DNA from: Flavobacteriales bacterium
GTDB lineage: Bacteria; Bacteroidota; Bacteroidia; Flavobacteriales_F; PHOS-HE28
Length of the DNA stretch: 64,000 nt
Reading direction: 5' to 3'
Assembly: GCA_020852835.1 (NCBI GenBank)
Contig: JADZAC010000026.1
Location: 1-64,000 of the forward strand
Shown here: positions 1 to 64,000 of the stretch, piece after piece
Layout: every line of letters begins with the position of its first letter
Numbering within the stretch: position 1 is the first letter of the stretch
The notes under the pieces: model-generated
What the model saw: the letters and a program-made list of their open reading frames with translations, nothing else
Told to the model about the DNA's origin: nothing
Databases searched by the model: none
Made by a program: the position numbers and the translations under genes

Positions 1-16
1 GTGCACTTAACAGGTC

Positions 17-61
17 CGAAGCAATCTTTAATTGAGCCGGACGGAATTAAAGATTGCTTCG
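17..61. repeat. Perfect 17-bp inverted repeat (cGAAGCAATCTTTAATT / AATTAAAGATTGCTTCg, 11-nt loop), first part of an intergenic REP-like cluster
   Basis: Arms 17-33 and 45-61 are exact reverse complements. Confidence 0.85.
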
Positions 62-73
62 CCCGATGACGGG

Positions 74-246
74 CTCGCAATGACGGTGGGCTTCGCCCGG
101 TGACGGTTGGGGAGTGGTGCCACGGCGTGTGCGGGATCGCTTCGGCCTAGTGCCTCGGCCTCGCGATGACGGTGGGCCCGATGACGGGCTCGCAATGACG
201 GTGGGCCCGGGGACTCCCTCGCAATGACGGTGTGCCGTGTTCGGGG
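74..246. repeat. Degenerate repeat cluster, CTCGCRATGACGGTG at 74, 160, 189 and 218; the last three copies have an exact 29-bp period
   Basis: Direct reading of the sequence. The complement contains the CGTCATTGCGAG core typical of intergenic REP-like elements. Confidence 0.75.
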
Positions 247-362
247 ACCCCGATAGCCCTGGTCCACGCTGAAACACCGCCCCCGCTCCATGTTACCTTG
301 CGCCCCATTTTTCCAACCCCCGAACCCCGGCTTGTCCGTGTAAGTGGACCACCTGCGCCCGG

Positions 363-1832
363 ATGCTCTTCAACTCATTTGAATTCATCTGCATCTTCTT
401 CCCGTTGGTCACGGGCTTGTACTTCGTGTTGCCGCACCGCTGGCGCTGGCTGCTGCTGCTGGTGGCCAGCTGTTGGTTCTACATGGCCTTTGTACCGGTG
501 TACATCCTCATCCTGGCCTTCACCATCCTGGTGGACTACTACGCCGGGATCTGGATCGAACGCAGCGAAGGCCGCAAGCGCAAGCTGGTGCTCACCGCCA
601 GCATCATAGCCAACGTGGGCGTGCTGGCCTTCTTCAAGTACTTCAACTTCCTCAACGAGAGCATTGCGGTGCTGGTGCGCTCCATGGGTTTCCACTACGG
701 CGTGCCCGACCTGGGCATCCTGCTGCCCATCGGCCTAAGCTTCCACACCTTCCAGAGCCTGAGCTACACCATTGAGGTTTACCGGCGGCACCAAAAAGCC
801 GAACACCGCCCGGGCATCTTCGCCCTCTATGTAATGTTCTATCCCCAGCTGGTGGCAGGCCCCATTGAGCGGCCGGGCAACCTGCTCAACCAGATCAACA
901 GCACTACGCCCGGCACCGGCATGCGCTCCAATTTCGACTACGACCGCATGGTGGACGGCCTGCGGCAGATGATCTGGGGCTTCTTCAAGAAGCTGGTGAT
1001 CGCCGACCGCTGCGCCGTGGTGGTGGACCAGGTGTACGGGGCGCCCGACCAGTACGGCGCCTTGGCCATCGCCGTGGCCACCTATCTCTTCGCCGTGCAG
1101 ATCTATTGCGACTTCAGCGGCTACACCGACATCGCCCTGGGGGCCGCCCGCGTCATGGGCTTCAACCTGATGGTGAATTTCCGCACGCCTTACCTCAGCA
1201 AGAACATCAGCGAGTTCTGGAGCCGTTGGCACATCAGCCTCAGCAGCTGGTTCCGCGACTACCTCTACATCCCCTTGGGCGGCAACCGCGTGGTGAAGTG
1301 GCGCTGGTACTACAACCTGATGATCGTGTTTTTGGTGAGCGGGTTGTGGCACGGCGCCAATTGGACCTACGTGATCTGGGGCGGGCTGCACGGCAGCTAC
1401 CTCATTCTGGCCTTGGTCTTTGCCCCGCTGCTGGCGCGCTTCACCAAGGGCATCGGCCTGGATGCGCTGCCTTGGGCAAAACGCTGGCTGAACATCTTCA
1501 TCACCGTGCAGTTGGTGAGCTTTGCCTGGATCTTCTTCCGCGCGAACAGCATCCACGATGCCTTCACCTTGGTGCAGCGCCTGTTCAGCACACCCCTGCT
1601 GTGGAGCGACCTGCACCAGTTGCTCACCGACCTGCCGCGCAGCATGCTGGACCTCACCGGGGTGCTGGTGATCGCCTTCATGGTGATGGACCCGCTGTTC
1701 GATGCGTGGGCCAAGCGCGACAAGCCCGTGCCCAAGGGCCTGGTGGGCACCGCCCTCTTTGCCGCGTTGCTGGTGGGCATCCTGCTTTTCGGCTACTTCG
1801 GCTCCACCAGCTTCATCTACTTCCAGTTCTGA
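363..1832 (+). CDS. MBOAT family O-acyltransferase (AlgI/DltB/PatA-like)
   Basis: 489-aa polytopic protein with FWSRWHISLSSWFRDYLYIPLGG and VSGLWHGANWTYVIWGGLHG, which are MBOAT hallmark motifs. Confidence 0.93.
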   Translation: MLFNSFEFICIFFPLVTGLYFVLPHRWRWLLLLVASCWFYMAFVPVYILILAFTILVDYYAGIWIERSEGRKRKLVLTASIIANVGVLAFFKYFNFLNESIAVLVRSMGFHYGVPDLGILLPIGLSFHTFQSLSYTIEVYRRHQKAEHRPGIFALYVMFYPQLVAGPIERPGNLLNQINSTTPGTGMRSNFDYDRMVDGLRQMIWGFFKKLVIADRCAVVVDQVYGAPDQYGALAIAVATYLFAVQIYCDFSGYTDIALGAARVMGFNLMVNFRTPYLSKNISEFWSRWHISLSSWFRDYLYIPLGGNRVVKWRWYYNLMIVFLVSGLWHGANWTYVIWGGLHGSYLILALVFAPLLARFTKGIGLDALPWAKRWLNIFITVQLVSFAWIFFRANSIHDAFTLVQRLFSTPLLWSDLHQLLTDLPRSMLDLTGVLVIAFMVMDPLFDAWAKRDKPVPKGLVGTALFAALLVGILLFGYFGSTSFIYFQF

Positions 1833-2773
1833 TGGGGTTCCGCTGGAAACCGGTCCTGCTCTTTGCCCTCTGCACCGTGGTGCTTTACGGTGCGGCGATG
1901 GCCGCTCTGGTGCATGTACCGTTCATGGGCAAACCGCTGATCTACCGCACCGGCGACTATTACAACTGGCCCGGGGGCGACAGCTGGACCCGTTTCCGGG
2001 AGTTTGATCCCGCACAGTGCCACGATGTGGTGATCATCGGCTCCTCCCATGCCTACCGCGGGTACGACCCGTACGTGTTCACCCAACGCGGCCTTACCGC
2101 CTTCAACTTGGGCAGTAGCGCGCAAACACCCCTGAATACCTACTGGCTGGTAAAGGAGTACCTGGATTCCGCCAACACGCGCCTGCTGGTGCTGGACGTG
2201 TATGAGGGTGTGCTGCAAGGCACCGGGCTGGAAAGCACCGCCGACCTTTCCCAAAACCAGCCCAGCGATGCCGCGGCGCAAGGAATGGCCTGGGACTTGC
2301 GCGACCTGCGTGGCCTGAACATGATCGCTTTGCGCAAACTGGCGCAACACTCCTCCCCGTATTACACCGACCCGGCCTATGCCGGCCTGGGGTTTGTGCC
2401 CAAACCGGACAGTGTGAAGACCGATGCCCCACCGCCGCCGGATGGACCCGTGGTGCTGAAGCCGCGTTTGCAGCACTTTATGGAACAAACCGTGGCGCTC
2501 TGCCGCGAGCGCGGCATACCCGTGGTGGTGAGCAGCCATTATGCCCGGCGCGACCGCCGCGGCAGCGCGCATGCGGTGCTGGCCGCGTACATGGCACAGG
2601 CGTTGCGAGGCACCGGCATCCCGTACGTGGACCTTACCGAAGTGCCGGGCATTGAAGACCGCAATTGGTTCCTGGACCACAACCACCTCAATGCGACCGG
2701 CGCCCGCATCTTCACGGAGCAGCTCGCGGATTCCTTGGAGGCACTGGGCTACCTGCCCCGGCCACGGCAATGA
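1832..2773 (+). CDS. SGNH-hydrolase-like protein, N-terminal membrane anchor (paralog 1)
   Basis: ATG at 1832 overlaps the MBOAT stop (TGATG). VVIIGSSHAYRGYDP and DHNHLNATGARIF resemble SGNH block I and the C-terminal DxxH block. Confidence 0.7.
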   Translation: MGFRWKPVLLFALCTVVLYGAAMAALVHVPFMGKPLIYRTGDYYNWPGGDSWTRFREFDPAQCHDVVIIGSSHAYRGYDPYVFTQRGLTAFNLGSSAQTPLNTYWLVKEYLDSANTRLLVLDVYEGVLQGTGLESTADLSQNQPSDAAAQGMAWDLRDLRGLNMIALRKLAQHSSPYYTDPAYAGLGFVPKPDSVKTDAPPPPDGPVVLKPRLQHFMEQTVALCRERGIPVVVSSHYARRDRRGSAHAVLAAYMAQALRGTGIPYVDLTEVPGIEDRNWFLDHNHLNATGARIFTEQLADSLEALGYLPRPRQ

Positions 2774-3792
2774 GGCGTACCCTGGCGATCATCACCTTTG
2801 TGGCCGTTGCCGCCCTGTTGTACCTCTCCGCGTTCATGATAATGGGCCGCTGGACCACCCGCAAGGGGAGCTTGGCCCTGCAAACGGCCGATTACTACAT
2901 GCCGCCCGGCCGGGGCACGTGGTACCAGCTGCGCGAATACGACCCGCAGCAGGCCGACCAAGTGGTCATCATCGGCTCTTCCCATGCCTACCGCGGGTAT
3001 GACCCGCGCGTGTTCCGGGCACGCGGCCACGCCGCGTTCAACTTGGGCAGCCCCTCCCAGTCGCCCTTGAACAGCTATGTGGTGCTGGACCGATATGTGA
3101 ACCCCGCAAATACCAGCCTGGTGGTGTTTGATGTGTTCCATGGCATCTTCAGGTCCAATGCCATGGAAAGCGGCGCCGACCACATCGCCAACGCCCCCGA
3201 CTTGGGCAGTGCCGCAGCAATGGCCTGGAACCTGGGCGGGATCCCCGCCCTGAACATGTTGGCCGTCCGAGCCACCGCCCCCGGGCAGGCAACACCCCCC
3301 CCGCCCGACCGGTTTTACCACGGCATGGGCTTTGGCGCTAAACTGGACAGTGCCGGGCCCAACCCGCCAAAGCCTACGGCTAACTGGAATGGATCCGAGG
3401 AAATGCAGTACCGGTATTTCCGCAAATGCATGGCCCTGTGCCGCGAGCGCGGAGTACCGGTGGTGGTGGTGCAGCACTACGTGCGCCATCAACAGGACCG
3501 CGCCGAACTGGAAGCCTTTGCCCGGCGCATGCAAGCAGAGCTTCAACCCTTCGGCATCCATTTCCTGGACTTCAGCCTAAGCCCCGGGGTGAACGATGAG
3601 CACCACTTCGTGGACTACGGTCACCTCAACCTGGCCGGCGCACGCTTGTTCACCGGGCAATTGGTGGATTCGCTCGAGAGCTTGGGCTACCTGCCGCACA
3701 TGCCCAGCCCTGCCGGACGGCCCGGGGCAAACGGACCTGCGGCGACCGGAGGGCGCGGACTTGGGGGAACGTTCACCCCAGGTGGTTATTGA
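2770..3792 (+). CDS. SGNH-hydrolase-like protein, N-terminal membrane anchor (paralog 2)
   Basis: ATG at 2770 overlaps the upstream stop (ATGA). VVIIGSSHAYRGYDP and DYGHLNLAGARLFTGQLVDSLESLGYL are shared with the preceding gene. Confidence 0.7.
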   Translation: MRRTLAIITFVAVAALLYLSAFMIMGRWTTRKGSLALQTADYYMPPGRGTWYQLREYDPQQADQVVIIGSSHAYRGYDPRVFRARGHAAFNLGSPSQSPLNSYVVLDRYVNPANTSLVVFDVFHGIFRSNAMESGADHIANAPDLGSAAAMAWNLGGIPALNMLAVRATAPGQATPPPPDRFYHGMGFGAKLDSAGPNPPKPTANWNGSEEMQYRYFRKCMALCRERGVPVVVVQHYVRHQQDRAELEAFARRMQAELQPFGIHFLDFSLSPGVNDEHHFVDYGHLNLAGARLFTGQLVDSLESLGYLPHMPSPAGRPGANGPAATGGRGLGGTFTPGGY

Positions 3793-3952
3793 CGGTCACG
3801 GTGATCCATCCACCGGTTGACCAGGCCGACCGCAGTCATCCTTGTGGATCCGCGGCAGCGAGCTTGGATGGCATGCGCCGCCAAATGCGTGGATAAGACC
3901 CGATGGCCCCGCAGGCTGACCAATGCCGGTGGCGGGGGAAGCCGACGGGGGC

Positions 3953-3960
3953 TACTTTTG
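3953..3960 (+). promoter_or_regulatory. Putative Bacteroidota -7 box TACTTTTG upstream of glyA
   Basis: Matches TAnnTTTG; ATG at 3979. Confidence 0.55.
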
Positions 3961-3978
3961 GCGCCCACACCCTACGCC

Positions 3979-5283
3979 ATGCAACCCGTACAAGCCCTTG
4001 AATCCACGCTCTCGCGCGACTCCGCCGTGTTCGACATCATCGAGCAGGAAAAATGGCGCCAAACCAAGGGCCTGGAACTGATCGCCAGCGAAAACTACGT
4101 GAGCAGCCAGGTGCTGGAAGCCATGGGCTCGGTGCTCACCAACAAGTACGCCGAGGGCCTGCCCGGCAAGCGCTACTACGGCGGCTGCGAATATGTGGAC
4201 ATGGTGGAGAACCTGGCCATTGAGCGGGCTAAGCAGCTCTTTGGCGCCGTGTGGGCCAACGTGCAGCCGCACAGCGGCGCCCAGGCAAATGCCGCGGTGA
4301 TGCTCGCCTGCCTGCAGCCGGGCGACACCATCCTGGGCTTCGACCTCAGCCACGGCGGCCACCTCACCCACGGCTCACCCGTGAACTTCAGCGGGCGCCT
4401 GTACAAGGCCACCTTTTACGGCGTGGACAAGGAAACCGGACGGGTGAACATGGACCACGTGGCCCAAAAGGCCCGTGAGGCAAAGCCCAAGCTGATCATC
4501 TGCGGGGCCAGCGCATACAGCCGCGACTGGGACTATGCGCGGTTCCGCGCCATCGCCGATAAGGTGGGCGCACTGCTGCTCGCCGATGTCTCGCACCCCT
4601 CCGGCCTCATTGCCGCCAAACTCCTCAACGACCCCCTGCCCCACTGCCACTTTGTGACCACCACCACGCATAAAACACTGCGCGGTCCGCGCGGCGGCAT
4701 GATCATGATGGGCCGCGACTTCGAAAATCCCTTTGGCCTGAAAACCCCCAAAGGCGCACCACGCATGATGAGCGCCCTGATGGACAGCGGCGTATTCCCT
4801 GGCACCCAGGGCGGCCCATTGGAACATGTGATCGCCGCCAAGGCCGTGGCCTTCAGCGAGGCCTTGGACCCCTCCTTCACCACGTACGGGAAACGCGTGA
4901 AGGCCAACGCCGCGGCCATGGCCGCCGCCTTGGTGGCCAAAGGCTACAATGTGGTGAGCGGCGGAACCGACAACCACTGCATGCTCATCGACCTGCGCAG
5001 CAAGGGCATCACCGGCAAGGAGGCGGAAGCCATCTTGGGCGCGGTGGACATTACCGTGAACAAGAACATGGTGCCCTTCGATACCGAAAGCCCTTTCGTT
5101 ACCAGCGGCATCCGCATCGGCGTGCCCGCCGTTACCACAAGGGGGCTTTCGGGCAGCGAGTGCGAGCAAGTGGTGGAACTGATGGACAGCGCGCTCATGG
5201 AGCGCAACAACCAGTCGCAATTGGACCGCATCCGTTTCCAAGTGAACGGCATGATGCGCCTGCGTCCCTTGTTCGCCTGGTGA
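3979..5283 (+). CDS. glyA: Serine hydroxymethyltransferase
   Basis: ORF 3817-5283 trimmed to the ATG at 3979. [42 protein letters not shown]. Confidence 0.97.
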
Positions 5284-5311
5284 CCAAGGTCCGCCGCACT
5301 CCGCTCCCGCC

Positions 5312-6148
5312 ATGCCTTGCTCCCCTTCGCTGCGGTGCCTGATGTTTGCCGTAATGGCCGGCGCCTGCACAGCCCAAGCCGCAGCCCGGCAGGAACCGCA
5401 CCTGCGGCACCGCCTTTTTGCCTACTGGGGATACAACCGAGCGCAGTTCAGCCGCAGCGACATCCACTTCAGCGGCGCAGGGTATGCCTTCACCTTGTAC
5501 GACGTGGCCGCCAAGGACCGGCCCGAGCCCTTCACTTTCAGCGGCTACTTCAAGCCCAAGAACATTTGGATACCCCAGTACAACTACCGCATCGGCTGGT
5601 TCCCCAACGATCACTGGAGCTTCTCCCTGGGCTTGGACCATATGAAGTACGTGATGCTCAAGGACCGGACCGTGTCCATCCAGGGCACCATCAGCCCGGA
5701 GCGTTCCGCGGCCCATGCCATGGCCAATGCCACCGCAGAGGTGCAGCTCACGCCGGACTTCCTGAGCTACGAACACACCGATGGGTTGAACCTGCTCTCG
5801 GTGGACGCCGACCGCTACCACCTGCTGTGGGCCAGCGCCAATGGCAACCAAGCGCTCTATCTCACCGAGGGTGTGTTCGCCGGCGCAGTGATCCCGCGCA
5901 CCGATGTGCGCCTCTTCGGTGATGGCCTCAACAACAAATTCCACCTGGCGGGCTACGGCATCGGTGCCCAGGCGGGCCTCTTCGCCTTGGCCGGCGACCG
6001 CGTGTTCCTGCGGGCCCAGCTGCGCGGCGGCTTCATCGACCTGCCCAGCGTGCTCACCACCGGCAAGGAGAGCGAGCGTGCCAGCCAGCACTTCTGGTTC
6101 TTGGAGGAGAGCCTGGTGGTCGGCGTGTTGATCGGCCGCGGGGAATAG
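5312..6148 (+). CDS. Hypothetical secreted/outer-membrane protein
   Basis: 278-aa ORF with signal-peptide-like N-terminus and alternating beta-barrel-like segments. Confidence 0.7.
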   Translation: MPCSPSLRCLMFAVMAGACTAQAAARQEPHLRHRLFAYWGYNRAQFSRSDIHFSGAGYAFTLYDVAAKDRPEPFTFSGYFKPKNIWIPQYNYRIGWFPNDHWSFSLGLDHMKYVMLKDRTVSIQGTISPERSAAHAMANATAEVQLTPDFLSYEHTDGLNLLSVDADRYHLLWASANGNQALYLTEGVFAGAVIPRTDVRLFGDGLNNKFHLAGYGIGAQAGLFALAGDRVFLRAQLRGGFIDLPSVLTTGKESERASQHFWFLEESLVVGVLIGRGE

Positions 6149-6218
6149 CCTGCGGCAACACTTTGCCTCCAACAGCAGCAGCCTCGGAGACCCTACGGTG
6201 CGTTGCTCTTCCAGCCGC

Positions 6219-7831
6219 TACCTTCCGCCACCATGGAGGGCTCCCGCCGGCGATCCGCCATCATCGTGCTGCTGCTCTGGGCGGCCGTTACCGCGCTGGA
6301 CTTCAACAAAGCCTTCCACGTGGACGACACCTTCCACCTGGAAGCAGCCCAATGGATCGAACAGCACCCGCTGCAACCCATGAGCGGCCTGGTGAACTGG
6401 GCCGATGATCCGGAACCGCTCCACCATTTCAACCAGCCGCCCGGCTTTTTCTACCTGGTGGCGCTCACCGGCCACTGCTTCGGGTACGGCGAAGCGCCCA
6501 TGCACGCCATGCGCAGCCTGTTCACGTTGCTGGCCTTGGTGTGTTTCCACCGCCTGGCACGGCATCGCGCACCACGGCACGCTATGCTCCTCACCACCCT
6601 GTTCGCCTTCTGCCCGGCCTTTCTGGTGAACCAAGGCCTGATGACCGATGTGCCGCTGCTGGCCTGCATGCTGCTGGTGCTGTGCCTGCTGCTGGTGCCG
6701 GGGCGAATGCCCGACGGACCGCGCTATTTGCTGGCCTCCCTCGCGCTGTCGGCGGCCCTCTTCATCAAATACACGGCCTTGCCGCTGCTGCCGGTGTTCC
6801 TGCTGGCACTGGTGCTGCGCAGGCAATGGCGGTGGCTTCCGCTGATACTGGTGCCCCTGGTGCTGCTGGCCTGTTGGTCTGCGTGGAATATTCACGAGTA
6901 CAGCAGCTTGCACCTCTTCGACCGGCGCGGCGGCGACCCTTCCCTGCGCGGCATTTACGTGCGCAGCCTCTCCCTGCTCACCGCCTTGGGCGCCGTGGCA
7001 CCGTTCATTCCGCTGTTCGCCGTGGTGTTGGGAAAGAAGATCGCAGCGAGGCTCTTTCCGGTGTGGGCCGCAGCCTGTGCCGTGGGCGTGGCCCTGGTGG
7101 CGGCCGTGTACTTGGGCCAGCTGCCGGAGCACGCATCCGACCAGGTCCTGCGCGTGGCGTTCACGCTCAACGGCCTCCTGATCATGGTCTGCTGCAGCGC
7201 CTTCCTCCTGGGCCCGGCGGCACACTGCACAACAGGATCCTGGCTGCTGGCGGCCTGGGCCTGCGGGCTGCTCCTGTTCACCGCCTTGTTCTCCCCCACT
7301 ACGGCCTCCCGCCACCTCTTGCTGCCCCTGCCCGCGCTGCTGCTGCTGCTGGCCCCCGCGCTGCTGAAGGCAACCGCCGGCACCCGGGTGCTGGCCGTCA
7401 CCTGCACGGCCCTGCTGGGCGTGCTGCTCACCCTTTCAGACAAAGCCTACGCCGGCTTTTACCGCCAACACGCGCCCCTGATCGCGCACACCCTCCAGCG
7501 GCAAACCACCGGTACGGTATGGAGCGCGGGCCACTGGGGCTGGCAATGGTATGCCCGGCTGGCCGGCATGCCCACGTACGGTACCACCACCAGCCCTGTG
7601 CAGCCCGGCGACATCCTGGTGATCCCGCAAGACCATAGCGCACAGGCCCTGGGCCGCAACCTCACCTTGGAACCGATTGCCCGATGGGCGCAACCTGTTT
7701 CCACGGCCACCTTTTTCAACGTGGGGCAATTCGCGGGCCTGTACGACTCCAGTTACGATAAGCTGCCCTGGAACCTCGGCTTCGGGCACCGCAACACCAT
7801 AACGGCCTACCGGGTTGCTGCGGTGCGCTGA
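6219..7831 (+). CDS. Polytopic glycosyltransferase (GT39/ArnT-like); most likely start is ATG 6233
   Basis: ORF 6203-7831. N-terminal FHVDDTFHLEAAQWI followed by many TM segments. A TACCTTCC box at 6219-6226 favours ATG 6233. Confidence 0.7.
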
Positions 7832-7887
7832 GGCGCGGCGGACCAGGCCTGTTTCCACCGGGCGCTGCTGATCACCACCTTTGCGCC

Positions 7888-9171
7888 ATGAGCGATACAA
7901 CGCCCCCAAACGACTTGTACACCCTGCAATCCTGGCTGGAAACCCCGGCCGACAGCGATTTTCCGTTGCAGAACATCCCCTTCGGCATCAGCTCCGGCAG
8001 CCACCACCCTCCCCGCCCCTGCACACGCATCGGCAACCAAGTGATCGACCTGCAACCGTTAGCCGCCGCAGGCCTCTTGGAGGGCCTGGGCATGGATGCC
8101 GCCGCGTTCGATGCCCCCGTGCTCAATGCGCTCATGGCCCATGGCAAAGCGGGCAGCCGCGCCTTGCGGCACCGGCTCATCCAGCTCTTCCGGGCGGATC
8201 ACGGCATGAATGACGCAACCTTGCGCCTGGTGCAAGCGGCCGTACAGCCGCTGGATGAGGTCACCATGCACCTGCCTGTGGCCATTGGCGATTACACCGA
8301 TTTCTACAGCAGCCGCGAACATGCCACCAACGTGGGTATCATGTTCCGCGGGCCCGAAAATGCGCTCATGCCCAACTGGCTGCACCTGCCGGTGGGCTAC
8401 CATGGCCGCGCCTCCTCCATCGTGGTGAGCGGCACCCCCATCCGCCGCCCCATGGGACAAATGCGCCCCAAGGCCGATGAGCCGCCCGTGTTCGGCCCGA
8501 GCAAGCAGTTGGACATCGAGCTGGAAACGGCCTTCATCACTTTCGAGGGCAAACCCTTGGGCGAACGCATCCCTGCGGCCGAAGCAGCAGACTTCATCTT
8601 CGGCATGGTGCTCTTCAACGACTGGAGCGCACGCGACATACAAAGCTGGGAGTACGTGCCCTTGGGCCCCTTCCTGGGCAAGAACTTCGGCAGCAGCATG
8701 AGCCCCTGGGTGGTGACCCTGGAGGCGCTGGAACCCTTCCGAACGCAGGGACCCCCTCAGCAACCCGAGCCACTGCCCTACCTGCGCACCGCCGGGGCGC
8801 AAGCCTTCGACATCCGCTTGGAGGCCGCGCTTAAGCCCAAGAACGGCGCCGAAAGCGTGATCTGCACCACCAACTTCAAGCACCTCTACTGGAACATGGC
8901 CCAGCAATTGGCCCACCACACCGTGAACGGCTGCAACGTGCGCTGTGGCGATGTGATGGCCAGCGGCACCATCAGCGGGCCCGCGCCGGACAGTTTCGGC
9001 AGCCTGCTGGAGCTCACTTGGCGCGGCACCAAGCCATTGAAGCTCCAGGACGGCAGTGAACGTAAATTCCTGGAAGACGGCGACACCATCGTGATCCGCG
9101 GCCACGCCGCACACCAGGGCTTGCGCATTGGCTTCGGTGAAGTGGCCGGCCAGATCCTGCCCGCCCAGTGA
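7888..9171 (+). CDS. fahA: Fumarylacetoacetase
   Basis: 427 aa; IGDYTDFYSSREHATNVG, LPVGYHGRASSIVVSGTPIRRPMGQ, NDWSARDIQSWEYVPLGPFLGKNFG. Confidence 0.96.
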   Translation: MSDTTPPNDLYTLQSWLETPADSDFPLQNIPFGISSGSHHPPRPCTRIGNQVIDLQPLAAAGLLEGLGMDAAAFDAPVLNALMAHGKAGSRALRHRLIQLFRADHGMNDATLRLVQAAVQPLDEVTMHLPVAIGDYTDFYSSREHATNVGIMFRGPENALMPNWLHLPVGYHGRASSIVVSGTPIRRPMGQMRPKADEPPVFGPSKQLDIELETAFITFEGKPLGERIPAAEAADFIFGMVLFNDWSARDIQSWEYVPLGPFLGKNFGSSMSPWVVTLEALEPFRTQGPPQQPEPLPYLRTAGAQAFDIRLEAALKPKNGAESVICTTNFKHLYWNMAQQLAHHTVNGCNVRCGDVMASGTISGPAPDSFGSLLELTWRGTKPLKLQDGSERKFLEDGDTIVIRGHAAHQGLRIGFGEVAGQILPAQ

Positions 9172-9221
9172 TCCCCAGCCCCGCACCGCACCAACCGGAG
9201 CACCCCCCTGTGGACAACGCC

Positions 9222-9229
9222 TACTTTTG
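9222..9229 (+). promoter_or_regulatory. Putative -7 box TACTTTTG immediately upstream of the relA/spoT start
   Basis: Ends 4 nt before ATG 9234. Confidence 0.55.
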
Positions 9230-9233
9230 AAGC

Positions 9234-11459
9234 ATGTCCGGCAGTACCGCCACCAAGTACACCATCGACCTGGAAGAGGAAAAGGAGGAGATCCTGCGCC
9301 GCTACCGCAGCCTGTTGCGCGCGGTGCGCGGGGAGCGTTCCGCCGAAAACACCCGCCTCATCCGCAAAGCCTTCAACATCGCCTTGGAGGCCCACAAGGA
9401 GCAGCGCCGTAAAAGCGGAGAGCCCTACATCTACCACCCCATCGCCGTGGCGCGCATTTGCGCGGAAGAGATCGGCCTGGGCGTTACCAGCGTGGTGGCC
9501 GCCCTGCTGCACGACACCGTGGAAGACACCGACCTTACCCTGGAAGATGTCCGCGACCTCTTCGGTGACACCGTGGCCACCATCATCGACGGGCTCACGA
9601 AGATCAGCGGGGTGAACTGGCAGACCGACAGCATGCAGGCGGAGAACTTCCGCAAGGTGCTGCTCACCTTGGCACAGGACGTGCGCGTGATCCTGATCAA
9701 GCTGGCCGACCGCCTGCACAACATGCGCACCCTGGACAGCATGAGCCGGGACAAGCAGATGAAGATCGCCAGCGAAACGCTCTTCCTCTACGCACCCTTG
9801 GCCCATCGCCTCGGGTTGTACAACATCAAAAGCGAACTGGAGGACCTCTCCCTGCGCGGCAAGGAACCCGAGGTATACCACGACATTGAACAGCGGCTGA
9901 AGAAAGGGGAAACCGTGCGCCGCCGGTTCATCAGCCGCTTCATCCTGCCCATTCGCGAGGCGCTGGAAAAGGAAGCCTTCGAATTCGAGATCAAAGGCCG
10001 CCCCAAAAGCATCTATAGCATCTGGCAGAAGATGCAGACCAAGGGCGTCACCTTCGAAGAAGTCTACGACCTCTTCGCCATCCGCATCATCGTGGACAGC
10101 AAGCCCGAGCTGGAGAAGGCCGACTGCTGGAAAGTGTACTCCATCGTCACCGACTACTACCAGCCCAGTCCCGACCGCTTGCGCGACTGGATCAGCATGC
10201 CCAAGGCCAACGGCTACGAGAGCCTGCATACCACGGTGATGAGCCCGGGCGGCAAATGGGTGGAGGTGCAGATCCGCAGCCGGCGCATGGACCAGGTGGC
10301 CGAAATGGGCCTGGCCGCCCATTACCGCTACAAGGGCGAAGAAGAGCACGTGCATGCCATGGAGGGCATGCTCAACAAGATCCGTGAACTGCTCAAGGAT
10401 CCCGGCAGCAGCGCCTTGGATTTTGTGAACGACTTCAAGCTCAACCTCTTCAACGACGTCATCATGGCCTTTACCCCCAAGGGGGAAATGCGCTCCCTGC
10501 CCGTGGGGGCCACCGCATTGGACTTTGCCTTCGACATCCACAGCCAGATCGGCCGCCGCTGCATAGGCGCCAAAGTGAACCACAAGCTGGTGCCCATGAG
10601 CCAGCCCCTGCGCAACGGCGACCAGGTGGAGATCATCACCAGCCGCAAGCAGCAGCCCAAGGAAGAGTGGCTCAACTATGTGGTCACGGCCAGTGCCCGC
10701 CACAAGATCAAGCAGGCCTTGCGCGACCAGAAACGCAAGCTGGCCACCGTGGGCCGCGAGGCCGTGCAGCACAAGCTGCGCGCATGGGGAGCCAAGGTCA
10801 ACGACGAGAACATCGCCATACTGGCCGATCACCTGCTGGCCTCATCGCCGGCCGACCTGTATTGGAAAGTGGCGCGCGAACGGCACAACCTGGAAACCAT
10901 GCCGACGCCCCCGATGAAGAACGGCCGGCTGATGCTGCCCAAGGGCATCCGGCCCAAGGATGAGCGCCCCTTGGAAGAGATCGTGGCCGAGATCCGAGGC
11001 ACCTCCGGCGGCACCTTCACCATAGGCGATGAGCTGCGCAGCATGGAATACAAGCTCTCGCCCTGCTGCCATCCCATCCCGGGCGATGACGTCTTCGGCT
11101 TCCTCACGCCCAACGATGGCATCCGCATCCACCGCGTCAACTGCCACAACGCCGTGCAGCTCATGAGCAACTTTGCCATGCGCATCGTCAAAGCCCGGTG
11201 GAAAGGCAAGGACAGCATGGAGTTCCTTGCGGGCATCCAGTTCAGCGGCATCGATGCCGTAGGCCTGGTGAACCGCATCACCACCATCATCAGCCACGAG
11301 AACAACGTGAACATGCGCAGCATCAGCTTCGAGAGCAAGGACGGCATCTTCGAAGGCAAGGTGATGGCCTACGTGCACAGCGCCGACCACCTGCACTCCT
11401 TGGTGGAGAAGCTGCGCAGCGTGCCCGAGGTGCGCCGCGTGGAGCGCATCGACCATTGA
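9234..11459 (+). CDS. spoT: Bifunctional RelA/SpoT (p)ppGpp synthetase/hydrolase
   Basis: 741 aa with HD domain (LLHDTVEDT), synthetase (MPKANGYESLHTTV), TGS and ACT regions. Confidence 0.96.
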   Translation: MSGSTATKYTIDLEEEKEEILRRYRSLLRAVRGERSAENTRLIRKAFNIALEAHKEQRRKSGEPYIYHPIAVARICAEEIGLGVTSVVAALLHDTVEDTDLTLEDVRDLFGDTVATIIDGLTKISGVNWQTDSMQAENFRKVLLTLAQDVRVILIKLADRLHNMRTLDSMSRDKQMKIASETLFLYAPLAHRLGLYNIKSELEDLSLRGKEPEVYHDIEQRLKKGETVRRRFISRFILPIREALEKEAFEFEIKGRPKSIYSIWQKMQTKGVTFEEVYDLFAIRIIVDSKPELEKADCWKVYSIVTDYYQPSPDRLRDWISMPKANGYESLHTTVMSPGGKWVEVQIRSRRMDQVAEMGLAAHYRYKGEEEHVHAMEGMLNKIRELLKDPGSSALDFVNDFKLNLFNDVIMAFTPKGEMRSLPVGATALDFAFDIHSQIGRRCIGAKVNHKLVPMSQPLRNGDQVEIITSRKQQPKEEWLNYVVTASARHKIKQALRDQKRKLATVGREAVQHKLRAWGAKVNDENIAILADHLLASSPADLYWKVARERHNLETMPTPPMKNGRLMLPKGIRPKDERPLEEIVAEIRGTSGGTFTIGDELRSMEYKLSPCCHPIPGDDVFGFLTPNDGIRIHRVNCHNAVQLMSNFAMRIVKARWKGKDSMEFLAGIQFSGIDAVGLVNRITTIISHENNVNMRSISFESKDGIFEGKVMAYVHSADHLHSLVEKLRSVPEVRRVERIDH

Positions 11460-11608
11460 TCCGTTGATCCCCCCAACAGGCTGCACCGCCTGCGGTGGAG
11501 TGCTGCCTGCAGCGCTTGGTGAGCTGCAAACCTTCCGTCATTGAGTTAAATGGCGCTCAGCGGAAGGCGCGGGGCAACCAGCAATTGCGGCCTGCGGCCT
11601 CGCACCCG

Positions 11609-12013
11609 CTAATCCCTCGGATACTTGTGCGGGTCCTGGTGGTCCTCCTCGATCTTCATCTTCACCGACCACATCTTCAAGCCCAGCATGGCCAGTTCGC
11701 GGCGGCCCTCGCGCAGCAGCCACTGCAGCGCGGCTTCATCCCCGCCGCATTCCGCCACCTTGCGCAGCACCTGCATGCCGTGGGCGTCCAGCCAGTCCAA
11801 AGCCTGCTCATCGCCCTCAATGCCGCGGATCACGGCCATCAAGTGCGGGTGCCCATGGTCCATGAGCCATTGGCGTGCATCGGGTTTCAGGTGCAGCGCG
11901 AAAACGAAGATGCCCAGCTCGGGATAACCGTTGCGGATCAACCAGTCGCGGATGCCCGAATGGCCCGAGATGGCCTCGCCCCAAGCCACCAGCACCTTGG
12001 CCGGATATTCCAT
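11609..12013 (-). CDS. Hypothetical protein
   Basis: Minus ORF with plausible start at 12013 or 12019 (MEYPAKVLVAWGEAISGHSGIRDWLIRNGYPELGIF). Confidence 0.6.
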   Translation of the reverse strand: MEYPAKVLVAWGEAISGHSGIRDWLIRNGYPELGIFVFALHLKPDARQWLMDHGHPHLMAVIRGIEGDEQALDWLDAHGMQVLRKVAECGGDEAALQWLLREGRRELAMLGLKMWSVKMKIEEDHQDPHKYPRD

Positions 12014-12132
12014 GCGCATGCGGCGTGAAGTTACCCCTGTTGGCCCATCGGGTGCCGGACACGCGCCCATGTCGCCGCAGGGGCTGCCGGTTGCCCCATG
12101 GCCTCCCGCACAATAGCCTCGGCCATGCCCGT

Positions 12133-12140
12133 TACCTTCG
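12133..12140 (+). promoter_or_regulatory. Putative -7 box TACCTTCG, 4 nt from ATG 12145
   Basis: TAnnTTYG motif. Confidence 0.45.
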
Positions 12141-12144
12141 CCCC

Positions 12145-13173
12145 ATGCGTTCCTCCCTGCTCATCGCCTTGCTGTCCGCTCCGTTGCTGCTGCTGGGCCA
12201 ATCGACCGCCAACAAGGAACGCAAAGTGCGGTCCCAACTGGCCCGGGGCAAGGCCTATGCCGCGGCCCGCAACGCCACGGCCATGCTGCTCAAGGGCGGC
12301 CATCCGGAATTCCTGGCATTGCGCGCCCAAGCCTACAACAGCATCGGCGAGCATGGCAAGGCCGAGGTGGATGCCCGCGCCGCCATGCAGCAGCTGCCGG
12401 CCAACCCGGAGGGCCTGTTACAGTTGGCCTTGGCCGAAAAAGGGCAAGGACGGCTGGACAGTGCCAGCATCCACCTGCAGCAATTGCAACAACGGCAACC
12501 CGGCCCGGATGCCCGCTACCAGCTGGCCCTGGTGCAACGATCACAAGGCCGGCCCAAGGAGGCCATGGCCACGGTGAACGGCGCCTTGGCGGCGGATACC
12601 ACTGCGGGATCACCTGCTTCCGCCAAACTGCACCGCGTGAAAGGCGAGCTGGCCGCCATGCTGGGTGACACGGCCCTGGCCCAACGTGAGCTTGACCATG
12701 CCATTGCCTTGGCCCCGGAGGATCCCGTGAACTACAATAGCCGGGGCTACTTCGTACATGCCTGGCAGGGCGACCACGCAGGTGCCATCCGTGATTATGA
12801 CCGGGCACTGAAGCTCAACCCCAACTACAGCTATGCCTTCAACAACCGCGGTTGGAGCCGCTACAAGCTGGGGGAAACCGCAGCGGCCATCAAGGACATC
12901 GAGCGCGCCAAGCGGCGCAAGGCGCACAATCCGTTCGTCTACCGCAACTTGGGCGTGATCGCCCTGGAAACCGGCGACACGGCCAAGGCGTGCACCTTGC
13001 TGCGCCAAGCCCTCGATGAGGGCTTCACCGCACTGTACGGCACCGAGGTGGAAGAGCTCATGGCAACCAGCTGCGCCAACAACGGCAAGCCCGCAAAAGC
13101 CCCGGCGGCACTGCAGCCGGCGGAACAGCCCGGCAAGAAAGCCGTAACACCACGCACCAACGCACCCGAATGA
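12145..13173 (+). CDS. TPR-repeat protein with signal peptide
   Basis: MRSSLLIALLSAPLLLLGQ leader; TPR-like DYDRALKLNPNYSYAFNNRGWSRYKLG. Confidence 0.88.
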   Translation: MRSSLLIALLSAPLLLLGQSTANKERKVRSQLARGKAYAAARNATAMLLKGGHPEFLALRAQAYNSIGEHGKAEVDARAAMQQLPANPEGLLQLALAEKGQGRLDSASIHLQQLQQRQPGPDARYQLALVQRSQGRPKEAMATVNGALAADTTAGSPASAKLHRVKGELAAMLGDTALAQRELDHAIALAPEDPVNYNSRGYFVHAWQGDHAGAIRDYDRALKLNPNYSYAFNNRGWSRYKLGETAAAIKDIERAKRRKAHNPFVYRNLGVIALETGDTAKACTLLRQALDEGFTALYGTEVEELMATSCANNGKPAKAPAALQPAEQPGKKAVTPRTNAPE

Positions 13174-14051
13174 TGCAACCTGCCGCTACCATGCTGCGCG
13201 AAGGCGCGCTCAAGGGAAACGTGATCGTGGTCACCGGTGGAGGCACCGGGCTGGGCCGCAGCATGGCCGAAACCTTCCTGCGCCTGGGTGCGCAGGTGTG
13301 CATCACCAGCCGCAAGCTGGAGGTGTTGCAGGCCACCGCCGCCGAAATGGAGAAAACCACCGGGGGCACAGTGCTGCCCGTGGCCTGCGATGTGCGCAAA
13401 TGGCAGGATGTGGACCAACTGCTGGCAGCCGTGCTGGCGCGGTTCGGCCGGGTGGACGCCCTGGTGAACAATGCCGCGGGCAACTTCATCAGCCCCACCG
13501 AACGCCTCAGCACCAAGGCCTTCGAAACCATCATCGGCATCGTGCTCATGGGCACGGTGAACTGCACCCTGGCCTTCGGCAAACATTGGATCGCCAAGGG
13601 GGAACCCGGCAAGCGCGTGCTCAACATCACCACCACCTATGCCTGGACCGGCAGCGCTTACGTGGTGCCCAGTGCCTGCGCCAAGGCGGGTGTACTGGCC
13701 TTGACCCGTTCGCTGGCCGTGGAATGGGCCAAATACGGCATCCGGACGAATGCCATCGCCCCGGGCCCGTTCCCCACCAAGGGCGCTTGGCAGCGCCTGC
13801 TGCCCGGCGAGCTCGCCGAACAGTTCGACATGGCCAAACAAGTGCCCCTGGCACGCGTGGGCGAACACCGCGAACTGGCCGACCTGGCCTCCTTCCTGGT
13901 TTCGGACTACAGCGGCTACATCAACGGGGAGGTGATCACCATCGACGGCGGGGAATGGCTCAAAGGGGCCGGCCAGTTCAACATGCTCGAACAACTGGAC
14001 CCCGCCATGTGGGATGCCATTGAACGCATGGTGCGCAACGTTAAAAGCTGA
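13170..14051 (+). CDS. SDR family oxidoreductase, 2,4-dienoyl-CoA reductase-like
   Basis: VTGGGTGLG; YVVPSACAKAGVLALTRSLAVEWAKYGIRTNAIAPGPFPTKGA resembles DECR-type SDRs, where the usual Tyr is Ser. Start overlaps upstream stop by 4 nt. Confidence 0.85.
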   Translation: MMQPAATMLREGALKGNVIVVTGGGTGLGRSMAETFLRLGAQVCITSRKLEVLQATAAEMEKTTGGTVLPVACDVRKWQDVDQLLAAVLARFGRVDALVNNAAGNFISPTERLSTKAFETIIGIVLMGTVNCTLAFGKHWIAKGEPGKRVLNITTTYAWTGSAYVVPSACAKAGVLALTRSLAVEWAKYGIRTNAIAPGPFPTKGAWQRLLPGELAEQFDMAKQVPLARVGEHRELADLASFLVSDYSGYINGEVITIDGGEWLKGAGQFNMLEQLDPAMWDAIERMVRNVKS

Positions 14052-14105
14052 AAACACCGCATCCCGAACTGACCAAAGTCCGTATTGCGGTCCTCAAAGC
14101 CCAGT

Positions 14106-14113
14106 TACCTTCG
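14106..14113 (+). promoter_or_regulatory. Putative -7 box TACCTTCG
   Basis: 21 nt between box and ATG 14135. Confidence 0.4.
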
Positions 14114-14134
14114 TACCAATAAACCAAACTGCCC

Positions 14135-14614
14135 ATGAGGACGATCAAATTGTTTGCAGCCGCCGTACTGATCAGCGCAGCCACCGTGGCAACTGCCCAA
14201 TCGGAGAAAGACGTGAAAGCCTGTGCGGACATGGCCAAGGCCAAAGCCGAGCTGCTCACCAAGGAGCTCTCCTTGAGCACCGAACAAGCCGCCAAGGTCA
14301 ATGACCTGCTGGCCAACAACGAAAAGGAACTGGTGGGCATGCGCGGCCATTGCGAAATGATGGATGCCAAGGCCAAAAAGGCCGATGAATCCACCTATGC
14401 CTCCATCAACGAGCTGCTGGACGAGAAACAGCAGGCCCGGTTCAAAGAGGTGCGTGCTTCGGGCAAGCTGGAATCCTGCGGCAAAGAAGGTGGCAAGGGT
14501 TGCTGCTCCGGCAAGCAGGAACCCAAGGCGGACAAAGGCGCCAAGAGCTGCTGCTCCGGTAAAAAAGATGCCAAGGCCGACGCGGGCACCAAGGATGCCA
14601 GATCCAACCAGTGA
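14135..14614 (+). CDS. Secreted alpha-helical protein with C-terminal CCSGK repeats
   Basis: Signal peptide MRTIKLFAAAVLISAATVATAQ; two CCSGK motifs spaced 16 aa. Confidence 0.75.
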   Translation: MRTIKLFAAAVLISAATVATAQSEKDVKACADMAKAKAELLTKELSLSTEQAAKVNDLLANNEKELVGMRGHCEMMDAKAKKADESTYASINELLDEKQQARFKEVRASGKLESCGKEGGKGCCSGKQEPKADKGAKSCCSGKKDAKADAGTKDARSNQ

Positions 14615-14634
14615 ACCGCGCGCAACAACAACCA

Positions 14635-14681
14635 TCCCCCAACAAGAAGGGCCGCTGCGAGCGGCCCTTCTTGTTGGGGGA
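14635..14681. terminator. Bidirectional terminator hairpin, perfect 22-bp stem, 3-nt loop
   Basis: tCCCCCAACAAGAAGGGCCGCT gcg AGCGGCCCTTCTTGTTGGGGGa between convergent genes. Confidence 0.9.
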
Positions 14682-14690
14682 ACCCACCGT

Positions 14691-15539
14691 TCAGTCCACT
14701 TGCACCACCAAGTATTTTGACAGGCTCCAGAAGGCTGCCGGGTCTTTGATGGTAAGGCTTTCCACGCGCTCCTTGCCTACCAGCTCATAGCTGCCCGCAG
14801 GGTGTGTGGTGATCAGTTTGGCCTTCTTGGCATCCAAGGGCAGGGAGCTGAACTTGGTGATGTCCACCTCCTTGAAGTAGGCTTTGTTCAGGTCGGTCGT
14901 CTTCAGCTTGTTCACGCTGCCGATGCCGACCACCCCGCCTTCCTTGCTGAGGATGTTGTTGTCGCGCAGCTCCTTCTGGGTGCCCACGCAATACCAGGCC
15001 GCATTCAGTTCAGCCTGCTGCTGGTTGGCCTGCTGCTCCTTGTCCTGGTACATCTGGATCATGCTGGCCAAGGAGGCGTTGGTGCTGGCCAGCTGCTCCT
15101 TGATCGCGCCGATCTCCTGGTCCTTTTCGCCGATGGCCAGTTCCAGGCTTGCAATGGTCTTGGCCAGTTCCGACAGCCGGGCATCATCCGCCGCTGCGCT
15201 CTTTTTCATGCGCGCAATGATCTTCCGGTTGGCGTTCAGCAAGGAATCAATGGCCCGCAAGTCGCCCACGATGCCTTGCTCCATGGTGGTGCCGCTTTCC
15301 ACCGACTGGCTGCCAGCTGGCAGCAGGCCTTGCTTCTCGCGGATCAACCGCAAGTTCTCCGTGATCCGGTTAAAGGCCCCGAACATGTCGTTGATGGTGG
15401 AATCCTTCAAGCTGCTCTCATTGGCCACGGCAGACTTGTCCATTTCTAGCTGCTTGTATTCCTCGCTCTGGGTGGGGTCATTCTTGCAGGCGGTCAACAA
15501 GACCAGCAGTACCATGCAAAATTTCAGGATCCTGTTCAT
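14691..15539 (-). CDS. Lipoprotein with coiled-coil region
   Basis: Start at 15539: MNRILKFCMVLLVLLTACKND (lipobox LTAC); long helical Glu/Lys-rich segment. Confidence 0.8.
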   Translation of the reverse strand: MNRILKFCMVLLVLLTACKNDPTQSEEYKQLEMDKSAVANESSLKDSTINDMFGAFNRITENLRLIREKQGLLPAGSQSVESGTTMEQGIVGDLRAIDSLLNANRKIIARMKKSAAADDARLSELAKTIASLELAIGEKDQEIGAIKEQLASTNASLASMIQMYQDKEQQANQQQAELNAAWYCVGTQKELRDNNILSKEGGVVGIGSVNKLKTTDLNKAYFKEVDITKFSSLPLDAKKAKLITTHPAGSYELVGKERVESLTIKDPAAFWSLSKYLVVQVD

Positions 15540-15686
15540 GATCAGTGTGTAGGTGTTTGTGCGTGCATGGCCAACGCCATTGCGGCCTGCAAAGGTGCGG
15601 CTTTGTTGCGGCCGTGGAACGCGGCTGCGGAAAATTTCGTAGGAACCGCGCCCGATCCGCATATTTGGAAAGTTGATGGCCCGGCA

Positions 15687-16421
15687 ATGAACATCCGTCA
15701 CGCACTGATTGTTCGCTTGGCGGCGGCGATGATCGCTGCCGGGGGGGTGCTGCCGGTGGCCGCCCAGGGCAAGCGGGGCAGCCTTACCCGGGATTTCGGC
15801 AAGCTCTCGGCAAAGGAGCGCTCCAAGATCGCGGCCCGCGAGGCCCAGGAATCAGCCGCTGACACCGCGTACCAGCGCATCATGCGCCATGGCGACCAGG
15901 CTTTTCAAGCCAAACAATATGCGCAGGCATTGGCCTTGTTTGAACAAGCACGCGACCTGAGGCCCTACAACGTATACCCGAAGGTGAAGGTGGAGGACCT
16001 CCAAGCACTGATCAAACAGCAGGAGGCCCGCACCTCCGTGCCGGCAGCTGCCCCTGCACAACCATCATCCCTGCACACGCAACCCCCTCCTGTAGAGCAG
16101 CCCCCCCCCCGGCCGGTTTCCCCTCCCGCCCCTGCGGCACCACCCCGGCGGGTTGAACCTCCCCGGCCCGAAGAGCCCTCCCAACCAGTAAGCAGGCCGC
16201 ACAGCCGGCTCTCACCGGGATCGACGGTCCAAGCCCGTCCGGATGGCGTCCAGGAACGCATCTACCGCGAGGCCGGCGCCATCGTGGTGGAGCGCACGGT
16301 ATGGGAAGAAGGCGCACCGTTGATCTATAAAAAAGTGGTGCACCCATCGGGGCAAACGTTCTACTTCCAAGGGAGCCAGGCCATCACTGCCCGGCAGTGG
16401 GCCACTCGTTTCACGGAATAG
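15687..16421 (+). CDS. Secreted protein with TPR-like segment and Pro-rich linker
   Basis: Start ATG 15687, signal peptide; AFQAKQYAQALALFEQARDLRPYN; Pro-rich region containing a C10 tract. Confidence 0.72.
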   Translation: MNIRHALIVRLAAAMIAAGGVLPVAAQGKRGSLTRDFGKLSAKERSKIAAREAQESAADTAYQRIMRHGDQAFQAKQYAQALALFEQARDLRPYNVYPKVKVEDLQALIKQQEARTSVPAAAPAQPSSLHTQPPPVEQPPPRPVSPPAPAAPPRRVEPPRPEEPSQPVSRPHSRLSPGSTVQARPDGVQERIYREAGAIVVERTVWEEGAPLIYKKVVHPSGQTFYFQGSQAITARQWATRFTE

Positions 16422-16797
16422 AAGCAGCCACCACGCGCACCGGCATTTCAAGCAATGCCCGGTAATCCTGTCCGGCCTCCTCCATGTCCAGGTCATCCTG
16501 CTCATAACGCCATTCCAGCTCCACGGTACCCGTGCCGGACAGATGTACCTCATTGAGCAGCTTAAGCAGGTCCAGCAGGTATTTGGAAGTGCTCGAATTG
16601 AAATAGCGCAGGGCGATCAGCACGCTGGTGTGGCCTGCAGGTTGCGCAACATACTGCTCCAAGCGGTTGAGCAGCGGCCTGAAAAAGCCTTCGGCGTTCT
16701 CCGGAATGGAACAACCCGCAATGCGCAATGACCCTTGTTGCGGGTCGAAAAGCACCTCCGGCGTGGTATCGGTGGAAGTCAACGCAATGCGGGACAT
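16411..16797 (-). CDS. DUF1987/SiaC family regulatory protein
   Basis: MSRIALTSTDTTPEVLFDPQQGSLRIAGCSIPENAEGFFRPLLNRLEQY matches the DUF1987 pattern. Overlaps the convergent gene by 11 nt. Confidence 0.82.
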   Translation of the reverse strand: MSRIALTSTDTTPEVLFDPQQGSLRIAGCSIPENAEGFFRPLLNRLEQYVAQPAGHTSVLIALRYFNSSTSKYLLDLLKLLNEVHLSGTGTVELEWRYEQDDLDMEEAGQDYRALLEMPVRVVAASIP

Positions 16798-16958
16798 CGT
16801 CGGCGAAGATAGATCGCCGACCCAACGGCAAGCAGGGATCGGCCCGAAGGCAGCGTCCCCGTCGGGCAGCCGCCGCAGGGAAAGCGCCCGGGAAGGGGCA
16901 CCATGCTTCATGAACTTTCCTTGGTGTATCTTCAGGCCGTGGGAAAATCCCCATTGCC

Positions 16959-17759
16959 ATGGCCATTAACAACATACTGGTCCCCTACGATTTCTCGGAT
17001 TGTGCCACGCATGCACTGCGCGCTGCCGCAAAATTGGCCCGCCTCACCGGCGCCACCTTGCACCTGGTGCATGTCTACGAAGACATGACCGATTTCCACT
17101 CCAGCAACCATTGGAAGCGTGAAGACTTGGAGCGGCGATTGGACGGAGTGCCGGAATTTCCCTTCCTGAAGGGCATACCCATGAAGCGTTTTATGCTCCG
17201 GCAGTTCGGCATCACCGAAATGTTCCGCAACCAGCAGCTGCGCAGCATGGACCTGGTGGTGATGGGCAGCAACGGCGCCCGGGGCTTGGGAGGCATGGTG
17301 GGCTCCAACACGCAGCGCGTGGTGCGCATTGCCCCCATGCCCATCCTGGTGATCAAGCACAATGTGGAAGACTTCGATGTGAAGGACATGGTGTACGCCT
17401 CGAACTTCACCCCGCTGGACATCGAGAAATTCGATGCCTTCCGCCCGATCGTTGAACTCTTCAATCCCAAGATCCACCTGCTCAAGGTGAACACCCCCTC
17501 GAGCTTCGAGCGCAGCGCGGACACCTACAAGGCCATCGACCGCTTCCTGCAACGCTACGAGTTGCGCAAGTTCAGCACCACCATTTACAACGACCTCACC
17601 ATCGAGGAGGGCATCCTCAATTTCGCCCGTGGCATCGATGCGGACCTGATCACCATGGCCACGCACGGCCGCAAGGGCTTCTTCCATGTGGTGAACGGCA
17701 GCGTCACCGAGGACATCGTGAACCGCACCACCTTCCCGGTCCTGAGCATCAAGCTCTGA
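16959..17759 (+). CDS. Universal stress protein (UspA family)
   Basis: NNILVPYDFSDCATHALRAAAKLA; VVMGSNGARGLGGMVGSNTQRVVRIAPMPILVIK; second-half ATHGRKG. Confidence 0.93.
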   Translation: MAINNILVPYDFSDCATHALRAAAKLARLTGATLHLVHVYEDMTDFHSSNHWKREDLERRLDGVPEFPFLKGIPMKRFMLRQFGITEMFRNQQLRSMDLVVMGSNGARGLGGMVGSNTQRVVRIAPMPILVIKHNVEDFDVKDMVYASNFTPLDIEKFDAFRPIVELFNPKIHLLKVNTPSSFERSADTYKAIDRFLQRYELRKFSTTIYNDLTIEEGILNFARGIDADLITMATHGRKGFFHVVNGSVTEDIVNRTTFPVLSIKL

Positions 17760-17800
17760 AGCCGCCAACCCCGTAACTTAGCACGGCCAACCCGCAACCC

Positions 17801-18109
17801 ATGAAATTCCTTTACAGGAAATACCCGGCCAAGCGCCATGATGTGATCGAGGTGGACCTGAACGCACCGGCCAAGGTGAAATTCATGACCGCCAAGGAAT
17901 TCAAGCACTACGGTGCCGGAAGAACGCACACTTATTTCAAGGGGCAGGAAGAGGACAATCTCGTCCGCTTCTCCCTGCCCTTCGATGGTATCTGGCATGC
18001 GGTGGTGGAAAATGCCAGCGGCACCATCAGGGCTACCTGCAAGCTGTGCCCACCACAGGCCGCCTCGGCATTGCATGCCCATGCCGCCCAGGAAAACCAG
18101 GAAGCCTGA
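17801..18109 (+). CDS. DUF1883-like small protein
   Basis: MKFLYRKYPAKRHDVIEVDLNAPAKVKFMTAKEFKHYGAGRTHTYFKG...GIWHAVVE resembles DUF1883. Confidence 0.6.
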   Translation: MKFLYRKYPAKRHDVIEVDLNAPAKVKFMTAKEFKHYGAGRTHTYFKGQEEDNLVRFSLPFDGIWHAVVENASGTIRATCKLCPPQAASALHAHAAQENQEA

Positions 18110-18154
18110 CCAGGCCCTGCTTGAAGCGGAAAGCAATCGGAAAACCGCCTCGCG

Positions 18155-18862
18155 ATGGCACGCACCAAGGAAGATGACCTGGCCGACCTGCTCAGGGGGC
18201 AAGGGGAGATCATGCAGGAAACCTACTCCATCCTGGAACAGGAGGAGAAAAAGGACCGGCTTGTGCGAGCGGCGATCTTGGCGTCAAGGCAACGGCAGTG
18301 CAACAACCTCCCGGGGTTGGATCCCGCACGGACCTACAATTTGGCCGCCATACGGCACACCTGCATCAGGTTCCGCCTAAGGTTCTTGCCGGCAGGCCTG
18401 TACAAGGGCATCGTTCCCACCAGCGCCGCACTGGCAGTAAGGCGGCTTGAGCAACAGGCGGGCAAACCCGTGCACGGCTTTATGATCATGGCCCCGGCCA
18501 AGCAGTTCCAATTATGTGACTGCGATGCAGACCCCATGCTCTTTATTCCGCTGGCCAACGGCAGCTACTACTTGCTGCACCGCTGGGGCCGCGATGTGCA
18601 CCCCCTGCGGGCGGTGGCGGCCTGGCCGGTGCGCAGTTGGCTTCACCTGGTGCTCACCGTGATGGCTGTGGCTGCGGCGCTCGCGGCCATGGTGCCCACC
18701 GCGTGGCTCACCACCGCCCCGGAGGCTTCCTGGTGGGGCATTTACCGGTTCGGGGCCTTCTTCTGCATCACCATGTTGGCAGCGGCCGCCACTTCCTTGA
18801 GCTGGTTCTCCTTTTTTGGCCAGTTCAGCGCCAACACTTGGCGCAGCAAGCACTTCAACTGA
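18155..18862 (+). CDS. Hypothetical protein with C-terminal TM helices
   Basis: 235-aa ORF; two hydrophobic segments near the C-terminus. Confidence 0.65.
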   Translation: MARTKEDDLADLLRGQGEIMQETYSILEQEEKKDRLVRAAILASRQRQCNNLPGLDPARTYNLAAIRHTCIRFRLRFLPAGLYKGIVPTSAALAVRRLEQQAGKPVHGFMIMAPAKQFQLCDCDADPMLFIPLANGSYYLLHRWGRDVHPLRAVAAWPVRSWLHLVLTVMAVAAALAAMVPTAWLTTAPEASWWGIYRFGAFFCITMLAAAATSLSWFSFFGQFSANTWRSKHFN

Positions 18863-18870
18863 TCCGGCGC

Positions 18871-19080
18871 TTACCTCACTCTGGTATTGACCTTCGCGTT
18901 GTTGGCCGCGTCCGGCACCTTGCACACGCAGAAGGAGCGATACCATTGTTTCAGGTCTTCGCGCTCCTCAGGAACCAGCCTTCGGAATGCCTTGCGCATC
19001 TCTTTGCGGAAAATGGCACGGTCCGTAAAACTGATCTTGGATAATACTTCCTTGTAATAGTCGATCAATGGTTTTGCCAT
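18871..19080 (-). CDS. Small hypothetical protein (69 aa)
   Basis: MAKPLIDYYKEVLSKISFTDRAIFRKEMRKAFRRL; plausible composition, compact intergenic fit. Confidence 0.5.
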   Translation of the reverse strand: MAKPLIDYYKEVLSKISFTDRAIFRKEMRKAFRRLVPEEREDLKQWYRSFCVCKVPDAANNAKVNTRVR

Positions 19081-19166
19081 GGTAGCAGGTTTTACGCCGC
19101 AGCACCTTGCGAAGTTGCGGCAAGGCAGTGCCCGGGCCCCGCTCGTGCCGGGCCCGGGCCCAGGGC

Positions 19167-19607
19167 CTAGCCAATATTGATCTGTTTGGCTGCTGGTTTC
19201 ACCTCAGCCTTCTTCGGGATCCGTACCGTAAGCACTCCATTGAGGTGATCGGCGCTGATGGCATCGGCATCGATCAGTTCCGGCAGGCGGAAACTGCGGC
19301 TGAAGGCCTGGCTGCTGAACTCACGGCGGGTATAGCGCTCGTTGCCGGTTGTTTCGTTCTGCTCCTTTTCGGCACTGATGGTGAGCACATCCTGCTCCAA
19401 GTTCAACTTCAGGTCTTCCTTGGCATATCCGGGAGCTTGCACCTCCAGGCGATAAGCGCGTTCATCCTCCACGATGTTCACGCGGGGCAACAAGCGCTTC
19501 ATGGTTGCGCCACCGTGGAAGGGATCCATATCCCCCAGAAAGCGGTCCAACACATCGGTAAAAGGCCGGAACGTGGTGGGAAAAGTGAGGTCTTTCGTGT
19601 AGCTCAT
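19167..19607 (-). CDS. Hsp20/alpha-crystallin family small heat-shock protein
   Basis: MSYTKDLTFPTTFRPFTDVLDRFLGD...YRLEVQAPGYAKEDLKLNLEQDVLTISAEKE...FSRSFRLPELIDADAISADHLNGVLTVRIPK. Confidence 0.93.
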   Translation of the reverse strand: MSYTKDLTFPTTFRPFTDVLDRFLGDMDPFHGGATMKRLLPRVNIVEDERAYRLEVQAPGYAKEDLKLNLEQDVLTISAEKEQNETTGNERYTRREFSSQAFSRSFRLPELIDADAISADHLNGVLTVRIPKKAEVKPAAKQINIG

Positions 19608-19755
19608 GGCAAGTTGGTTTTGCAGGTTGATCTTCGTTCGTGAACGCACCCCATCCAACCCGGTGCCAAGCAAAAACGACTGCCGAAGCGGCGAGATGCC
19701 CAGCCTTTGTGCGCCATTATGGCGCAAACCCCCTCTGGCCAGCTGTCAATATGAC

Positions 19756-20508
19756 CTATTGCGCCAAGAAGATATAGGTAATGGTGCCCCGTTGGGGTTG
19801 CTGAGCCGTTGCCGAAGCCGAAAACCGGGCCTGGCTTGCGGACAGCAGCGCATTTTCCGCCATGCAGCCCGTGAGCGCGGAGCTGGCCGCCGGGTCAAGT
19901 TCCGCCTTGATCACCGCTCCTGCGCGGTCAACCGCCACCCGCACCACGATCTTGCCGCTGCCCTTGCACAGATAAGCCGGCACCTCCAGTACCACGTGGG
20001 CCCTGCCCACCAGATCATAGGCAACGGTGGTGAGCCCTTCCACCTTGATGGGCTTTGGTGCTTGCTCCATGTAGTTGCGCTTGTCGAACTTGCTGGGATC
20101 AAGCATGGGCATCTCGATCTCCTTGCCTTCCGCCTTGCGCTGCTGGGCCAACCGCTCGAACTCGGCCTTCTCCATGTCCAACAGGTCCTGCTCCACGCGT
20201 TCCGCCAGGCGCTGCCGTGCCGCAGGCGATAGCTGCGGGCTGGCCGCAGCAGTCACATTGCTCGCCAAGTTGGTAACCGGGGTTGCTGGCGTACCACCTT
20301 GTTCGGGGGGCATTTGCTGCGCTTCCTCGGGTTCGGGCCCAGGGCTCTCCAGTTCCATCAGGATGGGTTGCTCTTCAGGCACCACCGGCGCACTGTGCAA
20401 AATGCTGAAATTGAGCACCACCATGAGCAAGGTGTGCACCATGAGCGTACCGATGATGCCGTACTTGTGGCGGTCGAACAACTCCAGGGATCGATCAAAC
20501 AGGGACAT
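19756..20508 (-). CDS. TonB-like / energy-transducer-like membrane-anchored protein
   Basis: N-terminal single TM, Pro/Glu-rich linker, C-terminal VRVAVDRAGAVIKAELDPAAS. Confidence 0.6.
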   Translation of the reverse strand: MSLFDRSLELFDRHKYGIIGTLMVHTLLMVVLNFSILHSAPVVPEEQPILMELESPGPEPEEAQQMPPEQGGTPATPVTNLASNVTAAASPQLSPAARQRLAERVEQDLLDMEKAEFERLAQQRKAEGKEIEMPMLDPSKFDKRNYMEQAPKPIKVEGLTTVAYDLVGRAHVVLEVPAYLCKGSGKIVVRVAVDRAGAVIKAELDPAASSALTGCMAENALLSASQARFSASATAQQPQRGTITYIFLAQ

Positions 20509-20541
20509 GGCAACTGCAAAATACGCAAGCAAGATCCAGGC

Positions 20542-21894
20542 CTACCGCATGCGGATACGCCATGCTGCCGGCCATTGATTGTTCCAGCGGTTGCCCGCTC
20601 CATGGGCCCAGCCCAACCCAAAGCCATTGTATTGCACCCATGCTGCACCTGCGGCCCCGGATGCGGGAAGCGCCTCCCCCCTCAAGAAGGACAAGGCCTG
20701 TTCCCGTCCAAGGTTCAATGCCGGAAATGCTTCATGCTGCAACAGTCCATTCAGCGCCAAGGCGGGATGCGGCGTCCATGCATTCCCTTTCTTCCGGGCC
20801 ACGGGCACCCCGGGTGCAGCTGTGTGCACCGTGTGCATCAGCAATGCCGCCATACGGTGCCACGGCTTGCGCAGGGCATGCCATGTACCATTGCTCTCCA
20901 CGCCGCACAAGCTCTCGGCAGCACGTAGCCAGCGGACTGCCTCCAGTGGCAACACCGGCGCTGCATCCCCGTCATCGGCATGAAAGACAGGCATCCCGGC
21001 GGGTGCGGGTTTGCGCAACAGCCCGATAAAAAAGCCCTCCCCGCGTACCTGGTGCGGATAGCACCGCAAGCCTCCATCTGTACGAACCACGCCCCAAGGC
21101 TCCTCCATGGGTACAGGCACCAGTTCGGCACCGCGCGCCAATAGCCGGGCCACTTGGTCTTCATTTTCGCTGGTTTCCCAGGTGCACGTGCTGTAGATCA
21201 GGTATCCGCCGGGCTTCAGCAGCGCCCATGCGGCATCCACGATGCTGTGCTGCCGGGCGGCACAGGTGCGCACCAGGTTCTCCCCCCATTGGGCGCGGGC
21301 CTGGGGATCCTTGCGGAACATGCCTTCGCCCGAACAGGGGGCATCCACCAGGATCAGATCGCAAAAGGTCCCCATGGGCAGGAATTCTTCCGGCTGTGCC
21401 GAGGTGACCACGGTATCCGGCCGGCCCCATTTCCACAGGTTTTCCAGCAAGGCTGGCAGCCTGCTGCCCACGGGTTCGTTGCTCACCAGCAAAGCTTGCG
21501 GGGGCAGCAAGGCGGCCAAATGCGTGGATTTGCCGCCGGGCGCCGCGCAAAGATCAAGCACCAAGGCCGCTTCGGGCAGCCTGGTGCAAGCCTTGAAGGC
21601 CTGTTCCAGCAACATGCTGGCCGCCTCTTGCACATAGTACCCGCCGGCATGCCATTGCGGGTCCAGCGTAAACACAGGCCGCTCCGGCAGGTAGCGGCCG
21701 TCGGCGCACCAAGGTACCCGCTGCCCGTTCATTCCGGCAGGTTTTGCAGGATTCAGGCGGATGCTGACCGGTGCAGGCTCCTGCAAAGCGTTCAGCAGTG
21801 CGTCGGCCTCATCACCCAACAAATGGCACACATGGGGAGGCAGCACGATCGGGGCAGCCGCCAGCAACTGCTTGCCTGTGTGCTTGCCAGCCAT
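20542..21894 (-). CDS. RsmB/NOP family class I SAM-dependent RNA methyltransferase (RsmF-like)
   Basis: VLDLCAAPGGKSTHLAALL, DLILVDAPCSGEGMFRKDPQA, GGYLIYSTCTW, C-terminal RsmF-like domain. Confidence 0.9.
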   Translation of the reverse strand: MAGKHTGKQLLAAAPIVLPPHVCHLLGDEADALLNALQEPAPVSIRLNPAKPAGMNGQRVPWCADGRYLPERPVFTLDPQWHAGGYYVQEAASMLLEQAFKACTRLPEAALVLDLCAAPGGKSTHLAALLPPQALLVSNEPVGSRLPALLENLWKWGRPDTVVTSAQPEEFLPMGTFCDLILVDAPCSGEGMFRKDPQARAQWGENLVRTCAARQHSIVDAAWALLKPGGYLIYSTCTWETSENEDQVARLLARGAELVPVPMEEPWGVVRTDGGLRCYPHQVRGEGFFIGLLRKPAPAGMPVFHADDGDAAPVLPLEAVRWLRAAESLCGVESNGTWHALRKPWHRMAALLMHTVHTAAPGVPVARKKGNAWTPHPALALNGLLQHEAFPALNLGREQALSFLRGEALPASGAAGAAWVQYNGFGLGWAHGAGNRWNNQWPAAWRIRMR

Positions 21895-21904
21895 TCCGGC
21901 ACGA

Positions 21905-23179
21905 TCAAGAGGCCACCGCCGACATGCGTACCAACGTGGCGGCCCGGTCTGGCCCCACGGACACGATCCTTACCGGAACACCGACGGCCTGCTCAATAAA
22001 GGTGATGTAGGCCTCCATCTCCGGAGGCAAGGGCTTGTCGGCCTTCAGCTCGCCCCAGCCCTTCAGGTCGGCATACACCGGCTCCAGTTCATCGGCCAGT
22101 TCGAAAGGGAAACCTGCATGCACCTGCCCTCCGATGCGGTAGCCGGTGCAAACGCGCACGGTGTCCATGCCACTGAGCACATCCGCTTTCATCATGGCCA
22201 GTTCGGTAACGCCATTGACCATCACCGCGAAACGCAGGGCGGGCAGGTCCAGCCACCCACATCGGCGGGGCCTTCCCGTGGTGCTGCCGAATTCATTGCC
22301 GGCCTTGCGGATGGCCTCGCCCGTGGCGTCATGCAATTCCGTGGGGAAGGGCCCGCTGCCCACCCTTGTGCTGTACGCTTTGAAGATGCCGATGACCTTG
22401 CCTATGCGCGATGGGCCCACGCCCAGGCCGGTGCAGGCGCCGGCGCTGATGGTGTTGCTGGAGGTAACGAACGGGTAGGTGCCGAAATCAATGTCCAACA
22501 AGGTTCCTTGGGCGCCTTCGGCCATCACGGCGTGCCCGGCATTGAGCTGGTCGTGGAGCCACTGCTCGCTGTCCACCAGATTGAATGCCTTCAAGGCTTC
22601 TACGGCCGCGAGCCATTCCGCCTCTTTGCTTTGCCATTCCGGTTTATGCTCGTGGAGTGCGAAGAGGCGCTCATGCTTGGCCACCAAAGCCCGGTAACGC
22701 TGGATGAAATCCGGTCGTTCGATATCACCCACCCGGAGCCCGTTACGCCCGGTTTTGTCCATGTAAGTGGGGCCGATGCCCTTCAAGGTGCTGCCGATCT
22801 TGCCCGCGCCCTTGTCCGCCTCACTTGCGGCATCCAAGGCGCGGTGGGTAGGCAGGATGAGATGGGCCCTGCGGCTGATGAGCAACTTGGGGCGCACATC
22901 CACGCCGGCCGCCTCCAAGCCTTTCACTTCGCCCATGAAGATCACCGGATCGATGACCACGCCGTTGCCCACCAAGTTCCAAACGCCCGGGCGGAACACA
23001 CCGCTGGGAATGGTATGGAGCACGTGCTTTTTCCCGTCGAAGATGAGCGTATGGCCCGCATTGGGCCCTCCTTGGAAACGGGCGATCACGGCATATTCGG
23101 GCGCCACCACGTCCACCACCTTGCCCTTTCCTTCATCGCCCCATTGGGCGCCGAGGATCACATCCACTTTGGCTGCCAT
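21905..23179 (-). CDS. purA: Adenylosuccinate synthase
   Basis: VDVILGAQWGDEGKGKVVD; GPNAGHTL; AEGAQGTLLDIDFGTYPFVTSSNT; GRPRRCGWLD. Confidence 0.97.
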   Translation of the reverse strand: MAAKVDVILGAQWGDEGKGKVVDVVAPEYAVIARFQGGPNAGHTLIFDGKKHVLHTIPSGVFRPGVWNLVGNGVVIDPVIFMGEVKGLEAAGVDVRPKLLISRRAHLILPTHRALDAASEADKGAGKIGSTLKGIGPTYMDKTGRNGLRVGDIERPDFIQRYRALVAKHERLFALHEHKPEWQSKEAEWLAAVEALKAFNLVDSEQWLHDQLNAGHAVMAEGAQGTLLDIDFGTYPFVTSSNTISAGACTGLGVGPSRIGKVIGIFKAYSTRVGSGPFPTELHDATGEAIRKAGNEFGSTTGRPRRCGWLDLPALRFAVMVNGVTELAMMKADVLSGMDTVRVCTGYRIGGQVHAGFPFELADELEPVYADLKGWGELKADKPLPPEMEAYITFIEQAVGVPVRIVSVGPDRAATLVRMSAVAS

Positions 23180-23182
23180 GGC

Positions 23183-23557
23183 TCAGGCGCGCAACTTGGC
23201 CAACGCTTGGTCTACCGTGTCCAGAATGGGGAACACGGTATCCAGCTTGGTGACGATGAAAAGCTGCCGCACACCGTGGGAGATGGCCGCCAACAACACC
23301 TGGCCACCGGCGTTGCGGGTACGGGTGAACACGCTGATCATGATGTTCAATCCGGTGCTGTTCATGTACACCAGCTCGCCCATGTCAAGTACCACGTTCA
23401 CTCCTTCGTTGCCCTTCAGGTGGGTGTCCAGCATGGCCATGAGGTGATCGGCCTGTTGCTGGTCCATCAAGCGGCCTTTGAGATGGAACACTTTGGCACC
23501 CTGCTGATCGGTGACGTTAAGGCTGAAGGCCGGTTTGTCCGTTGTTGTGCTGGTCAT
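23183..23557 (-). CDS. STAS domain protein (anti-sigma factor antagonist-like)
   Basis: [23 protein letters not shown] with candidate phosphoacceptor Ser. Confidence 0.85.
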
Positions 23558-24017
23558 GTTTACGCTTGCGTTCTTTGATGCAATCGGGACAGAGCCCGTA
23601 GATGTGCATGGCATGGTGGCTCACCTCGAAGCCCATCACCTCGGCCACCGTACTGCGGATATGCTGGATGCGGGGATCGCAGAACTCCATCACCTTGCTG
23701 CAGCGGGTGCAGATCACGTGATCGTGCTGGCGGAAGCTGTGGGCGCGTTCGAACTGGGCTTGATTGGAGCCGAACTGGTGCTTGCGCACAAGTTTGCAGT
23801 CCAGCAGGAGCTCCATGGTGTTGTACAGCGTGGCCCGGCTCACGCGGTACTTTTTGCGCTTCATGGAAACATAGAGGCGCTCAATATCGAAATGCCCGGG
23901 TTGGGCGTAGATCTCGTTGAGGATGGCAAAACGTTCGGGCGTTTTGCGGTGCCCCAATCCTTCCAGGTATTCGCTGAAAATGAGGTGCACGTCCTGCTGG
24001 ATCTCCGGGGCCTTCAT
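23517..24017 (-). CDS. Fur family transcriptional regulator
   Basis: [54 protein letters not shown] 24017. Confidence 0.92.
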
Positions 24018-24025
24018 GGCGAGGG

Positions 24026-24033
24026 CGAAGGTA
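24026..24033 (-). promoter_or_regulatory. Putative -7 box TACCTTCG upstream of fur-like gene
   Basis: 8 nt between box and ATG. Confidence 0.45.
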
Positions 24034-24183
24034 GCTCTTGCAGGGCATGGCGTGCCACCGCATCGAATGGCATTTTCAACCATGTCGGAACCAAGTGGAC
24101 CAGCTCCGCAGGGTGTTCCGGTGCTGTACCGCCCACGGCCATGCCGCCATGGCGGTATTCAGCGGCGGTCCTGCCGGCACTGA

Positions 24184-25227
24184 TCAACGGGCCACCACCA
24201 CACGCGCTGTGCGCTGCCGGCCCTTGAGATCGGTGATGACCACTTGGTAGAGGCCCGCTTTCCATTGCCGCACGTCCAATGTTGCCGGGCCCGCCATCGG
24301 TTGCTTAACTATAGCCTTGCCCTGAGCATCGTAAACGGCCAGTTCCTGCGCCGTGTGCATTTCCGCCGGCACCACCACCTCTTCTGCGGCAGGATTGGGG
24401 AACACCCGCAGTTCAACCCCGGCGGCAGGGGCTTCCGCCACGCCCACGGCGGAGATGTCCAGCCATTCGGTATAGCTGTAGTTCTGGTTCACGAACATGG
24501 ATGACAGCGAATCGGAGACCGTGCTCACCAGCGGATACTTGCCCCACATGGGGTAGTACGCATGGGTATTCCTGACGTGGGTAACGGGAAGGAGAACGCC
24601 ACTGAGGTTCAGCGGTATGGATTCAGCGATACGGGTCTTCACACGCAGCACTTCCACGGTGTCCGCACCTCCGGGCATGATCAGCCAGCCCCATGCGTCC
24701 GCAACGCCGGTGATCGAACCGCTGCGGGTGGCCGTGGTTCCTTCCACCACAAAGGTGCCGGAGAACAGGTCGGTCCACGGGGCATCTCCGTAGGTGATCG
24801 GCAGGGCCAGGTCCAATATGGCATCGCTGTAGGCCGTGGTGAAGTGGTACTCCAACCCCATAAGCACCACCGCAAGCGTCTGGGTATCGCCCACCCGTTC
24901 CATGCCATTGGCGGTGGATGTGCTGAACACGGTATCCGCCCCGCCATTGGTGAGTGCAACCTGCGCCGAGGGGAACTGGGCGCCGTTTGGCAGCCCGGCG
25001 GGATCCTGCCACTGATAGGCTACCACCGAGGTGGGTGCGGCAGCACTGAAATCGAACAACAGCGCTGCTCCAGCGGCGCCCGGCGCTACGTACGCCCCGC
25101 GATGGGCGCTGAACGAGGCGCCGTTGACCGGTGGTTGGTTGTTGGCAGTGGTCAAGGTGATCTGTGCGCTGGCCGCAAGGGTGAATGGAAAGGCCAAGGC
25201 AAGTGCAGAAGTACGCGTGAATTCCAT
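24184..25227 (-). CDS. Secreted protein with T9SS type A C-terminal sorting domain
   Basis: Signal peptide; C-terminus LRVFPNPAAEEVVV...GKAIVKQ...WKAGLYQVVITDLKGRQRTARVVVAR. Confidence 0.87.
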   Translation of the reverse strand: MEFTRTSALALAFPFTLAASAQITLTTANNQPPVNGASFSAHRGAYVAPGAAGAALLFDFSAAAPTSVVAYQWQDPAGLPNGAQFPSAQVALTNGGADTVFSTSTANGMERVGDTQTLAVVLMGLEYHFTTAYSDAILDLALPITYGDAPWTDLFSGTFVVEGTTATRSGSITGVADAWGWLIMPGGADTVEVLRVKTRIAESIPLNLSGVLLPVTHVRNTHAYYPMWGKYPLVSTVSDSLSSMFVNQNYSYTEWLDISAVGVAEAPAAGVELRVFPNPAAEEVVVPAEMHTAQELAVYDAQGKAIVKQPMAGPATLDVRQWKAGLYQVVITDLKGRQRTARVVVAR

Positions 25228-25420
25228 CCGTGATGAACAATTTGAGGGGGTGCAAACCTAAGACAAGCGGATCGGGCGGAACGTTGCCCGGCCCGGAGTT
25301 GGGCATAGGCCAGGCCGCACCACGGAGAGCTGCACAGGGGCAGTCCTTGCGGGGCTGGCTGCGGGCAGCACGAGGCAGCTCGGTAAAAACACCGTCTATT
25401 TGCACCTTCGAACGGCCCCC

Positions 25421-26008
25421 ATGCGATACAGCCTCAGTGAAATAAGCGCGATCATCCGCGATCGGCGCACCGTGCAACCCAAGGACTTCAGTCCGCGCCA
25501 AGTAGCACGGGAAGTGATCGACCAGGTGCTGGGCAATGCGATCTGGGCACCCACCCACGGCATGACCCAGCCATGGCGGTTCACCGTGTACACCGGTGCG
25601 GCCCGCGAACGGCTCTCCCGGTTCCTGGGAGAAGAATACAAACGGACCACCGTACCGGAGCGGTTTCTGCAACGCAAATACGACAACCACGTACAACGCC
25701 CGTTGCAAAGCACGGTGGTGGTGGCTTTGGGCATGGCGCGCGACCCGCAGGGAAAGATCCCGCTTCATGAGGAGCAGTATGCCGTGGCATGCGCCGTGCA
25801 AAACATGCACTTGACTTGCGCGGCATACGGCTTGGGCGCCTTTTGGAGCACCGGTGCCGTGATCACCGGGGAGGCAATGGTGCGCTTTCTCGGCATGGGC
25901 GCGGAAGACCGCTGCCTGGGCCTGTTCTACATGGGCTACCCTGCCGGGGAATGGCCCAAAGGCTATCGCCGCCCGCTGCCCGACGTGGTGCAGTACGTGG
26001 AGGAGTGA
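25421..26008 (+). CDS. Nitroreductase family protein
   Basis: IIRDRRTVQPKDF...NAIWAPTHGMTQPWRFTVYTG; AYGLGAFWSTGAVITG. Confidence 0.88.
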   Translation: MRYSLSEISAIIRDRRTVQPKDFSPRQVAREVIDQVLGNAIWAPTHGMTQPWRFTVYTGAARERLSRFLGEEYKRTTVPERFLQRKYDNHVQRPLQSTVVVALGMARDPQGKIPLHEEQYAVACAVQNMHLTCAAYGLGAFWSTGAVITGEAMVRFLGMGAEDRCLGLFYMGYPAGEWPKGYRRPLPDVVQYVEE

Positions 26009-26108
26009 TCCCTCTGTGCAGATCACCCCTGTATATTACCGGGATCCATCAACCGGGCTTCCCGCGCAATGACCAACTCCACGGGCGCCCATCGGCCCGT
26101 GCACCGGT

Positions 26109-27686
26109 TCACTGCGGCGCCCCCCATGCTGCTGGAGGAGGATCCGTTCTGCGGAAAATATCTTCCTGGTCCTTGGGCCGGGCGGCCCCGTTCCATCGGA
26201 AACCGTCCAAGCGCAGTTCCTCCACCGGTGCTTTGTCCAAGGGAAAGAGCGTGGCATCCGGTTGGGTAAGGAAACTGACCGTGTTCACTTCCCCGTTGTG
26301 CAAGCCCACGGCAATGATGCTGCAATCCACCCGGTTCACCCCGGTGATCTGCTCCACGCTGTCCTTCGTTTCCCTTGCGAAATACACGGTACGGCTGTTC
26401 CCTTCGGCGATCAATCGGGCCAGTTGATCCCGGTGGAAGTAGCCCGTAAGGAATGTGCCGGTGATCTGGTCATAATGGGTGCTGTCGGCTTGGGCCGTCA
26501 GGAATGCGTGGCCGTCCACCCGCAACTGCTCGGCATGTCCGTTGCTGAGCTGGATGCGCATGCTGTCACCGGAAAGCTGGTTGCCCCGGTTCCAGAGGAA
26601 GGGTGAGCCTTGCAGCCTGATCAGACTGTCGTGTTCGCTATAGCGCAAGGTGTCTCCTACGCCCTGCATATCTTCCTTGAAGAACCGCACATTGCGCTGC
26701 CCGGTGACAGTTCGTTTGCCCAGGCTGTCCTTGCCCGCAAAGAGCGTATCCGCGTGCAGGTACAGGGAATCGCCTCCCATGAGCATGACCAGTTCGGCAC
26801 GGCCGGTGACCATAGCTTGGTCATCCGCTTGCCGGTGCAAGCCTTCATGGCCGCGCACCACCAAGCGGTTCACCGTGTCCTTGATGGTGACATGCCCCCA
26901 GCCACGACCGATACCCGTGAGCCGATCATGGACCAGGCTATCGCCGGTAAGCTCACGTGCGCCTTGCGTGATCCGTCCGCGCTTGCTCAGCACACCTTGG
27001 CCCAGGCGGGCATCGTAGCTGCCGCTTTCGCAGTACATGCGCACCTCGCCTTGCGTGATCCATGTAGGGCCGATGAACCCGGCCCGGCCTGTTGTGCTGC
27101 TGTAGCGGACCGTATCGGAGGAGATGGTGTATTCCGGATGGGTGATCCGTACACTGTCGGTAAAGTTGAACAGGTGCCCAGCTGCGTCGTACTCCCCTTT
27201 CCGGCTGGTAAGCGAGCTTCCGTCCCGCTTGTTCTGGATCAGCGCACCCGTGCTGTACGCCGCACGCCGCGCAGGCACATTGTAAACCAAGGCATCGGTG
27301 GCCAGCTCCATTCCCGGATCGCTCAACCGCACATTGCCGTTCATGCGTGCCGATCGTTCTGCGCCGTTATAGTCCAGGTGGTCGCCGGTGATCCGCAGGG
27401 TATCTCCTTGGTTCAACACCACCCGGCTGAAGGCGGTAACCCGGTTGTCCTCGTAGAGATAGGCGCTATCGCAGGACATGAAGGCTCCTTCATGGCGGAG
27501 GCGCACACTGCCGATGAGCCGCTGGGCACCGGTGGCTACCGCTTTGTCGAACACCCAATTGTCGGCATTGAGCACCTCAACGCGGCCTTTGCCTTGGGCG
27601 AGCACCGTGCTGCCGCCCAGGGCCATGGTGCACGCCATCAGGGCCAACCGGGTGCAGCTGCGCAAGCGAACGGATGCAGGGCGCAT
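26109..27686 (-). CDS. OstA/LptA-like (LPS transport periplasmic domain) protein
   Basis: Repeated AFSRVVLNQGDTLRITGDHLDYNGAERSARMNGNVRLSDPGMELATDALVYN pattern. Confidence 0.83.
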   Translation of the reverse strand: MRPASVRLRSCTRLALMACTMALGGSTVLAQGKGRVEVLNADNWVFDKAVATGAQRLIGSVRLRHEGAFMSCDSAYLYEDNRVTAFSRVVLNQGDTLRITGDHLDYNGAERSARMNGNVRLSDPGMELATDALVYNVPARRAAYSTGALIQNKRDGSSLTSRKGEYDAAGHLFNFTDSVRITHPEYTISSDTVRYSSTTGRAGFIGPTWITQGEVRMYCESGSYDARLGQGVLSKRGRITQGARELTGDSLVHDRLTGIGRGWGHVTIKDTVNRLVVRGHEGLHRQADDQAMVTGRAELVMLMGGDSLYLHADTLFAGKDSLGKRTVTGQRNVRFFKEDMQGVGDTLRYSEHDSLIRLQGSPFLWNRGNQLSGDSMRIQLSNGHAEQLRVDGHAFLTAQADSTHYDQITGTFLTGYFHRDQLARLIAEGNSRTVYFARETKDSVEQITGVNRVDCSIIAVGLHNGEVNTVSFLTQPDATLFPLDKAPVEELRLDGFRWNGAARPKDQEDIFRRTDPPPAAWGAPQ

Positions 27687-27716
27687 GGGGTATTACGCTG
27701 CACGGGCAGGTGCAGG

Positions 27717-28391
27717 CTATTTGGCAGCTCCTGCCTTTTGGCCCCGGTGCCTGGCATTGAGGCCGGCCACCACGTCCGCAGTGATGTCCAACCCTTGGTT
27801 GCCCACCCAGATCTGGCCGGCATCCTGGATGCTGAAGATGTAGTCGAACCCGGCGGTCTTGTTGTATTCCTCCAAGAAGCCTTTGAGCTGGTCGGCGATC
27901 TGCGTGAGCATCTTTACCTGCAGTTCCTCCAGCTGGGCTTGTGATGCAGCTTGCAGTTCCTGGATCTTGCCGCCCAGCTGCTCCACCTCGGCTTGGTCGG
28001 CCTTCAATTGGGCCTGGGTGCTGTACGTATGGTCCTTGCCCATGAGCTCGGCATAACGTGCCTGGGCTTTCTGCATTTCGCGCTGCAGATTGCCTTCCAT
28101 GCGCTGGCCTTCGCTGCGCACGCGTGCTGCACTTTCCTTGACCAGCTCGTAGTTGGCCTGTACGGAGTCCATCATGAAGAAGGCGATCCGCGCTTCGGGC
28201 GGCCGGATACTGTCCGACGCGCCTTCAACTGCCGCCGAACGGCCCAAGGAATCCTTGTCCAATTGCAGGCCGGTGAGTTTTTCCTGGAGTATGCGGTCCG
28301 GCACGCGCGAGCGGCCGAGCGACCACACCACCGCACCGGTCAACAGGAAATTCCACGCTACAAGCAGGAGGAGCAGAAAACGTTTGGACAT
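27717..28391 (-). CDS. OmpH/Skp family periplasmic chaperone
   Basis: N-terminal TM/signal; coiled-coil Skp-like body; upstream of OstA-like gene. Confidence 0.8.
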   Translation of the reverse strand: MSKRFLLLLLVAWNFLLTGAVVWSLGRSRVPDRILQEKLTGLQLDKDSLGRSAAVEGASDSIRPPEARIAFFMMDSVQANYELVKESAARVRSEGQRMEGNLQREMQKAQARYAELMGKDHTYSTQAQLKADQAEVEQLGGKIQELQAASQAQLEELQVKMLTQIADQLKGFLEEYNKTAGFDYIFSIQDAGQIWVGNQGLDITADVVAGLNARHRGQKAGAAK

Positions 28392-28410
28392 GCTGGTCTG
28401 AAGGATGGCG

Positions 28411-28418
28411 CAAAGGTA
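28411..28418 (-). promoter_or_regulatory. Putative -7 box TACCTTTG upstream of ompH-like gene
   Basis: Exact TAnnTTTG on minus strand. Confidence 0.55.
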
Positions 28419-28451
28419 GCCCGGCCTCGGCCATCAAGGACCGTGCCCTGC

Positions 28452-30551
28452 TCAATGCTCCACCATGAAACGGCCTTGCAACAGCAGGTGCGCTGCGGTG
28501 CACCGTACCACATAGGGCCCTGCAGGCAACAAGCGCACATCAAGCTCCAACGATGCGCCAGTGGATCGTACCTCCTGATCATGGACCAGTTTGCCCAAGC
28601 CATCGAACACCTGCAAGCGGACCGGTCCCGATGGCACCCCGTTCAAGCGGACCATTTCCTTGGCCGGGCAAGGCCAGAGCACCAAGGCGGGCGCGTGTGG
28701 TTCCTCCAGGCCGACAAACACGTCAACCGCTACGCAGGAAGTATCGTTCTGGTCCAAGGAATCGGCGGGGGCCGCTGTCCAAACGCACAGATCGCCAGAG
28801 CTGTTGGCCTGGGGCACCAGTTGCTGGCCAAACATGACCAGTGCAGAATTGCCGGGTGCGATGGGATTGCCCGTGTAGTTCTGGGTGGCAACCGGCCCGT
28901 TGTTGAAGCTGTAGTGCACGGGAAAGCCCGTGGCAGGCGAGTTGCCGTAGTTTTTGACCAAGGCTTGCACGGTGGTGGCCCCGGTGAGCTGTTGGCCGTT
29001 GTTGATGCCCACCAAGCCCATCACTCCCACATCGAGGTAAGGCGGCAAGGCGATCTGGAGCCCCAGGTGAAAATCGGTAATGGTACGGTCGCGGTATTCA
29101 GCCCAAGCACCATCGAGCACTTCATAGCACCGCAGGGAGAAGGGTGGCATAATGTCCACGGCGATGTTCACATTGGGGCCCAGCATGTGCCAAACCACGT
29201 AGAACCCGCCATTGGTGGATTGGATCGCGTTGAGCAGCGGGTAAACATGGTCGCCCGGTCCGCCGTTGGACGCATTGACCACGCTGCTGTCCAGCAAGGT
29301 GCCGGGGCTCCCGTCCGGTCCATCATCGGCATACACCATCATGGCAAAGCTGCTGCCGGAATTGCTGGTGATGCGCACCGTGGTTGCGGTGATCTGGCAC
29401 GGTTGGAACGGCGGGATGATGTACGCACCGATGCCTCCATTGCCGCCGTTCCAGGCCAACCCCACGCCATTGTCCGTGGCGCCGGCCCAGCTCACCAGGT
29501 TGGTCTGGTCCGTGGGAGAATACACCACGATCTCGCGTTCCATGGTATTGTTGGTGGCGATCATCTCGCCGGTGATCCCCGAAAGCACGATCTGGTGGCG
29601 GTAGGTTCCGGTAAGGACCGGAACAAGTGCGGCATCCATGGTAAGGCTCAAGTTTCCGTCGGGCGAGAGGGCCGGCACGGAATGGACTTCGGTGAGCACC
29701 ACCTGCCCCGAAGGCCCGAGCACCGTGCTGGTGAGCGTGAACGGCTCAAGCGGCTGGTTGCCCGTATTGTGCACTTGGGTGGCCAAGGTCAGCGATCCGC
29801 CGATCGCCATGGTGGTGCCGCCGGTACCGTCCATCCCGACCCAATCCACGGCGGCGTCCTTCACCTGCAGCAGCGGATCGGCGGGATTGTAGAAGCGTAC
29901 GGCATAACCCGGTTGGGGCATCAGGCTTTGGCTGCGGGCCAGGCCGATGCTTCCGGTTATGCTTTCAATGCCGATCACGGGCCCGTTGCTGCCGTTGGTA
30001 CCTGAGGTGCTTTGGTACTGCATGGTGATGGTGCTGTCCATCTTGTTCAAGATCAGCTGGAACGTATTGCTTCCGCTATAGCCCGGGGCGTTGACGTTCC
30101 AGAACGGCACGTTGATCCAGGAAATGATCAGCTGGGTGGCTTCATCTTTCAGGAAACATTGGGCGGGGTTTCCCGTACCACCGAAGGTGAGGTCGGCCAT
30201 GAACACGGCGGTGTAATTGTCGGTACCGCCCGCTGCAGGCAGCATGGGGAAGTTGGCTGCGATGTTGCCCCCGCCGAATGCCACATAGCCATTGCTGCCG
30301 ATCCATACCTTTTTCACATCGTACCAGTAATAGGGCATGTTGCCCGACATGATGTAGGGGCCGAAGGTGTTGTCGTCGGCAAGGCCAGTGATGGGGATGC
30401 CGTCCGCAGTGATGTCGATCCAGGAATAGACCGGCCCGTCCGGTTCGGCGTTGTCCTTCCACAGGTAGCCATACTGGTCCGGGCCGCCGGAAGCAGCCGA
30501 CAGCCCAAAAACACATCCAAGCAGGAGAAGCAGGGTGAGGGTTTTCTTCAT
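28452..30551 (-). CDS. Secreted protein with T9SS type A-like C-terminal sorting domain
   Basis: Signal peptide MKKTLTLLLLLGCVFGLSAAS; C-terminus LVLWPCPAKEMVRLNG...LQVFDGLGKLVHDQ...LLPAGPYVVR. Confidence 0.83.
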   Translation of the reverse strand: MKKTLTLLLLLGCVFGLSAASGGPDQYGYLWKDNAEPDGPVYSWIDITADGIPITGLADDNTFGPYIMSGNMPYYWYDVKKVWIGSNGYVAFGGGNIAANFPMLPAAGGTDNYTAVFMADLTFGGTGNPAQCFLKDEATQLIISWINVPFWNVNAPGYSGSNTFQLILNKMDSTITMQYQSTSGTNGSNGPVIGIESITGSIGLARSQSLMPQPGYAVRFYNPADPLLQVKDAAVDWVGMDGTGGTTMAIGGSLTLATQVHNTGNQPLEPFTLTSTVLGPSGQVVLTEVHSVPALSPDGNLSLTMDAALVPVLTGTYRHQIVLSGITGEMIATNNTMEREIVVYSPTDQTNLVSWAGATDNGVGLAWNGGNGGIGAYIIPPFQPCQITATTVRITSNSGSSFAMMVYADDGPDGSPGTLLDSSVVNASNGGPGDHVYPLLNAIQSTNGGFYVVWHMLGPNVNIAVDIMPPFSLRCYEVLDGAWAEYRDRTITDFHLGLQIALPPYLDVGVMGLVGINNGQQLTGATTVQALVKNYGNSPATGFPVHYSFNNGPVATQNYTGNPIAPGNSALVMFGQQLVPQANSSGDLCVWTAAPADSLDQNDTSCVAVDVFVGLEEPHAPALVLWPCPAKEMVRLNGVPSGPVRLQVFDGLGKLVHDQEVRSTGASLELDVRLLPAGPYVVRCTAAHLLLQGRFMVEH

Positions 30552-30639
30552 GGCACTGGGATTTGTGCAACAAGATACCGAAAAACCGTTGCCTGCTGCT
30601 GCGGCCTTGCCTGTTGGCCGTGCCCTCCCGCCCCCGCTC

Positions 30640-31350
30640 TTAGAGGCTCATGATCTCCCGGAAGCGCAGTGCTTGCCTGCGGCTCACCTCCACCACTTCA
30701 CCGGTGGACAAGGTGCAATTCAGCCCCCCGCTGAACCACGGTTCGATCTTGGACACCCATGCCAGGTTGATCATCTGTTTGCGGTTGGCCCTGAAGAAAA
30801 CATGGGGGTCCAGCTTCTTCTCCAAGCTGTTGAGCGAGCGCAGCACCAAGGGCTTGCTGTCATTGAACCGCACCCGCACATAGTTCCCTTCGCTCTCCAG
30901 CAACCGTACATCCTTGAGTGCAACAAACCAGCACTTTTCCCCGTCCTTGATGAAGATCCGGTCCGAGGCCGATAGCAGGTTGCGTTCGGTACCGTCCGCC
31001 TTGGGCAACGCGGCCACCTTGGCCAAGGCGGACGCCAGGCGTTCCGGATCGATGGGCTTCAGCAGGTAGTCCATGGCGTTCACCTCGAACGCCTTGACGG
31101 CATGTTCATCATAGGCCGTGATGAAGATCACGTGGGGTGCCGGGTCCAAGGCTTCCAACAGCTCGAAGCCATCGCGCCCGGGCATATTGATGTCCAGGAA
31201 CAGGAGGTCCGGCCGCAATTCCAACGTGAGCTTCTCCGCCTCATCCGCGTTGGTGGCCTCCCCCACCACTTGGATCTGCGCGTGTACCTCCAACAGGCGC
31301 ATCAATTCCTTGCGCGCCAGCCGTTCGTCGTCGATGATGAGTGCTTTCAT
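30640..31350 (-). CDS. LytTR family response regulator
   Basis: MKALIIDDERLARKELMRLLE...DLLFLDINMPGRDGFELLE...YLLKPID; LytTR region FFRANRKQMINLAWVSKIEPW. Confidence 0.95.
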   Translation of the reverse strand: MKALIIDDERLARKELMRLLEVHAQIQVVGEATNADEAEKLTLELRPDLLFLDINMPGRDGFELLEALDPAPHVIFITAYDEHAVKAFEVNAMDYLLKPIDPERLASALAKVAALPKADGTERNLLSASDRIFIKDGEKCWFVALKDVRLLESEGNYVRVRFNDSKPLVLRSLNSLEKKLDPHVFFRANRKQMINLAWVSKIEPWFSGGLNCTLSTGEVVEVSRRQALRFREIMSL

Positions 31351-32438
31351 GGTTGTGGCGGTTGTTCTTGCAGGTCTCGTTCGGACATTTCCGGAGCATG
31401 GGGCAGGTAGAGTTCGCAAACCACCATGCCTCCTTCATTGCGTATGTTCATTGATGCTCTTCCGGCGTAGAGATGGAAGAGTCTTTCGCGTGTATTGCGC
31501 AGTCCGATGCCCTGCTCTCTAAGGGAGCCTTCCACATAACGCCCGGTGTTGCGCACGGAAAGCAGCATGCCCCCTTCGGCCGGTACGGCCGCCACCAGGA
31601 CCTCTCCTCCTTGCTTGTTGCGGGCAATGCCATGGCGCACGGCGTTCTCCACCAGGGTTTGCAGCATCATGGGCGGCACGGGGCTGCGCTCCAAGGTGGG
31701 GTCCACGGCGAAGGTCACCTGCAATCGTTCCTCGAACCGCATGGCCTCCAGCAGCAGGTAGGTGCGCACCGTATCCACCTCTTCGCCCAAGGGAACCGTA
31801 CGGCGCTTTACCGTGGACATGGCATTGCGCAACAGCGAGCTCAGCAGGGTGATCGAGCGCTTGGCCCGTTCGGGGTCCTCGCCGATCAGCGCGCGGATGC
31901 TATTGAGCGCATTGAACATGAAATGGGGGTTGAGCTGGCTGCGGAGGTTGGCCAATTGTCCTTCCCGGTTGGCGGCCTCCAGGCGCAAGGCACGCATCAT
32001 TTCCAGCCTGCTGCGCACGATGTAGTGGTACGCCACGTACGCCACGGACCACACGAAGAGCTGCACCACCCAACTGAGCAGCACCTCTGCCAGGCGGCGT
32101 CCGCCACCGCCGATCATGTCATCCGCCTCCGGAAAAACGGCATCGTGGATGGCCGCTTGCAGCAGCCCCGCAAGTATGCCTATCGCCAGCGCGCCCAGCA
32201 CCATGCGCAACACGAGCGCCCCCAAGGGGAGGTCCAGCCAGCGCAGGTCATTGAAGGATGTGCGCAACGCATGGCTGCCCACAATGCCGATCAGGGCCAT
32301 GGCCACGGTGATCCATCCGAAACGTGCCGTATAGCCGCCTTCCAGCAGCGAAGGCAGGCCCAGCAGCAACATGTAGCCCGACCAGGCCACCACCTGGGTA
32401 ACCCAGTAGAGCAACATCCTGGAACGGGCGGTGGCCAT
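31347..32438 (-). CDS. LytS/YehU-type sensor histidine kinase
   Basis: LRSQLNPHFMFNALNSIRALI; VPPMMLQTLVENAVRHGI; GIGLRNTRERL. 4-nt overlap with the regulator. Confidence 0.95.
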   Translation of the reverse strand: MATARSRMLLYWVTQVVAWSGYMLLLGLPSLLEGGYTARFGWITVAMALIGIVGSHALRTSFNDLRWLDLPLGALVLRMVLGALAIGILAGLLQAAIHDAVFPEADDMIGGGGRRLAEVLLSWVVQLFVWSVAYVAYHYIVRSRLEMMRALRLEAANREGQLANLRSQLNPHFMFNALNSIRALIGEDPERAKRSITLLSSLLRNAMSTVKRRTVPLGEEVDTVRTYLLLEAMRFEERLQVTFAVDPTLERSPVPPMMLQTLVENAVRHGIARNKQGGEVLVAAVPAEGGMLLSVRNTGRYVEGSLREQGIGLRNTRERLFHLYAGRASMNIRNEGGMVVCELYLPHAPEMSERDLQEQPPQP

Positions 32439-32590
32439 GGCCGCCAAAATACCGGGCGTGCCGGAAATGTCCGGCCATGATCCATGGCCGGGCGAGGGGT
32501 ACGATGACCGGTCTGTTGCCGCAGCTGGGTCCACGAACTTGTGCCACGGCCGCCGGCATGTGCCCCACGGGCATAACTTTCCGGGCACGG

Positions 32591-33169
32591 ATGAACTTTC
32601 TAGGCCACCTGCTCGTATCAGGAAATGACCCCTTGGTGATCGTCGGCAACTTCATGGCCGACGCGGTGAAAGGCCGGGACCTTTCCGCGTGGTCACCCGG
32701 GCTGCAAAAAGGCATCCGCATGCACCGGCGCATTGACAGCTACACGGATGATCATCCGTTGACGCTTCGCGGGCGGGAACGCCTGCGGGAGCACTGCGGC
32801 AAATATGCCGGAGTGGCCTTGGACCTGTTTTACGATCATGCCATTGCCCGGCAATGGGGCACGCTGAGCGATGAACCTTTGCCGCAATATGTGCAGCGCA
32901 TGTACACCCTGCTGCAAGTGCACCGGCACCTGATGCCCGCGCGGACACAACACCTGCTCGGCTACATGGTGGCCAATGACTGGCTGGGCTCCTACGCGCG
33001 GTTGGACGGCATCGCCCGGGCATTGGGCGGATTGGCGCAACGGGTGCCCTCGGGTGAAGTGTTGCGCGGTGCCGAAACCGTGCTGTACGCCCACCGCGCC
33101 GCCTACGAGGCCGAATGCCTGCTGTTCCTGAACGACCTGCGCGAACACTTGATGCACACCCATGCATAA
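32591..33169 (+). CDS. Acyl carrier protein phosphodiesterase (AcpH-like)
   Basis: MNFLGHLLVSGNDPLVIVGNFMADAVKG...GIRMHRRIDSYTDDHP. Confidence 0.92.
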   Translation: MNFLGHLLVSGNDPLVIVGNFMADAVKGRDLSAWSPGLQKGIRMHRRIDSYTDDHPLTLRGRERLREHCGKYAGVALDLFYDHAIARQWGTLSDEPLPQYVQRMYTLLQVHRHLMPARTQHLLGYMVANDWLGSYARLDGIARALGGLAQRVPSGEVLRGAETVLYAHRAAYEAECLLFLNDLREHLMHTHA

Positions 33170-34604
33170 GGCGGAATACATCGGCACGGGCCTGTTCACG
33201 GCCATGCTGGCCTTGCCCATGGTGCAAGGGCCGGGAAGCCGCACGGGCCATGTGCACGATGATGCGCCCTGGAGCCACCCGCATGTGTTGCGCGACCTGG
33301 AACAGATCAAGCACGACACCCTGCGGGTACTGGTGCTTTCCGACCCGCTGACCTGGGAGCAACGGCCCAAGGCCACCACCGGCTTGGAATGGGAGTTGCT
33401 GGAGCGCTTTGCCCGCAAGCATCACCTGCCCATCGTGGCCCTGCCGGTGAACAACAGGGACAGTATGCTGCTGATGCTGCAAAACGGGCTGGGCGATGTG
33501 ATCGCTGCGCAGCTGTCCCCGCATGGCTGGGCTGCGCCCTATACGAGCCGCACAAGGCCCTACCGGCAGGTGGCGCCCAGCTTCGCCGAGGCCCGCACCG
33601 GTGAGAAGACCAAGAACAAGCGGCACCCGGGCGACACCCTGACGGTAAGCAGTTGGTCTCCTTTTCTGGACAGTTTGCAACGGCTGTCGATCGGTGACAG
33701 CGCCATGCCCTACCGTGTTGTGGACTCCATTCCGGACGACCTGCTCATGGCCACTGCCCTGGGCCGTAGCCAGGCCCTCTTGGTAAGTGGCGCCTCTGCC
33801 TCGTTGGAGGCCAAACGATTGCCGCTGGTGCAGTTTGCCCGATACGAAGGCACGGCCGTACCGCTCACCTTCGCGGTGAGGACCAACGCCACACACCTGT
33901 TGCACGCCATGGATACCTGGCTGGCCTCCCCGGGGTACCAAGATGAAAGCAAAGCGTTGTTTGCCGCCTACAACAACGGCTTGGATACGCGGGGGCCACG
34001 ACAGTCCAAAGGCAATTGGGCCTATGGCACCGACAGCATCTCGCGGTTCGACAGCCTGTTCCAGGTCCATGCGGACAGTGCCTCGTTGAACTGGAAGCTG
34101 TTGGCCGCAGTGGCCTTCAAGGAATCCAGTTTCGATACAGCCGCGCGTTCCTACATGGGCGCCCAGGGTTTGATGCAGATGATGCCGACCACGGCGGCTT
34201 TCATGGGCGTGCCGGAAGGCAGCGGCGTGAATGAGCACATCCAGGGCGCCACCCGGTACTTGGTGCGCCTGGACGGCATCTTCCGCGGGCGCATCAACAG
34301 CGCGGGCCAGCGGCTGAAGTTCGTGCTGGCATCGTACAACGCCGGACCGGGCCATGTGAAGGATGCCCAGCGCCTGGCGGTTGAGCTGGGCCTTGATCCC
34401 GACCTATGGGACGGCAGCGTGGAGCGCGCGATCGTGCTATTGAACCGGCCGCGCTATTTCACGGGGCTGGCGGCCAAGAACGGCTACTGCCGCGGCCAAG
34501 ACACCTATTGGTACGTGCGGGACGTGCTGGGCGTATACGGTTGGTTGGACGGCAAGCCCAAGCCTGCGGCCCCCGCTGGTGCCGCCCTGGCCCAAGGGCA
34601 CTGA
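33162..34604 (+). CDS. MltF-like membrane-bound lytic transglycosylase
   Basis: Substrate-binding-like N-half; SLT motif AAVAFKESSFDTAARSYMGAQGLMQMMPTTA. Overlaps the acpH stop. Confidence 0.92.
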   Translation: MHKAEYIGTGLFTAMLALPMVQGPGSRTGHVHDDAPWSHPHVLRDLEQIKHDTLRVLVLSDPLTWEQRPKATTGLEWELLERFARKHHLPIVALPVNNRDSMLLMLQNGLGDVIAAQLSPHGWAAPYTSRTRPYRQVAPSFAEARTGEKTKNKRHPGDTLTVSSWSPFLDSLQRLSIGDSAMPYRVVDSIPDDLLMATALGRSQALLVSGASASLEAKRLPLVQFARYEGTAVPLTFAVRTNATHLLHAMDTWLASPGYQDESKALFAAYNNGLDTRGPRQSKGNWAYGTDSISRFDSLFQVHADSASLNWKLLAAVAFKESSFDTAARSYMGAQGLMQMMPTTAAFMGVPEGSGVNEHIQGATRYLVRLDGIFRGRINSAGQRLKFVLASYNAGPGHVKDAQRLAVELGLDPDLWDGSVERAIVLLNRPRYFTGLAAKNGYCRGQDTYWYVRDVLGVYGWLDGKPKPAAPAGAALAQGH

Positions 34605-34612
34605 TGCAACAA

Positions 34613-34638
34613 GCCCCGCCTGCCGTGGCAGACGGGGC
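34613..34638. terminator. Hairpin between convergent genes
   Basis: GCCCCG c CTGCC gt GGCAG a CGGGGC. Confidence 0.7.
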
Positions 34639-34660
34639 CCGAAGCATTCGGCCGACCGGG

Positions 34661-35254
34661 TCACTTGCCCAGTTTCTCCATTTCCTTGTCAAAGGTCTCC
34701 TTGAACTTCTCGTAATCGTAATCGATCTTCAGTTTGTCGTCCTTACTGAGGCGCTCGTTGTATGCGGCCAGCAGGTCCTGTGCGCTGAGCTCAATGGCCA
34801 CGTAGCATTTGTAGTTGCCGGTGGCTTCCACCTTCATGAGCTTCTCGCAAATGGTGCGGGTGCCGGTGAGCTTTTGGTCAACCACTTCACGGGCCAGGCT
34901 CTCATAGCGCTCGGCCACTTCCTCCTTGTTGTTCATCTCCCGGCTGTTCACGTAGTTGTCGATCACGGCCTTCACTTGGGTGTTGATGGCGCTGGCCATG
35001 TCCGCCCTGGCATTGGAGAGCGCCTTTTTCTTGGCCGTGGCCTGGTCCATGCTTTCGCCCAGGTTGTTGGCGCGGAAGTTCTTGTCGTCGGTGAAGAACT
35101 CCGGCCCCGAGCAGAGCACTTTCACCTCGGTTTCACCGCTGGGCGGTGCTGCGGCTTCCGCCGCCTTCTTCTTGCTTTTGCAAGCGCTGGTCCCGCCAAC
35201 GAGCAGGATGGCCATGAAGGCGATCGATGCCATTCGTGAAGTAGTGGTTGACAT
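34661..35254 (-). CDS. LPP20-like lipoprotein
   Basis: ATG 35254; lipobox-like LVGGTSAC; MDQATAKKKALSNARADMASAINTQV pattern. Confidence 0.7.
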   Translation of the reverse strand: MSTTTSRMASIAFMAILLVGGTSACKSKKKAAEAAAPPSGETEVKVLCSGPEFFTDDKNFRANNLGESMDQATAKKKALSNARADMASAINTQVKAVIDNYVNSREMNNKEEVAERYESLAREVVDQKLTGTRTICEKLMKVEATGNYKCYVAIELSAQDLLAAYNERLSKDDKLKIDYDYEKFKETFDKEMEKLGK

Positions 35255-35332
35255 GTTGATCTGTGGTTTGTGGTTGCGGTGGTCAATGCTGTTTGGTTCC
35301 AATCCCGTGCCAAAGTATTCCAAGGCCGGCCA

Positions 35333-36763
35333 CTATTGAAAAAGTGCGTTCAACAGCGCGGGCACAACTTCGGCGCGGACCTCTTGTGCCGCCTTCTTGT
35401 ACGCATCCATACCGGCCTTGCCGTGGTCCAGCTGAATGCCTTTGATGCCCTGCTTGCCGGCCTCATGGATCGTTTCGCCCGATCGCCGGTCGATCACCTT
35501 GATGGTTTCATCCAGCACTGCAGTGAAGAATCCGCTGCTCTCGCCCGCCGGCCGGGTATCGGCAACCACCTCCACGACCAGGTCCGCGTCGACCGGGCGG
35601 TCGACCGCCCGGAAACCCTTGGCGGTCAATTCTTCTTTCAGGACCAAGGCCAATGGATCGTTCCCCAACACTTGGCCCAAGTTGCGCTCATGGCCTGTGA
35701 AAAAGACCTTGGGCAACAACCGGTCGATGGGTACATGCACGGCTGGCACGGCAAGGCTGCCCAGCAGCGGTGCCGTGAACGCCGGGTCGATATCCTTGCT
35801 CACCAAGGCCTTCAGGTCCAATTCCACCACTGCTTCCGGCGCTGCTGCCGCGAGGCTTACCCGCTGGATGGTGATGCGGGCGCGCCCGTCCGCATCCGTA
35901 TTGCGGCTCTCGTTCACCTTTCCCTCCGCGCCGGGGAACCCGATGATGAGCGGCAGTTGCGGCAGCGCCTTGCCTCCCGCGGCGAACGACGCGGTGATGA
36001 GCAGTTCCCGGCGGAAGCGGTTGGACCAATCCAATGCGCAACGCTCGGGCAGCACAGCCAGGTGCACACCGCCCGCCATGCGCTGCAGGTCGTTGAAGAG
36101 TTCGTTGGCCAGGGGTACGCTCCGCTCCCCGATGGGCACCAGGTCGTTTTCGCCCCAATAGTCCTTCATCGCCACCAATGCACGCAGGTCCAGATCGAAC
36201 GCCGTGCGCAGGTCACCTGCGGCCAAACCGGCCCGGGCCCGCTTGTACAGGTCCGTGGCCTGATCGATGGCTTGCTGTTTCCGCGCTGCTTTTGCCCGGG
36301 CATGCGCTTCCTTGTCCAAGCGGTAATACATCCAGTATTCCGAGCCGCTCTCATAGGTATCCACCAGTTCGTATCCCTCCAGGCGCTCCTGCGTGCTGGT
36401 GCGGATGGTGCTGGTGAACTCTTCATCAAACTTGTATTTGCGGTCCAAGGTGTACAGCAGGCTGTTGCCCTCCACCTGCACGCTGATCTCACTGGCCAAG
36501 TCGTTCAGGGCGTTCTTCTTGGCCGTTTCCTGGTAGTCAGGCCGGGTTTTGGAAGCAATGCCAATGCCGATGTAATCGGCGCTGCTCACCGGCCTGCCCG
36601 TAACCCATGCAGGCTTGGGCAACTCCACCTGGCCTGCGGGTTCCGGCGGCTGCACGGTTTGCCGGGCCCTGCACGCCGAAAGCAGGAGCAGGAACACCAA
36701 GCCTTGCCGCAAGAGGCGCCCGCCTGCAGCCCTTCGGGGAAGATCCAGCAAACCTGTGCTCAT
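35333..36763 (-). CDS. LPP20-like N-terminal domain lipoprotein
   Basis: VFLLLLSAC lipobox; YIGIGIASKTRPDYQETAKKNALNDLASEISVQVEGNS. Confidence 0.75.
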   Translation of the reverse strand: MSTGLLDLPRRAAGGRLLRQGLVFLLLLSACRARQTVQPPEPAGQVELPKPAWVTGRPVSSADYIGIGIASKTRPDYQETAKKNALNDLASEISVQVEGNSLLYTLDRKYKFDEEFTSTIRTSTQERLEGYELVDTYESGSEYWMYYRLDKEAHARAKAARKQQAIDQATDLYKRARAGLAAGDLRTAFDLDLRALVAMKDYWGENDLVPIGERSVPLANELFNDLQRMAGGVHLAVLPERCALDWSNRFRRELLITASFAAGGKALPQLPLIIGFPGAEGKVNESRNTDADGRARITIQRVSLAAAAPEAVVELDLKALVSKDIDPAFTAPLLGSLAVPAVHVPIDRLLPKVFFTGHERNLGQVLGNDPLALVLKEELTAKGFRAVDRPVDADLVVEVVADTRPAGESSGFFTAVLDETIKVIDRRSGETIHEAGKQGIKGIQLDHGKAGMDAYKKAAQEVRAEVVPALLNALFQ

Positions 36764-38142
36764 GGCAACTTGCCGGCAAGTTCTTGACCAATGCTTCCGG
36801 CCAGCAAGGCCGAACTGGACCTGAGCAGCTCATTGGCCAGCACCGCCGTTGATTTCACTTCCCGCGGGGCGGCCAGCAAGGATGCCAGGTCACGCCGGGC
36901 GCTGCTCCGGGTATCCACCGTGCCGTTGAACTTGGGGACCAGCGCCTGTGCATTGCCTTCATAACTGGCGTAGCGGGTTTGGTCTTCCGCCTGCCGGTCC
37001 AACACCTTGCTGAGCAGCACCTGGCCGGTCTCCAGGGAAACCAGCTTGTAACTGATGGAGAGCTGGGCCCGGTTCACCATGGAGAATTCGGTGTACTGCA
37101 CGGGCTTGTACCGGGTAACGTACACGTACTGGTTGGTTTCGGCGTTCAGCTCCTTCACTTGGTACGATTCATAGCCTTCCTTGGCGCTGCGTTGCGTGCG
37201 CCCGGGTGATTCGCTGCTGCTGATCACCGTGCCCATGAGCACCGCTTGCGCCCCCATCAATTTCCCGGCGCTCACGGCCGTGGCTTCATCCACCACGCCG
37301 CTCATGCCCAGCTTTTGCTCGTCGAGGATCTTTTGGATGTTCTCACGGTCCACCACGCGGATGAAGGGATCATGCAGGTCGGTAAGAGCGGCGGTGACAT
37401 AGGCCTGCATGGTGATGGCCTGGGCCTTGGACGCGCCACCGGCAGTGGTAAAGGGCAGCACCGCGATCGGGTAGCGCCCCTTGTCCACGCACTGTTGTTG
37501 CAGCACGGCGGCATCCTTGTACTGCGCATTGCGTTCGGTGACCCGTGCCAGGTCGGCATAGGCCTTTCGGTATTGGCCGGCGGCCAACTCCGCCTTGCCC
37601 AGGATGTACAGGGGTTCCAAGTAGGCAATATCCTGCAGGTTGCCGGCATCCTTGTAGCCGGGTTCCAGCCTGCCGATCTTGGCAAATGTGGCTTCGGCCG
37701 CCGCGAATTCGTTCCGTCCCATCTGCTCCTGTCCCAAGGTGTACAATTGCACCAAGTACTCGCCCTTCACTTGTTTGAAGTCATTGGCGTAGCTCTCGGG
37801 GATCTCCAAAACCACCCCTGCGCGTTGCACCCGCTCCTGGTAGCCCTTGGCCTCCAGGAAGGCATTTACGGCAGCCTCTTTGTCTTCTCCCATGCTGAAC
37901 GCCTTGAAGAAGCTGCTGAGCTTGTCGTTCAGGAGCTTCTGGCCGGTTTGTTTCAGCCCGATCTTGGCCTCCACGTTGCGCAGGTTGCGCATGGCGCTTT
38001 GAAGGTACAGGTCGGCCGCTTCCGCATACATGCCGCTTTCATCCAGCTTGGCGGCCTTCTTGGCCAATGGCTTGGAACCGGTACAGGATGCGTTCAGCAC
38101 AACGAGCCCCAGCAGCGTGGCGATCTTCAGGATGGATCTCAT
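36760..38142 (-). CDS. CsgG-like lipoprotein with TPR-like N-terminus
   Basis: VVLNASC lipobox; IAVLPFTTAGG...IRVVDRENIQKILDEQKLGMSGVVDEATAVSAGKLMGAQAVLMGTV. Confidence 0.8.
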   Translation of the reverse strand: MRSILKIATLLGLVVLNASCTGSKPLAKKAAKLDESGMYAEAADLYLQSAMRNLRNVEAKIGLKQTGQKLLNDKLSSFFKAFSMGEDKEAAVNAFLEAKGYQERVQRAGVVLEIPESYANDFKQVKGEYLVQLYTLGQEQMGRNEFAAAEATFAKIGRLEPGYKDAGNLQDIAYLEPLYILGKAELAAGQYRKAYADLARVTERNAQYKDAAVLQQQCVDKGRYPIAVLPFTTAGGASKAQAITMQAYVTAALTDLHDPFIRVVDRENIQKILDEQKLGMSGVVDEATAVSAGKLMGAQAVLMGTVISSSESPGRTQRSAKEGYESYQVKELNAETNQYVYVTRYKPVQYTEFSMVNRAQLSISYKLVSLETGQVLLSKVLDRQAEDQTRYASYEGNAQALVPKFNGTVDTRSSARRDLASLLAAPREVKSTAVLANELLRSSSALLAGSIGQELAGKLP

Positions 38143-38178
38143 TGGGATCAGGGGGTGGCAAGGTAGTGGTTGCAGTTC

Positions 38179-38823
38179 TCACCGACCTTGTATGTAGCTG
38201 TTCAATTCCTCCACGGAGCCGGTTGATCCAAATGCTTCGTTCACATGGTAGTAATTGTTCCGGTCGCTCGCGTGATCATAGGCGTACTTGGCAAAATCGA
38301 GCTTGCTGTCCTCAAAACTGAAGAGGTTCATCACGGCCTTTACCTGGGAAGTTGACAGGCAGTTGCTGCCTGCGATCTGCTTGGCCAACATGAGCTTGGT
38401 GTCATCCGATCCTTTGCTGCTGATCTTGGTCTTGGCCTCCTGGAAGTCGGAGGCGGCCATGGCATGGCCGCAGCCACCGGCTTGGACAGGGTCCACCGCT
38501 TTTGTGTTGGTTCCGGGCGCCGAGGCAACCTTGGTGGTAGTGGTGATGCACAAGGTGTATCCCAAGCCGGATCCCTCCCAACCGCCCTGGTGGATCGGTG
38601 CAATGCCGGCATCCGCGAGATCCACCATAAACAGCGGAGTTGAGCCGCTGATGCCCCTGGCTTCCACGCGGGTCGCATGCCGGCTGTTGCGGACCACTCC
38701 ATCCACCACCAGGGTGAAGGGCTCCCCTGCATCGGAAAAAACGATGATATCGCTAGTAGGGCGGGCCGAAACAACGGAGTTGGACAAAGATGCGGCCAGG
38801 GCAATGATGTATAACTGTTTCAT
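38179..38823 (-). CDS. DUF4476 domain protein
   Basis: C-terminal DFQEAKTKISSKGSDDTKLMLAKQIAGSNCLSTSQVKAVMNLFSFEDSKLDFAKYAYDHASD matches the DUF4476 pattern. Confidence 0.8.
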   Translation of the reverse strand: MKQLYIIALAASLSNSVVSARPTSDIIVFSDAGEPFTLVVDGVVRNSRHATRVEARGISGSTPLFMVDLADAGIAPIHQGGWEGSGLGYTLCITTTTKVASAPGTNTKAVDPVQAGGCGHAMAASDFQEAKTKISSKGSDDTKLMLAKQIAGSNCLSTSQVKAVMNLFSFEDSKLDFAKYAYDHASDRNNYYHVNEAFGSTGSVEELNSYIQGR

Positions 38824-39034
38824 GTGTCACATGATCGGTTGGCGAAAGTAGTTGCGAGCTTGGGAGGCAATCGGTGTGCCACAGATGTATTGGCGGATAT
38901 GCAAGCCATATCCCGTGCGTTCACCCAATAGGCAGACCAAGGCCGACCCGCACCGCAGGACCCCCCCGATCGACCGTTCATGTATGGCGCCACCCATGGA
39001 GGAGCGGCAGCCGATACTTTCGTGCCCCACGCCC

Positions 39035-39742
39035 ATGATCAAACTCAACAACATCCGCAAGGCCTACCAAATGGGCGAGAACCTGCTGCAGGTGCTCAAA
39101 GGCATTGACCTGCACATCCGCAAGGGTGAAATGGTGAGCATCATGGGATCATCAGGCTCGGGCAAGAGCACGTTGTTGAACATCATCGGCCTGCTGGACA
39201 ATGCGGACAGCGGCGATTACCTGCTGGACGGCATGCCCATCCGTTCCCTCACCGAAACACGCGCCGCGGAGCTGCGCAGCAAGTACATCGGCTTCGTGTT
39301 CCAAAGCTTCAACCTGATCGGGTTCAAGAACGCCATGGAAAACGTGGCCTTGCCGCTGTACTACCAGGGCGTGTCCAGCCGCAAGCGGAATGAACAGGCC
39401 ATGGAGATGCTGGGCAACGTGGGCTTGCGCGAGTGGGCGCGGCACATGCCCAATGAGCTGAGCGGCGGCCAGAAACAGCGGGTGGCCATTGCCCGTGCGC
39501 TGATCTCACAGCCCAAGGTGATCCTGGCCGACGAGCCCACCGGCGCCTTGGACAGCAGCACCAGCAGCGAGGTGATGGAGCTGCTGAAGGGCGTGAACAA
39601 GGACCTGGGCATGACGCTGGTGATCGTGACGCATGAACCCAAGGTCGGCGCCCTCACGGACCGGATCATCCGGCTGAAGGACGGGGAGATCGAGAACCAC
39701 CAGCAACAACCGGCAACCGCGGTGCACGATGTTCGATCGTGA
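39035..39742 (+). CDS. ABC transporter ATP-binding protein (MacB/LolD-like)
   Basis: MIKLNNIRKAYQMG; GSSGSGKSTLLN; LSGGQKQRVAIARAL; ILADEPTGALDS. Confidence 0.95.
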   Translation: MIKLNNIRKAYQMGENLLQVLKGIDLHIRKGEMVSIMGSSGSGKSTLLNIIGLLDNADSGDYLLDGMPIRSLTETRAAELRSKYIGFVFQSFNLIGFKNAMENVALPLYYQGVSSRKRNEQAMEMLGNVGLREWARHMPNELSGGQKQRVAIARALISQPKVILADEPTGALDSSTSSEVMELLKGVNKDLGMTLVIVTHEPKVGALTDRIIRLKDGEIENHQQQPATAVHDVRS

Positions 39743-40973
39743 GAAATGGGCGGAGATCTTCAACACCATCGGCAAGAACAAATTGCGGACGGTGCTCACG
39801 GGCTTCAGCGTGTTCTGGGGCATCTTCATGCTCATCCTCTTGCTGGGCATGGGGCAGGGCCTGAGCAACGGCTTCAGCTACAACTTCCGCAACACGGCCA
39901 AGAACACCATCGACATCTGGGGCGGCCAGACCAGCAAACCCTGGCAAGGCTTGGCGGTCGACCGGAACATCCAACTGGACATCCACGATGTGGAAGCCCT
40001 GCGCTCGGCGATCCCCGGCTTGCAGCACATCACCGGCAACCTGCGGGTATGGCGCGGCAACAGCCAGCTGAGCCGGGGCAAGCACTACGGCAACTTCACC
40101 ATCAGCGGGGTCACCCCCGACTTCACCGAACTGCAGCACCAGCAGATCCTGCAAGGCCGCTTCATCAACCAAATGGACGTGGCGCGCACCCGCAAAGTGA
40201 TCGTACTGGCAGAAGACTCGCGTGATGCGCTGTTCAAGGGGGAAGACCCCATAGACCAGTGGGTGCAGGTGAACAACATCCCGTTCCAAGTGGTCGGGGT
40301 GTACCGGTTCGAGAGCGGTGGCCGGGGCATGAACCAGAACAGCCAGGTGTTCATCCCCTTGAGCGTGGTGCAGCGGGTGTTCAACGAGCAGCAGAACGTG
40401 GACAAGATCACCTTCAGCTTCAGCGACGGCTCCATGGCGGGCTCCAAGCAAGCAGCGCAGCGCGCGGCCTCCGTGCTCGCCGCCCGGCACCGTTTCGACC
40501 CCACGGACGATCGGGCGATCTACGTGAACAACAACGTGGAGAACGCCATGCTCTTCGGCCAGATCTTCGGGGGCATCAGCGCATTCCTGTGGATCATCGG
40601 CATCGGCACCATCGTGGCGGGCATCGTGGGGGTGAGCAACATCATGCTCATCACGGTGAAGGAACGCACCAAGGAGATCGGCATCCGCAAAGCCTTGGGG
40701 GCCTCCCCGGCCGACGTGATCGGCCAGGTGATCATGGAAGCCATTTTCGTCAGCGCCATGGCCGGCTACTTCGGGCTGGTGTGCGGGGTGGGCCTGCTGG
40801 AGTTCATTGGAGGCAACGTGCCGGGCAGCGAAATGTTCCGCAACCCCTCGATCAACCTCGGCACCGCATTGTGGGCCACGGGCGTGCTGGTGGTGGCCGG
40901 TGCCCTGGCCGGGCTCATCCCGGCACGCAAAGCCGCTGCCATCAGGCCCATTGAAGCACTGCGTGACGAATGA
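39729..40973 (+). CDS. ABC transporter permease (MacB_PCD/FtsX), copy 1
   Basis: 414 aa; FWGIFMLILLLGMGQG; ITVKERTKEIGIRKALGASPADVIGQ. Confidence 0.94.
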   Translation: MFDREKWAEIFNTIGKNKLRTVLTGFSVFWGIFMLILLLGMGQGLSNGFSYNFRNTAKNTIDIWGGQTSKPWQGLAVDRNIQLDIHDVEALRSAIPGLQHITGNLRVWRGNSQLSRGKHYGNFTISGVTPDFTELQHQQILQGRFINQMDVARTRKVIVLAEDSRDALFKGEDPIDQWVQVNNIPFQVVGVYRFESGGRGMNQNSQVFIPLSVVQRVFNEQQNVDKITFSFSDGSMAGSKQAAQRAASVLAARHRFDPTDDRAIYVNNNVENAMLFGQIFGGISAFLWIIGIGTIVAGIVGVSNIMLITVKERTKEIGIRKALGASPADVIGQVIMEAIFVSAMAGYFGLVCGVGLLEFIGGNVPGSEMFRNPSINLGTALWATGVLVVAGALAGLIPARKAAAIRPIEALRDE

Positions 40974-40985
40974 CAACCGGGAAAG

Positions 40986-42230
40986 ATGTTCGACAGTGAA
41001 CGCTGGAACGAGATCTGGGCCACGCTGAGCCGCAACAAGCTGCGCAGCGGGCTCACCATGTTCGGCGTGTTCTGGGGCATCTTCATGCTGGTGATCATGC
41101 TGGGCATGGGCCAGGGCTTGAACAACGGCGTGATGGGCGGTTTCCAAGGATGGGCCACCAACAGCTTCTTCATCTGGACACAGAGCACCTCCCTCCCCTA
41201 CGCGGGCTTCAAGCGCGGGCGGCAGTTTGATTTCGACAACGGCGACATCGCCGCCATTCGCGCCGTGCAAGGCGTGGACAAGGTGGCACCGCGCCTGCAG
41301 CTCGGCGGATACCGGGGGGCCAACAACGTGAGCTACAAGGACAAGAACGGCGGCTTCAGCGTGAACGGCGACATGCCCGATGTGCTGCTGTTCAAGGCCT
41401 CCACCATTTCCCAGGGGCGTTTCCTCAATGCCAAGGACATCCGCGATGAACGCAAGGTGTGCGTGATCGGCCCGCAGGTGGTGAAAACACTGTTCGGCGC
41501 GGAAGACCCGCTGGGCAAGTACATCCGGATCCAAGGGGTGTTCTTCCAGGTGGTGGGCCTGCACGTGCCCCAGGCCAATGCCATGGACGACGAAGGTGAA
41601 GGCAGCACCATCTTCATCCCGTTCAGCACGTTCCAGAAGGCCTTCAACAGCATGAACACCGTGCACTGGTTCAGCGTGAGCGCCAAGCCCGGCACACAGG
41701 CCTCCGTGGTGCAGGACCGCGTGAAGCGGATGCTCTCCAAACGCCACAAGGTGGATCCCGCCGACCCGTTGGCCTTCGGCGGCTTCAATATGGAGGAGAT
41801 GTACCAGCAGATGAACATGCTGTTCCTGGCCATTTCGGCGCTCAGTTGGTTCGTGGGCATCCTCACGCTGCTCGCCGGGATCATCGGCATCAGCAACATC
41901 ATGCTGGTGATCATCAAGGAGCGCACCAAGGAGATCGGCATTAGGCGCAGCATCGGCGCCCGCCCTGGCAACATCACCGGGCAGATCATGCTGGAAGCCA
42001 TGACCCTCACCTTCATCGCAGGCTACTTCGGCCTGGTGGCCGGCATCGGTGTGCTGCAGCTCATCAACGGCATGCAGATCGAATCGGGCTTCTTCAAGAA
42101 CCCCGAGGTGGGCCTCAGCACGGCCGTGGTGGCCTTGGGCATACTGATCGCCAGCGGGCTCATCGCCGGTTGGATACCCGCCCGCCGCGCCCTGGCCATC
42201 AAGCCTGTTGACGCCCTCCGCGCCGAATAA
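40986..42230 (+). CDS. ABC transporter permease (MacB_PCD/FtsX), copy 2
   Basis: 414 aa; FWGIFMLVIMLGMGQG; VIIKERTKEIGIRRSIGARPGNITGQ. Confidence 0.94.
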   Translation: MFDSERWNEIWATLSRNKLRSGLTMFGVFWGIFMLVIMLGMGQGLNNGVMGGFQGWATNSFFIWTQSTSLPYAGFKRGRQFDFDNGDIAAIRAVQGVDKVAPRLQLGGYRGANNVSYKDKNGGFSVNGDMPDVLLFKASTISQGRFLNAKDIRDERKVCVIGPQVVKTLFGAEDPLGKYIRIQGVFFQVVGLHVPQANAMDDEGEGSTIFIPFSTFQKAFNSMNTVHWFSVSAKPGTQASVVQDRVKRMLSKRHKVDPADPLAFGGFNMEEMYQQMNMLFLAISALSWFVGILTLLAGIIGISNIMLVIIKERTKEIGIRRSIGARPGNITGQIMLEAMTLTFIAGYFGLVAGIGVLQLINGMQIESGFFKNPEVGLSTAVVALGILIASGLIAGWIPARRALAIKPVDALRAE

Positions 42231-42264
42231 CGACCATGAACCTGACGCACGTAACGGAACCAGC

Positions 42265-43383
42265 ATGAAACGCCCGATCAAGTACCTCCTCCTCTTCCTC
42301 CTTGCGGCCCTCTTCCTGTGGACCCTCTGGTTCCTCTACCAGAAAAACGCCACCAAGGCGCCGGAATTCACAGCGGTGAAGCCCCGCATCAGCACCATTG
42401 TGAAGAAAACCGTGGCCAACGGCACCATCGAACCGCGGCAGGAGATCGCGATCAAACCGGTGGTAAGCGGCGTAGTGAAGGAACTCTTCGTGGAGGCCGG
42501 GCAGCTGGTGAAGAAGGGCGACAAGCTCGCCACCATCCAGATCGTGCCCGACATGCTCTCGCTCAACCAGGCGGAAAACCGCGTGAACAGCGCAGCCATT
42601 GCGCTCAGCAACGCGCAGATGGACTACGACCGCAACAAGCCCCTGGCCGACAAGGGCGTGATCGCGGCCAGCGAAATGCAGGGCTTCGACATAGCCTTGC
42701 GCAACGCCCGCCAAGAGCAGGATGCCGCTCAGGACGCCCTGCAATTGGTGCGCGACGGCATCAGTAAAAGCAGCGGCAGCGCCAGCAACACCATAGTGCG
42801 CAGCACCATCGAAGGCATGGTGCTGGACGTGCCCGTGAAAGTGGGGACCAGCGTGATCGAACGCAACAATTTCAACGAAGGCACCACCATCGCCACCGTG
42901 GCCGACATGAACGACTTGATCTTCAAGGGCAATGTGGACGAAAGCGAGATCGGCAAAGTGCGGCTGGGCATGCCCGTGGTGATCACCGTGGGCGCCATCG
43001 ACAGCGCCACCTGGGATGCCAATCTCGAATACATCGCACCCAAAGGCGTGGAGGCGAACGGCGCCATCCAGTTCGAGATCAGGGCTGCCGTGCGGGTAAA
43101 GGAAGGCCGCACCCTGCGTGCGGGCTACAGCGCCAATGCCGACATCGTGCTCGACCGGCGCGACAGCGTGCTCAGCATTCCGGAAAGCGTGATCGCGTTC
43201 AACAACACCGGTGACAGCGCCTTTGTGGAGGTGAAGAACGGCCAAGGCTGGAACAAGACCCACGTGAAGACCGGCCTGAGCGACGGCGTGAACATCGAAC
43301 TGCTGGGCGGTATTGCGGACACCACCACGCTGAAGGGCGCAATGAAGCTGCCCGAAACGGAGCGCCAAGGCCCCCCGATGTGA
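42265..43383 (+). CDS. HlyD/MacA-type periplasmic adaptor subunit
   Basis: VANGTIEPRQEIAIKPVVSGVVKELFVEAGQLVKKGDKLATIQ. Confidence 0.93.
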   Translation: MKRPIKYLLLFLLAALFLWTLWFLYQKNATKAPEFTAVKPRISTIVKKTVANGTIEPRQEIAIKPVVSGVVKELFVEAGQLVKKGDKLATIQIVPDMLSLNQAENRVNSAAIALSNAQMDYDRNKPLADKGVIAASEMQGFDIALRNARQEQDAAQDALQLVRDGISKSSGSASNTIVRSTIEGMVLDVPVKVGTSVIERNNFNEGTTIATVADMNDLIFKGNVDESEIGKVRLGMPVVITVGAIDSATWDANLEYIAPKGVEANGAIQFEIRAAVRVKEGRTLRAGYSANADIVLDRRDSVLSIPESVIAFNNTGDSAFVEVKNGQGWNKTHVKTGLSDGVNIELLGGIADTTTLKGAMKLPETERQGPPM

Positions 43384-43400
43384 CCGGATCCGCCCTGCGC

Positions 43401-44099
43401 ATGCACCTGTTCCATTGCCCCGATCTTGGCCCTTCCGCACTGGACCTGCCGGAGGAAGAGGCGCACCATGCGCTGCATGTGCTGCGGCTTTCCGCCGGCG
43501 CCGTGATCGGCTTGCTGGACGGCATGGGCGGCTTCGCGCAAGCGGAGATCACCGCCGCGGGCAAGCGCAACTGCACCGTGCAGATCAAGCACCGGGAATT
43601 GTCCCCGCCGGAGCGCACGGCCCGCATCCACCTTGCCGTTTCACCCACCAAGCAGTTGGAACGGTTCGAGTGGTTCCTTGAAAAGGCCACCGAGATCGGT
43701 GCGGACCGCATCACCCCGCTGCTTACGCACCGCACCGAACGCACCAAGCTGCGGCACGACCGCTTGGAGCGCGTGATGATCGGGGCCATGAAACAAAGCC
43801 AACGACGGTGGATGCCCCAACTGGACGACCTTACCCCGATCGCTGACTTGGTGAATGAGGCCGTGCCCCAGCGCTTTTTCGGCTGGTGTGAAGGCGATAA
43901 GCGGCAATTGCCCGAAATTCACCAGCCAGGCACGGATGCGCTGTTGCTGATCGGGCCGGAAGGCGACTTCACGGCGGATGAAGCAGGGCTGCTCACCGCA
44001 AGCGGCTTTCAAGCCGTGGGGCTCGGCAATGCCCGCCTGCGCACGGAAACAGCCGCCGTGGCCGCTTGCGCATGGATGAATTTCGCACAGCATCGGTGA
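43401..44099 (+). CDS. rsmE: 16S rRNA (uracil1498-N3)-methyltransferase
   Basis: MHLFHCPDL; AVSPTKQLERFEWFLEKATEIGADRITPLLTHRTER; LLIGPEGDFTADE; GLGNARLRTETAA. Confidence 0.94.
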   Translation: MHLFHCPDLGPSALDLPEEEAHHALHVLRLSAGAVIGLLDGMGGFAQAEITAAGKRNCTVQIKHRELSPPERTARIHLAVSPTKQLERFEWFLEKATEIGADRITPLLTHRTERTKLRHDRLERVMIGAMKQSQRRWMPQLDDLTPIADLVNEAVPQRFFGWCEGDKRQLPEIHQPGTDALLLIGPEGDFTADEAGLLTASGFQAVGLGNARLRTETAAVAACAWMNFAQHR

Positions 44100-44147
44100 G
44101 CACCTTGGCCATTGGGCTACCTGGTTCCATGGCAGATCGGCCATTTG

Positions 44148-44173
44148 GCGAATTGGCAAATTGATCAATTCGC
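44148..44173. repeat. Inverted repeat GCGAATTG/CAATTCGC, with internal palindrome AATTGATCAATT (44159-44170)
   Basis: Read directly from sequence; intergenic. Confidence 0.65.
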
Positions 44174-44210
44174 GAAACACGCAACGCCAACCTCGCCGAA
44201 CTTTGCACCC

Positions 44211-44867
44211 ATGCGCGCCCTGCTGTTCCTCGTTGCGGTATTCGCCGGTTTCGCCGCACAGGCCCAAGGCACCTACCAACTGGCCGTGCTGAAATACAAC
44301 GGCGGCGGCGACTGGTATGCCAACCCCACGGCGGTGCCCAATTTGGTGAAGTTCTGCAACGAACAATTGGGCATGAACATCAACACCGAAGTACCCCATG
44401 TGGAGGTGGGAAGCCCGGACATCTTCAACTATCCTTGGCTGGACATTACCGGGCACGGCAACATCACCTTCAGCCCCCAGGAGGCCCGGAACCTGCGCAA
44501 CTACCTCCTTGGCGGGGGCTTCCTGCATGTAAGTGACAACTACGGCATCGACAAGTTCCTGCGGCCGGCCATGCAACTGGTATTCCCTGAACTGGAGTTC
44601 GTGGAACTGCCTTTCTCCCATCCGGTATACCACCAGAAATATGACTTCCCCAAAGGGTTGCCCAAGATCCATGAGCATGACGGCATGCCGGCCCAAGGCT
44701 TCGGGCTGATCTGGGAAGGCCGCTTGGTATGCTTCTATGACCATGAGACCGACCTGGGCGATGGCTGGGAGGACCCGGACGTGCACAACGACCCGCCCGA
44801 GCTGCACCGGAAGGCCTTGCAGATGGGAGCAAACCTGGTGCAGTACGTGTTTAACGGGGTGGAGTGA
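44211..44867 (+). CDS. DUF4159 domain protein, secreted
   Basis: Signal peptide; LAVLKYNGGGDWYANPTAVPNL...NLRNYLLGGGFLHVSDNYG. Confidence 0.85.
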   Translation: MRALLFLVAVFAGFAAQAQGTYQLAVLKYNGGGDWYANPTAVPNLVKFCNEQLGMNINTEVPHVEVGSPDIFNYPWLDITGHGNITFSPQEARNLRNYLLGGGFLHVSDNYGIDKFLRPAMQLVFPELEFVELPFSHPVYHQKYDFPKGLPKIHEHDGMPAQGFGLIWEGRLVCFYDHETDLGDGWEDPDVHNDPPELHRKALQMGANLVQYVFNGVE

Positions 44868-44888
44868 ACAGGTTGCAGGTCATAGGTT

Positions 44889-44910
44889 GCAGGGCGTGCG
44901 CACGTCCTGC
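44889..44910. terminator. Hairpin GCAGGGCGTGCGCACGTCCTGC between convergent genes
   Basis: Inverted repeat with one G-T pair. Confidence 0.5.
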
Positions 44911-44939
44911 CCTACGAACCATGAACTACAATCCTCAAC

Positions 44940-45680
44940 CTACTTGTTCAGCTTCACCACCTGCCTGCCCCGCACGCGCATGTTGAGCAGTTCCACGGCA
45001 AAGCTGAAGGCCATGGCCACGTAGGCATAGCCTTTGGGGATCTCGCTGTGGTGCAGCGGCTCCAAGCCTTCGAAGAAGAGCATGAAGCCCACCATCACCA
45101 GGAAGGAAAGGGCGAGCATCTTCAAGGTGGGATGCTTTTCAATAAAGGTGCTGATACCGTGGGCAAAGAAGAACATCACGAACATGGCCACCACTACCGC
45201 AGCCACCATCACTTCCACGTGGTTGCCCAACCCGATGGCGGTGAGGATGCTGTCGAAGGAGAACACCGCATCCACCACGATGATCTGCGCCATGAGCGCG
45301 GCAAAGCCCTTCGCTTTGGCATTCGTGCCCGCCTGATGTTCACCGCCTTCCACCTTCGCATGGATCTCCATCACCGCCTTGTAGAGCAGGAACATGCCCC
45401 CTGCGAACAAAATGATATGGCGCAAGGTGAAATCATTGCCCGCCACGGCGAACAAGGGCTTGTCGCCATGCTTCACCAAGGTGGTAAGCCCCAAGAGCAA
45501 CCCCGTGCGCATCAGAATGCCGATGATCATCCAGAGCTTGCGGCCGCGGGCACGGTCTTGCTCGGGCATACGGCCCAAAATGATGCTGACGAAGATCACG
45601 TTGTCAATGCCGAGCACGATCTCCAGCAGGGCCAACGTAACAAAGCTCAGCAGCGCGTTCAGGGTGAGCAGGTCTTCCAT
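44940..45680 (-). CDS. TerC family integral membrane protein
   Basis: ALLEIVLGIDNVIFVSII; IIVVDAVFSFDSILTAIGL. Confidence 0.94.
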   Translation of the reverse strand: MEDLLTLNALLSFVTLALLEIVLGIDNVIFVSIILGRMPEQDRARGRKLWMIIGILMRTGLLLGLTTLVKHGDKPLFAVAGNDFTLRHIILFAGGMFLLYKAVMEIHAKVEGGEHQAGTNAKAKGFAALMAQIIVVDAVFSFDSILTAIGLGNHVEVMVAAVVVAMFVMFFFAHGISTFIEKHPTLKMLALSFLVMVGFMLFFEGLEPLHHSEIPKGYAYVAMAFSFAVELLNMRVRGRQVVKLNK

Positions 45681-45697
45681 GGGGGGCAAATATCGCG

Positions 45698-46336
45698 TCA
45701 ACCGGCCACCGCCATACAGATGGCGCGTGAAACTTCGGATGCATGCACGAGCACCATGATGTGCGGGCCGTGCTGCACCAGGTGGTCCACCGGGAATCGC
45801 AGTGGGATCAGCCGGTCTCCGCTGCCGTGAATGCGCACCACCGGGCCGTTCCACCGTGATCCCGGCCAACGCAACACCGCTTCCACGCCGCGTCGGATCT
45901 TGGTCGCACCTTGTGCCACCGCCATCTCCCACAGCAGCCGGTCCACTTCGTCCGGCCGCGGGCCAAGCACCCGCTTCAACGGCCAGGTCCAACGCATGGT
46001 GGATGGACTGATCAGGGCCGGAAGATGCAGCGCCTTCACCACGCCCATGTACCAAGGCCACTCCCACGGCCCGGTCCAAGTAGAAATGAGCACCACCTTT
46101 TCCGGCTTGGTGAGCAGCGCCAGTTCCTGCGCCACCATGCCCCCCATGCTCACGCCTAAGAGCATGTGCGGCCGTGCGGCATCCACTTGCCGGCCCAGTT
46201 CCGCCGCTACTTGCGCCAAGGTACCCCCGGCGGGAAAGGGAGGCCAATCCAGGTATGCCACATCCAGGCCGTGCAGATCCAACCGGCTGAACAACCGGTG
46301 ATCACAACCCACGCCCGGAAGGAGATAGACCTTCAT
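45698..46336 (-). CDS. Alpha/beta hydrolase
   Basis: MKVYLLPGVGCDHRLF; LLGVSMGGMVAQEL. Confidence 0.83.
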   Translation of the reverse strand: MKVYLLPGVGCDHRLFSRLDLHGLDVAYLDWPPFPAGGTLAQVAAELGRQVDAARPHMLLGVSMGGMVAQELALLTKPEKVVLISTWTGPWEWPWYMGVVKALHLPALISPSTMRWTWPLKRVLGPRPDEVDRLLWEMAVAQGATKIRRGVEAVLRWPGSRWNGPVVRIHGSGDRLIPLRFPVDHLVQHGPHIMVLVHASEVSRAICMAVAG

Positions 46337-46459
46337 GGCACAAAAATCAGCGCAAGTCCGTAGAAAGGCGCCATGATCACCTGTACCTCACCATTTCGGG
46401 GGAAACAAAGACCATTCCATGGAGCTCTGACCTACCTTGCAACGCAGGTCATCCCCGCC

Positions 46460-47917
46460 ATGAAACGCCGGCTGCTGCTGATCACGACATGCTGCATTGC
46501 CCTTTTCGCCCATGGGCAGGCGGAAATGAGCGCATTCACCAGCACGGGCAGGGCGGTCTCTACCACCTTCGCCGAGGATTACCAAACCGTAGGGATCAAC
46601 CCGGCCAACCTGGGCTGGAAATGGCGCCATGAAAAGAAGCACGTGGCCATAGGCTTGCTGGAAGGCAGCTACAGCGTGCACTCCGACGCGATCACCCGCA
46701 CCGACATCCGCGAACGGCTGATCAATTCGGATTTCACCTTCACAGAATCGGAGAAGGAGAGCGCCGGCCGCCAATTTGCCGACGCCGGCGCCATTGCCAA
46801 TGTGGACCTCATGCTCTTCGGCGCCGCCGTAGCCACGGAAAAGGCGGGCGGCTTCGCCTTCCAAATGCGCGACCGCATGCAGGTCTCCTCGCGGTTCGGG
46901 CCGCTCACCGCGGAATTGGCGTTCATCGGCTTCCGGTCGGATTACTTCAACCTGCTGGTGCTGGTTACCGGTGATACGATCTCCAACTACGAAAACATGT
47001 CGCCCGATTCGATCGCGTTGATCGCCTTGGGCATTGCTACACAACCGCAACTGCTTTCCACGGTGCTCGACGGATCGCACTTGCGGGCCAGTTGGTACCG
47101 GGAATTCGGCTTTTCCTACGGCAGGCACCTGGTTCGCAATGATGACCTGGAGCTCGACTTCGGCATCGGGCTGAAATACTTGTTGGGCATCGGTATAGTG
47201 GACATATCCTCAAAGGATGGAAAAGCCACGGGATTCACCGCTATCACACCCACCCTGGGCATCGATATCGAAAGCGGAGAGCGCGTGGACGATGCCCCCT
47301 CGATCGGTGGATCCATCGCCTCTCCGAAACCGGCAGGAACCGGTGTTGGCGTGGACCTGGGCATGGCCATGATCATCGGGAAGAAATGGAAGCTGGGTGC
47401 TTCCGTATGCAACCTGGGCTCGATCACCTGGACCGGCGATGTATATACTGCGGGCGATGGCAGCCTGATCGACCTGGCCACCAATGGCCTGGAGAACTAC
47501 AACATCATCAACGGGCTGGAGGATTTTGTCACCAACACGGGCTTCCTGAAGTGGGAATCCGGGATGCGCACCAAACGGCCGCTGCCTTCCACCGCCCGTT
47601 TCGGCATTGGGCTGCTCGCCGGCAAGAGCATTGAGGCAGGTGCTGAAGTAGTGGTGCCATTGAACCAGGAACCCGGCAATTTGGAAAGCGCCGCCTTCGG
47701 GATCGGCGGTGATTTCAGGCCTGTGCCGTGGGTCCAATTGAGCACGGGCATCAGCACCGGTGGTGGCTATGCCCTGAAAGTGCCGGTGGGCATCACCTTT
47801 ATCGTGGGCGGCGGCACTTGGGAGGCCGGGTTCGCCTCGCGTGATGTGGTCACCTTCTTCGCCCAGTCCAACCCTACGCTATCGCTCAGCATGGGCTTTC
47901 TGAGGTTCAGATTTTGA
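46460..47917 (+). CDS. Outer-membrane beta-barrel-like protein (DUF5723-like)
   Basis: Signal peptide; FTSTGRAVSTTFAEDYQTVGINPANLG; C-terminal aromatic residue pattern. Confidence 0.7.
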   Translation: MKRRLLLITTCCIALFAHGQAEMSAFTSTGRAVSTTFAEDYQTVGINPANLGWKWRHEKKHVAIGLLEGSYSVHSDAITRTDIRERLINSDFTFTESEKESAGRQFADAGAIANVDLMLFGAAVATEKAGGFAFQMRDRMQVSSRFGPLTAELAFIGFRSDYFNLLVLVTGDTISNYENMSPDSIALIALGIATQPQLLSTVLDGSHLRASWYREFGFSYGRHLVRNDDLELDFGIGLKYLLGIGIVDISSKDGKATGFTAITPTLGIDIESGERVDDAPSIGGSIASPKPAGTGVGVDLGMAMIIGKKWKLGASVCNLGSITWTGDVYTAGDGSLIDLATNGLENYNIINGLEDFVTNTGFLKWESGMRTKRPLPSTARFGIGLLAGKSIEAGAEVVVPLNQEPGNLESAAFGIGGDFRPVPWVQLSTGISTGGGYALKVPVGITFIVGGGTWEAGFASRDVVTFFAQSNPTLSLSMGFLRFRF

Positions 47918-47990
47918 TCCGGAAGCCGTAGCCCGCGCCGCATACGGCATCGGCGGCAGGGAGCATAGGGCATCTCCTGATGTCCACAGC

Positions 47991-49490
47991 CTAAGGCAGC
48001 GAAAGTGGATCCGTAGCCCGCAGGTAGGCCAGCGCCTCCTCCATCAGGTCGTGCATCACCACGTCCCGCTTCACAAAAGGCACTTTGGCGCGGAAGGCCG
48101 CGTGCATTTCCTCAATGGGCCCCGAAGATCTCGCCGGCCTGCGGAAATCCAGCGCCTGCGCGGCCGTGAAGAGTTCGATGGCCAGCACCCGCTCCACATC
48201 GTGCACCACCTGCCATGTTTTAATGGCCGCTGCGGCGCCCATGCTCACGTGATCCTCTTGGCCGTTGCTGCTGTCGATGGTGTCCACGCTGTTGGGCATG
48301 CAGCGCTGCTTGTTGGCGCTCACCAAGGAAGCGGCGGTGTACTGCGGGATCATAAAGCCGCTGTTGATGCCCGGCTCCGCTACCAAGTACGGCGGCAGGC
48401 CGCGCTGCCCACCGATGAGCTTGTAGGTGCGGCGCTCGCTGATGCTGCCCAATTCCGCCAAGGCGATGGCGAGGAAATCCAGCGCCAGCGCGAGCGGCTG
48501 TCCGTGGAAGTTGCCCGCGCTCACAACCAGGTCCTCGTCGTCGAACACGGTGGGGTTGTCGGTAACGGCCTCCAGTTCGCGGCCCACCACGCGCTCCACG
48601 TAGGCCATGGCATCGCGGCTGGCGCCATGCACCTGCGGCATGCAGCGGAAGGAGTACGGGTCTTGCACGTGGGCCTTGGCCCGTGTGATCAGCTGGCTGC
48701 CGGCAAGCAGCTTGCGCAGGTTGGCGGCCACCACGGCCTGCCCGGGATGCGGGCGCACCGCATGCACCGAGGGGTGGAACGGTTCCGGCCGCCCATCATA
48801 CGCCTCCAGGCTCATGGCCCCGATGGCATCCGCCAAGTTCGCCAGGCGGTCAGCCTTCAGCACGAGCAGTGCTGCATAGGCGTTCATGAACTGCGTGCCG
48901 TTCAGCAGAGCCAGGCCTTCCTTGGGGCCCAGTTCCAAGGGTTCCCAGCCGAACTTCTTCAACGCCTGCGCACTCTTCATGCGCTTGCCTTGCACCGTCA
49001 CTTCACCCAGGCCGATCAAGGGCAGGGCCAGGTGGGCAAGCGGGGCCAGGTCGCCGCTGGCGCCCAGTGAGCCGCGCTCGTACACCACGGGCAGCACATC
49101 GCGGTTGTACAGGTCGATCATGCGCTGCACCGTGGCAGGCGCCACGGCACTGTGCCCAAAGGCCATGTTCTGCACCTTCAGCACCAACATGGCGCGGACG
49201 ATCTCCGCCGGCACCGGTTCGCCGCTGCCGCAGGCATGGCTCATCACCAAGTTCTTCTGCAGCTCGGCCAGTTTGGCCTTGGGCACGCTGGTGTTGGCCA
49301 GCGAGCCGAAGCCCGTGTTCACGCCGTAGATCGGCGCATCGCTCTTCTTCAGGCGGTCGCGCAAATAGCCATGGCTGCGTTTGATGGCCTGTACGGCATC
49401 CTTGCCCAAGGCAATGGTGCGGCGTTCGGCGAGGATGGCCTCCAGCTCATCGAGCTTCAGGCCGAGGGTGGTGATGGTATGCGTGGACAT
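47991..49490 (-). CDS. hutH: Histidine ammonia-lyase
   Basis: YGVNTGFGSLA; GSLGASGDLAPLAHLALPLIG; SSNGQEDHVSMG. Confidence 0.96.
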   Translation of the reverse strand: MSTHTITTLGLKLDELEAILAERRTIALGKDAVQAIKRSHGYLRDRLKKSDAPIYGVNTGFGSLANTSVPKAKLAELQKNLVMSHACGSGEPVPAEIVRAMLVLKVQNMAFGHSAVAPATVQRMIDLYNRDVLPVVYERGSLGASGDLAPLAHLALPLIGLGEVTVQGKRMKSAQALKKFGWEPLELGPKEGLALLNGTQFMNAYAALLVLKADRLANLADAIGAMSLEAYDGRPEPFHPSVHAVRPHPGQAVVAANLRKLLAGSQLITRAKAHVQDPYSFRCMPQVHGASRDAMAYVERVVGRELEAVTDNPTVFDDEDLVVSAGNFHGQPLALALDFLAIALAELGSISERRTYKLIGGQRGLPPYLVAEPGINSGFMIPQYTAASLVSANKQRCMPNSVDTIDSSNGQEDHVSMGAAAAIKTWQVVHDVERVLAIELFTAAQALDFRRPARSSGPIEEMHAAFRAKVPFVKRDVVMHDLMEEALAYLRATDPLSLP

Positions 49491-49529
49491 CTCAGTAAGT
49501 AGGCTTGTTCAGGCAACGAGCTATCTGCC

Positions 49530-50936
49530 CTATTGCAATAGCAATGCGAGCAGCTCCTCTTCCTTCACCGCCTGCTGTTCGCCGGTCTTCATGTTTTTCA
49601 CGTTCACCACGCCCTGCTTCATTTCCGTTTCACCAATGATGGCCACAAAGGGGATGCCCTTGTCGTCGGCGTACTTGAACTGCTTGGCCATCTTCACCGC
49701 ATCAGGATAGAGTTCGGCGGCGATGCCCGCTTCGCGCACCTGGCGCAGCAGCTTCAGGCTGTGCAGGGCTTCCGCCTCGCCGAAGTTGGCGAAGAGCACG
49801 CGGGTGCTGCCGCCGAGTTCCGCCGGGAATTTGTTCAGTTCCAACAACACGTCATAGATGCGGTCGGCTCCAAAGCTGATGCCCACGCCGCTCATGTCCT
49901 TGAGCCCGAAGATGCCGGTGAGGTCGTCGTAGCGGCCACCCCCGGCGATGCTGCTTTGCAGGCTGCCTTCGTTGGCCTTCACCTCGAAGATGGCACCGGT
50001 GTAGTAGTCCAGGCCGCGGGCCAGCGTGGGGTCGAATTCCAGCGTGGCCCTTCCGTGAACGTCATCGCGAGGAACGAAGCGATCTCCCGCTGTTTCAAAC
50101 ACTGTTGATAGGTCCTTCAAACCTTGTTGTGCCACCGCTGAAGGAGCCAGCCACTGTTCCAATTGCGGGCGTTGTTCGGCCCATGTGCCTTTCAGTTCGA
50201 AGAGCGGCGCGATACGTGCTATCGCTTCATTGGTGATGCCCTTTGTGCGCATCTCCTCCTCCACTTTTTCGCGGCCGATCTTGTCCAACTTGTCAATGGC
50301 CGTTACCATGTCCACCACCTTGTCCGGTTGGCCACTGATCTCGGCAATGCCGCTGAGCACCTTGCGGTTGTTCACCTTGATGGCCACCCCCAGGCTGAGG
50401 TTGCGGAACACTTCGGCGGTGAGCTCCACCAGTTCCACCTCGTTCAGCAGGCTCTTGCTGCCGATCATGTCGGCATCACATTGGTAAAACTCGCGGTAGC
50501 GGCCTTTCTGCGGGCGGTCGGCGCGCCACACGGGTTGGATCTGGTAGCGTTTGAACGGAAAACTGATCTCGTTGCGGTGCTGCACCACGTAGCGCGCGAA
50601 GGGCACGGTGAGGTCGTAGCGCAAGGCTTTGTCGGAGAGTTCGGCGGCCAATTTTCCGGAATGCACCTCCTCCCCTATGGCCAGCTTGTCCTTCACGTCC
50701 TGCGAAACGCTCCTCCACGCCTCACCGCTGTTGAGCACCTTGAAGATGAGCCGGTCGCCCTCCTCGCCGTACTTGCCGGTGAGGGTGCTGAGGTTTTCCA
50801 TCGCAGGCGTTTCCAGCGGAAGAAAACCGTACTTCTGAAAAACCTTTTCAATGGTGCCGAAGATGTACTTGCGGCGGAGCATCTCCACCGGCGAAAAATC
50901 GCGGGTGCCCTTGGGAATGGAAGGGGTGTTGGCCAT
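49530..50936 (-). CDS. hisS: Histidyl-tRNA synthetase
   Basis: [62 protein letters not shown]. Confidence 0.97.
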
Positions 50937-50942
50937 GGGCGG

Positions 50943-50950
50943 CGAAAGTA
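50943..50950 (-). promoter_or_regulatory. Putative -7 box TACTTTCG, 6 nt from the hisS start
   Basis: TAnnTTYG motif on minus strand. Confidence 0.45.
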
Positions 50951-50963
50951 CGGGTGGCCGCGC

Positions 50964-52079
50964 TCAATGGGGTTTCGCAGCGGGCCGGTAGCGGGTGCGC
51001 AGCTTCAGGATCGGCGATTCAAAGAAACGGTAGGAGATCCCCGCCACGGCCATGGTGAGCAGGAACACCAACGGATACGCCCATGCGAAGGGCAGCGGCT
51101 TGAAGCGCGCCAGCAGGCTCAGCACCAGCACTACCAAAGGCGGGTGGTACACGTAGAGCCCGTAGGAGATCTTGCCGAGGTAGCGGAGCCAGGGCTGTTC
51201 CAGCAGGCACGCCGCACGCGGGTTTGCGGCCAAGTTCAGCACCAGCAGGGCGAAGAGCACCATGATCACCTGGTTGCCTACCAGCGCGATCCACGCGTAC
51301 TGCGAGAGCACGGCCACGGTGACCACGGCTGCAGCGATGAACACACGGAGGTCCAAAACCACGCGCAGCACCTTGCCGCCGCGGAGCAGCAACAAGGCCA
51401 TGCCTGCGCCAGCCGCCATGGCATCGATGTTGAAGTTGCGCCAGAAAGCGAACAGCACCTCCACGAACCGCGTGCCTGATCCGGGCCCGTTGGCCAGCAC
51501 GGAATACGCGGCCGTCCAACCGATGTAGACGCCCACCACGAGCAACGGGCGGATGCGCCGGAAAAGGATGAGCGCCAAGGGCCACAGCGCATAGAAGTAC
51601 TCCTCCGTGCCAATGGACCAGAGGTGCGCCGCATCGGGCACGCCGTTGGTGAGCTCCGGCACCAGCGTGGGCAGGAACAGAGCGAACAGCAGCAGTTTCC
51701 GGGGCCATTCTTCCAGTACCTCCGCCGGGGACATGCCCGGGGTATGCAACAGCGTAATGAAGGGAATGACGAACAAGGCAAGCACGACCATGAAGAAGTA
51801 CAAGGGCCAGATGCGCAGTACACGGCGCATGAGGAACGGCCGCACATGGATGCGGCCCATGCGCTGTTCTTCTTCCAACAGGAGCCACGTGATCAAGAAT
51901 CCGCTGAGGACGAAGAAGAGCAACACGCCGGCATTGCCCAGCAGTTCCCAATGCTCATGATCGCTGCTCCGCCCGAGGCCCAATTGGTAGGTGGCCTTCC
52001 GCACATGCCAAATGATGACCAAACCGGCGCCAATGAAACGCAGCCCGTCCAGGTTGGGGAAGCGCGCGGGCTTTGGCAT
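50964..52079 (-). CDS. Acyltransferase 3 family (OafA/YrhL-like)
   Basis: RFPNLDGLRFIGAGLVIIWH; FFVLSGFLITWLLLEE; RRVLRIWPLYF. Confidence 0.93.
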   Translation of the reverse strand: MPKPARFPNLDGLRFIGAGLVIIWHVRKATYQLGLGRSSDHEHWELLGNAGVLLFFVLSGFLITWLLLEEEQRMGRIHVRPFLMRRVLRIWPLYFFMVVLALFVIPFITLLHTPGMSPAEVLEEWPRKLLLFALFLPTLVPELTNGVPDAAHLWSIGTEEYFYALWPLALILFRRIRPLLVVGVYIGWTAAYSVLANGPGSGTRFVEVLFAFWRNFNIDAMAAGAGMALLLLRGGKVLRVVLDLRVFIAAAVVTVAVLSQYAWIALVGNQVIMVLFALLVLNLAANPRAACLLEQPWLRYLGKISYGLYVYHPPLVVLVLSLLARFKPLPFAWAYPLVFLLTMAVAGISYRFFESPILKLRTRYRPAAKPH

Positions 52080-52117
52080 GCGGCGAAGCTATGCCGGCGC
52101 CGGATGGTCCGGTCGCT

Positions 52118-53152
52118 TCAGTTCAACAGTTCACGCACCCTTGGCACCACTTCCGTGGCATAGAGCTCAATGCTGCGCATCATGGCCATGTGGGGCAGGG
52201 TGCCGGAACTGAACTTGAGATCGAAGCGTGCCAGGCCCAAGGTTTTCACCGTGTTTGCGATCTTGCGGGCCACGGTGTCCGGCCCGCCCACGCACAGGGC
52301 GCCTTCCGGTCCGGCCAGTTGGTCAAATGCCGACCGGGTGATCGGCGGCCAGCCGCGCTCGGCCCCGATGCGTGCGTGCATGGCTTCGTAATGCGGCCAG
52401 AGCTCCTCGCGTGCCTGATCGTCGGTCTTGGCAATATGCCCGGGGGAATGCACAGCGATGGGCAGCGGCTCCCTGTGGTACCCGGCAAGTGCCCGTTTGT
52501 ACAGTTCAACCAAAGGTTCGAACCCTGCTGGCGCCCCCCCGATGATGGCCAGCATGAGGGGCATGCCATAATGTGCCGCACGTACCACGCTCTCCGGCGT
52601 GCCGCCCACCGCCACCCAAGTTTTCAATTTGCCGTTGTGCGTGGGCGGGAAAACGCGTTGGTCCTGCAATGCCGGTCGGGTTTCTCCGCTCCAGGTCACT
52701 GGTTGTTCTTTGAGCAGCTCAGCGAACAAGGCCAGGCGTTCATCAAAGAGCTGATCATACTGGGCCAGGCTGAACCCGAACAAGGGAAAGGATTCCGTGA
52801 AGGAGCCGCGGCCCAGCACCACCTCTGCGCGGCCGTTGGAAAGGGCATCCAAGGTGGCAAACCGTTCAAAGACCCGAACCGGGTCATCCGTGCTCAATAC
52901 GGTGACCACCGAGCCCAATCGGATCCGTTTGGTGCGGGCGGCAATGGAGGCCAACACCACTTCCGGGGCAGAGACCGCGAAGTCCGGCCGGTGGTGTTCG
53001 CCCACCCCGAAAAAATCCAGCCCCAGTTTGTCCGCCAGTTCGGCCTGGGCAACCAGGTTGCGCAATACCTCGTGATGGGGCAATAGGTTGCCGCCGGCAT
53101 CCACGGTGATGTCCCCGAAGGTGTCCAGCCCGAACTCAAGTGCCACTTTCAT
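52118..53152 (-). CDS. LLM class flavin-dependent oxidoreductase
   Basis: LGLDFFGVGEHHRPDFAVSAPEVVLASIAARTKRIRLGSVVTVLSTDDPVRVFERFATLDALSNGRAEVVLGRGSF. Confidence 0.92.
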   Translation of the reverse strand: MKVALEFGLDTFGDITVDAGGNLLPHHEVLRNLVAQAELADKLGLDFFGVGEHHRPDFAVSAPEVVLASIAARTKRIRLGSVVTVLSTDDPVRVFERFATLDALSNGRAEVVLGRGSFTESFPLFGFSLAQYDQLFDERLALFAELLKEQPVTWSGETRPALQDQRVFPPTHNGKLKTWVAVGGTPESVVRAAHYGMPLMLAIIGGAPAGFEPLVELYKRALAGYHREPLPIAVHSPGHIAKTDDQAREELWPHYEAMHARIGAERGWPPITRSAFDQLAGPEGALCVGGPDTVARKIANTVKTLGLARFDLKFSSGTLPHMAMMRSIELYATEVVPRVRELLN

Positions 53153-53255
53153 TTCCCGGCCATGTGGACGGTGAATTTACTGTGGCGGCAGCAATGAACC
53201 GGACTCTCACACAGGGCAAACACATCTAAGCAGGTTGATAGCATTGGGCTTTGTG

Positions 53256-53470
53256 CGACACCATTCGGGGTCGAAATGCTCTTAATACCGAATGTACTAC
53301 GCTGTATGACCCCGTTGGGGTCAAGCATTGGATCGGTTCCGGCATCCCGAAAGTGCTAAGCTCCTCGCCTCACTCTTGAGGCGATCATTGAAGCGCAATT
53401 TGTGACCCCGTAGGGTGTCACACAGCGTAGGTGTTGGGGTTCTGCGGGGATCCGACCCCGAAGGGTGTCG
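53256..53470. repeat. Cluster of four palindromic repeats (YGACCCC...GGKGTCR), two per strand, 50-bp spacing within each pair
   Basis: Units at 53256-53273 (-), 53307-53323 (-), 53403-53420 (+) and 53453-53470 (+). Confidence 0.8.
53366..53383. repeat. Perfect hairpin CGCCTCA-CTCT-TGAGGCG at the centre of the repeat cluster
   Basis: 7-bp exact arms, 4-nt loop. Confidence 0.7.
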
Positions 53471-53875
53471 CACAGGCGAGAAGCTTTTAGCATTGAAATA
53501 AGATGCATTGCCCTGGCCTCTCACGGCGTTCGCAAGATGAGGGGGCACGGGTAAAAGGAGGCCATGACATCTCGCCAAGCACGACCCCGTTTTACACCTA
53601 CGCAGCCTTGCCCGCCGCAGCTCGGCCGTGCACCATCGGCCAAATGCCGGCTTGATCGCGGCCATTGCTTGTGAACCTCCGCACAGATCTGCCGTTCAGC
53701 CCTGCATTCCTTGCGTTGCTCGTTCCACCGCATGCTCTCATGGGCGGCCACCATGCTGCTGATGCTGGTGGAGCGCTCAAAGAGAAACCGCGGTGCAGGG
53801 TACGCTGCCCACCAAAAGCAATGCTTCACCTGCACTGAATTGCCCAACCGGCCGCTGCCCCCAGGGCCAGCCGTA

Positions 53876-54676
53876 CTATTTCAGCATTTGTGTGAGCACC
53901 CCGCCATCCACCACGATGTCCGTGCCGGTAATGAATCCGGCGCCATCGCTGATCAGGAAGGCTACCAAACTGGCCACATCCCCAGGCAGGCCATAGCGCC
54001 CTACAGGCGTCATGTCCAAGGTTTTGCGCATCACTTCCGGGTGTTCCTCCAGCGCCTTTTTGGCCATGGGCGTCATGATCACACCGGGTGAGACCGAAAC
54101 GATACGCGCCCCCATACGGCCGAAGCGCATGGCGTTGTCCTTGCAAAGGAGCAGCACGCCGCGTTTGGCGAAATTGTACATGTTGTCGGCGCTGCCTGCC
54201 AGGAAAGGCTCGATCACGGCATAGGCTCCTTCCCTTCGGGGATCACGCAAGGCTCCGTCGTAGCGGGGATCCGGCGGTACCACATGACCCATCATGGAAG
54301 AGAAGAGCACCACGGCGGAACCGGGCGTGGCAAGGCCATAAAAAGCATCCAAGAGCAGTGCCGTGGCCAGCAGGTCAATGGTGAATACCTTTTGGGGGTC
54401 GCCGCCTGTGCCGCTCACGCCTGCCGTGTGCACCAGTCCGCGGAATGGTCCCTGCCGTTTTGAAAACTCCACCAAGCGGGCCACGGATCGCTCATCCGAT
54501 ATATCGCAGGCAAACCCTTCCGCATCTGCACCGGATGCCCGCAGGTCGGCTACGGCACGGTCCACGGCATCCTGCGCGTAGTCCGTGATAACGAGCTTGT
54601 ATGCTTGGAGCGCCCGTGCGCAACTGGTGCCCAATCCACCTGCTCCACCTGTGATCACGATCGTTGCTTTGTCCAT
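53876..54676 (-). CDS. SDR family oxidoreductase
   Basis: VITGGAGGLG; MYNFAKRGVLL (YxxxK); GFITGTDIVVDGG. Confidence 0.9.
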   Translation of the reverse strand: MDKATIVITGGAGGLGTSCARALQAYKLVITDYAQDAVDRAVADLRASGADAEGFACDISDERSVARLVEFSKRQGPFRGLVHTAGVSGTGGDPQKVFTIDLLATALLLDAFYGLATPGSAVVLFSSMMGHVVPPDPRYDGALRDPRREGAYAVIEPFLAGSADNMYNFAKRGVLLLCKDNAMRFGRMGARIVSVSPGVIMTPMAKKALEEHPEVMRKTLDMTPVGRYGLPGDVASLVAFLISDGAGFITGTDIVVDGGVLTQMLK

Positions 54677-54982
54677 TGAACAGCCTTTAGGGGCCAGCCC
54701 TAAGGTACGCCACGGCACCCAGCGTTCGTGGATGGTGCCCAATGGTTCCGAAGAAGCGGCATACACGCCGTTCCGGCAGCTGGTAAAATTTCCTTATCAG
54801 CAGCTGGATCGCGGCCGTTGCTCCGTCGCAGCAAGTTCCACCGCAGGGTTTCAAGCGCTTGGCGGAGCCAGTGTGCCACCCGGCGAGCAACCTTCCCCTG
54901 AAATAAGCGTCTTGCCTTTGGCTTGGCGAATCCACTAACTTTACGGAGGATACTTGGAAATCCAACAAACAACCTACCGAAC

Positions 54983-56230
54983 ATGCTGAGAACACTACTC
55001 TTTGTTTCATTCACCTGCATGATACCGGTGGCATTGTCCGCGCAGGATTGTTCCCTCTCATTCGTAGACCCTGAATTCGACTTCCGTACGGAAGCGGACA
55101 CGGTGTACGGCACCGCCACCGGCTACAATGGTGAACCCGTGGAATTGGGCTTGAAACTGTTCAAGCCGGTCGGTGATGGCCAGTTGGAACGCCCCTTGGT
55201 GGTAATGCTGCACGGCGGCTGGTTTGAGAACGGGGAACGACAGGACATGTACGGCATGTGCGAAACACTGGCCCGTTCGGGATGGGCTGCCGCCGCTGTG
55301 AGCTATCGGCAGCAGTTCTACGCCGATGGCGTGCATCCCATGCCTTGGGCATACGACTCGGCCGAAGTGGGCCGTACCATCTACCGGGCCATGCAGGACG
55401 TCAAGGGCGCCATCCGGTACCTGAAAGGCCGACATGAGCTGGACAGCACCAGTACCACCAACATCATTGTGGTTGGGTTCACCGCCGGGGCCTTTGCCGG
55501 TCTTGAGGCTGCTTACCTCACGGAAACCGACCAGAAGCCGACCTATTGCGGGGCCATTGATGATGTGGTGCTGAACGGGAACAACTATGCGCGGCCCGAC
55601 TTGGGCGATGTGGAAGGAGATTTGAACATCAACGGCTTTGACGCTTCGTTCCTGGGGGTGGTGAGCTTCATGGGGGCGATCACCGATCCTTCCTGGATCA
55701 CCGACCAAGGCCCGGCGCTATACACCTACCACCAAACCGGCGACCCCATGGTGGCCTGCGGCCAACAGCGCCCCTACTGGGGGGTGAACCTGAGCATTGC
55801 CAGCCACTATCCGGTGATGAGCGGAGCCTGTGCCATGGATGTGCACGCCCAAGGGTTGAACTTTCCCGCAGGCGCCTACCAATTCAACAGCTATACTGGC
55901 GACTTGCACACCTTGAACGACCCCATCGGGGTATTCACCGATGCCGTGACCTGGGGACGCAGCTTGTTCTGTCCGATGTCGGTAGGCACCATCGAACCGG
56001 CTACCGGGGCCCCGGCAGGCATTTTCCCCAACCCGACCAACGGAACCCTGCATGTCGCCGCCCCGCTGGGCGCCAATGCCCCCTATGTGGTGCGGGATGC
56101 CATGGGCCGGACGGTGCTCAGTGGCCAGCTCACCGGCAACACCCTGGACCTGGCAGCGCTGCCGAACGGGATCTACTGGCTGCAGTTGAAGCATGAGGCC
56201 CCAGGCCATCGGGTGGTGATCGCACGCTGA
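54983..56230 (+). CDS. Secreted alpha/beta-hydrolase-fold (esterase-like) protein with T9SS sorting domain
   Basis: RPLVVMLHGGWFENGER; NIIVVGFTAGAFAGLEAAYL; C-terminal IFPNPTNGTLHV...LPNGIYWLQLKHE. Confidence 0.88.
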   Translation: MLRTLLFVSFTCMIPVALSAQDCSLSFVDPEFDFRTEADTVYGTATGYNGEPVELGLKLFKPVGDGQLERPLVVMLHGGWFENGERQDMYGMCETLARSGWAAAAVSYRQQFYADGVHPMPWAYDSAEVGRTIYRAMQDVKGAIRYLKGRHELDSTSTTNIIVVGFTAGAFAGLEAAYLTETDQKPTYCGAIDDVVLNGNNYARPDLGDVEGDLNINGFDASFLGVVSFMGAITDPSWITDQGPALYTYHQTGDPMVACGQQRPYWGVNLSIASHYPVMSGACAMDVHAQGLNFPAGAYQFNSYTGDLHTLNDPIGVFTDAVTWGRSLFCPMSVGTIEPATGAPAGIFPNPTNGTLHVAAPLGANAPYVVRDAMGRTVLSGQLTGNTLDLAALPNGIYWLQLKHEAPGHRVVIAR

Positions 56231-56249
56231 CCTGTACCGGCATTTCTCC

Positions 56250-56282
56250 GAAGCCGCATGGCCCGTCCGGCCATGCGGCTTC
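56250..56282 (+). terminator. Perfect 14-bp stem hairpin downstream of the T9SS hydrolase gene
   Basis: GAAGCCGCATGGCC cgtcc GGCCATGCGGCTTC followed by TTGCTTTC. Confidence 0.82.
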
Positions 56283-56398
56283 TTGCTTTCCATGGCTCCC
56301 GTACCCTTGCTCCCGCTCGGGGCCGTTGATAACTACCCTGCCCCTTGCGCCCATGCCCGCCGCCAGCTCGCCATCTTGCGCCGCATCCCGTTCCTCCC

Positions 56399-57844
56399 AT
56401 GAGCCCTACACTGCTCCTCACGATCGTCTTCGGCTATTTTTTGGTGCTGCTCGCGATCGCCTGGTACACTTCCCGCGGGGCCGGTGAGCACAGTTTCTAC
56501 AGCGGCGACCGCAAAAGCCTCTGGTACGTGGTGGCCTTCGGCATGATCGGCACCTCGCTCAGCGGGGTCACCTTCATCAGTGTGCCGGGCTATGTGGCCG
56601 CCAAATCCTGGACCTATTTCCAACTGGTGCTCGGATTCGCGATCGGGTATTGGATCGTGGCCGGTGTGCTGCTTCCCTTGTACTACCGCATGCACCTCAC
56701 CAGCATCTACGGCTACTTGCGGCAACGCTTCGGCATGCACAGTTACCGCACCGGTGCCGGTTTCTTCATCGTTAGCCGCTTGGCCGGGGCCACCATCCGC
56801 ATCTTCGTGGTGCTCAACGTGATCCAGGTCTTCGTGTTGGATGCCATGGGCGTGCCTTTCGAGCTCACCGCTCTGGCCGTAATGCTCATGATCGTGCTCT
56901 ACACCTTGAAGGGCGGGGTGAAGACCATCGTATGGACGGACACCCTGCAAACGCTGTTCATGTTGGGCGCCTTGGTGGGCACGATCATTTACATCACCGG
57001 TACCCCCGGCATGGGCGAATGGCTGCCCAGCCTGCAGGCCAATGGGAGCATGCGCATCCTGGACCTGGACTGGCGCAGTGACAGCTTCTTGCTCAAACAG
57101 GTACTGGCGGGCATGTTCATTACCATCGCCATGACCGGGCTGGACCAGGAGATGATGCAAAAGAACCTCAGCGTGGCCACCGTGGAGGGCTCCAAGAAAA
57201 ACATGCGCGTGTTCAGCGTGATCCTGCTGGGAGTGAACCTGTTGTTCCTGCTGCTGGGCGCGCTGCTCTATTTGTACATCCAACGCAACGGCCTGCCCTT
57301 GCCCGCCCACAGTGATGACGTATTCCCTGCACTGGCCTTGCAGCATTTCCCGCCTTGGCTTGGGCTGCTCTTCATCATCGGCCTGATCAGCGCACTCTTC
57401 CCCAGTGCGGACGGCGCCCTTACCGCGCTCACCGCCAGCACCTGCATCGACCTGATCGGCATCCGGGACAGGGGCTGGGATGAGCGGATGCAAAAGCGTG
57501 TACGCCAAGGGGTGCACCTGGCCATGGCCGCGCTGTTCCTGCTCTTCATACTCTATTTCCACTGGCTGGCCACCCCCACGGTGATCAAAACCCTGTTCGA
57601 CATTGCCGGCTTCACCTACGGCCCGCTCCTGGGGCTGTTTGCCTTTGGTATACTCTTCCAGGCCGTTCCGCAAGAGCGCTGGGTGCCGTGGGTATGCCTG
57701 GCAGCGCCCATCATCACCTACTTCCTCCGCATGTATTCCCAGGAACTGTTCTTCGGCTACAAGATGGGTTTCGAGGTATTGCTGGTGGTAGCCGGCCTGA
57801 CCATACTGGGGTTGTGGGCCTCCAGCCGCTGTAAGCGGGCATGA
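56399..57844 (+). CDS. Sodium:solute symporter family transporter
   Basis: 13-TM-like protein; RKSLWYVVAFGMIGTSLSGVTFISVPGYV; YTLKGGVKTIVWTDTLQ. Confidence 0.93.
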   Translation: MSPTLLLTIVFGYFLVLLAIAWYTSRGAGEHSFYSGDRKSLWYVVAFGMIGTSLSGVTFISVPGYVAAKSWTYFQLVLGFAIGYWIVAGVLLPLYYRMHLTSIYGYLRQRFGMHSYRTGAGFFIVSRLAGATIRIFVVLNVIQVFVLDAMGVPFELTALAVMLMIVLYTLKGGVKTIVWTDTLQTLFMLGALVGTIIYITGTPGMGEWLPSLQANGSMRILDLDWRSDSFLLKQVLAGMFITIAMTGLDQEMMQKNLSVATVEGSKKNMRVFSVILLGVNLLFLLLGALLYLYIQRNGLPLPAHSDDVFPALALQHFPPWLGLLFIIGLISALFPSADGALTALTASTCIDLIGIRDRGWDERMQKRVRQGVHLAMAALFLLFILYFHWLATPTVIKTLFDIAGFTYGPLLGLFAFGILFQAVPQERWVPWVCLAAPIITYFLRMYSQELFFGYKMGFEVLLVVAGLTILGLWASSRCKRA

Positions 57845-57935
57845 TCCATTGAGCCCCATCGGGCAACGGGCGCGGCCCTGGTACCGTCAACTTGGCGGCC
57901 CCGGCGGGGTTTCTATTACTTTCGATCCAGGAACC

Positions 57936-59039
57936 ATGATCGGAAAAAGGGCTGTTCTGCCCATGATCGGTATCGTCGTCGGCATTTTCCTGTCCTGTAG
58001 AAAGGATGGGCCGGTGCCCCCTGACGGCCCGTTGGAGCCCGCACCCGGATCGCCTGTGGTCTTCAACATCGATTCCGTGCCCTACCCCACCCTCAGCCGC
58101 TACAATTTCTTTGAGGCGCCCATGGCCGAGCTCAAACCAGTGCAAGGCGTGCTGCCCTATGCTCCGGTCACCCCGGCTTTCGGGGACTATGCCAAGAAAT
58201 TCCGCTTTGTTTGGATGCCGCCCGGCGCCAAGGCCAGCTACGTGGCAGACCACAAGGCCTTGGACTTCCCGGAGGGCACCGTGCTGATCAAGAGCCCCTA
58301 TTACGACCGGGTGCTTCCAGGCATGGACCGGCGCGTACTGGACACCCGGCTGATGATCAAGAAAAACGGCACCTGGATCTTTGCCGTCTACTTGTGGAAC
58401 CAAGAGCAGACCGAAGCCGTGTTGGACATGTCCGGCAACAACGTTCCCCTGACCTGGGTGGACGACAACGGCCAGCCACACGATGAAGTGTTCCGGGTCC
58501 CTTCGGAAGGGGAATGCCTGGCCTGCCACGTGGACCACAGCACGCCCACGCCGATCAGCCCCAAACCGCAGAACCTCAACAGCACCTTCACCTACGCCGA
58601 CGGCCCCATGAACCAATTGGCCAAATGGGCGGCCCAAGGCTATCTGCAAAGCGGATACCCGGCCAACATTGAAACGGTGGCCCGTTGGGATGACCCGGAC
58701 GAAACGTTGGAACGGCGGGTGCGGGCCTATTTGGACATGAATTGCTCACACTGCCATTACGAAGGCGGATTTTGCAGCTACCGGCCCATGCGTTTTGCCT
58801 GGCACGAATCCTCCGATCCGGTCGATCTGGGCGTATGTGTTCCGCCGCAAGATCCCTTTGCCCCCGGTGTGGACCACATCGTTAGCGCCGGCTCCGCGAA
58901 CCGCTCCATGTTGTACTACCGCATGAATTCCACCGAGGAAGCCGTGCGCATGCCCTTGCTAGAACGCACCGTGCGCGATACAGCCGCATTGGAACTGGTG
59001 AAGGCGTGGATCAACGCCATGCCGGACACCTGCCCCTGA
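57936..59039 (+). CDS. Di-heme c-type cytochrome-like lipoprotein (SO2930/HNE_0200-like)
   Basis: Lipobox GIFLSC; two CxxCH motifs (CLACH, CSHCH); FGDYAKKFRFVWMPPGAKASY. Confidence 0.75.
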   Translation: MIGKRAVLPMIGIVVGIFLSCRKDGPVPPDGPLEPAPGSPVVFNIDSVPYPTLSRYNFFEAPMAELKPVQGVLPYAPVTPAFGDYAKKFRFVWMPPGAKASYVADHKALDFPEGTVLIKSPYYDRVLPGMDRRVLDTRLMIKKNGTWIFAVYLWNQEQTEAVLDMSGNNVPLTWVDDNGQPHDEVFRVPSEGECLACHVDHSTPTPISPKPQNLNSTFTYADGPMNQLAKWAAQGYLQSGYPANIETVARWDDPDETLERRVRAYLDMNCSHCHYEGGFCSYRPMRFAWHESSDPVDLGVCVPPQDPFAPGVDHIVSAGSANRSMLYYRMNSTEEAVRMPLLERTVRDTAALELVKAWINAMPDTCP

Positions 59040-59063
59040 AACCACATCCCAAACCCGCCTGCG

Positions 59064-61058
59064 ATGAAAAGAACCCTGCTCGCCCTGCCGCTGAGCCTCT
59101 GTGCATGGCATGCACACGCCCAGAACACCTGCGCCAGCGCAGTCCCCGTGGTGCTGGCCCCGTACTACGTTTCCCAGATCAACGGAGAAACGCCCAACCC
59201 GGTCTGTGCCACCGGTGGCAACAACGCCACTGCGGGGGAGTGGTACAAATACACCGCCGTGATGGACACGTCCATCACCGTTACCACGGACCTGGCGCAG
59301 AATGCCGGGCTGGACACCCGGGTCCATATCTACACCGGTACGTGCGGCAGCTTGGTATGCCATGGCGGTGACGACGATTCGGGCGAAGGCTACCTATCCG
59401 TGGCCACCTTCAATGTCGAAACCGGGCAGACCTATTACATCGCCTTCGACAACAACTGGACATCCTCGGGGTTCACCTTCCAAGTGATGATGACCCCGCC
59501 ACCGACGCCCGTTGCCGGTTTCTTGCCGCAGTTCATCACCACCAACAGCTACGGCTATTGCGTGGTGGACATGAACGACGACGGCCTGGATGATGTCGTA
59601 TCGGTGGACCAGAATTCCATCCTGATCAATTACCAGGTAGCGGGCGGCGGTTTTTCCACTTCGGAATACACCACGGCCACCGCGAACAACATGCCCTCGT
59701 GGAGCATCTGCGCCGGCGATCTGGATGCCAACGGATATAACGACCTGGTGTATGCCGGCAGCGGATTGTCCTTCATGATGGCCAACGCCTCCGGCAACGG
59801 CTACTCCGTGATCAACCAGCCCCAGTACATCTTCTGCCAGCGTTCCAACATGGTGGACATCAACAACGACGGGCTGCTCGACGTGTTCAGCTGCCACGAC
59901 GTGGCCCCTAACGTGTACTACATCAACAACGGCAATGGCACATGGACCTGGAACCAAGGCGGACTGGGCAATGAAGCTTACGGCGGCAACTACGGATCCA
60001 TCTGGATCGACCACAACAACGACGGTCTGACCGACCTGTTCATCGCCAAATGCCGCGGTGCCAACATGCCTGAGAGCATCGATGAACTGTGGCAGAACAA
60101 CGGTAACGGCACTTACTCCAATGTGGCCGCACAAGTCACCAATATCGCCGACTTCCACCAGAGCTGGTCCAGCGCTTGGGGCGATTTCGACAACGACGGA
60201 GACCTGGACGTGATGATCGGTGCCAGTTCATTCAGCGGCGGCGGCCACAAGTTGCTGCGCAACGACCTGGGCTCCTTCACCAACATCACCACCGGTTCGG
60301 GCTTCGACCTGTACAACGGCACCAGCATCGAGTTCATCGCACGGGATTTCGACAACGACGGCTATGTGGATGTACTGGGCGGCGGTTCACTGATGAAGAA
60401 CAACGGGGACATGACCTTCAGCCCCATGGTGGTACCCTTTTACAGCGGCCCCACCGGCGACCTGAACAACGACGGATTCGTGGATGTGCAGAACGACAAC
60501 ATCGTGTACCTGAACATCGGCAACGATAACAACTGGCTGAAAGTGGTCACCAAGGGCATTGAAAGCAACGCCAACGGCATCGGGGCACGCATCAAGATCA
60601 CCACCCCCTCGGGCATCCAAGTGCGTGATGTGGTGAGCGGCGACGGATTCAGATACATGAGCTCCCTTACGGCCCACTTCGGTTTAGGGCCCGATACCGC
60701 GATCACCAGCGTGGTAGTGCATTGGCCCTCGGGCATTGTAGACAGCATTTCGGCACCGCCCATCAACGGCACCCTGACCGTGGTGGAGGGAGAATCCAGC
60801 ACCACCACCGGCATCACCCACCTTCCCGGGGCGGAGATCAGCGTGTTCCCTTCGCCGGCAAGCAACACCCTGCATGTGCAGGTGCCCGGCGGCATCAAGG
60901 GCCAATGGGCGTCCATCACCGACCTTGCGGGCAAGGTGGTGGCGCAGCCTTCGCTTTTCCAAGGCACTGTTGATGTGTCAACCCTGGCCAGCGGACTGTA
61001 CCTCTTGCAAGTGGAAACCACAACCGGCATCCGTACCGTACGGTTCACCAAGGAGTAG
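59064..61058 (+). CDS. VCBS/FG-GAP repeat protein with ASPIC/UnbV-like region and T9SS sorting domain
   Basis: Multiple D-x-[DN]-x-DG-x-x-D motifs; NNWLKVVTKGIESNANGIGARIKI; VFPSPASNTLHV...LASGLYLLQVE. Confidence 0.9.
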   Translation: MKRTLLALPLSLCAWHAHAQNTCASAVPVVLAPYYVSQINGETPNPVCATGGNNATAGEWYKYTAVMDTSITVTTDLAQNAGLDTRVHIYTGTCGSLVCHGGDDDSGEGYLSVATFNVETGQTYYIAFDNNWTSSGFTFQVMMTPPPTPVAGFLPQFITTNSYGYCVVDMNDDGLDDVVSVDQNSILINYQVAGGGFSTSEYTTATANNMPSWSICAGDLDANGYNDLVYAGSGLSFMMANASGNGYSVINQPQYIFCQRSNMVDINNDGLLDVFSCHDVAPNVYYINNGNGTWTWNQGGLGNEAYGGNYGSIWIDHNNDGLTDLFIAKCRGANMPESIDELWQNNGNGTYSNVAAQVTNIADFHQSWSSAWGDFDNDGDLDVMIGASSFSGGGHKLLRNDLGSFTNITTGSGFDLYNGTSIEFIARDFDNDGYVDVLGGGSLMKNNGDMTFSPMVVPFYSGPTGDLNNDGFVDVQNDNIVYLNIGNDNNWLKVVTKGIESNANGIGARIKITTPSGIQVRDVVSGDGFRYMSSLTAHFGLGPDTAITSVVVHWPSGIVDSISAPPINGTLTVVEGESSTTTGITHLPGAEISVFPSPASNTLHVQVPGGIKGQWASITDLAGKVVAQPSLFQGTVDVSTLASGLYLLQVETTTGIRTVRFTKE

Positions 61059-61319
61059 CGCCCGCCTGCTGAGCAGCGCGAACGCCCGCGGCAGCCGTAT
61101 CCACTGCAAATTTCGGCACGCCAAGGTACTGGTACCGGGTGCCGCAGGCATGGTTTCCGCCCGAGTTGCCGGTTCCCCAGGCTCCGCGCCTGCGTACCAT
61201 GCCGTATTTCTGCGACAACCCTGCACGGAGCGAACGGGAATTGCTCCCGGCCGTTCACCAGCCGGCCAATTTTGCTGGAATGAGTAGCTTGGCATCCCGT
61301 TTCCAAGTGCTGCCATCCC

Positions 61320-63518
61320 ATGGGTGCCAAAACCAACCTCCTTTCCGCCATCGCCCGTTTTGCCACCCTGCTGGCCAGCCTGCTGCCGGTGCTGCTCCCC
61401 TTTCAGGCCAACGCCCAGGAGAATTGCAGTGCGTATGCCGGAACGATGGACGTGGAATTCGGGCCCCATTGCCTGGTGCAGGGAAACGCCCCGCTCTCGG
61501 GCAACCCTTCCGCTGACGCCGTGGTACCCGATGGTTATGCCAGCGTGTACGTGCTATCGCGCACCAACGGGTTGATCATTGAGCAGATCAGTCCAGCACC
61601 CACTTTCATCGTGAACAGCGTGGACGTGTGGCGCATCCATCGCTTGGTGTACGACCCCGCCGCTCTGGACCTGGCATGGCTGGAACTTGGCAGCTCCAGT
61701 GCGTATGACCTGCAAGCCCTGATCACCCAAGGCGGCGGTGCGGCATGCGGGAGCTTGAGCCTGACCGGTGCCGCCGCAAAAACCATGGAATGCACCGAGC
61801 CGTGCACGGCGTTCGCATCGGGCATGGAGGCCGCACCCGACACGGTGTGCTTGGTGGACGGCCAAGCCACGTTGGCCGCATTGCCCGTGGGATCCAGCAT
61901 GGTACCCGCTGGATTTGAACAACGCTACCTGCTCACCCGCACCAGTGGGTTGATCATTGAACAGATCGCGGCTGCACCGGCATTCACCGTGACCGAAGCG
62001 GATGAGTGGCACATTGTCCACCTGATCTACGATCCCACCACCTTGGACCTGGGCGAGATCATCCCCGGTACAACTACAGCAGCTGACCTGGAGTCCCTGC
62101 TCTTACAAGGTGGCGGGGGCATCTGCGCCAGCATGAACATCACCGGCGCAGCGTTCATCCGGTCAATGGCGTGCAGCACGGCCTGCGAAGCCGATGCGGG
62201 CACGGCAAGCCCGGACCAGCCGGATGAATGCTTGGTGGAAGGCGTCGCGGAACTTCAAGCCCTGCCGGATGGCAATGCCGTTGTTCCCGAGGGCTATCTC
62301 ATGACCTATGTACTGGTTTCCGGAAGTGACCAGGTGGTCATCGACCAAAACACCTTGGGTCAAGCGGCAGTCACCGCTTCGGGCCACTATGGCATCCACC
62401 CCTTGGTGTATGAACCGGCCACCTTCGATCCGGCGGCGATCAGCTTCGGTGTAACCACGCTGGGCGAACTCAACGCACAGTTCCTGCAAGGTGGCGGTGA
62501 CATTTGTGCGAGCCTCGACCTGGCCGGCGCATCGTTCCAGGTCGTGGATTGCTCTCCGTCCTGCGAAGCGGATGCCGGCACCATGCTCAGCAGCGGTCAA
62601 AGCTTCTGCTTGGAACAAGGCATGGCCGTATTGACCGCCAATTCATACGGTGACACGGTGGTGCCCCCGGGTTACGCCATGGGCTACCTGCTTTCCCAGG
62701 GTCCGGGCCTGCTGTTGTTGGAACTGGGCCCAGAGCCACTGTTCGAGGTGACCGCGCCGGGCACCTATCGCATCCATGCCTTTGTGTATGACCCGGCCGC
62801 CTGGAATGACCTGCAGGTGCAATGGGGAACAACCACGGCATATGACCTGAACGAGCTGCTGGTGCAAGGAGGGGGGACCATCTGCGCGGGGCTGGACCTG
62901 CTGGGCACCACACTGGCCGTGGAAAACTGCCCGCCGCCGTGCAACGCCGGCACCGACAGCACCATCACCGTGTGCATGGCGGACCCACCCTTTGAAATGT
63001 TCGACTTGCTCGGAGGCGATCCTTGCCCTGGAGGCATCTGGTCCAACGCGGCCAATCCGCAGGTTAGCGGCATCTTCAACCCGGCCAGTGATGCAGCCGG
63101 GGCATACATGTACACGGTAGCCGACGCGTTCGGCAACTCGTTCAGTGCGGTGCTCATCATCAACGTATTCGAATGCCCGGGCATCGGCAACCACCCATTG
63201 GCCTCGAGAATGCCGGTGGTGGAACCGGCCGAGGAACTGGCAACCGGCATGGATCGCGGGCCGGTACGCCACGGGTTCCATCGCTTGTACTTGTGGCCCA
63301 ACCCGGCCATTGGCACCGTGCATCTGCTGCTGCCTTTCAAGCCGGCCGCATCCACCATGGTGCAATTGACGGATGCCACCGGGCGGGCCGTGAGTGCTTC
63401 AGCCAAACCGGTCGGCAATGAATTGCTTTTGGACGCCGCTGCCCTTGCCCCGGGAATTTGGACCGTTCGCCTTGTTCACGGCAACGACCTCTTTATCGGG
63501 CGATTTGTGCGGCAGTGA
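61320..63518 (+). CDS. Secreted tandem-repeat protein (four ~126-aa repeats) with T9SS sorting domain
   Basis: Signal peptide; four homologous units at 61422, 61803, 62184 and 62562; C-terminal LYLWPNPAIGTVHLLL...LAPGIWTVRLV. Confidence 0.9.
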   Translation: MGAKTNLLSAIARFATLLASLLPVLLPFQANAQENCSAYAGTMDVEFGPHCLVQGNAPLSGNPSADAVVPDGYASVYVLSRTNGLIIEQISPAPTFIVNSVDVWRIHRLVYDPAALDLAWLELGSSSAYDLQALITQGGGAACGSLSLTGAAAKTMECTEPCTAFASGMEAAPDTVCLVDGQATLAALPVGSSMVPAGFEQRYLLTRTSGLIIEQIAAAPAFTVTEADEWHIVHLIYDPTTLDLGEIIPGTTTAADLESLLLQGGGGICASMNITGAAFIRSMACSTACEADAGTASPDQPDECLVEGVAELQALPDGNAVVPEGYLMTYVLVSGSDQVVIDQNTLGQAAVTASGHYGIHPLVYEPATFDPAAISFGVTTLGELNAQFLQGGGDICASLDLAGASFQVVDCSPSCEADAGTMLSSGQSFCLEQGMAVLTANSYGDTVVPPGYAMGYLLSQGPGLLLLELGPEPLFEVTAPGTYRIHAFVYDPAAWNDLQVQWGTTTAYDLNELLVQGGGTICAGLDLLGTTLAVENCPPPCNAGTDSTITVCMADPPFEMFDLLGGDPCPGGIWSNAANPQVSGIFNPASDAAGAYMYTVADAFGNSFSAVLIINVFECPGIGNHPLASRMPVVEPAEELATGMDRGPVRHGFHRLYLWPNPAIGTVHLLLPFKPAASTMVQLTDATGRAVSASAKPVGNELLLDAAALAPGIWTVRLVHGNDLFIGRFVRQ

Positions 63519-63539
63519 TCCATGATCCGCCGGAAAGGA

Positions 63540-63547
63540 TACCTTTG
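63540..63547 (+). promoter_or_regulatory. -7 box TACCTTTG directly upstream of the SRP RNA
   Basis: TAnnTTTG match ending ~4 nt before the predicted RNA 5' end. Confidence 0.6.
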
Positions 63548-63551
63548 TGCC

Positions 63552-63650
63552 GGGGCAAGTCTTGTACGTCCAGCTCCTGCTGAACCCCCCAGGGCCGGAA
63601 GGCAGCAAGGGTAGGCGGTTGTAGCGGAGCGATACGAGGAGCTTGCCCCT
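63552..63650 (+). ncRNA. ffs: Bacterial small signal recognition particle RNA (4.5S-type)
   Basis: GGGGCAAG...CTTGCCCC closing ends; SRP54-binding loop AGGGCCGGAAGGCAGCAAGGGT; followed by a T7 tract. Confidence 0.93.
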
Positions 63651-63662
63651 CTTTTTTTGCCC

Positions 63663-64000
63663 ATGCCCATGCCTTTAAGCCCCCAGGTAGTGCTGGTCAC
63701 CGGCGGGTCCAGCGGAATTGGCAAGGCCATATGCACCTGCCTGGCTGCAAAAGGCCACACCGTGTTCGGCACCTCCCGCAAGGCGGACCACCCTGTTGCC
63801 AGCTACCATATGGTGGCCATGGACCTGGGAGATGAAGGATCCGTGTTCAAAGCGGTGGAGCAGGTGATCGCCCAGGCGGGGCGCTTGGATGTGGTGGTGA
63901 ACAACGCCGGGCTGGGGATACAGGGCGCCACGGAAGATCTGTTGCCCGAACAGGCGGCAGCGATCTTCGACACCAACGTCATCGGCGCGCACCGGATGGT
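63663..64000 (+). CDS. SDR family oxidoreductase, truncated by window end
   Basis: MPMPLSPQVVLVTGGSSGIGKAICTCLAAKGH...RLDVVVNNAGLGIQGATED; open at window end, so absent from the ORF track. Confidence 0.88.
   Translation, partial: MPMPLSPQVVLVTGGSSGIGKAICTCLAAKGHTVFGTSRKADHPVASYHMVAMDLGDEGSVFKAVEQVIAQAGRLDVVVNNAGLGIQGATEDLLPEQAAAIFDTNVIGAHRM

Follow-up and report, generated by a model that had tools for sequence, protein, structure and literature searches.

Giant adhesins of the SprB type, described from gliding Bacteroidota, have a type B C-terminal domain and a PorP/SprF shuttle (PMC12618676), and they share T9SS export and modular repeats with the protein reported here, which lies in a window (the whole stretch of DNA that was analysed) of 64,000 nucleotides from a Flavobacteriales genome. 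However, the window protein has 732 aa, ends in a type A domain and has no PorP/SprF gene alongside, its neighbours being SDR and FG-GAP genes; the SprB-type combination of TIGR04131/CHU_C and an adjacent PorP/SprF gene was found only in giant relatives, and giants of that layout hold our repeat unit singly. The cross-linked adhesin of Mobiluncus mulieris is alike in having tandem Ig-like domains with covalent cross-links, but there each isopeptide, ester or disulphide bond is internal to a domain, and a flexible linker separates the domains (PMC10619420), whereas the bonds predicted here cross the unit boundary. Ig_7 (PF19081, CHU_C associated) is also an Ig-like domain of Bacteroidota T9SS proteins and occurs in the same giants, but it is shorter than our unit (~84 aa) and was rejected as a parent family (profile-profile probability 1.3%). 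GhpA, the grappling hook protein of Aureispira (PDB 9fls) and likewise a Bacteroidota protein, ranked second in Foldseek for a two-unit model (E 3e-5); with a TM of 0.27, 11% identity and no sequence-profile match, we take this as a likeness of fold class only. Finally, WP_013769173.1 from Haliscomenobacter hydrossis, a cultured carrier of the unit that comes from activated sludge, contains five tandem units (44% identity over two units) and carries no annotation beyond 'T9SS type A sorting domain-containing protein'. Its array is located on plasmid pHALHY03 (NC_015513.1, 80791-82884) and adjoins an IS630 transposase gene. Set against these systems, we consider it rather probable that the window protein is an exported, type A-sorted surface rod of disulphide-linked Ig-like units, serving as a stalk or adhesive array.

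The gene is organised as follows (window coordinates):

61320..63518, + strand: entire gene, coding for a type A cargo of the T9SS (732 aa) that has its four units in tandem (open frame, sorting domain, orthologous syntenic genus locus)
61320..61415, + strand: signal peptide, aa 1-32, predicted cleavage between ANA and QENC (Q-rule; read by eye from the sequence)
61425..61802, + strand: unit 1, 126 aa, Cys columns 1, 16, 108 and 123 (unit alignment; orthologous to unit 1 of relatives)
61791..61805, + strand: junction 1/2, CTEPC, two junction Cys (unit alignment, junction Cys count)
61803..62183, + strand: unit 2, 127 aa (unit alignment, orthology)
62172..62186, + strand: junction 2/3, CSTAC (unit alignment, junction Cys count)
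62184..62561, + strand: unit 3, 126 aa (unit alignment, orthology; within the AlphaFold2 pair model, pLDDT 96.3)
62550..62564, + strand: junction 3/4, CSPSC (unit alignment, junction Cys count)
62562..62939, + strand: unit 4, 126 aa (unit alignment, orthology; single-unit AlphaFold2 model, pLDDT 95.9, pTM 0.89)
62928..62942, + strand: junction of unit 4 with the next domain, CPPPC (unit alignment)
62940..63194, + strand: different Cys-containing domain, aa 541-625, CNAGTDSTITVC...GGDPCPGG...FEC (own-genome matches)
63291..63512, + strand: T9SS type A C-terminal sorting domain, aa 658-731 (TIGR04183, E 5.6e-6)

All six unit pairs are alike, with 38-45% identity (44-56 identical over 112-126 aligned residues) and local-alignment scores of 196-284, compared with shuffled means of ~30 and a highest shuffle of at most 57 (z 32-50). 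These alignments bear out the proposal of a first-pass annotation that the 732-aa frame contains four tandem units of ~126 aa; its starts for units 2 to 4 (61803, 62184 and 62562) and their lengths (127, 126 and 126 aa) stand, whereas unit 1, which it had placed at 61422 with 127 aa, begins at the Cys at 61425 and has 126 aa. The regularly placed Cys that it had pointed out occupy columns 1, 16, 108 and 123, filled in all four window units, and the array is indeed followed by a different Cys segment and a sorting domain. The latter scores 26.3 bits with TIGR04183 against a cut-off of 23, as befits type A, while Pfam PF18962 stays below its own cut-off (21.4 versus 27). The former had no Pfam match over cut-off; within the same genome, aa ~534-624 match sequences on contigs C11, C5, C65, C30 and C92, and on C11, C5, C65 and C92 dozens of copies of this module occur in giant frames of 1000-2686 aa.

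The predicted N-terminal Sec signal peptide follows the Q-rule, a Bacteroidetes signal-peptide cleavage pattern (PMC10653852). The same genome encodes the T9SS machinery, namely SprA (2564 bits) and, 1.3 kb apart, a PorU-like C25 peptidase (347 bits) and PorV (392 bits). Signal peptide, TIGR04183 match, T9SS genes and unit alignments thus all support the earlier view of a secreted, T9SS-sorted, modular protein. No consensus match to a Bacteroidetes-type promoter was found upstream of the gene in 61001-61330. Elsewhere in the window, a 48-base short tandem repeat is present at 14487-14593, its unit encoding in one frame a Lys/Cys-rich stretch (AKSCCSGKKEPKAD).

The unit had at first gone unrecognised, and this holds: searches of Pfam, NCBIfam and the PDB by sequence, using the whole protein, 48 diverse units singly and profiles, returned no match. 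Among Ig-like Pfam families (Ig_7, Big, HYR, PKD and fn3) the 48 units gave single chance hits only, the best with an E of 0.014, and the whole-protein Pfam hits to DUF7490, Ig_SIBA-E and GO-like_E_set were discarded as sums of weak repeats in which no stretch was significant singly. Viral relatives were found neither in phage records nor, as close folds, in a viral library. Neither of the outcomes that the first-pass annotation had named as contrary to its proposal, a Pfam hit to the unit and a lack of significant similarity between units, was observed: the unit had no Pfam match, and the units are significantly similar.

With a profile of the four units we retrieved 43 loci from named genomes; among 98 relatives, 40 had matches, and these 40 include 37 of the 45 genomes of the genus. 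Altogether, over 300 units belong to the family; they occur, from 1 to 19 per protein, in T9SS-type proteins of Flavobacteriales, Saprospiraceae and other Bacteroidota. The unit is present in 5 of 393 sampled genomes of the phylum, in 32 of 400 sampled Flavobacteriaceae genomes (8%, with a family label that we infer) and in a quarter (56 of 223) of the genomes of a large-genome family, f53. Judged by these alignments and profiles, the unit is a real, unnamed domain family.

AlphaFold2, run on alignments of the window and locus sequences, gave a confident model of a single unit (pLDDT 95.9, pTM 0.89), as the first-pass annotation had suggested trying. The order of its strands fits a beta-sandwich of the Ig-like kind into which a helical segment is inserted at 83-106, and this is the fold that we predict for the unit. 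Foldseek placed it nearest to Ig, FN3 and PKD domains, but no PDB entry came close, the lowest E being 0.012 and no TM exceeding 0.47. The two-unit model (pLDDT 96.3, pTM 0.71, the relative orientation being less certain) obtained lower E-values with targets in which two such domains are in tandem, at low TM.

Across the genus, the four-unit gene has orthologues in a syntenic position. The gene order is kept as transporter, cytochrome-like protein, FG-GAP/ASPIC T9SS protein, four-unit gene, SDR, T9SS protein and Sua5-like protein in most near relatives among loci L021-L027, L029 and L030, apart from minor deviations and places where a contig ends; the FG-GAP/ASPIC name derives from Pfam, and the other neighbour names were read from the sequences without family searches. 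The upstream neighbour (59064-61058) is an FG-GAP/ASPIC-UnbV T9SS type A protein, and its adjacency is kept in most near relatives. Unit 1 is 48-71% identical to unit 1 of the loci just named and units pair position by position across species (L026 has one extra unit 2-like copy), which indicates that the window array is old and stable. Unlike the window array, those of L033, L042, L043 and L046 contain units that are up to 98-99% identical, which looks like a sign of recent duplication, expansion or homogenisation.

Such positional identity across species would be needless for a mere spacer, and it therefore bears on the alternative that survives best, namely that the array is inert and function resides wholly in the trailing domain (aa 541-625). 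The abundance of the trailing module in giant proteins of the same genome would fit this explanation, as would the location of the array between other domains in many relatives. However, L044, L050 and L057 are made up of an array and a sorting domain with little else, L044 and L057 with as many as 18-19 units, and in proteins of this build the function must reside in the array itself. We regard an inert spacer as possible, if somewhat doubtful.

At the other extreme, the unit of f53 occurs once per protein of thousands of residues. Two of these giants, inspected in full, have a type B sorting domain in addition to SdrD_B, DUF11 and Ig_7. In 10 of 14 loci the single-unit giant is followed directly on its 3' side by a PorP/SprF gene, and a giant type B protein with PorP/SprF downstream is the layout of type B substrates and their shuttle (PMC12618676). 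Examples of PorP/SprF directly after single-unit type B giants are L103 (17678-18652), L104 (4262-5245) and L138-L148. Both the giants and the array-only proteins would be compatible with a surface role that is structural, in the manner of a stalk, and possibly adhesive, and the single units in giants beside PorP/SprF lend a possible adhesive role indirect support.

The most informative feature of the family is the distribution of Cys at the junctions between units, which we counted at 277 distinct junctions, a junction being taken to run from column 119 in unit n through to column 5 in unit n+1. Cys108 is near-invariant (350 of 356 units), while Cys1, Cys16 and Cys123 are variable. Whenever the preceding unit has Cys16, the junction contains either no Cys (n=51) or two (n=135), without exception in 186 cases, and when the preceding unit lacks Cys16 there is exactly one (90 of 91), the sole exception being located beside a masked stretch. 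The rule is obeyed at 276 of 277 junctions, compared with a mean of 155 and a maximum of 180 in shuffles, a count to which the second genome set contributes independent data, yet no blind test of the counting scheme. Such coupled presence of bonding Cys is what a disulphide-cross-linked array calls for.

Furthermore, the coupling is directional: where neighbours differ in Cys16, 36 of 37 junctions follow the preceding unit and 1 the following unit. More than one Cys state occurs in 13 of 72 arrays, for instance in alternating Winogradskyella arrays, and a unit tree built with the Cys columns masked requires at least 12 changes of Cys16, 24 of junction count and 25 of joint state; because of these repeated changes, the rule is not one inherited accident. 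Whole proteins are split equally between even and odd Cys totals (14 each), as at random, which makes evenness a property of the junctions. As evidence on unpaired chain ends or polymerisation, the same whole-protein parity was set aside as uninformative.

The simplest reading of these counts is a predicted disulphide between Cys108 and Cys16, or between Cys108 and the first Cys of the next unit if Cys16 is gone. At four-Cys junctions, the type found in the window, two pairings are both possible, Cys16-Cys108 together with a bond between the two junction Cys, or Cys108 to Cys1 of the next unit together with Cys16-Cys123.

Alternatively, disulphides might form within units only (Cys1-Cys123 and Cys16-Cys108), leaving the array a flexible string of beads. 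Cys1 and Cys123 of one unit are indeed correlated (Fisher p 4e-16, in a count where overlapping units share one Cys as both Cys123 and Cys1). However, bonds confined to units give no reason why Cys16 of unit n predicts the Cys count of the n/n+1 boundary nearly without fail and has no predictive value for that of n-1/n, and tandem units with Cys1 and Cys108 that lack Cys16 and Cys123 recur (L118, L128); on these grounds we think this arrangement unlikely. That the four junction Cys instead bind a metal ion or cluster, with no disulphides, is considerably less probable still: the four Cys of two neighbouring units do come together at 135 of 277 junctions, but half of the junctions hold just two of the four (Cys16 and Cys108, or Cys108 and one junction Cys), the number is always even, which is unexpected for a metal site, and the protein is extracellular. 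Least credible of all is an enzymatic unit, such as a carbohydrate-active module, to which the weak Foldseek listing of the beta-sandwich region of a GH158 laminarinase (TM about 0.3) and the 97% conservation of His72 might point, but no enzyme family was matched in family searches and the conserved residues are for the most part Gly, Pro, Cys and aliphatic ones that make up a structural motif.

To return to the rod of disulphide-linked units, the 732-aa protein would be exported by Sec and then transferred across the outer membrane by the T9SS through its type A domain, and would end up, retained on the cell surface or shed, as a short rod made of four Ig-like beta-sandwich units. Cys108 would bond Cys16 of its own unit if present, and the junction to the next unit would then have two Cys, forming a second bond, or none; with Cys16 missing, Cys108 would bond the single Cys at the start of the next unit. 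As the window junctions are all of the four-Cys type, each boundary between successive domains would be held by two bonds, and the outcome may be a stalk or adhesive array that resists both mechanical force and proteolysis.

Several observations count against parts of this model. A type A domain can also end in release from the cell, which weighs against surface retention, and no ligand or binding site is evident in the 732-aa sequence, which weighs against adhesion. DsbB, VKOR and Thioredoxin_4 were searched for in the window's own genome and none matched, a result that speaks against disulphides. The same genome encodes Cys-rich exported proteins despite this. In addition, first units keep Cys1 even with no preceding unit, as in the window, where it follows directly after the signal peptide (61425), and in the proposed scheme this is an unpaired residue; it is a possible site for links between molecules.

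More tentatively, one could go further and imagine a new Ig-like family whose copies are stapled by a switchable disulphide, made either within the unit or to the next one, so that evolution would be able to adjust rod stiffness at each junction separately and the unpaired end Cys could link one molecule to the next, head to tail, to build fibres.

A covalently hardened modular surface protein is a known kind of thing, and the junction Cys are a strong signature, read from sequence, of disulphide stapling between neighbouring units. As far as our searches show, neither the Ig-like unit domain nor the switchable junction Cys rule is described in the libraries and literature covered. Surface proteins of Bacteroidota are often named by their sorting domain alone, as is the Haliscomenobacter relative, and we believe that a named domain model for the unit would annotate proteins in 37 of the 45 genomes of the genus, in 8% of the sampled Flavobacteriaceae and in a quarter of another family. 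Should the coupling stem from real bonds, such stapling would be to Gram-negative bacteria what the hardening of adhesins by isopeptide cross-links is to Gram-positive ones, and it would be readable directly from sequence.
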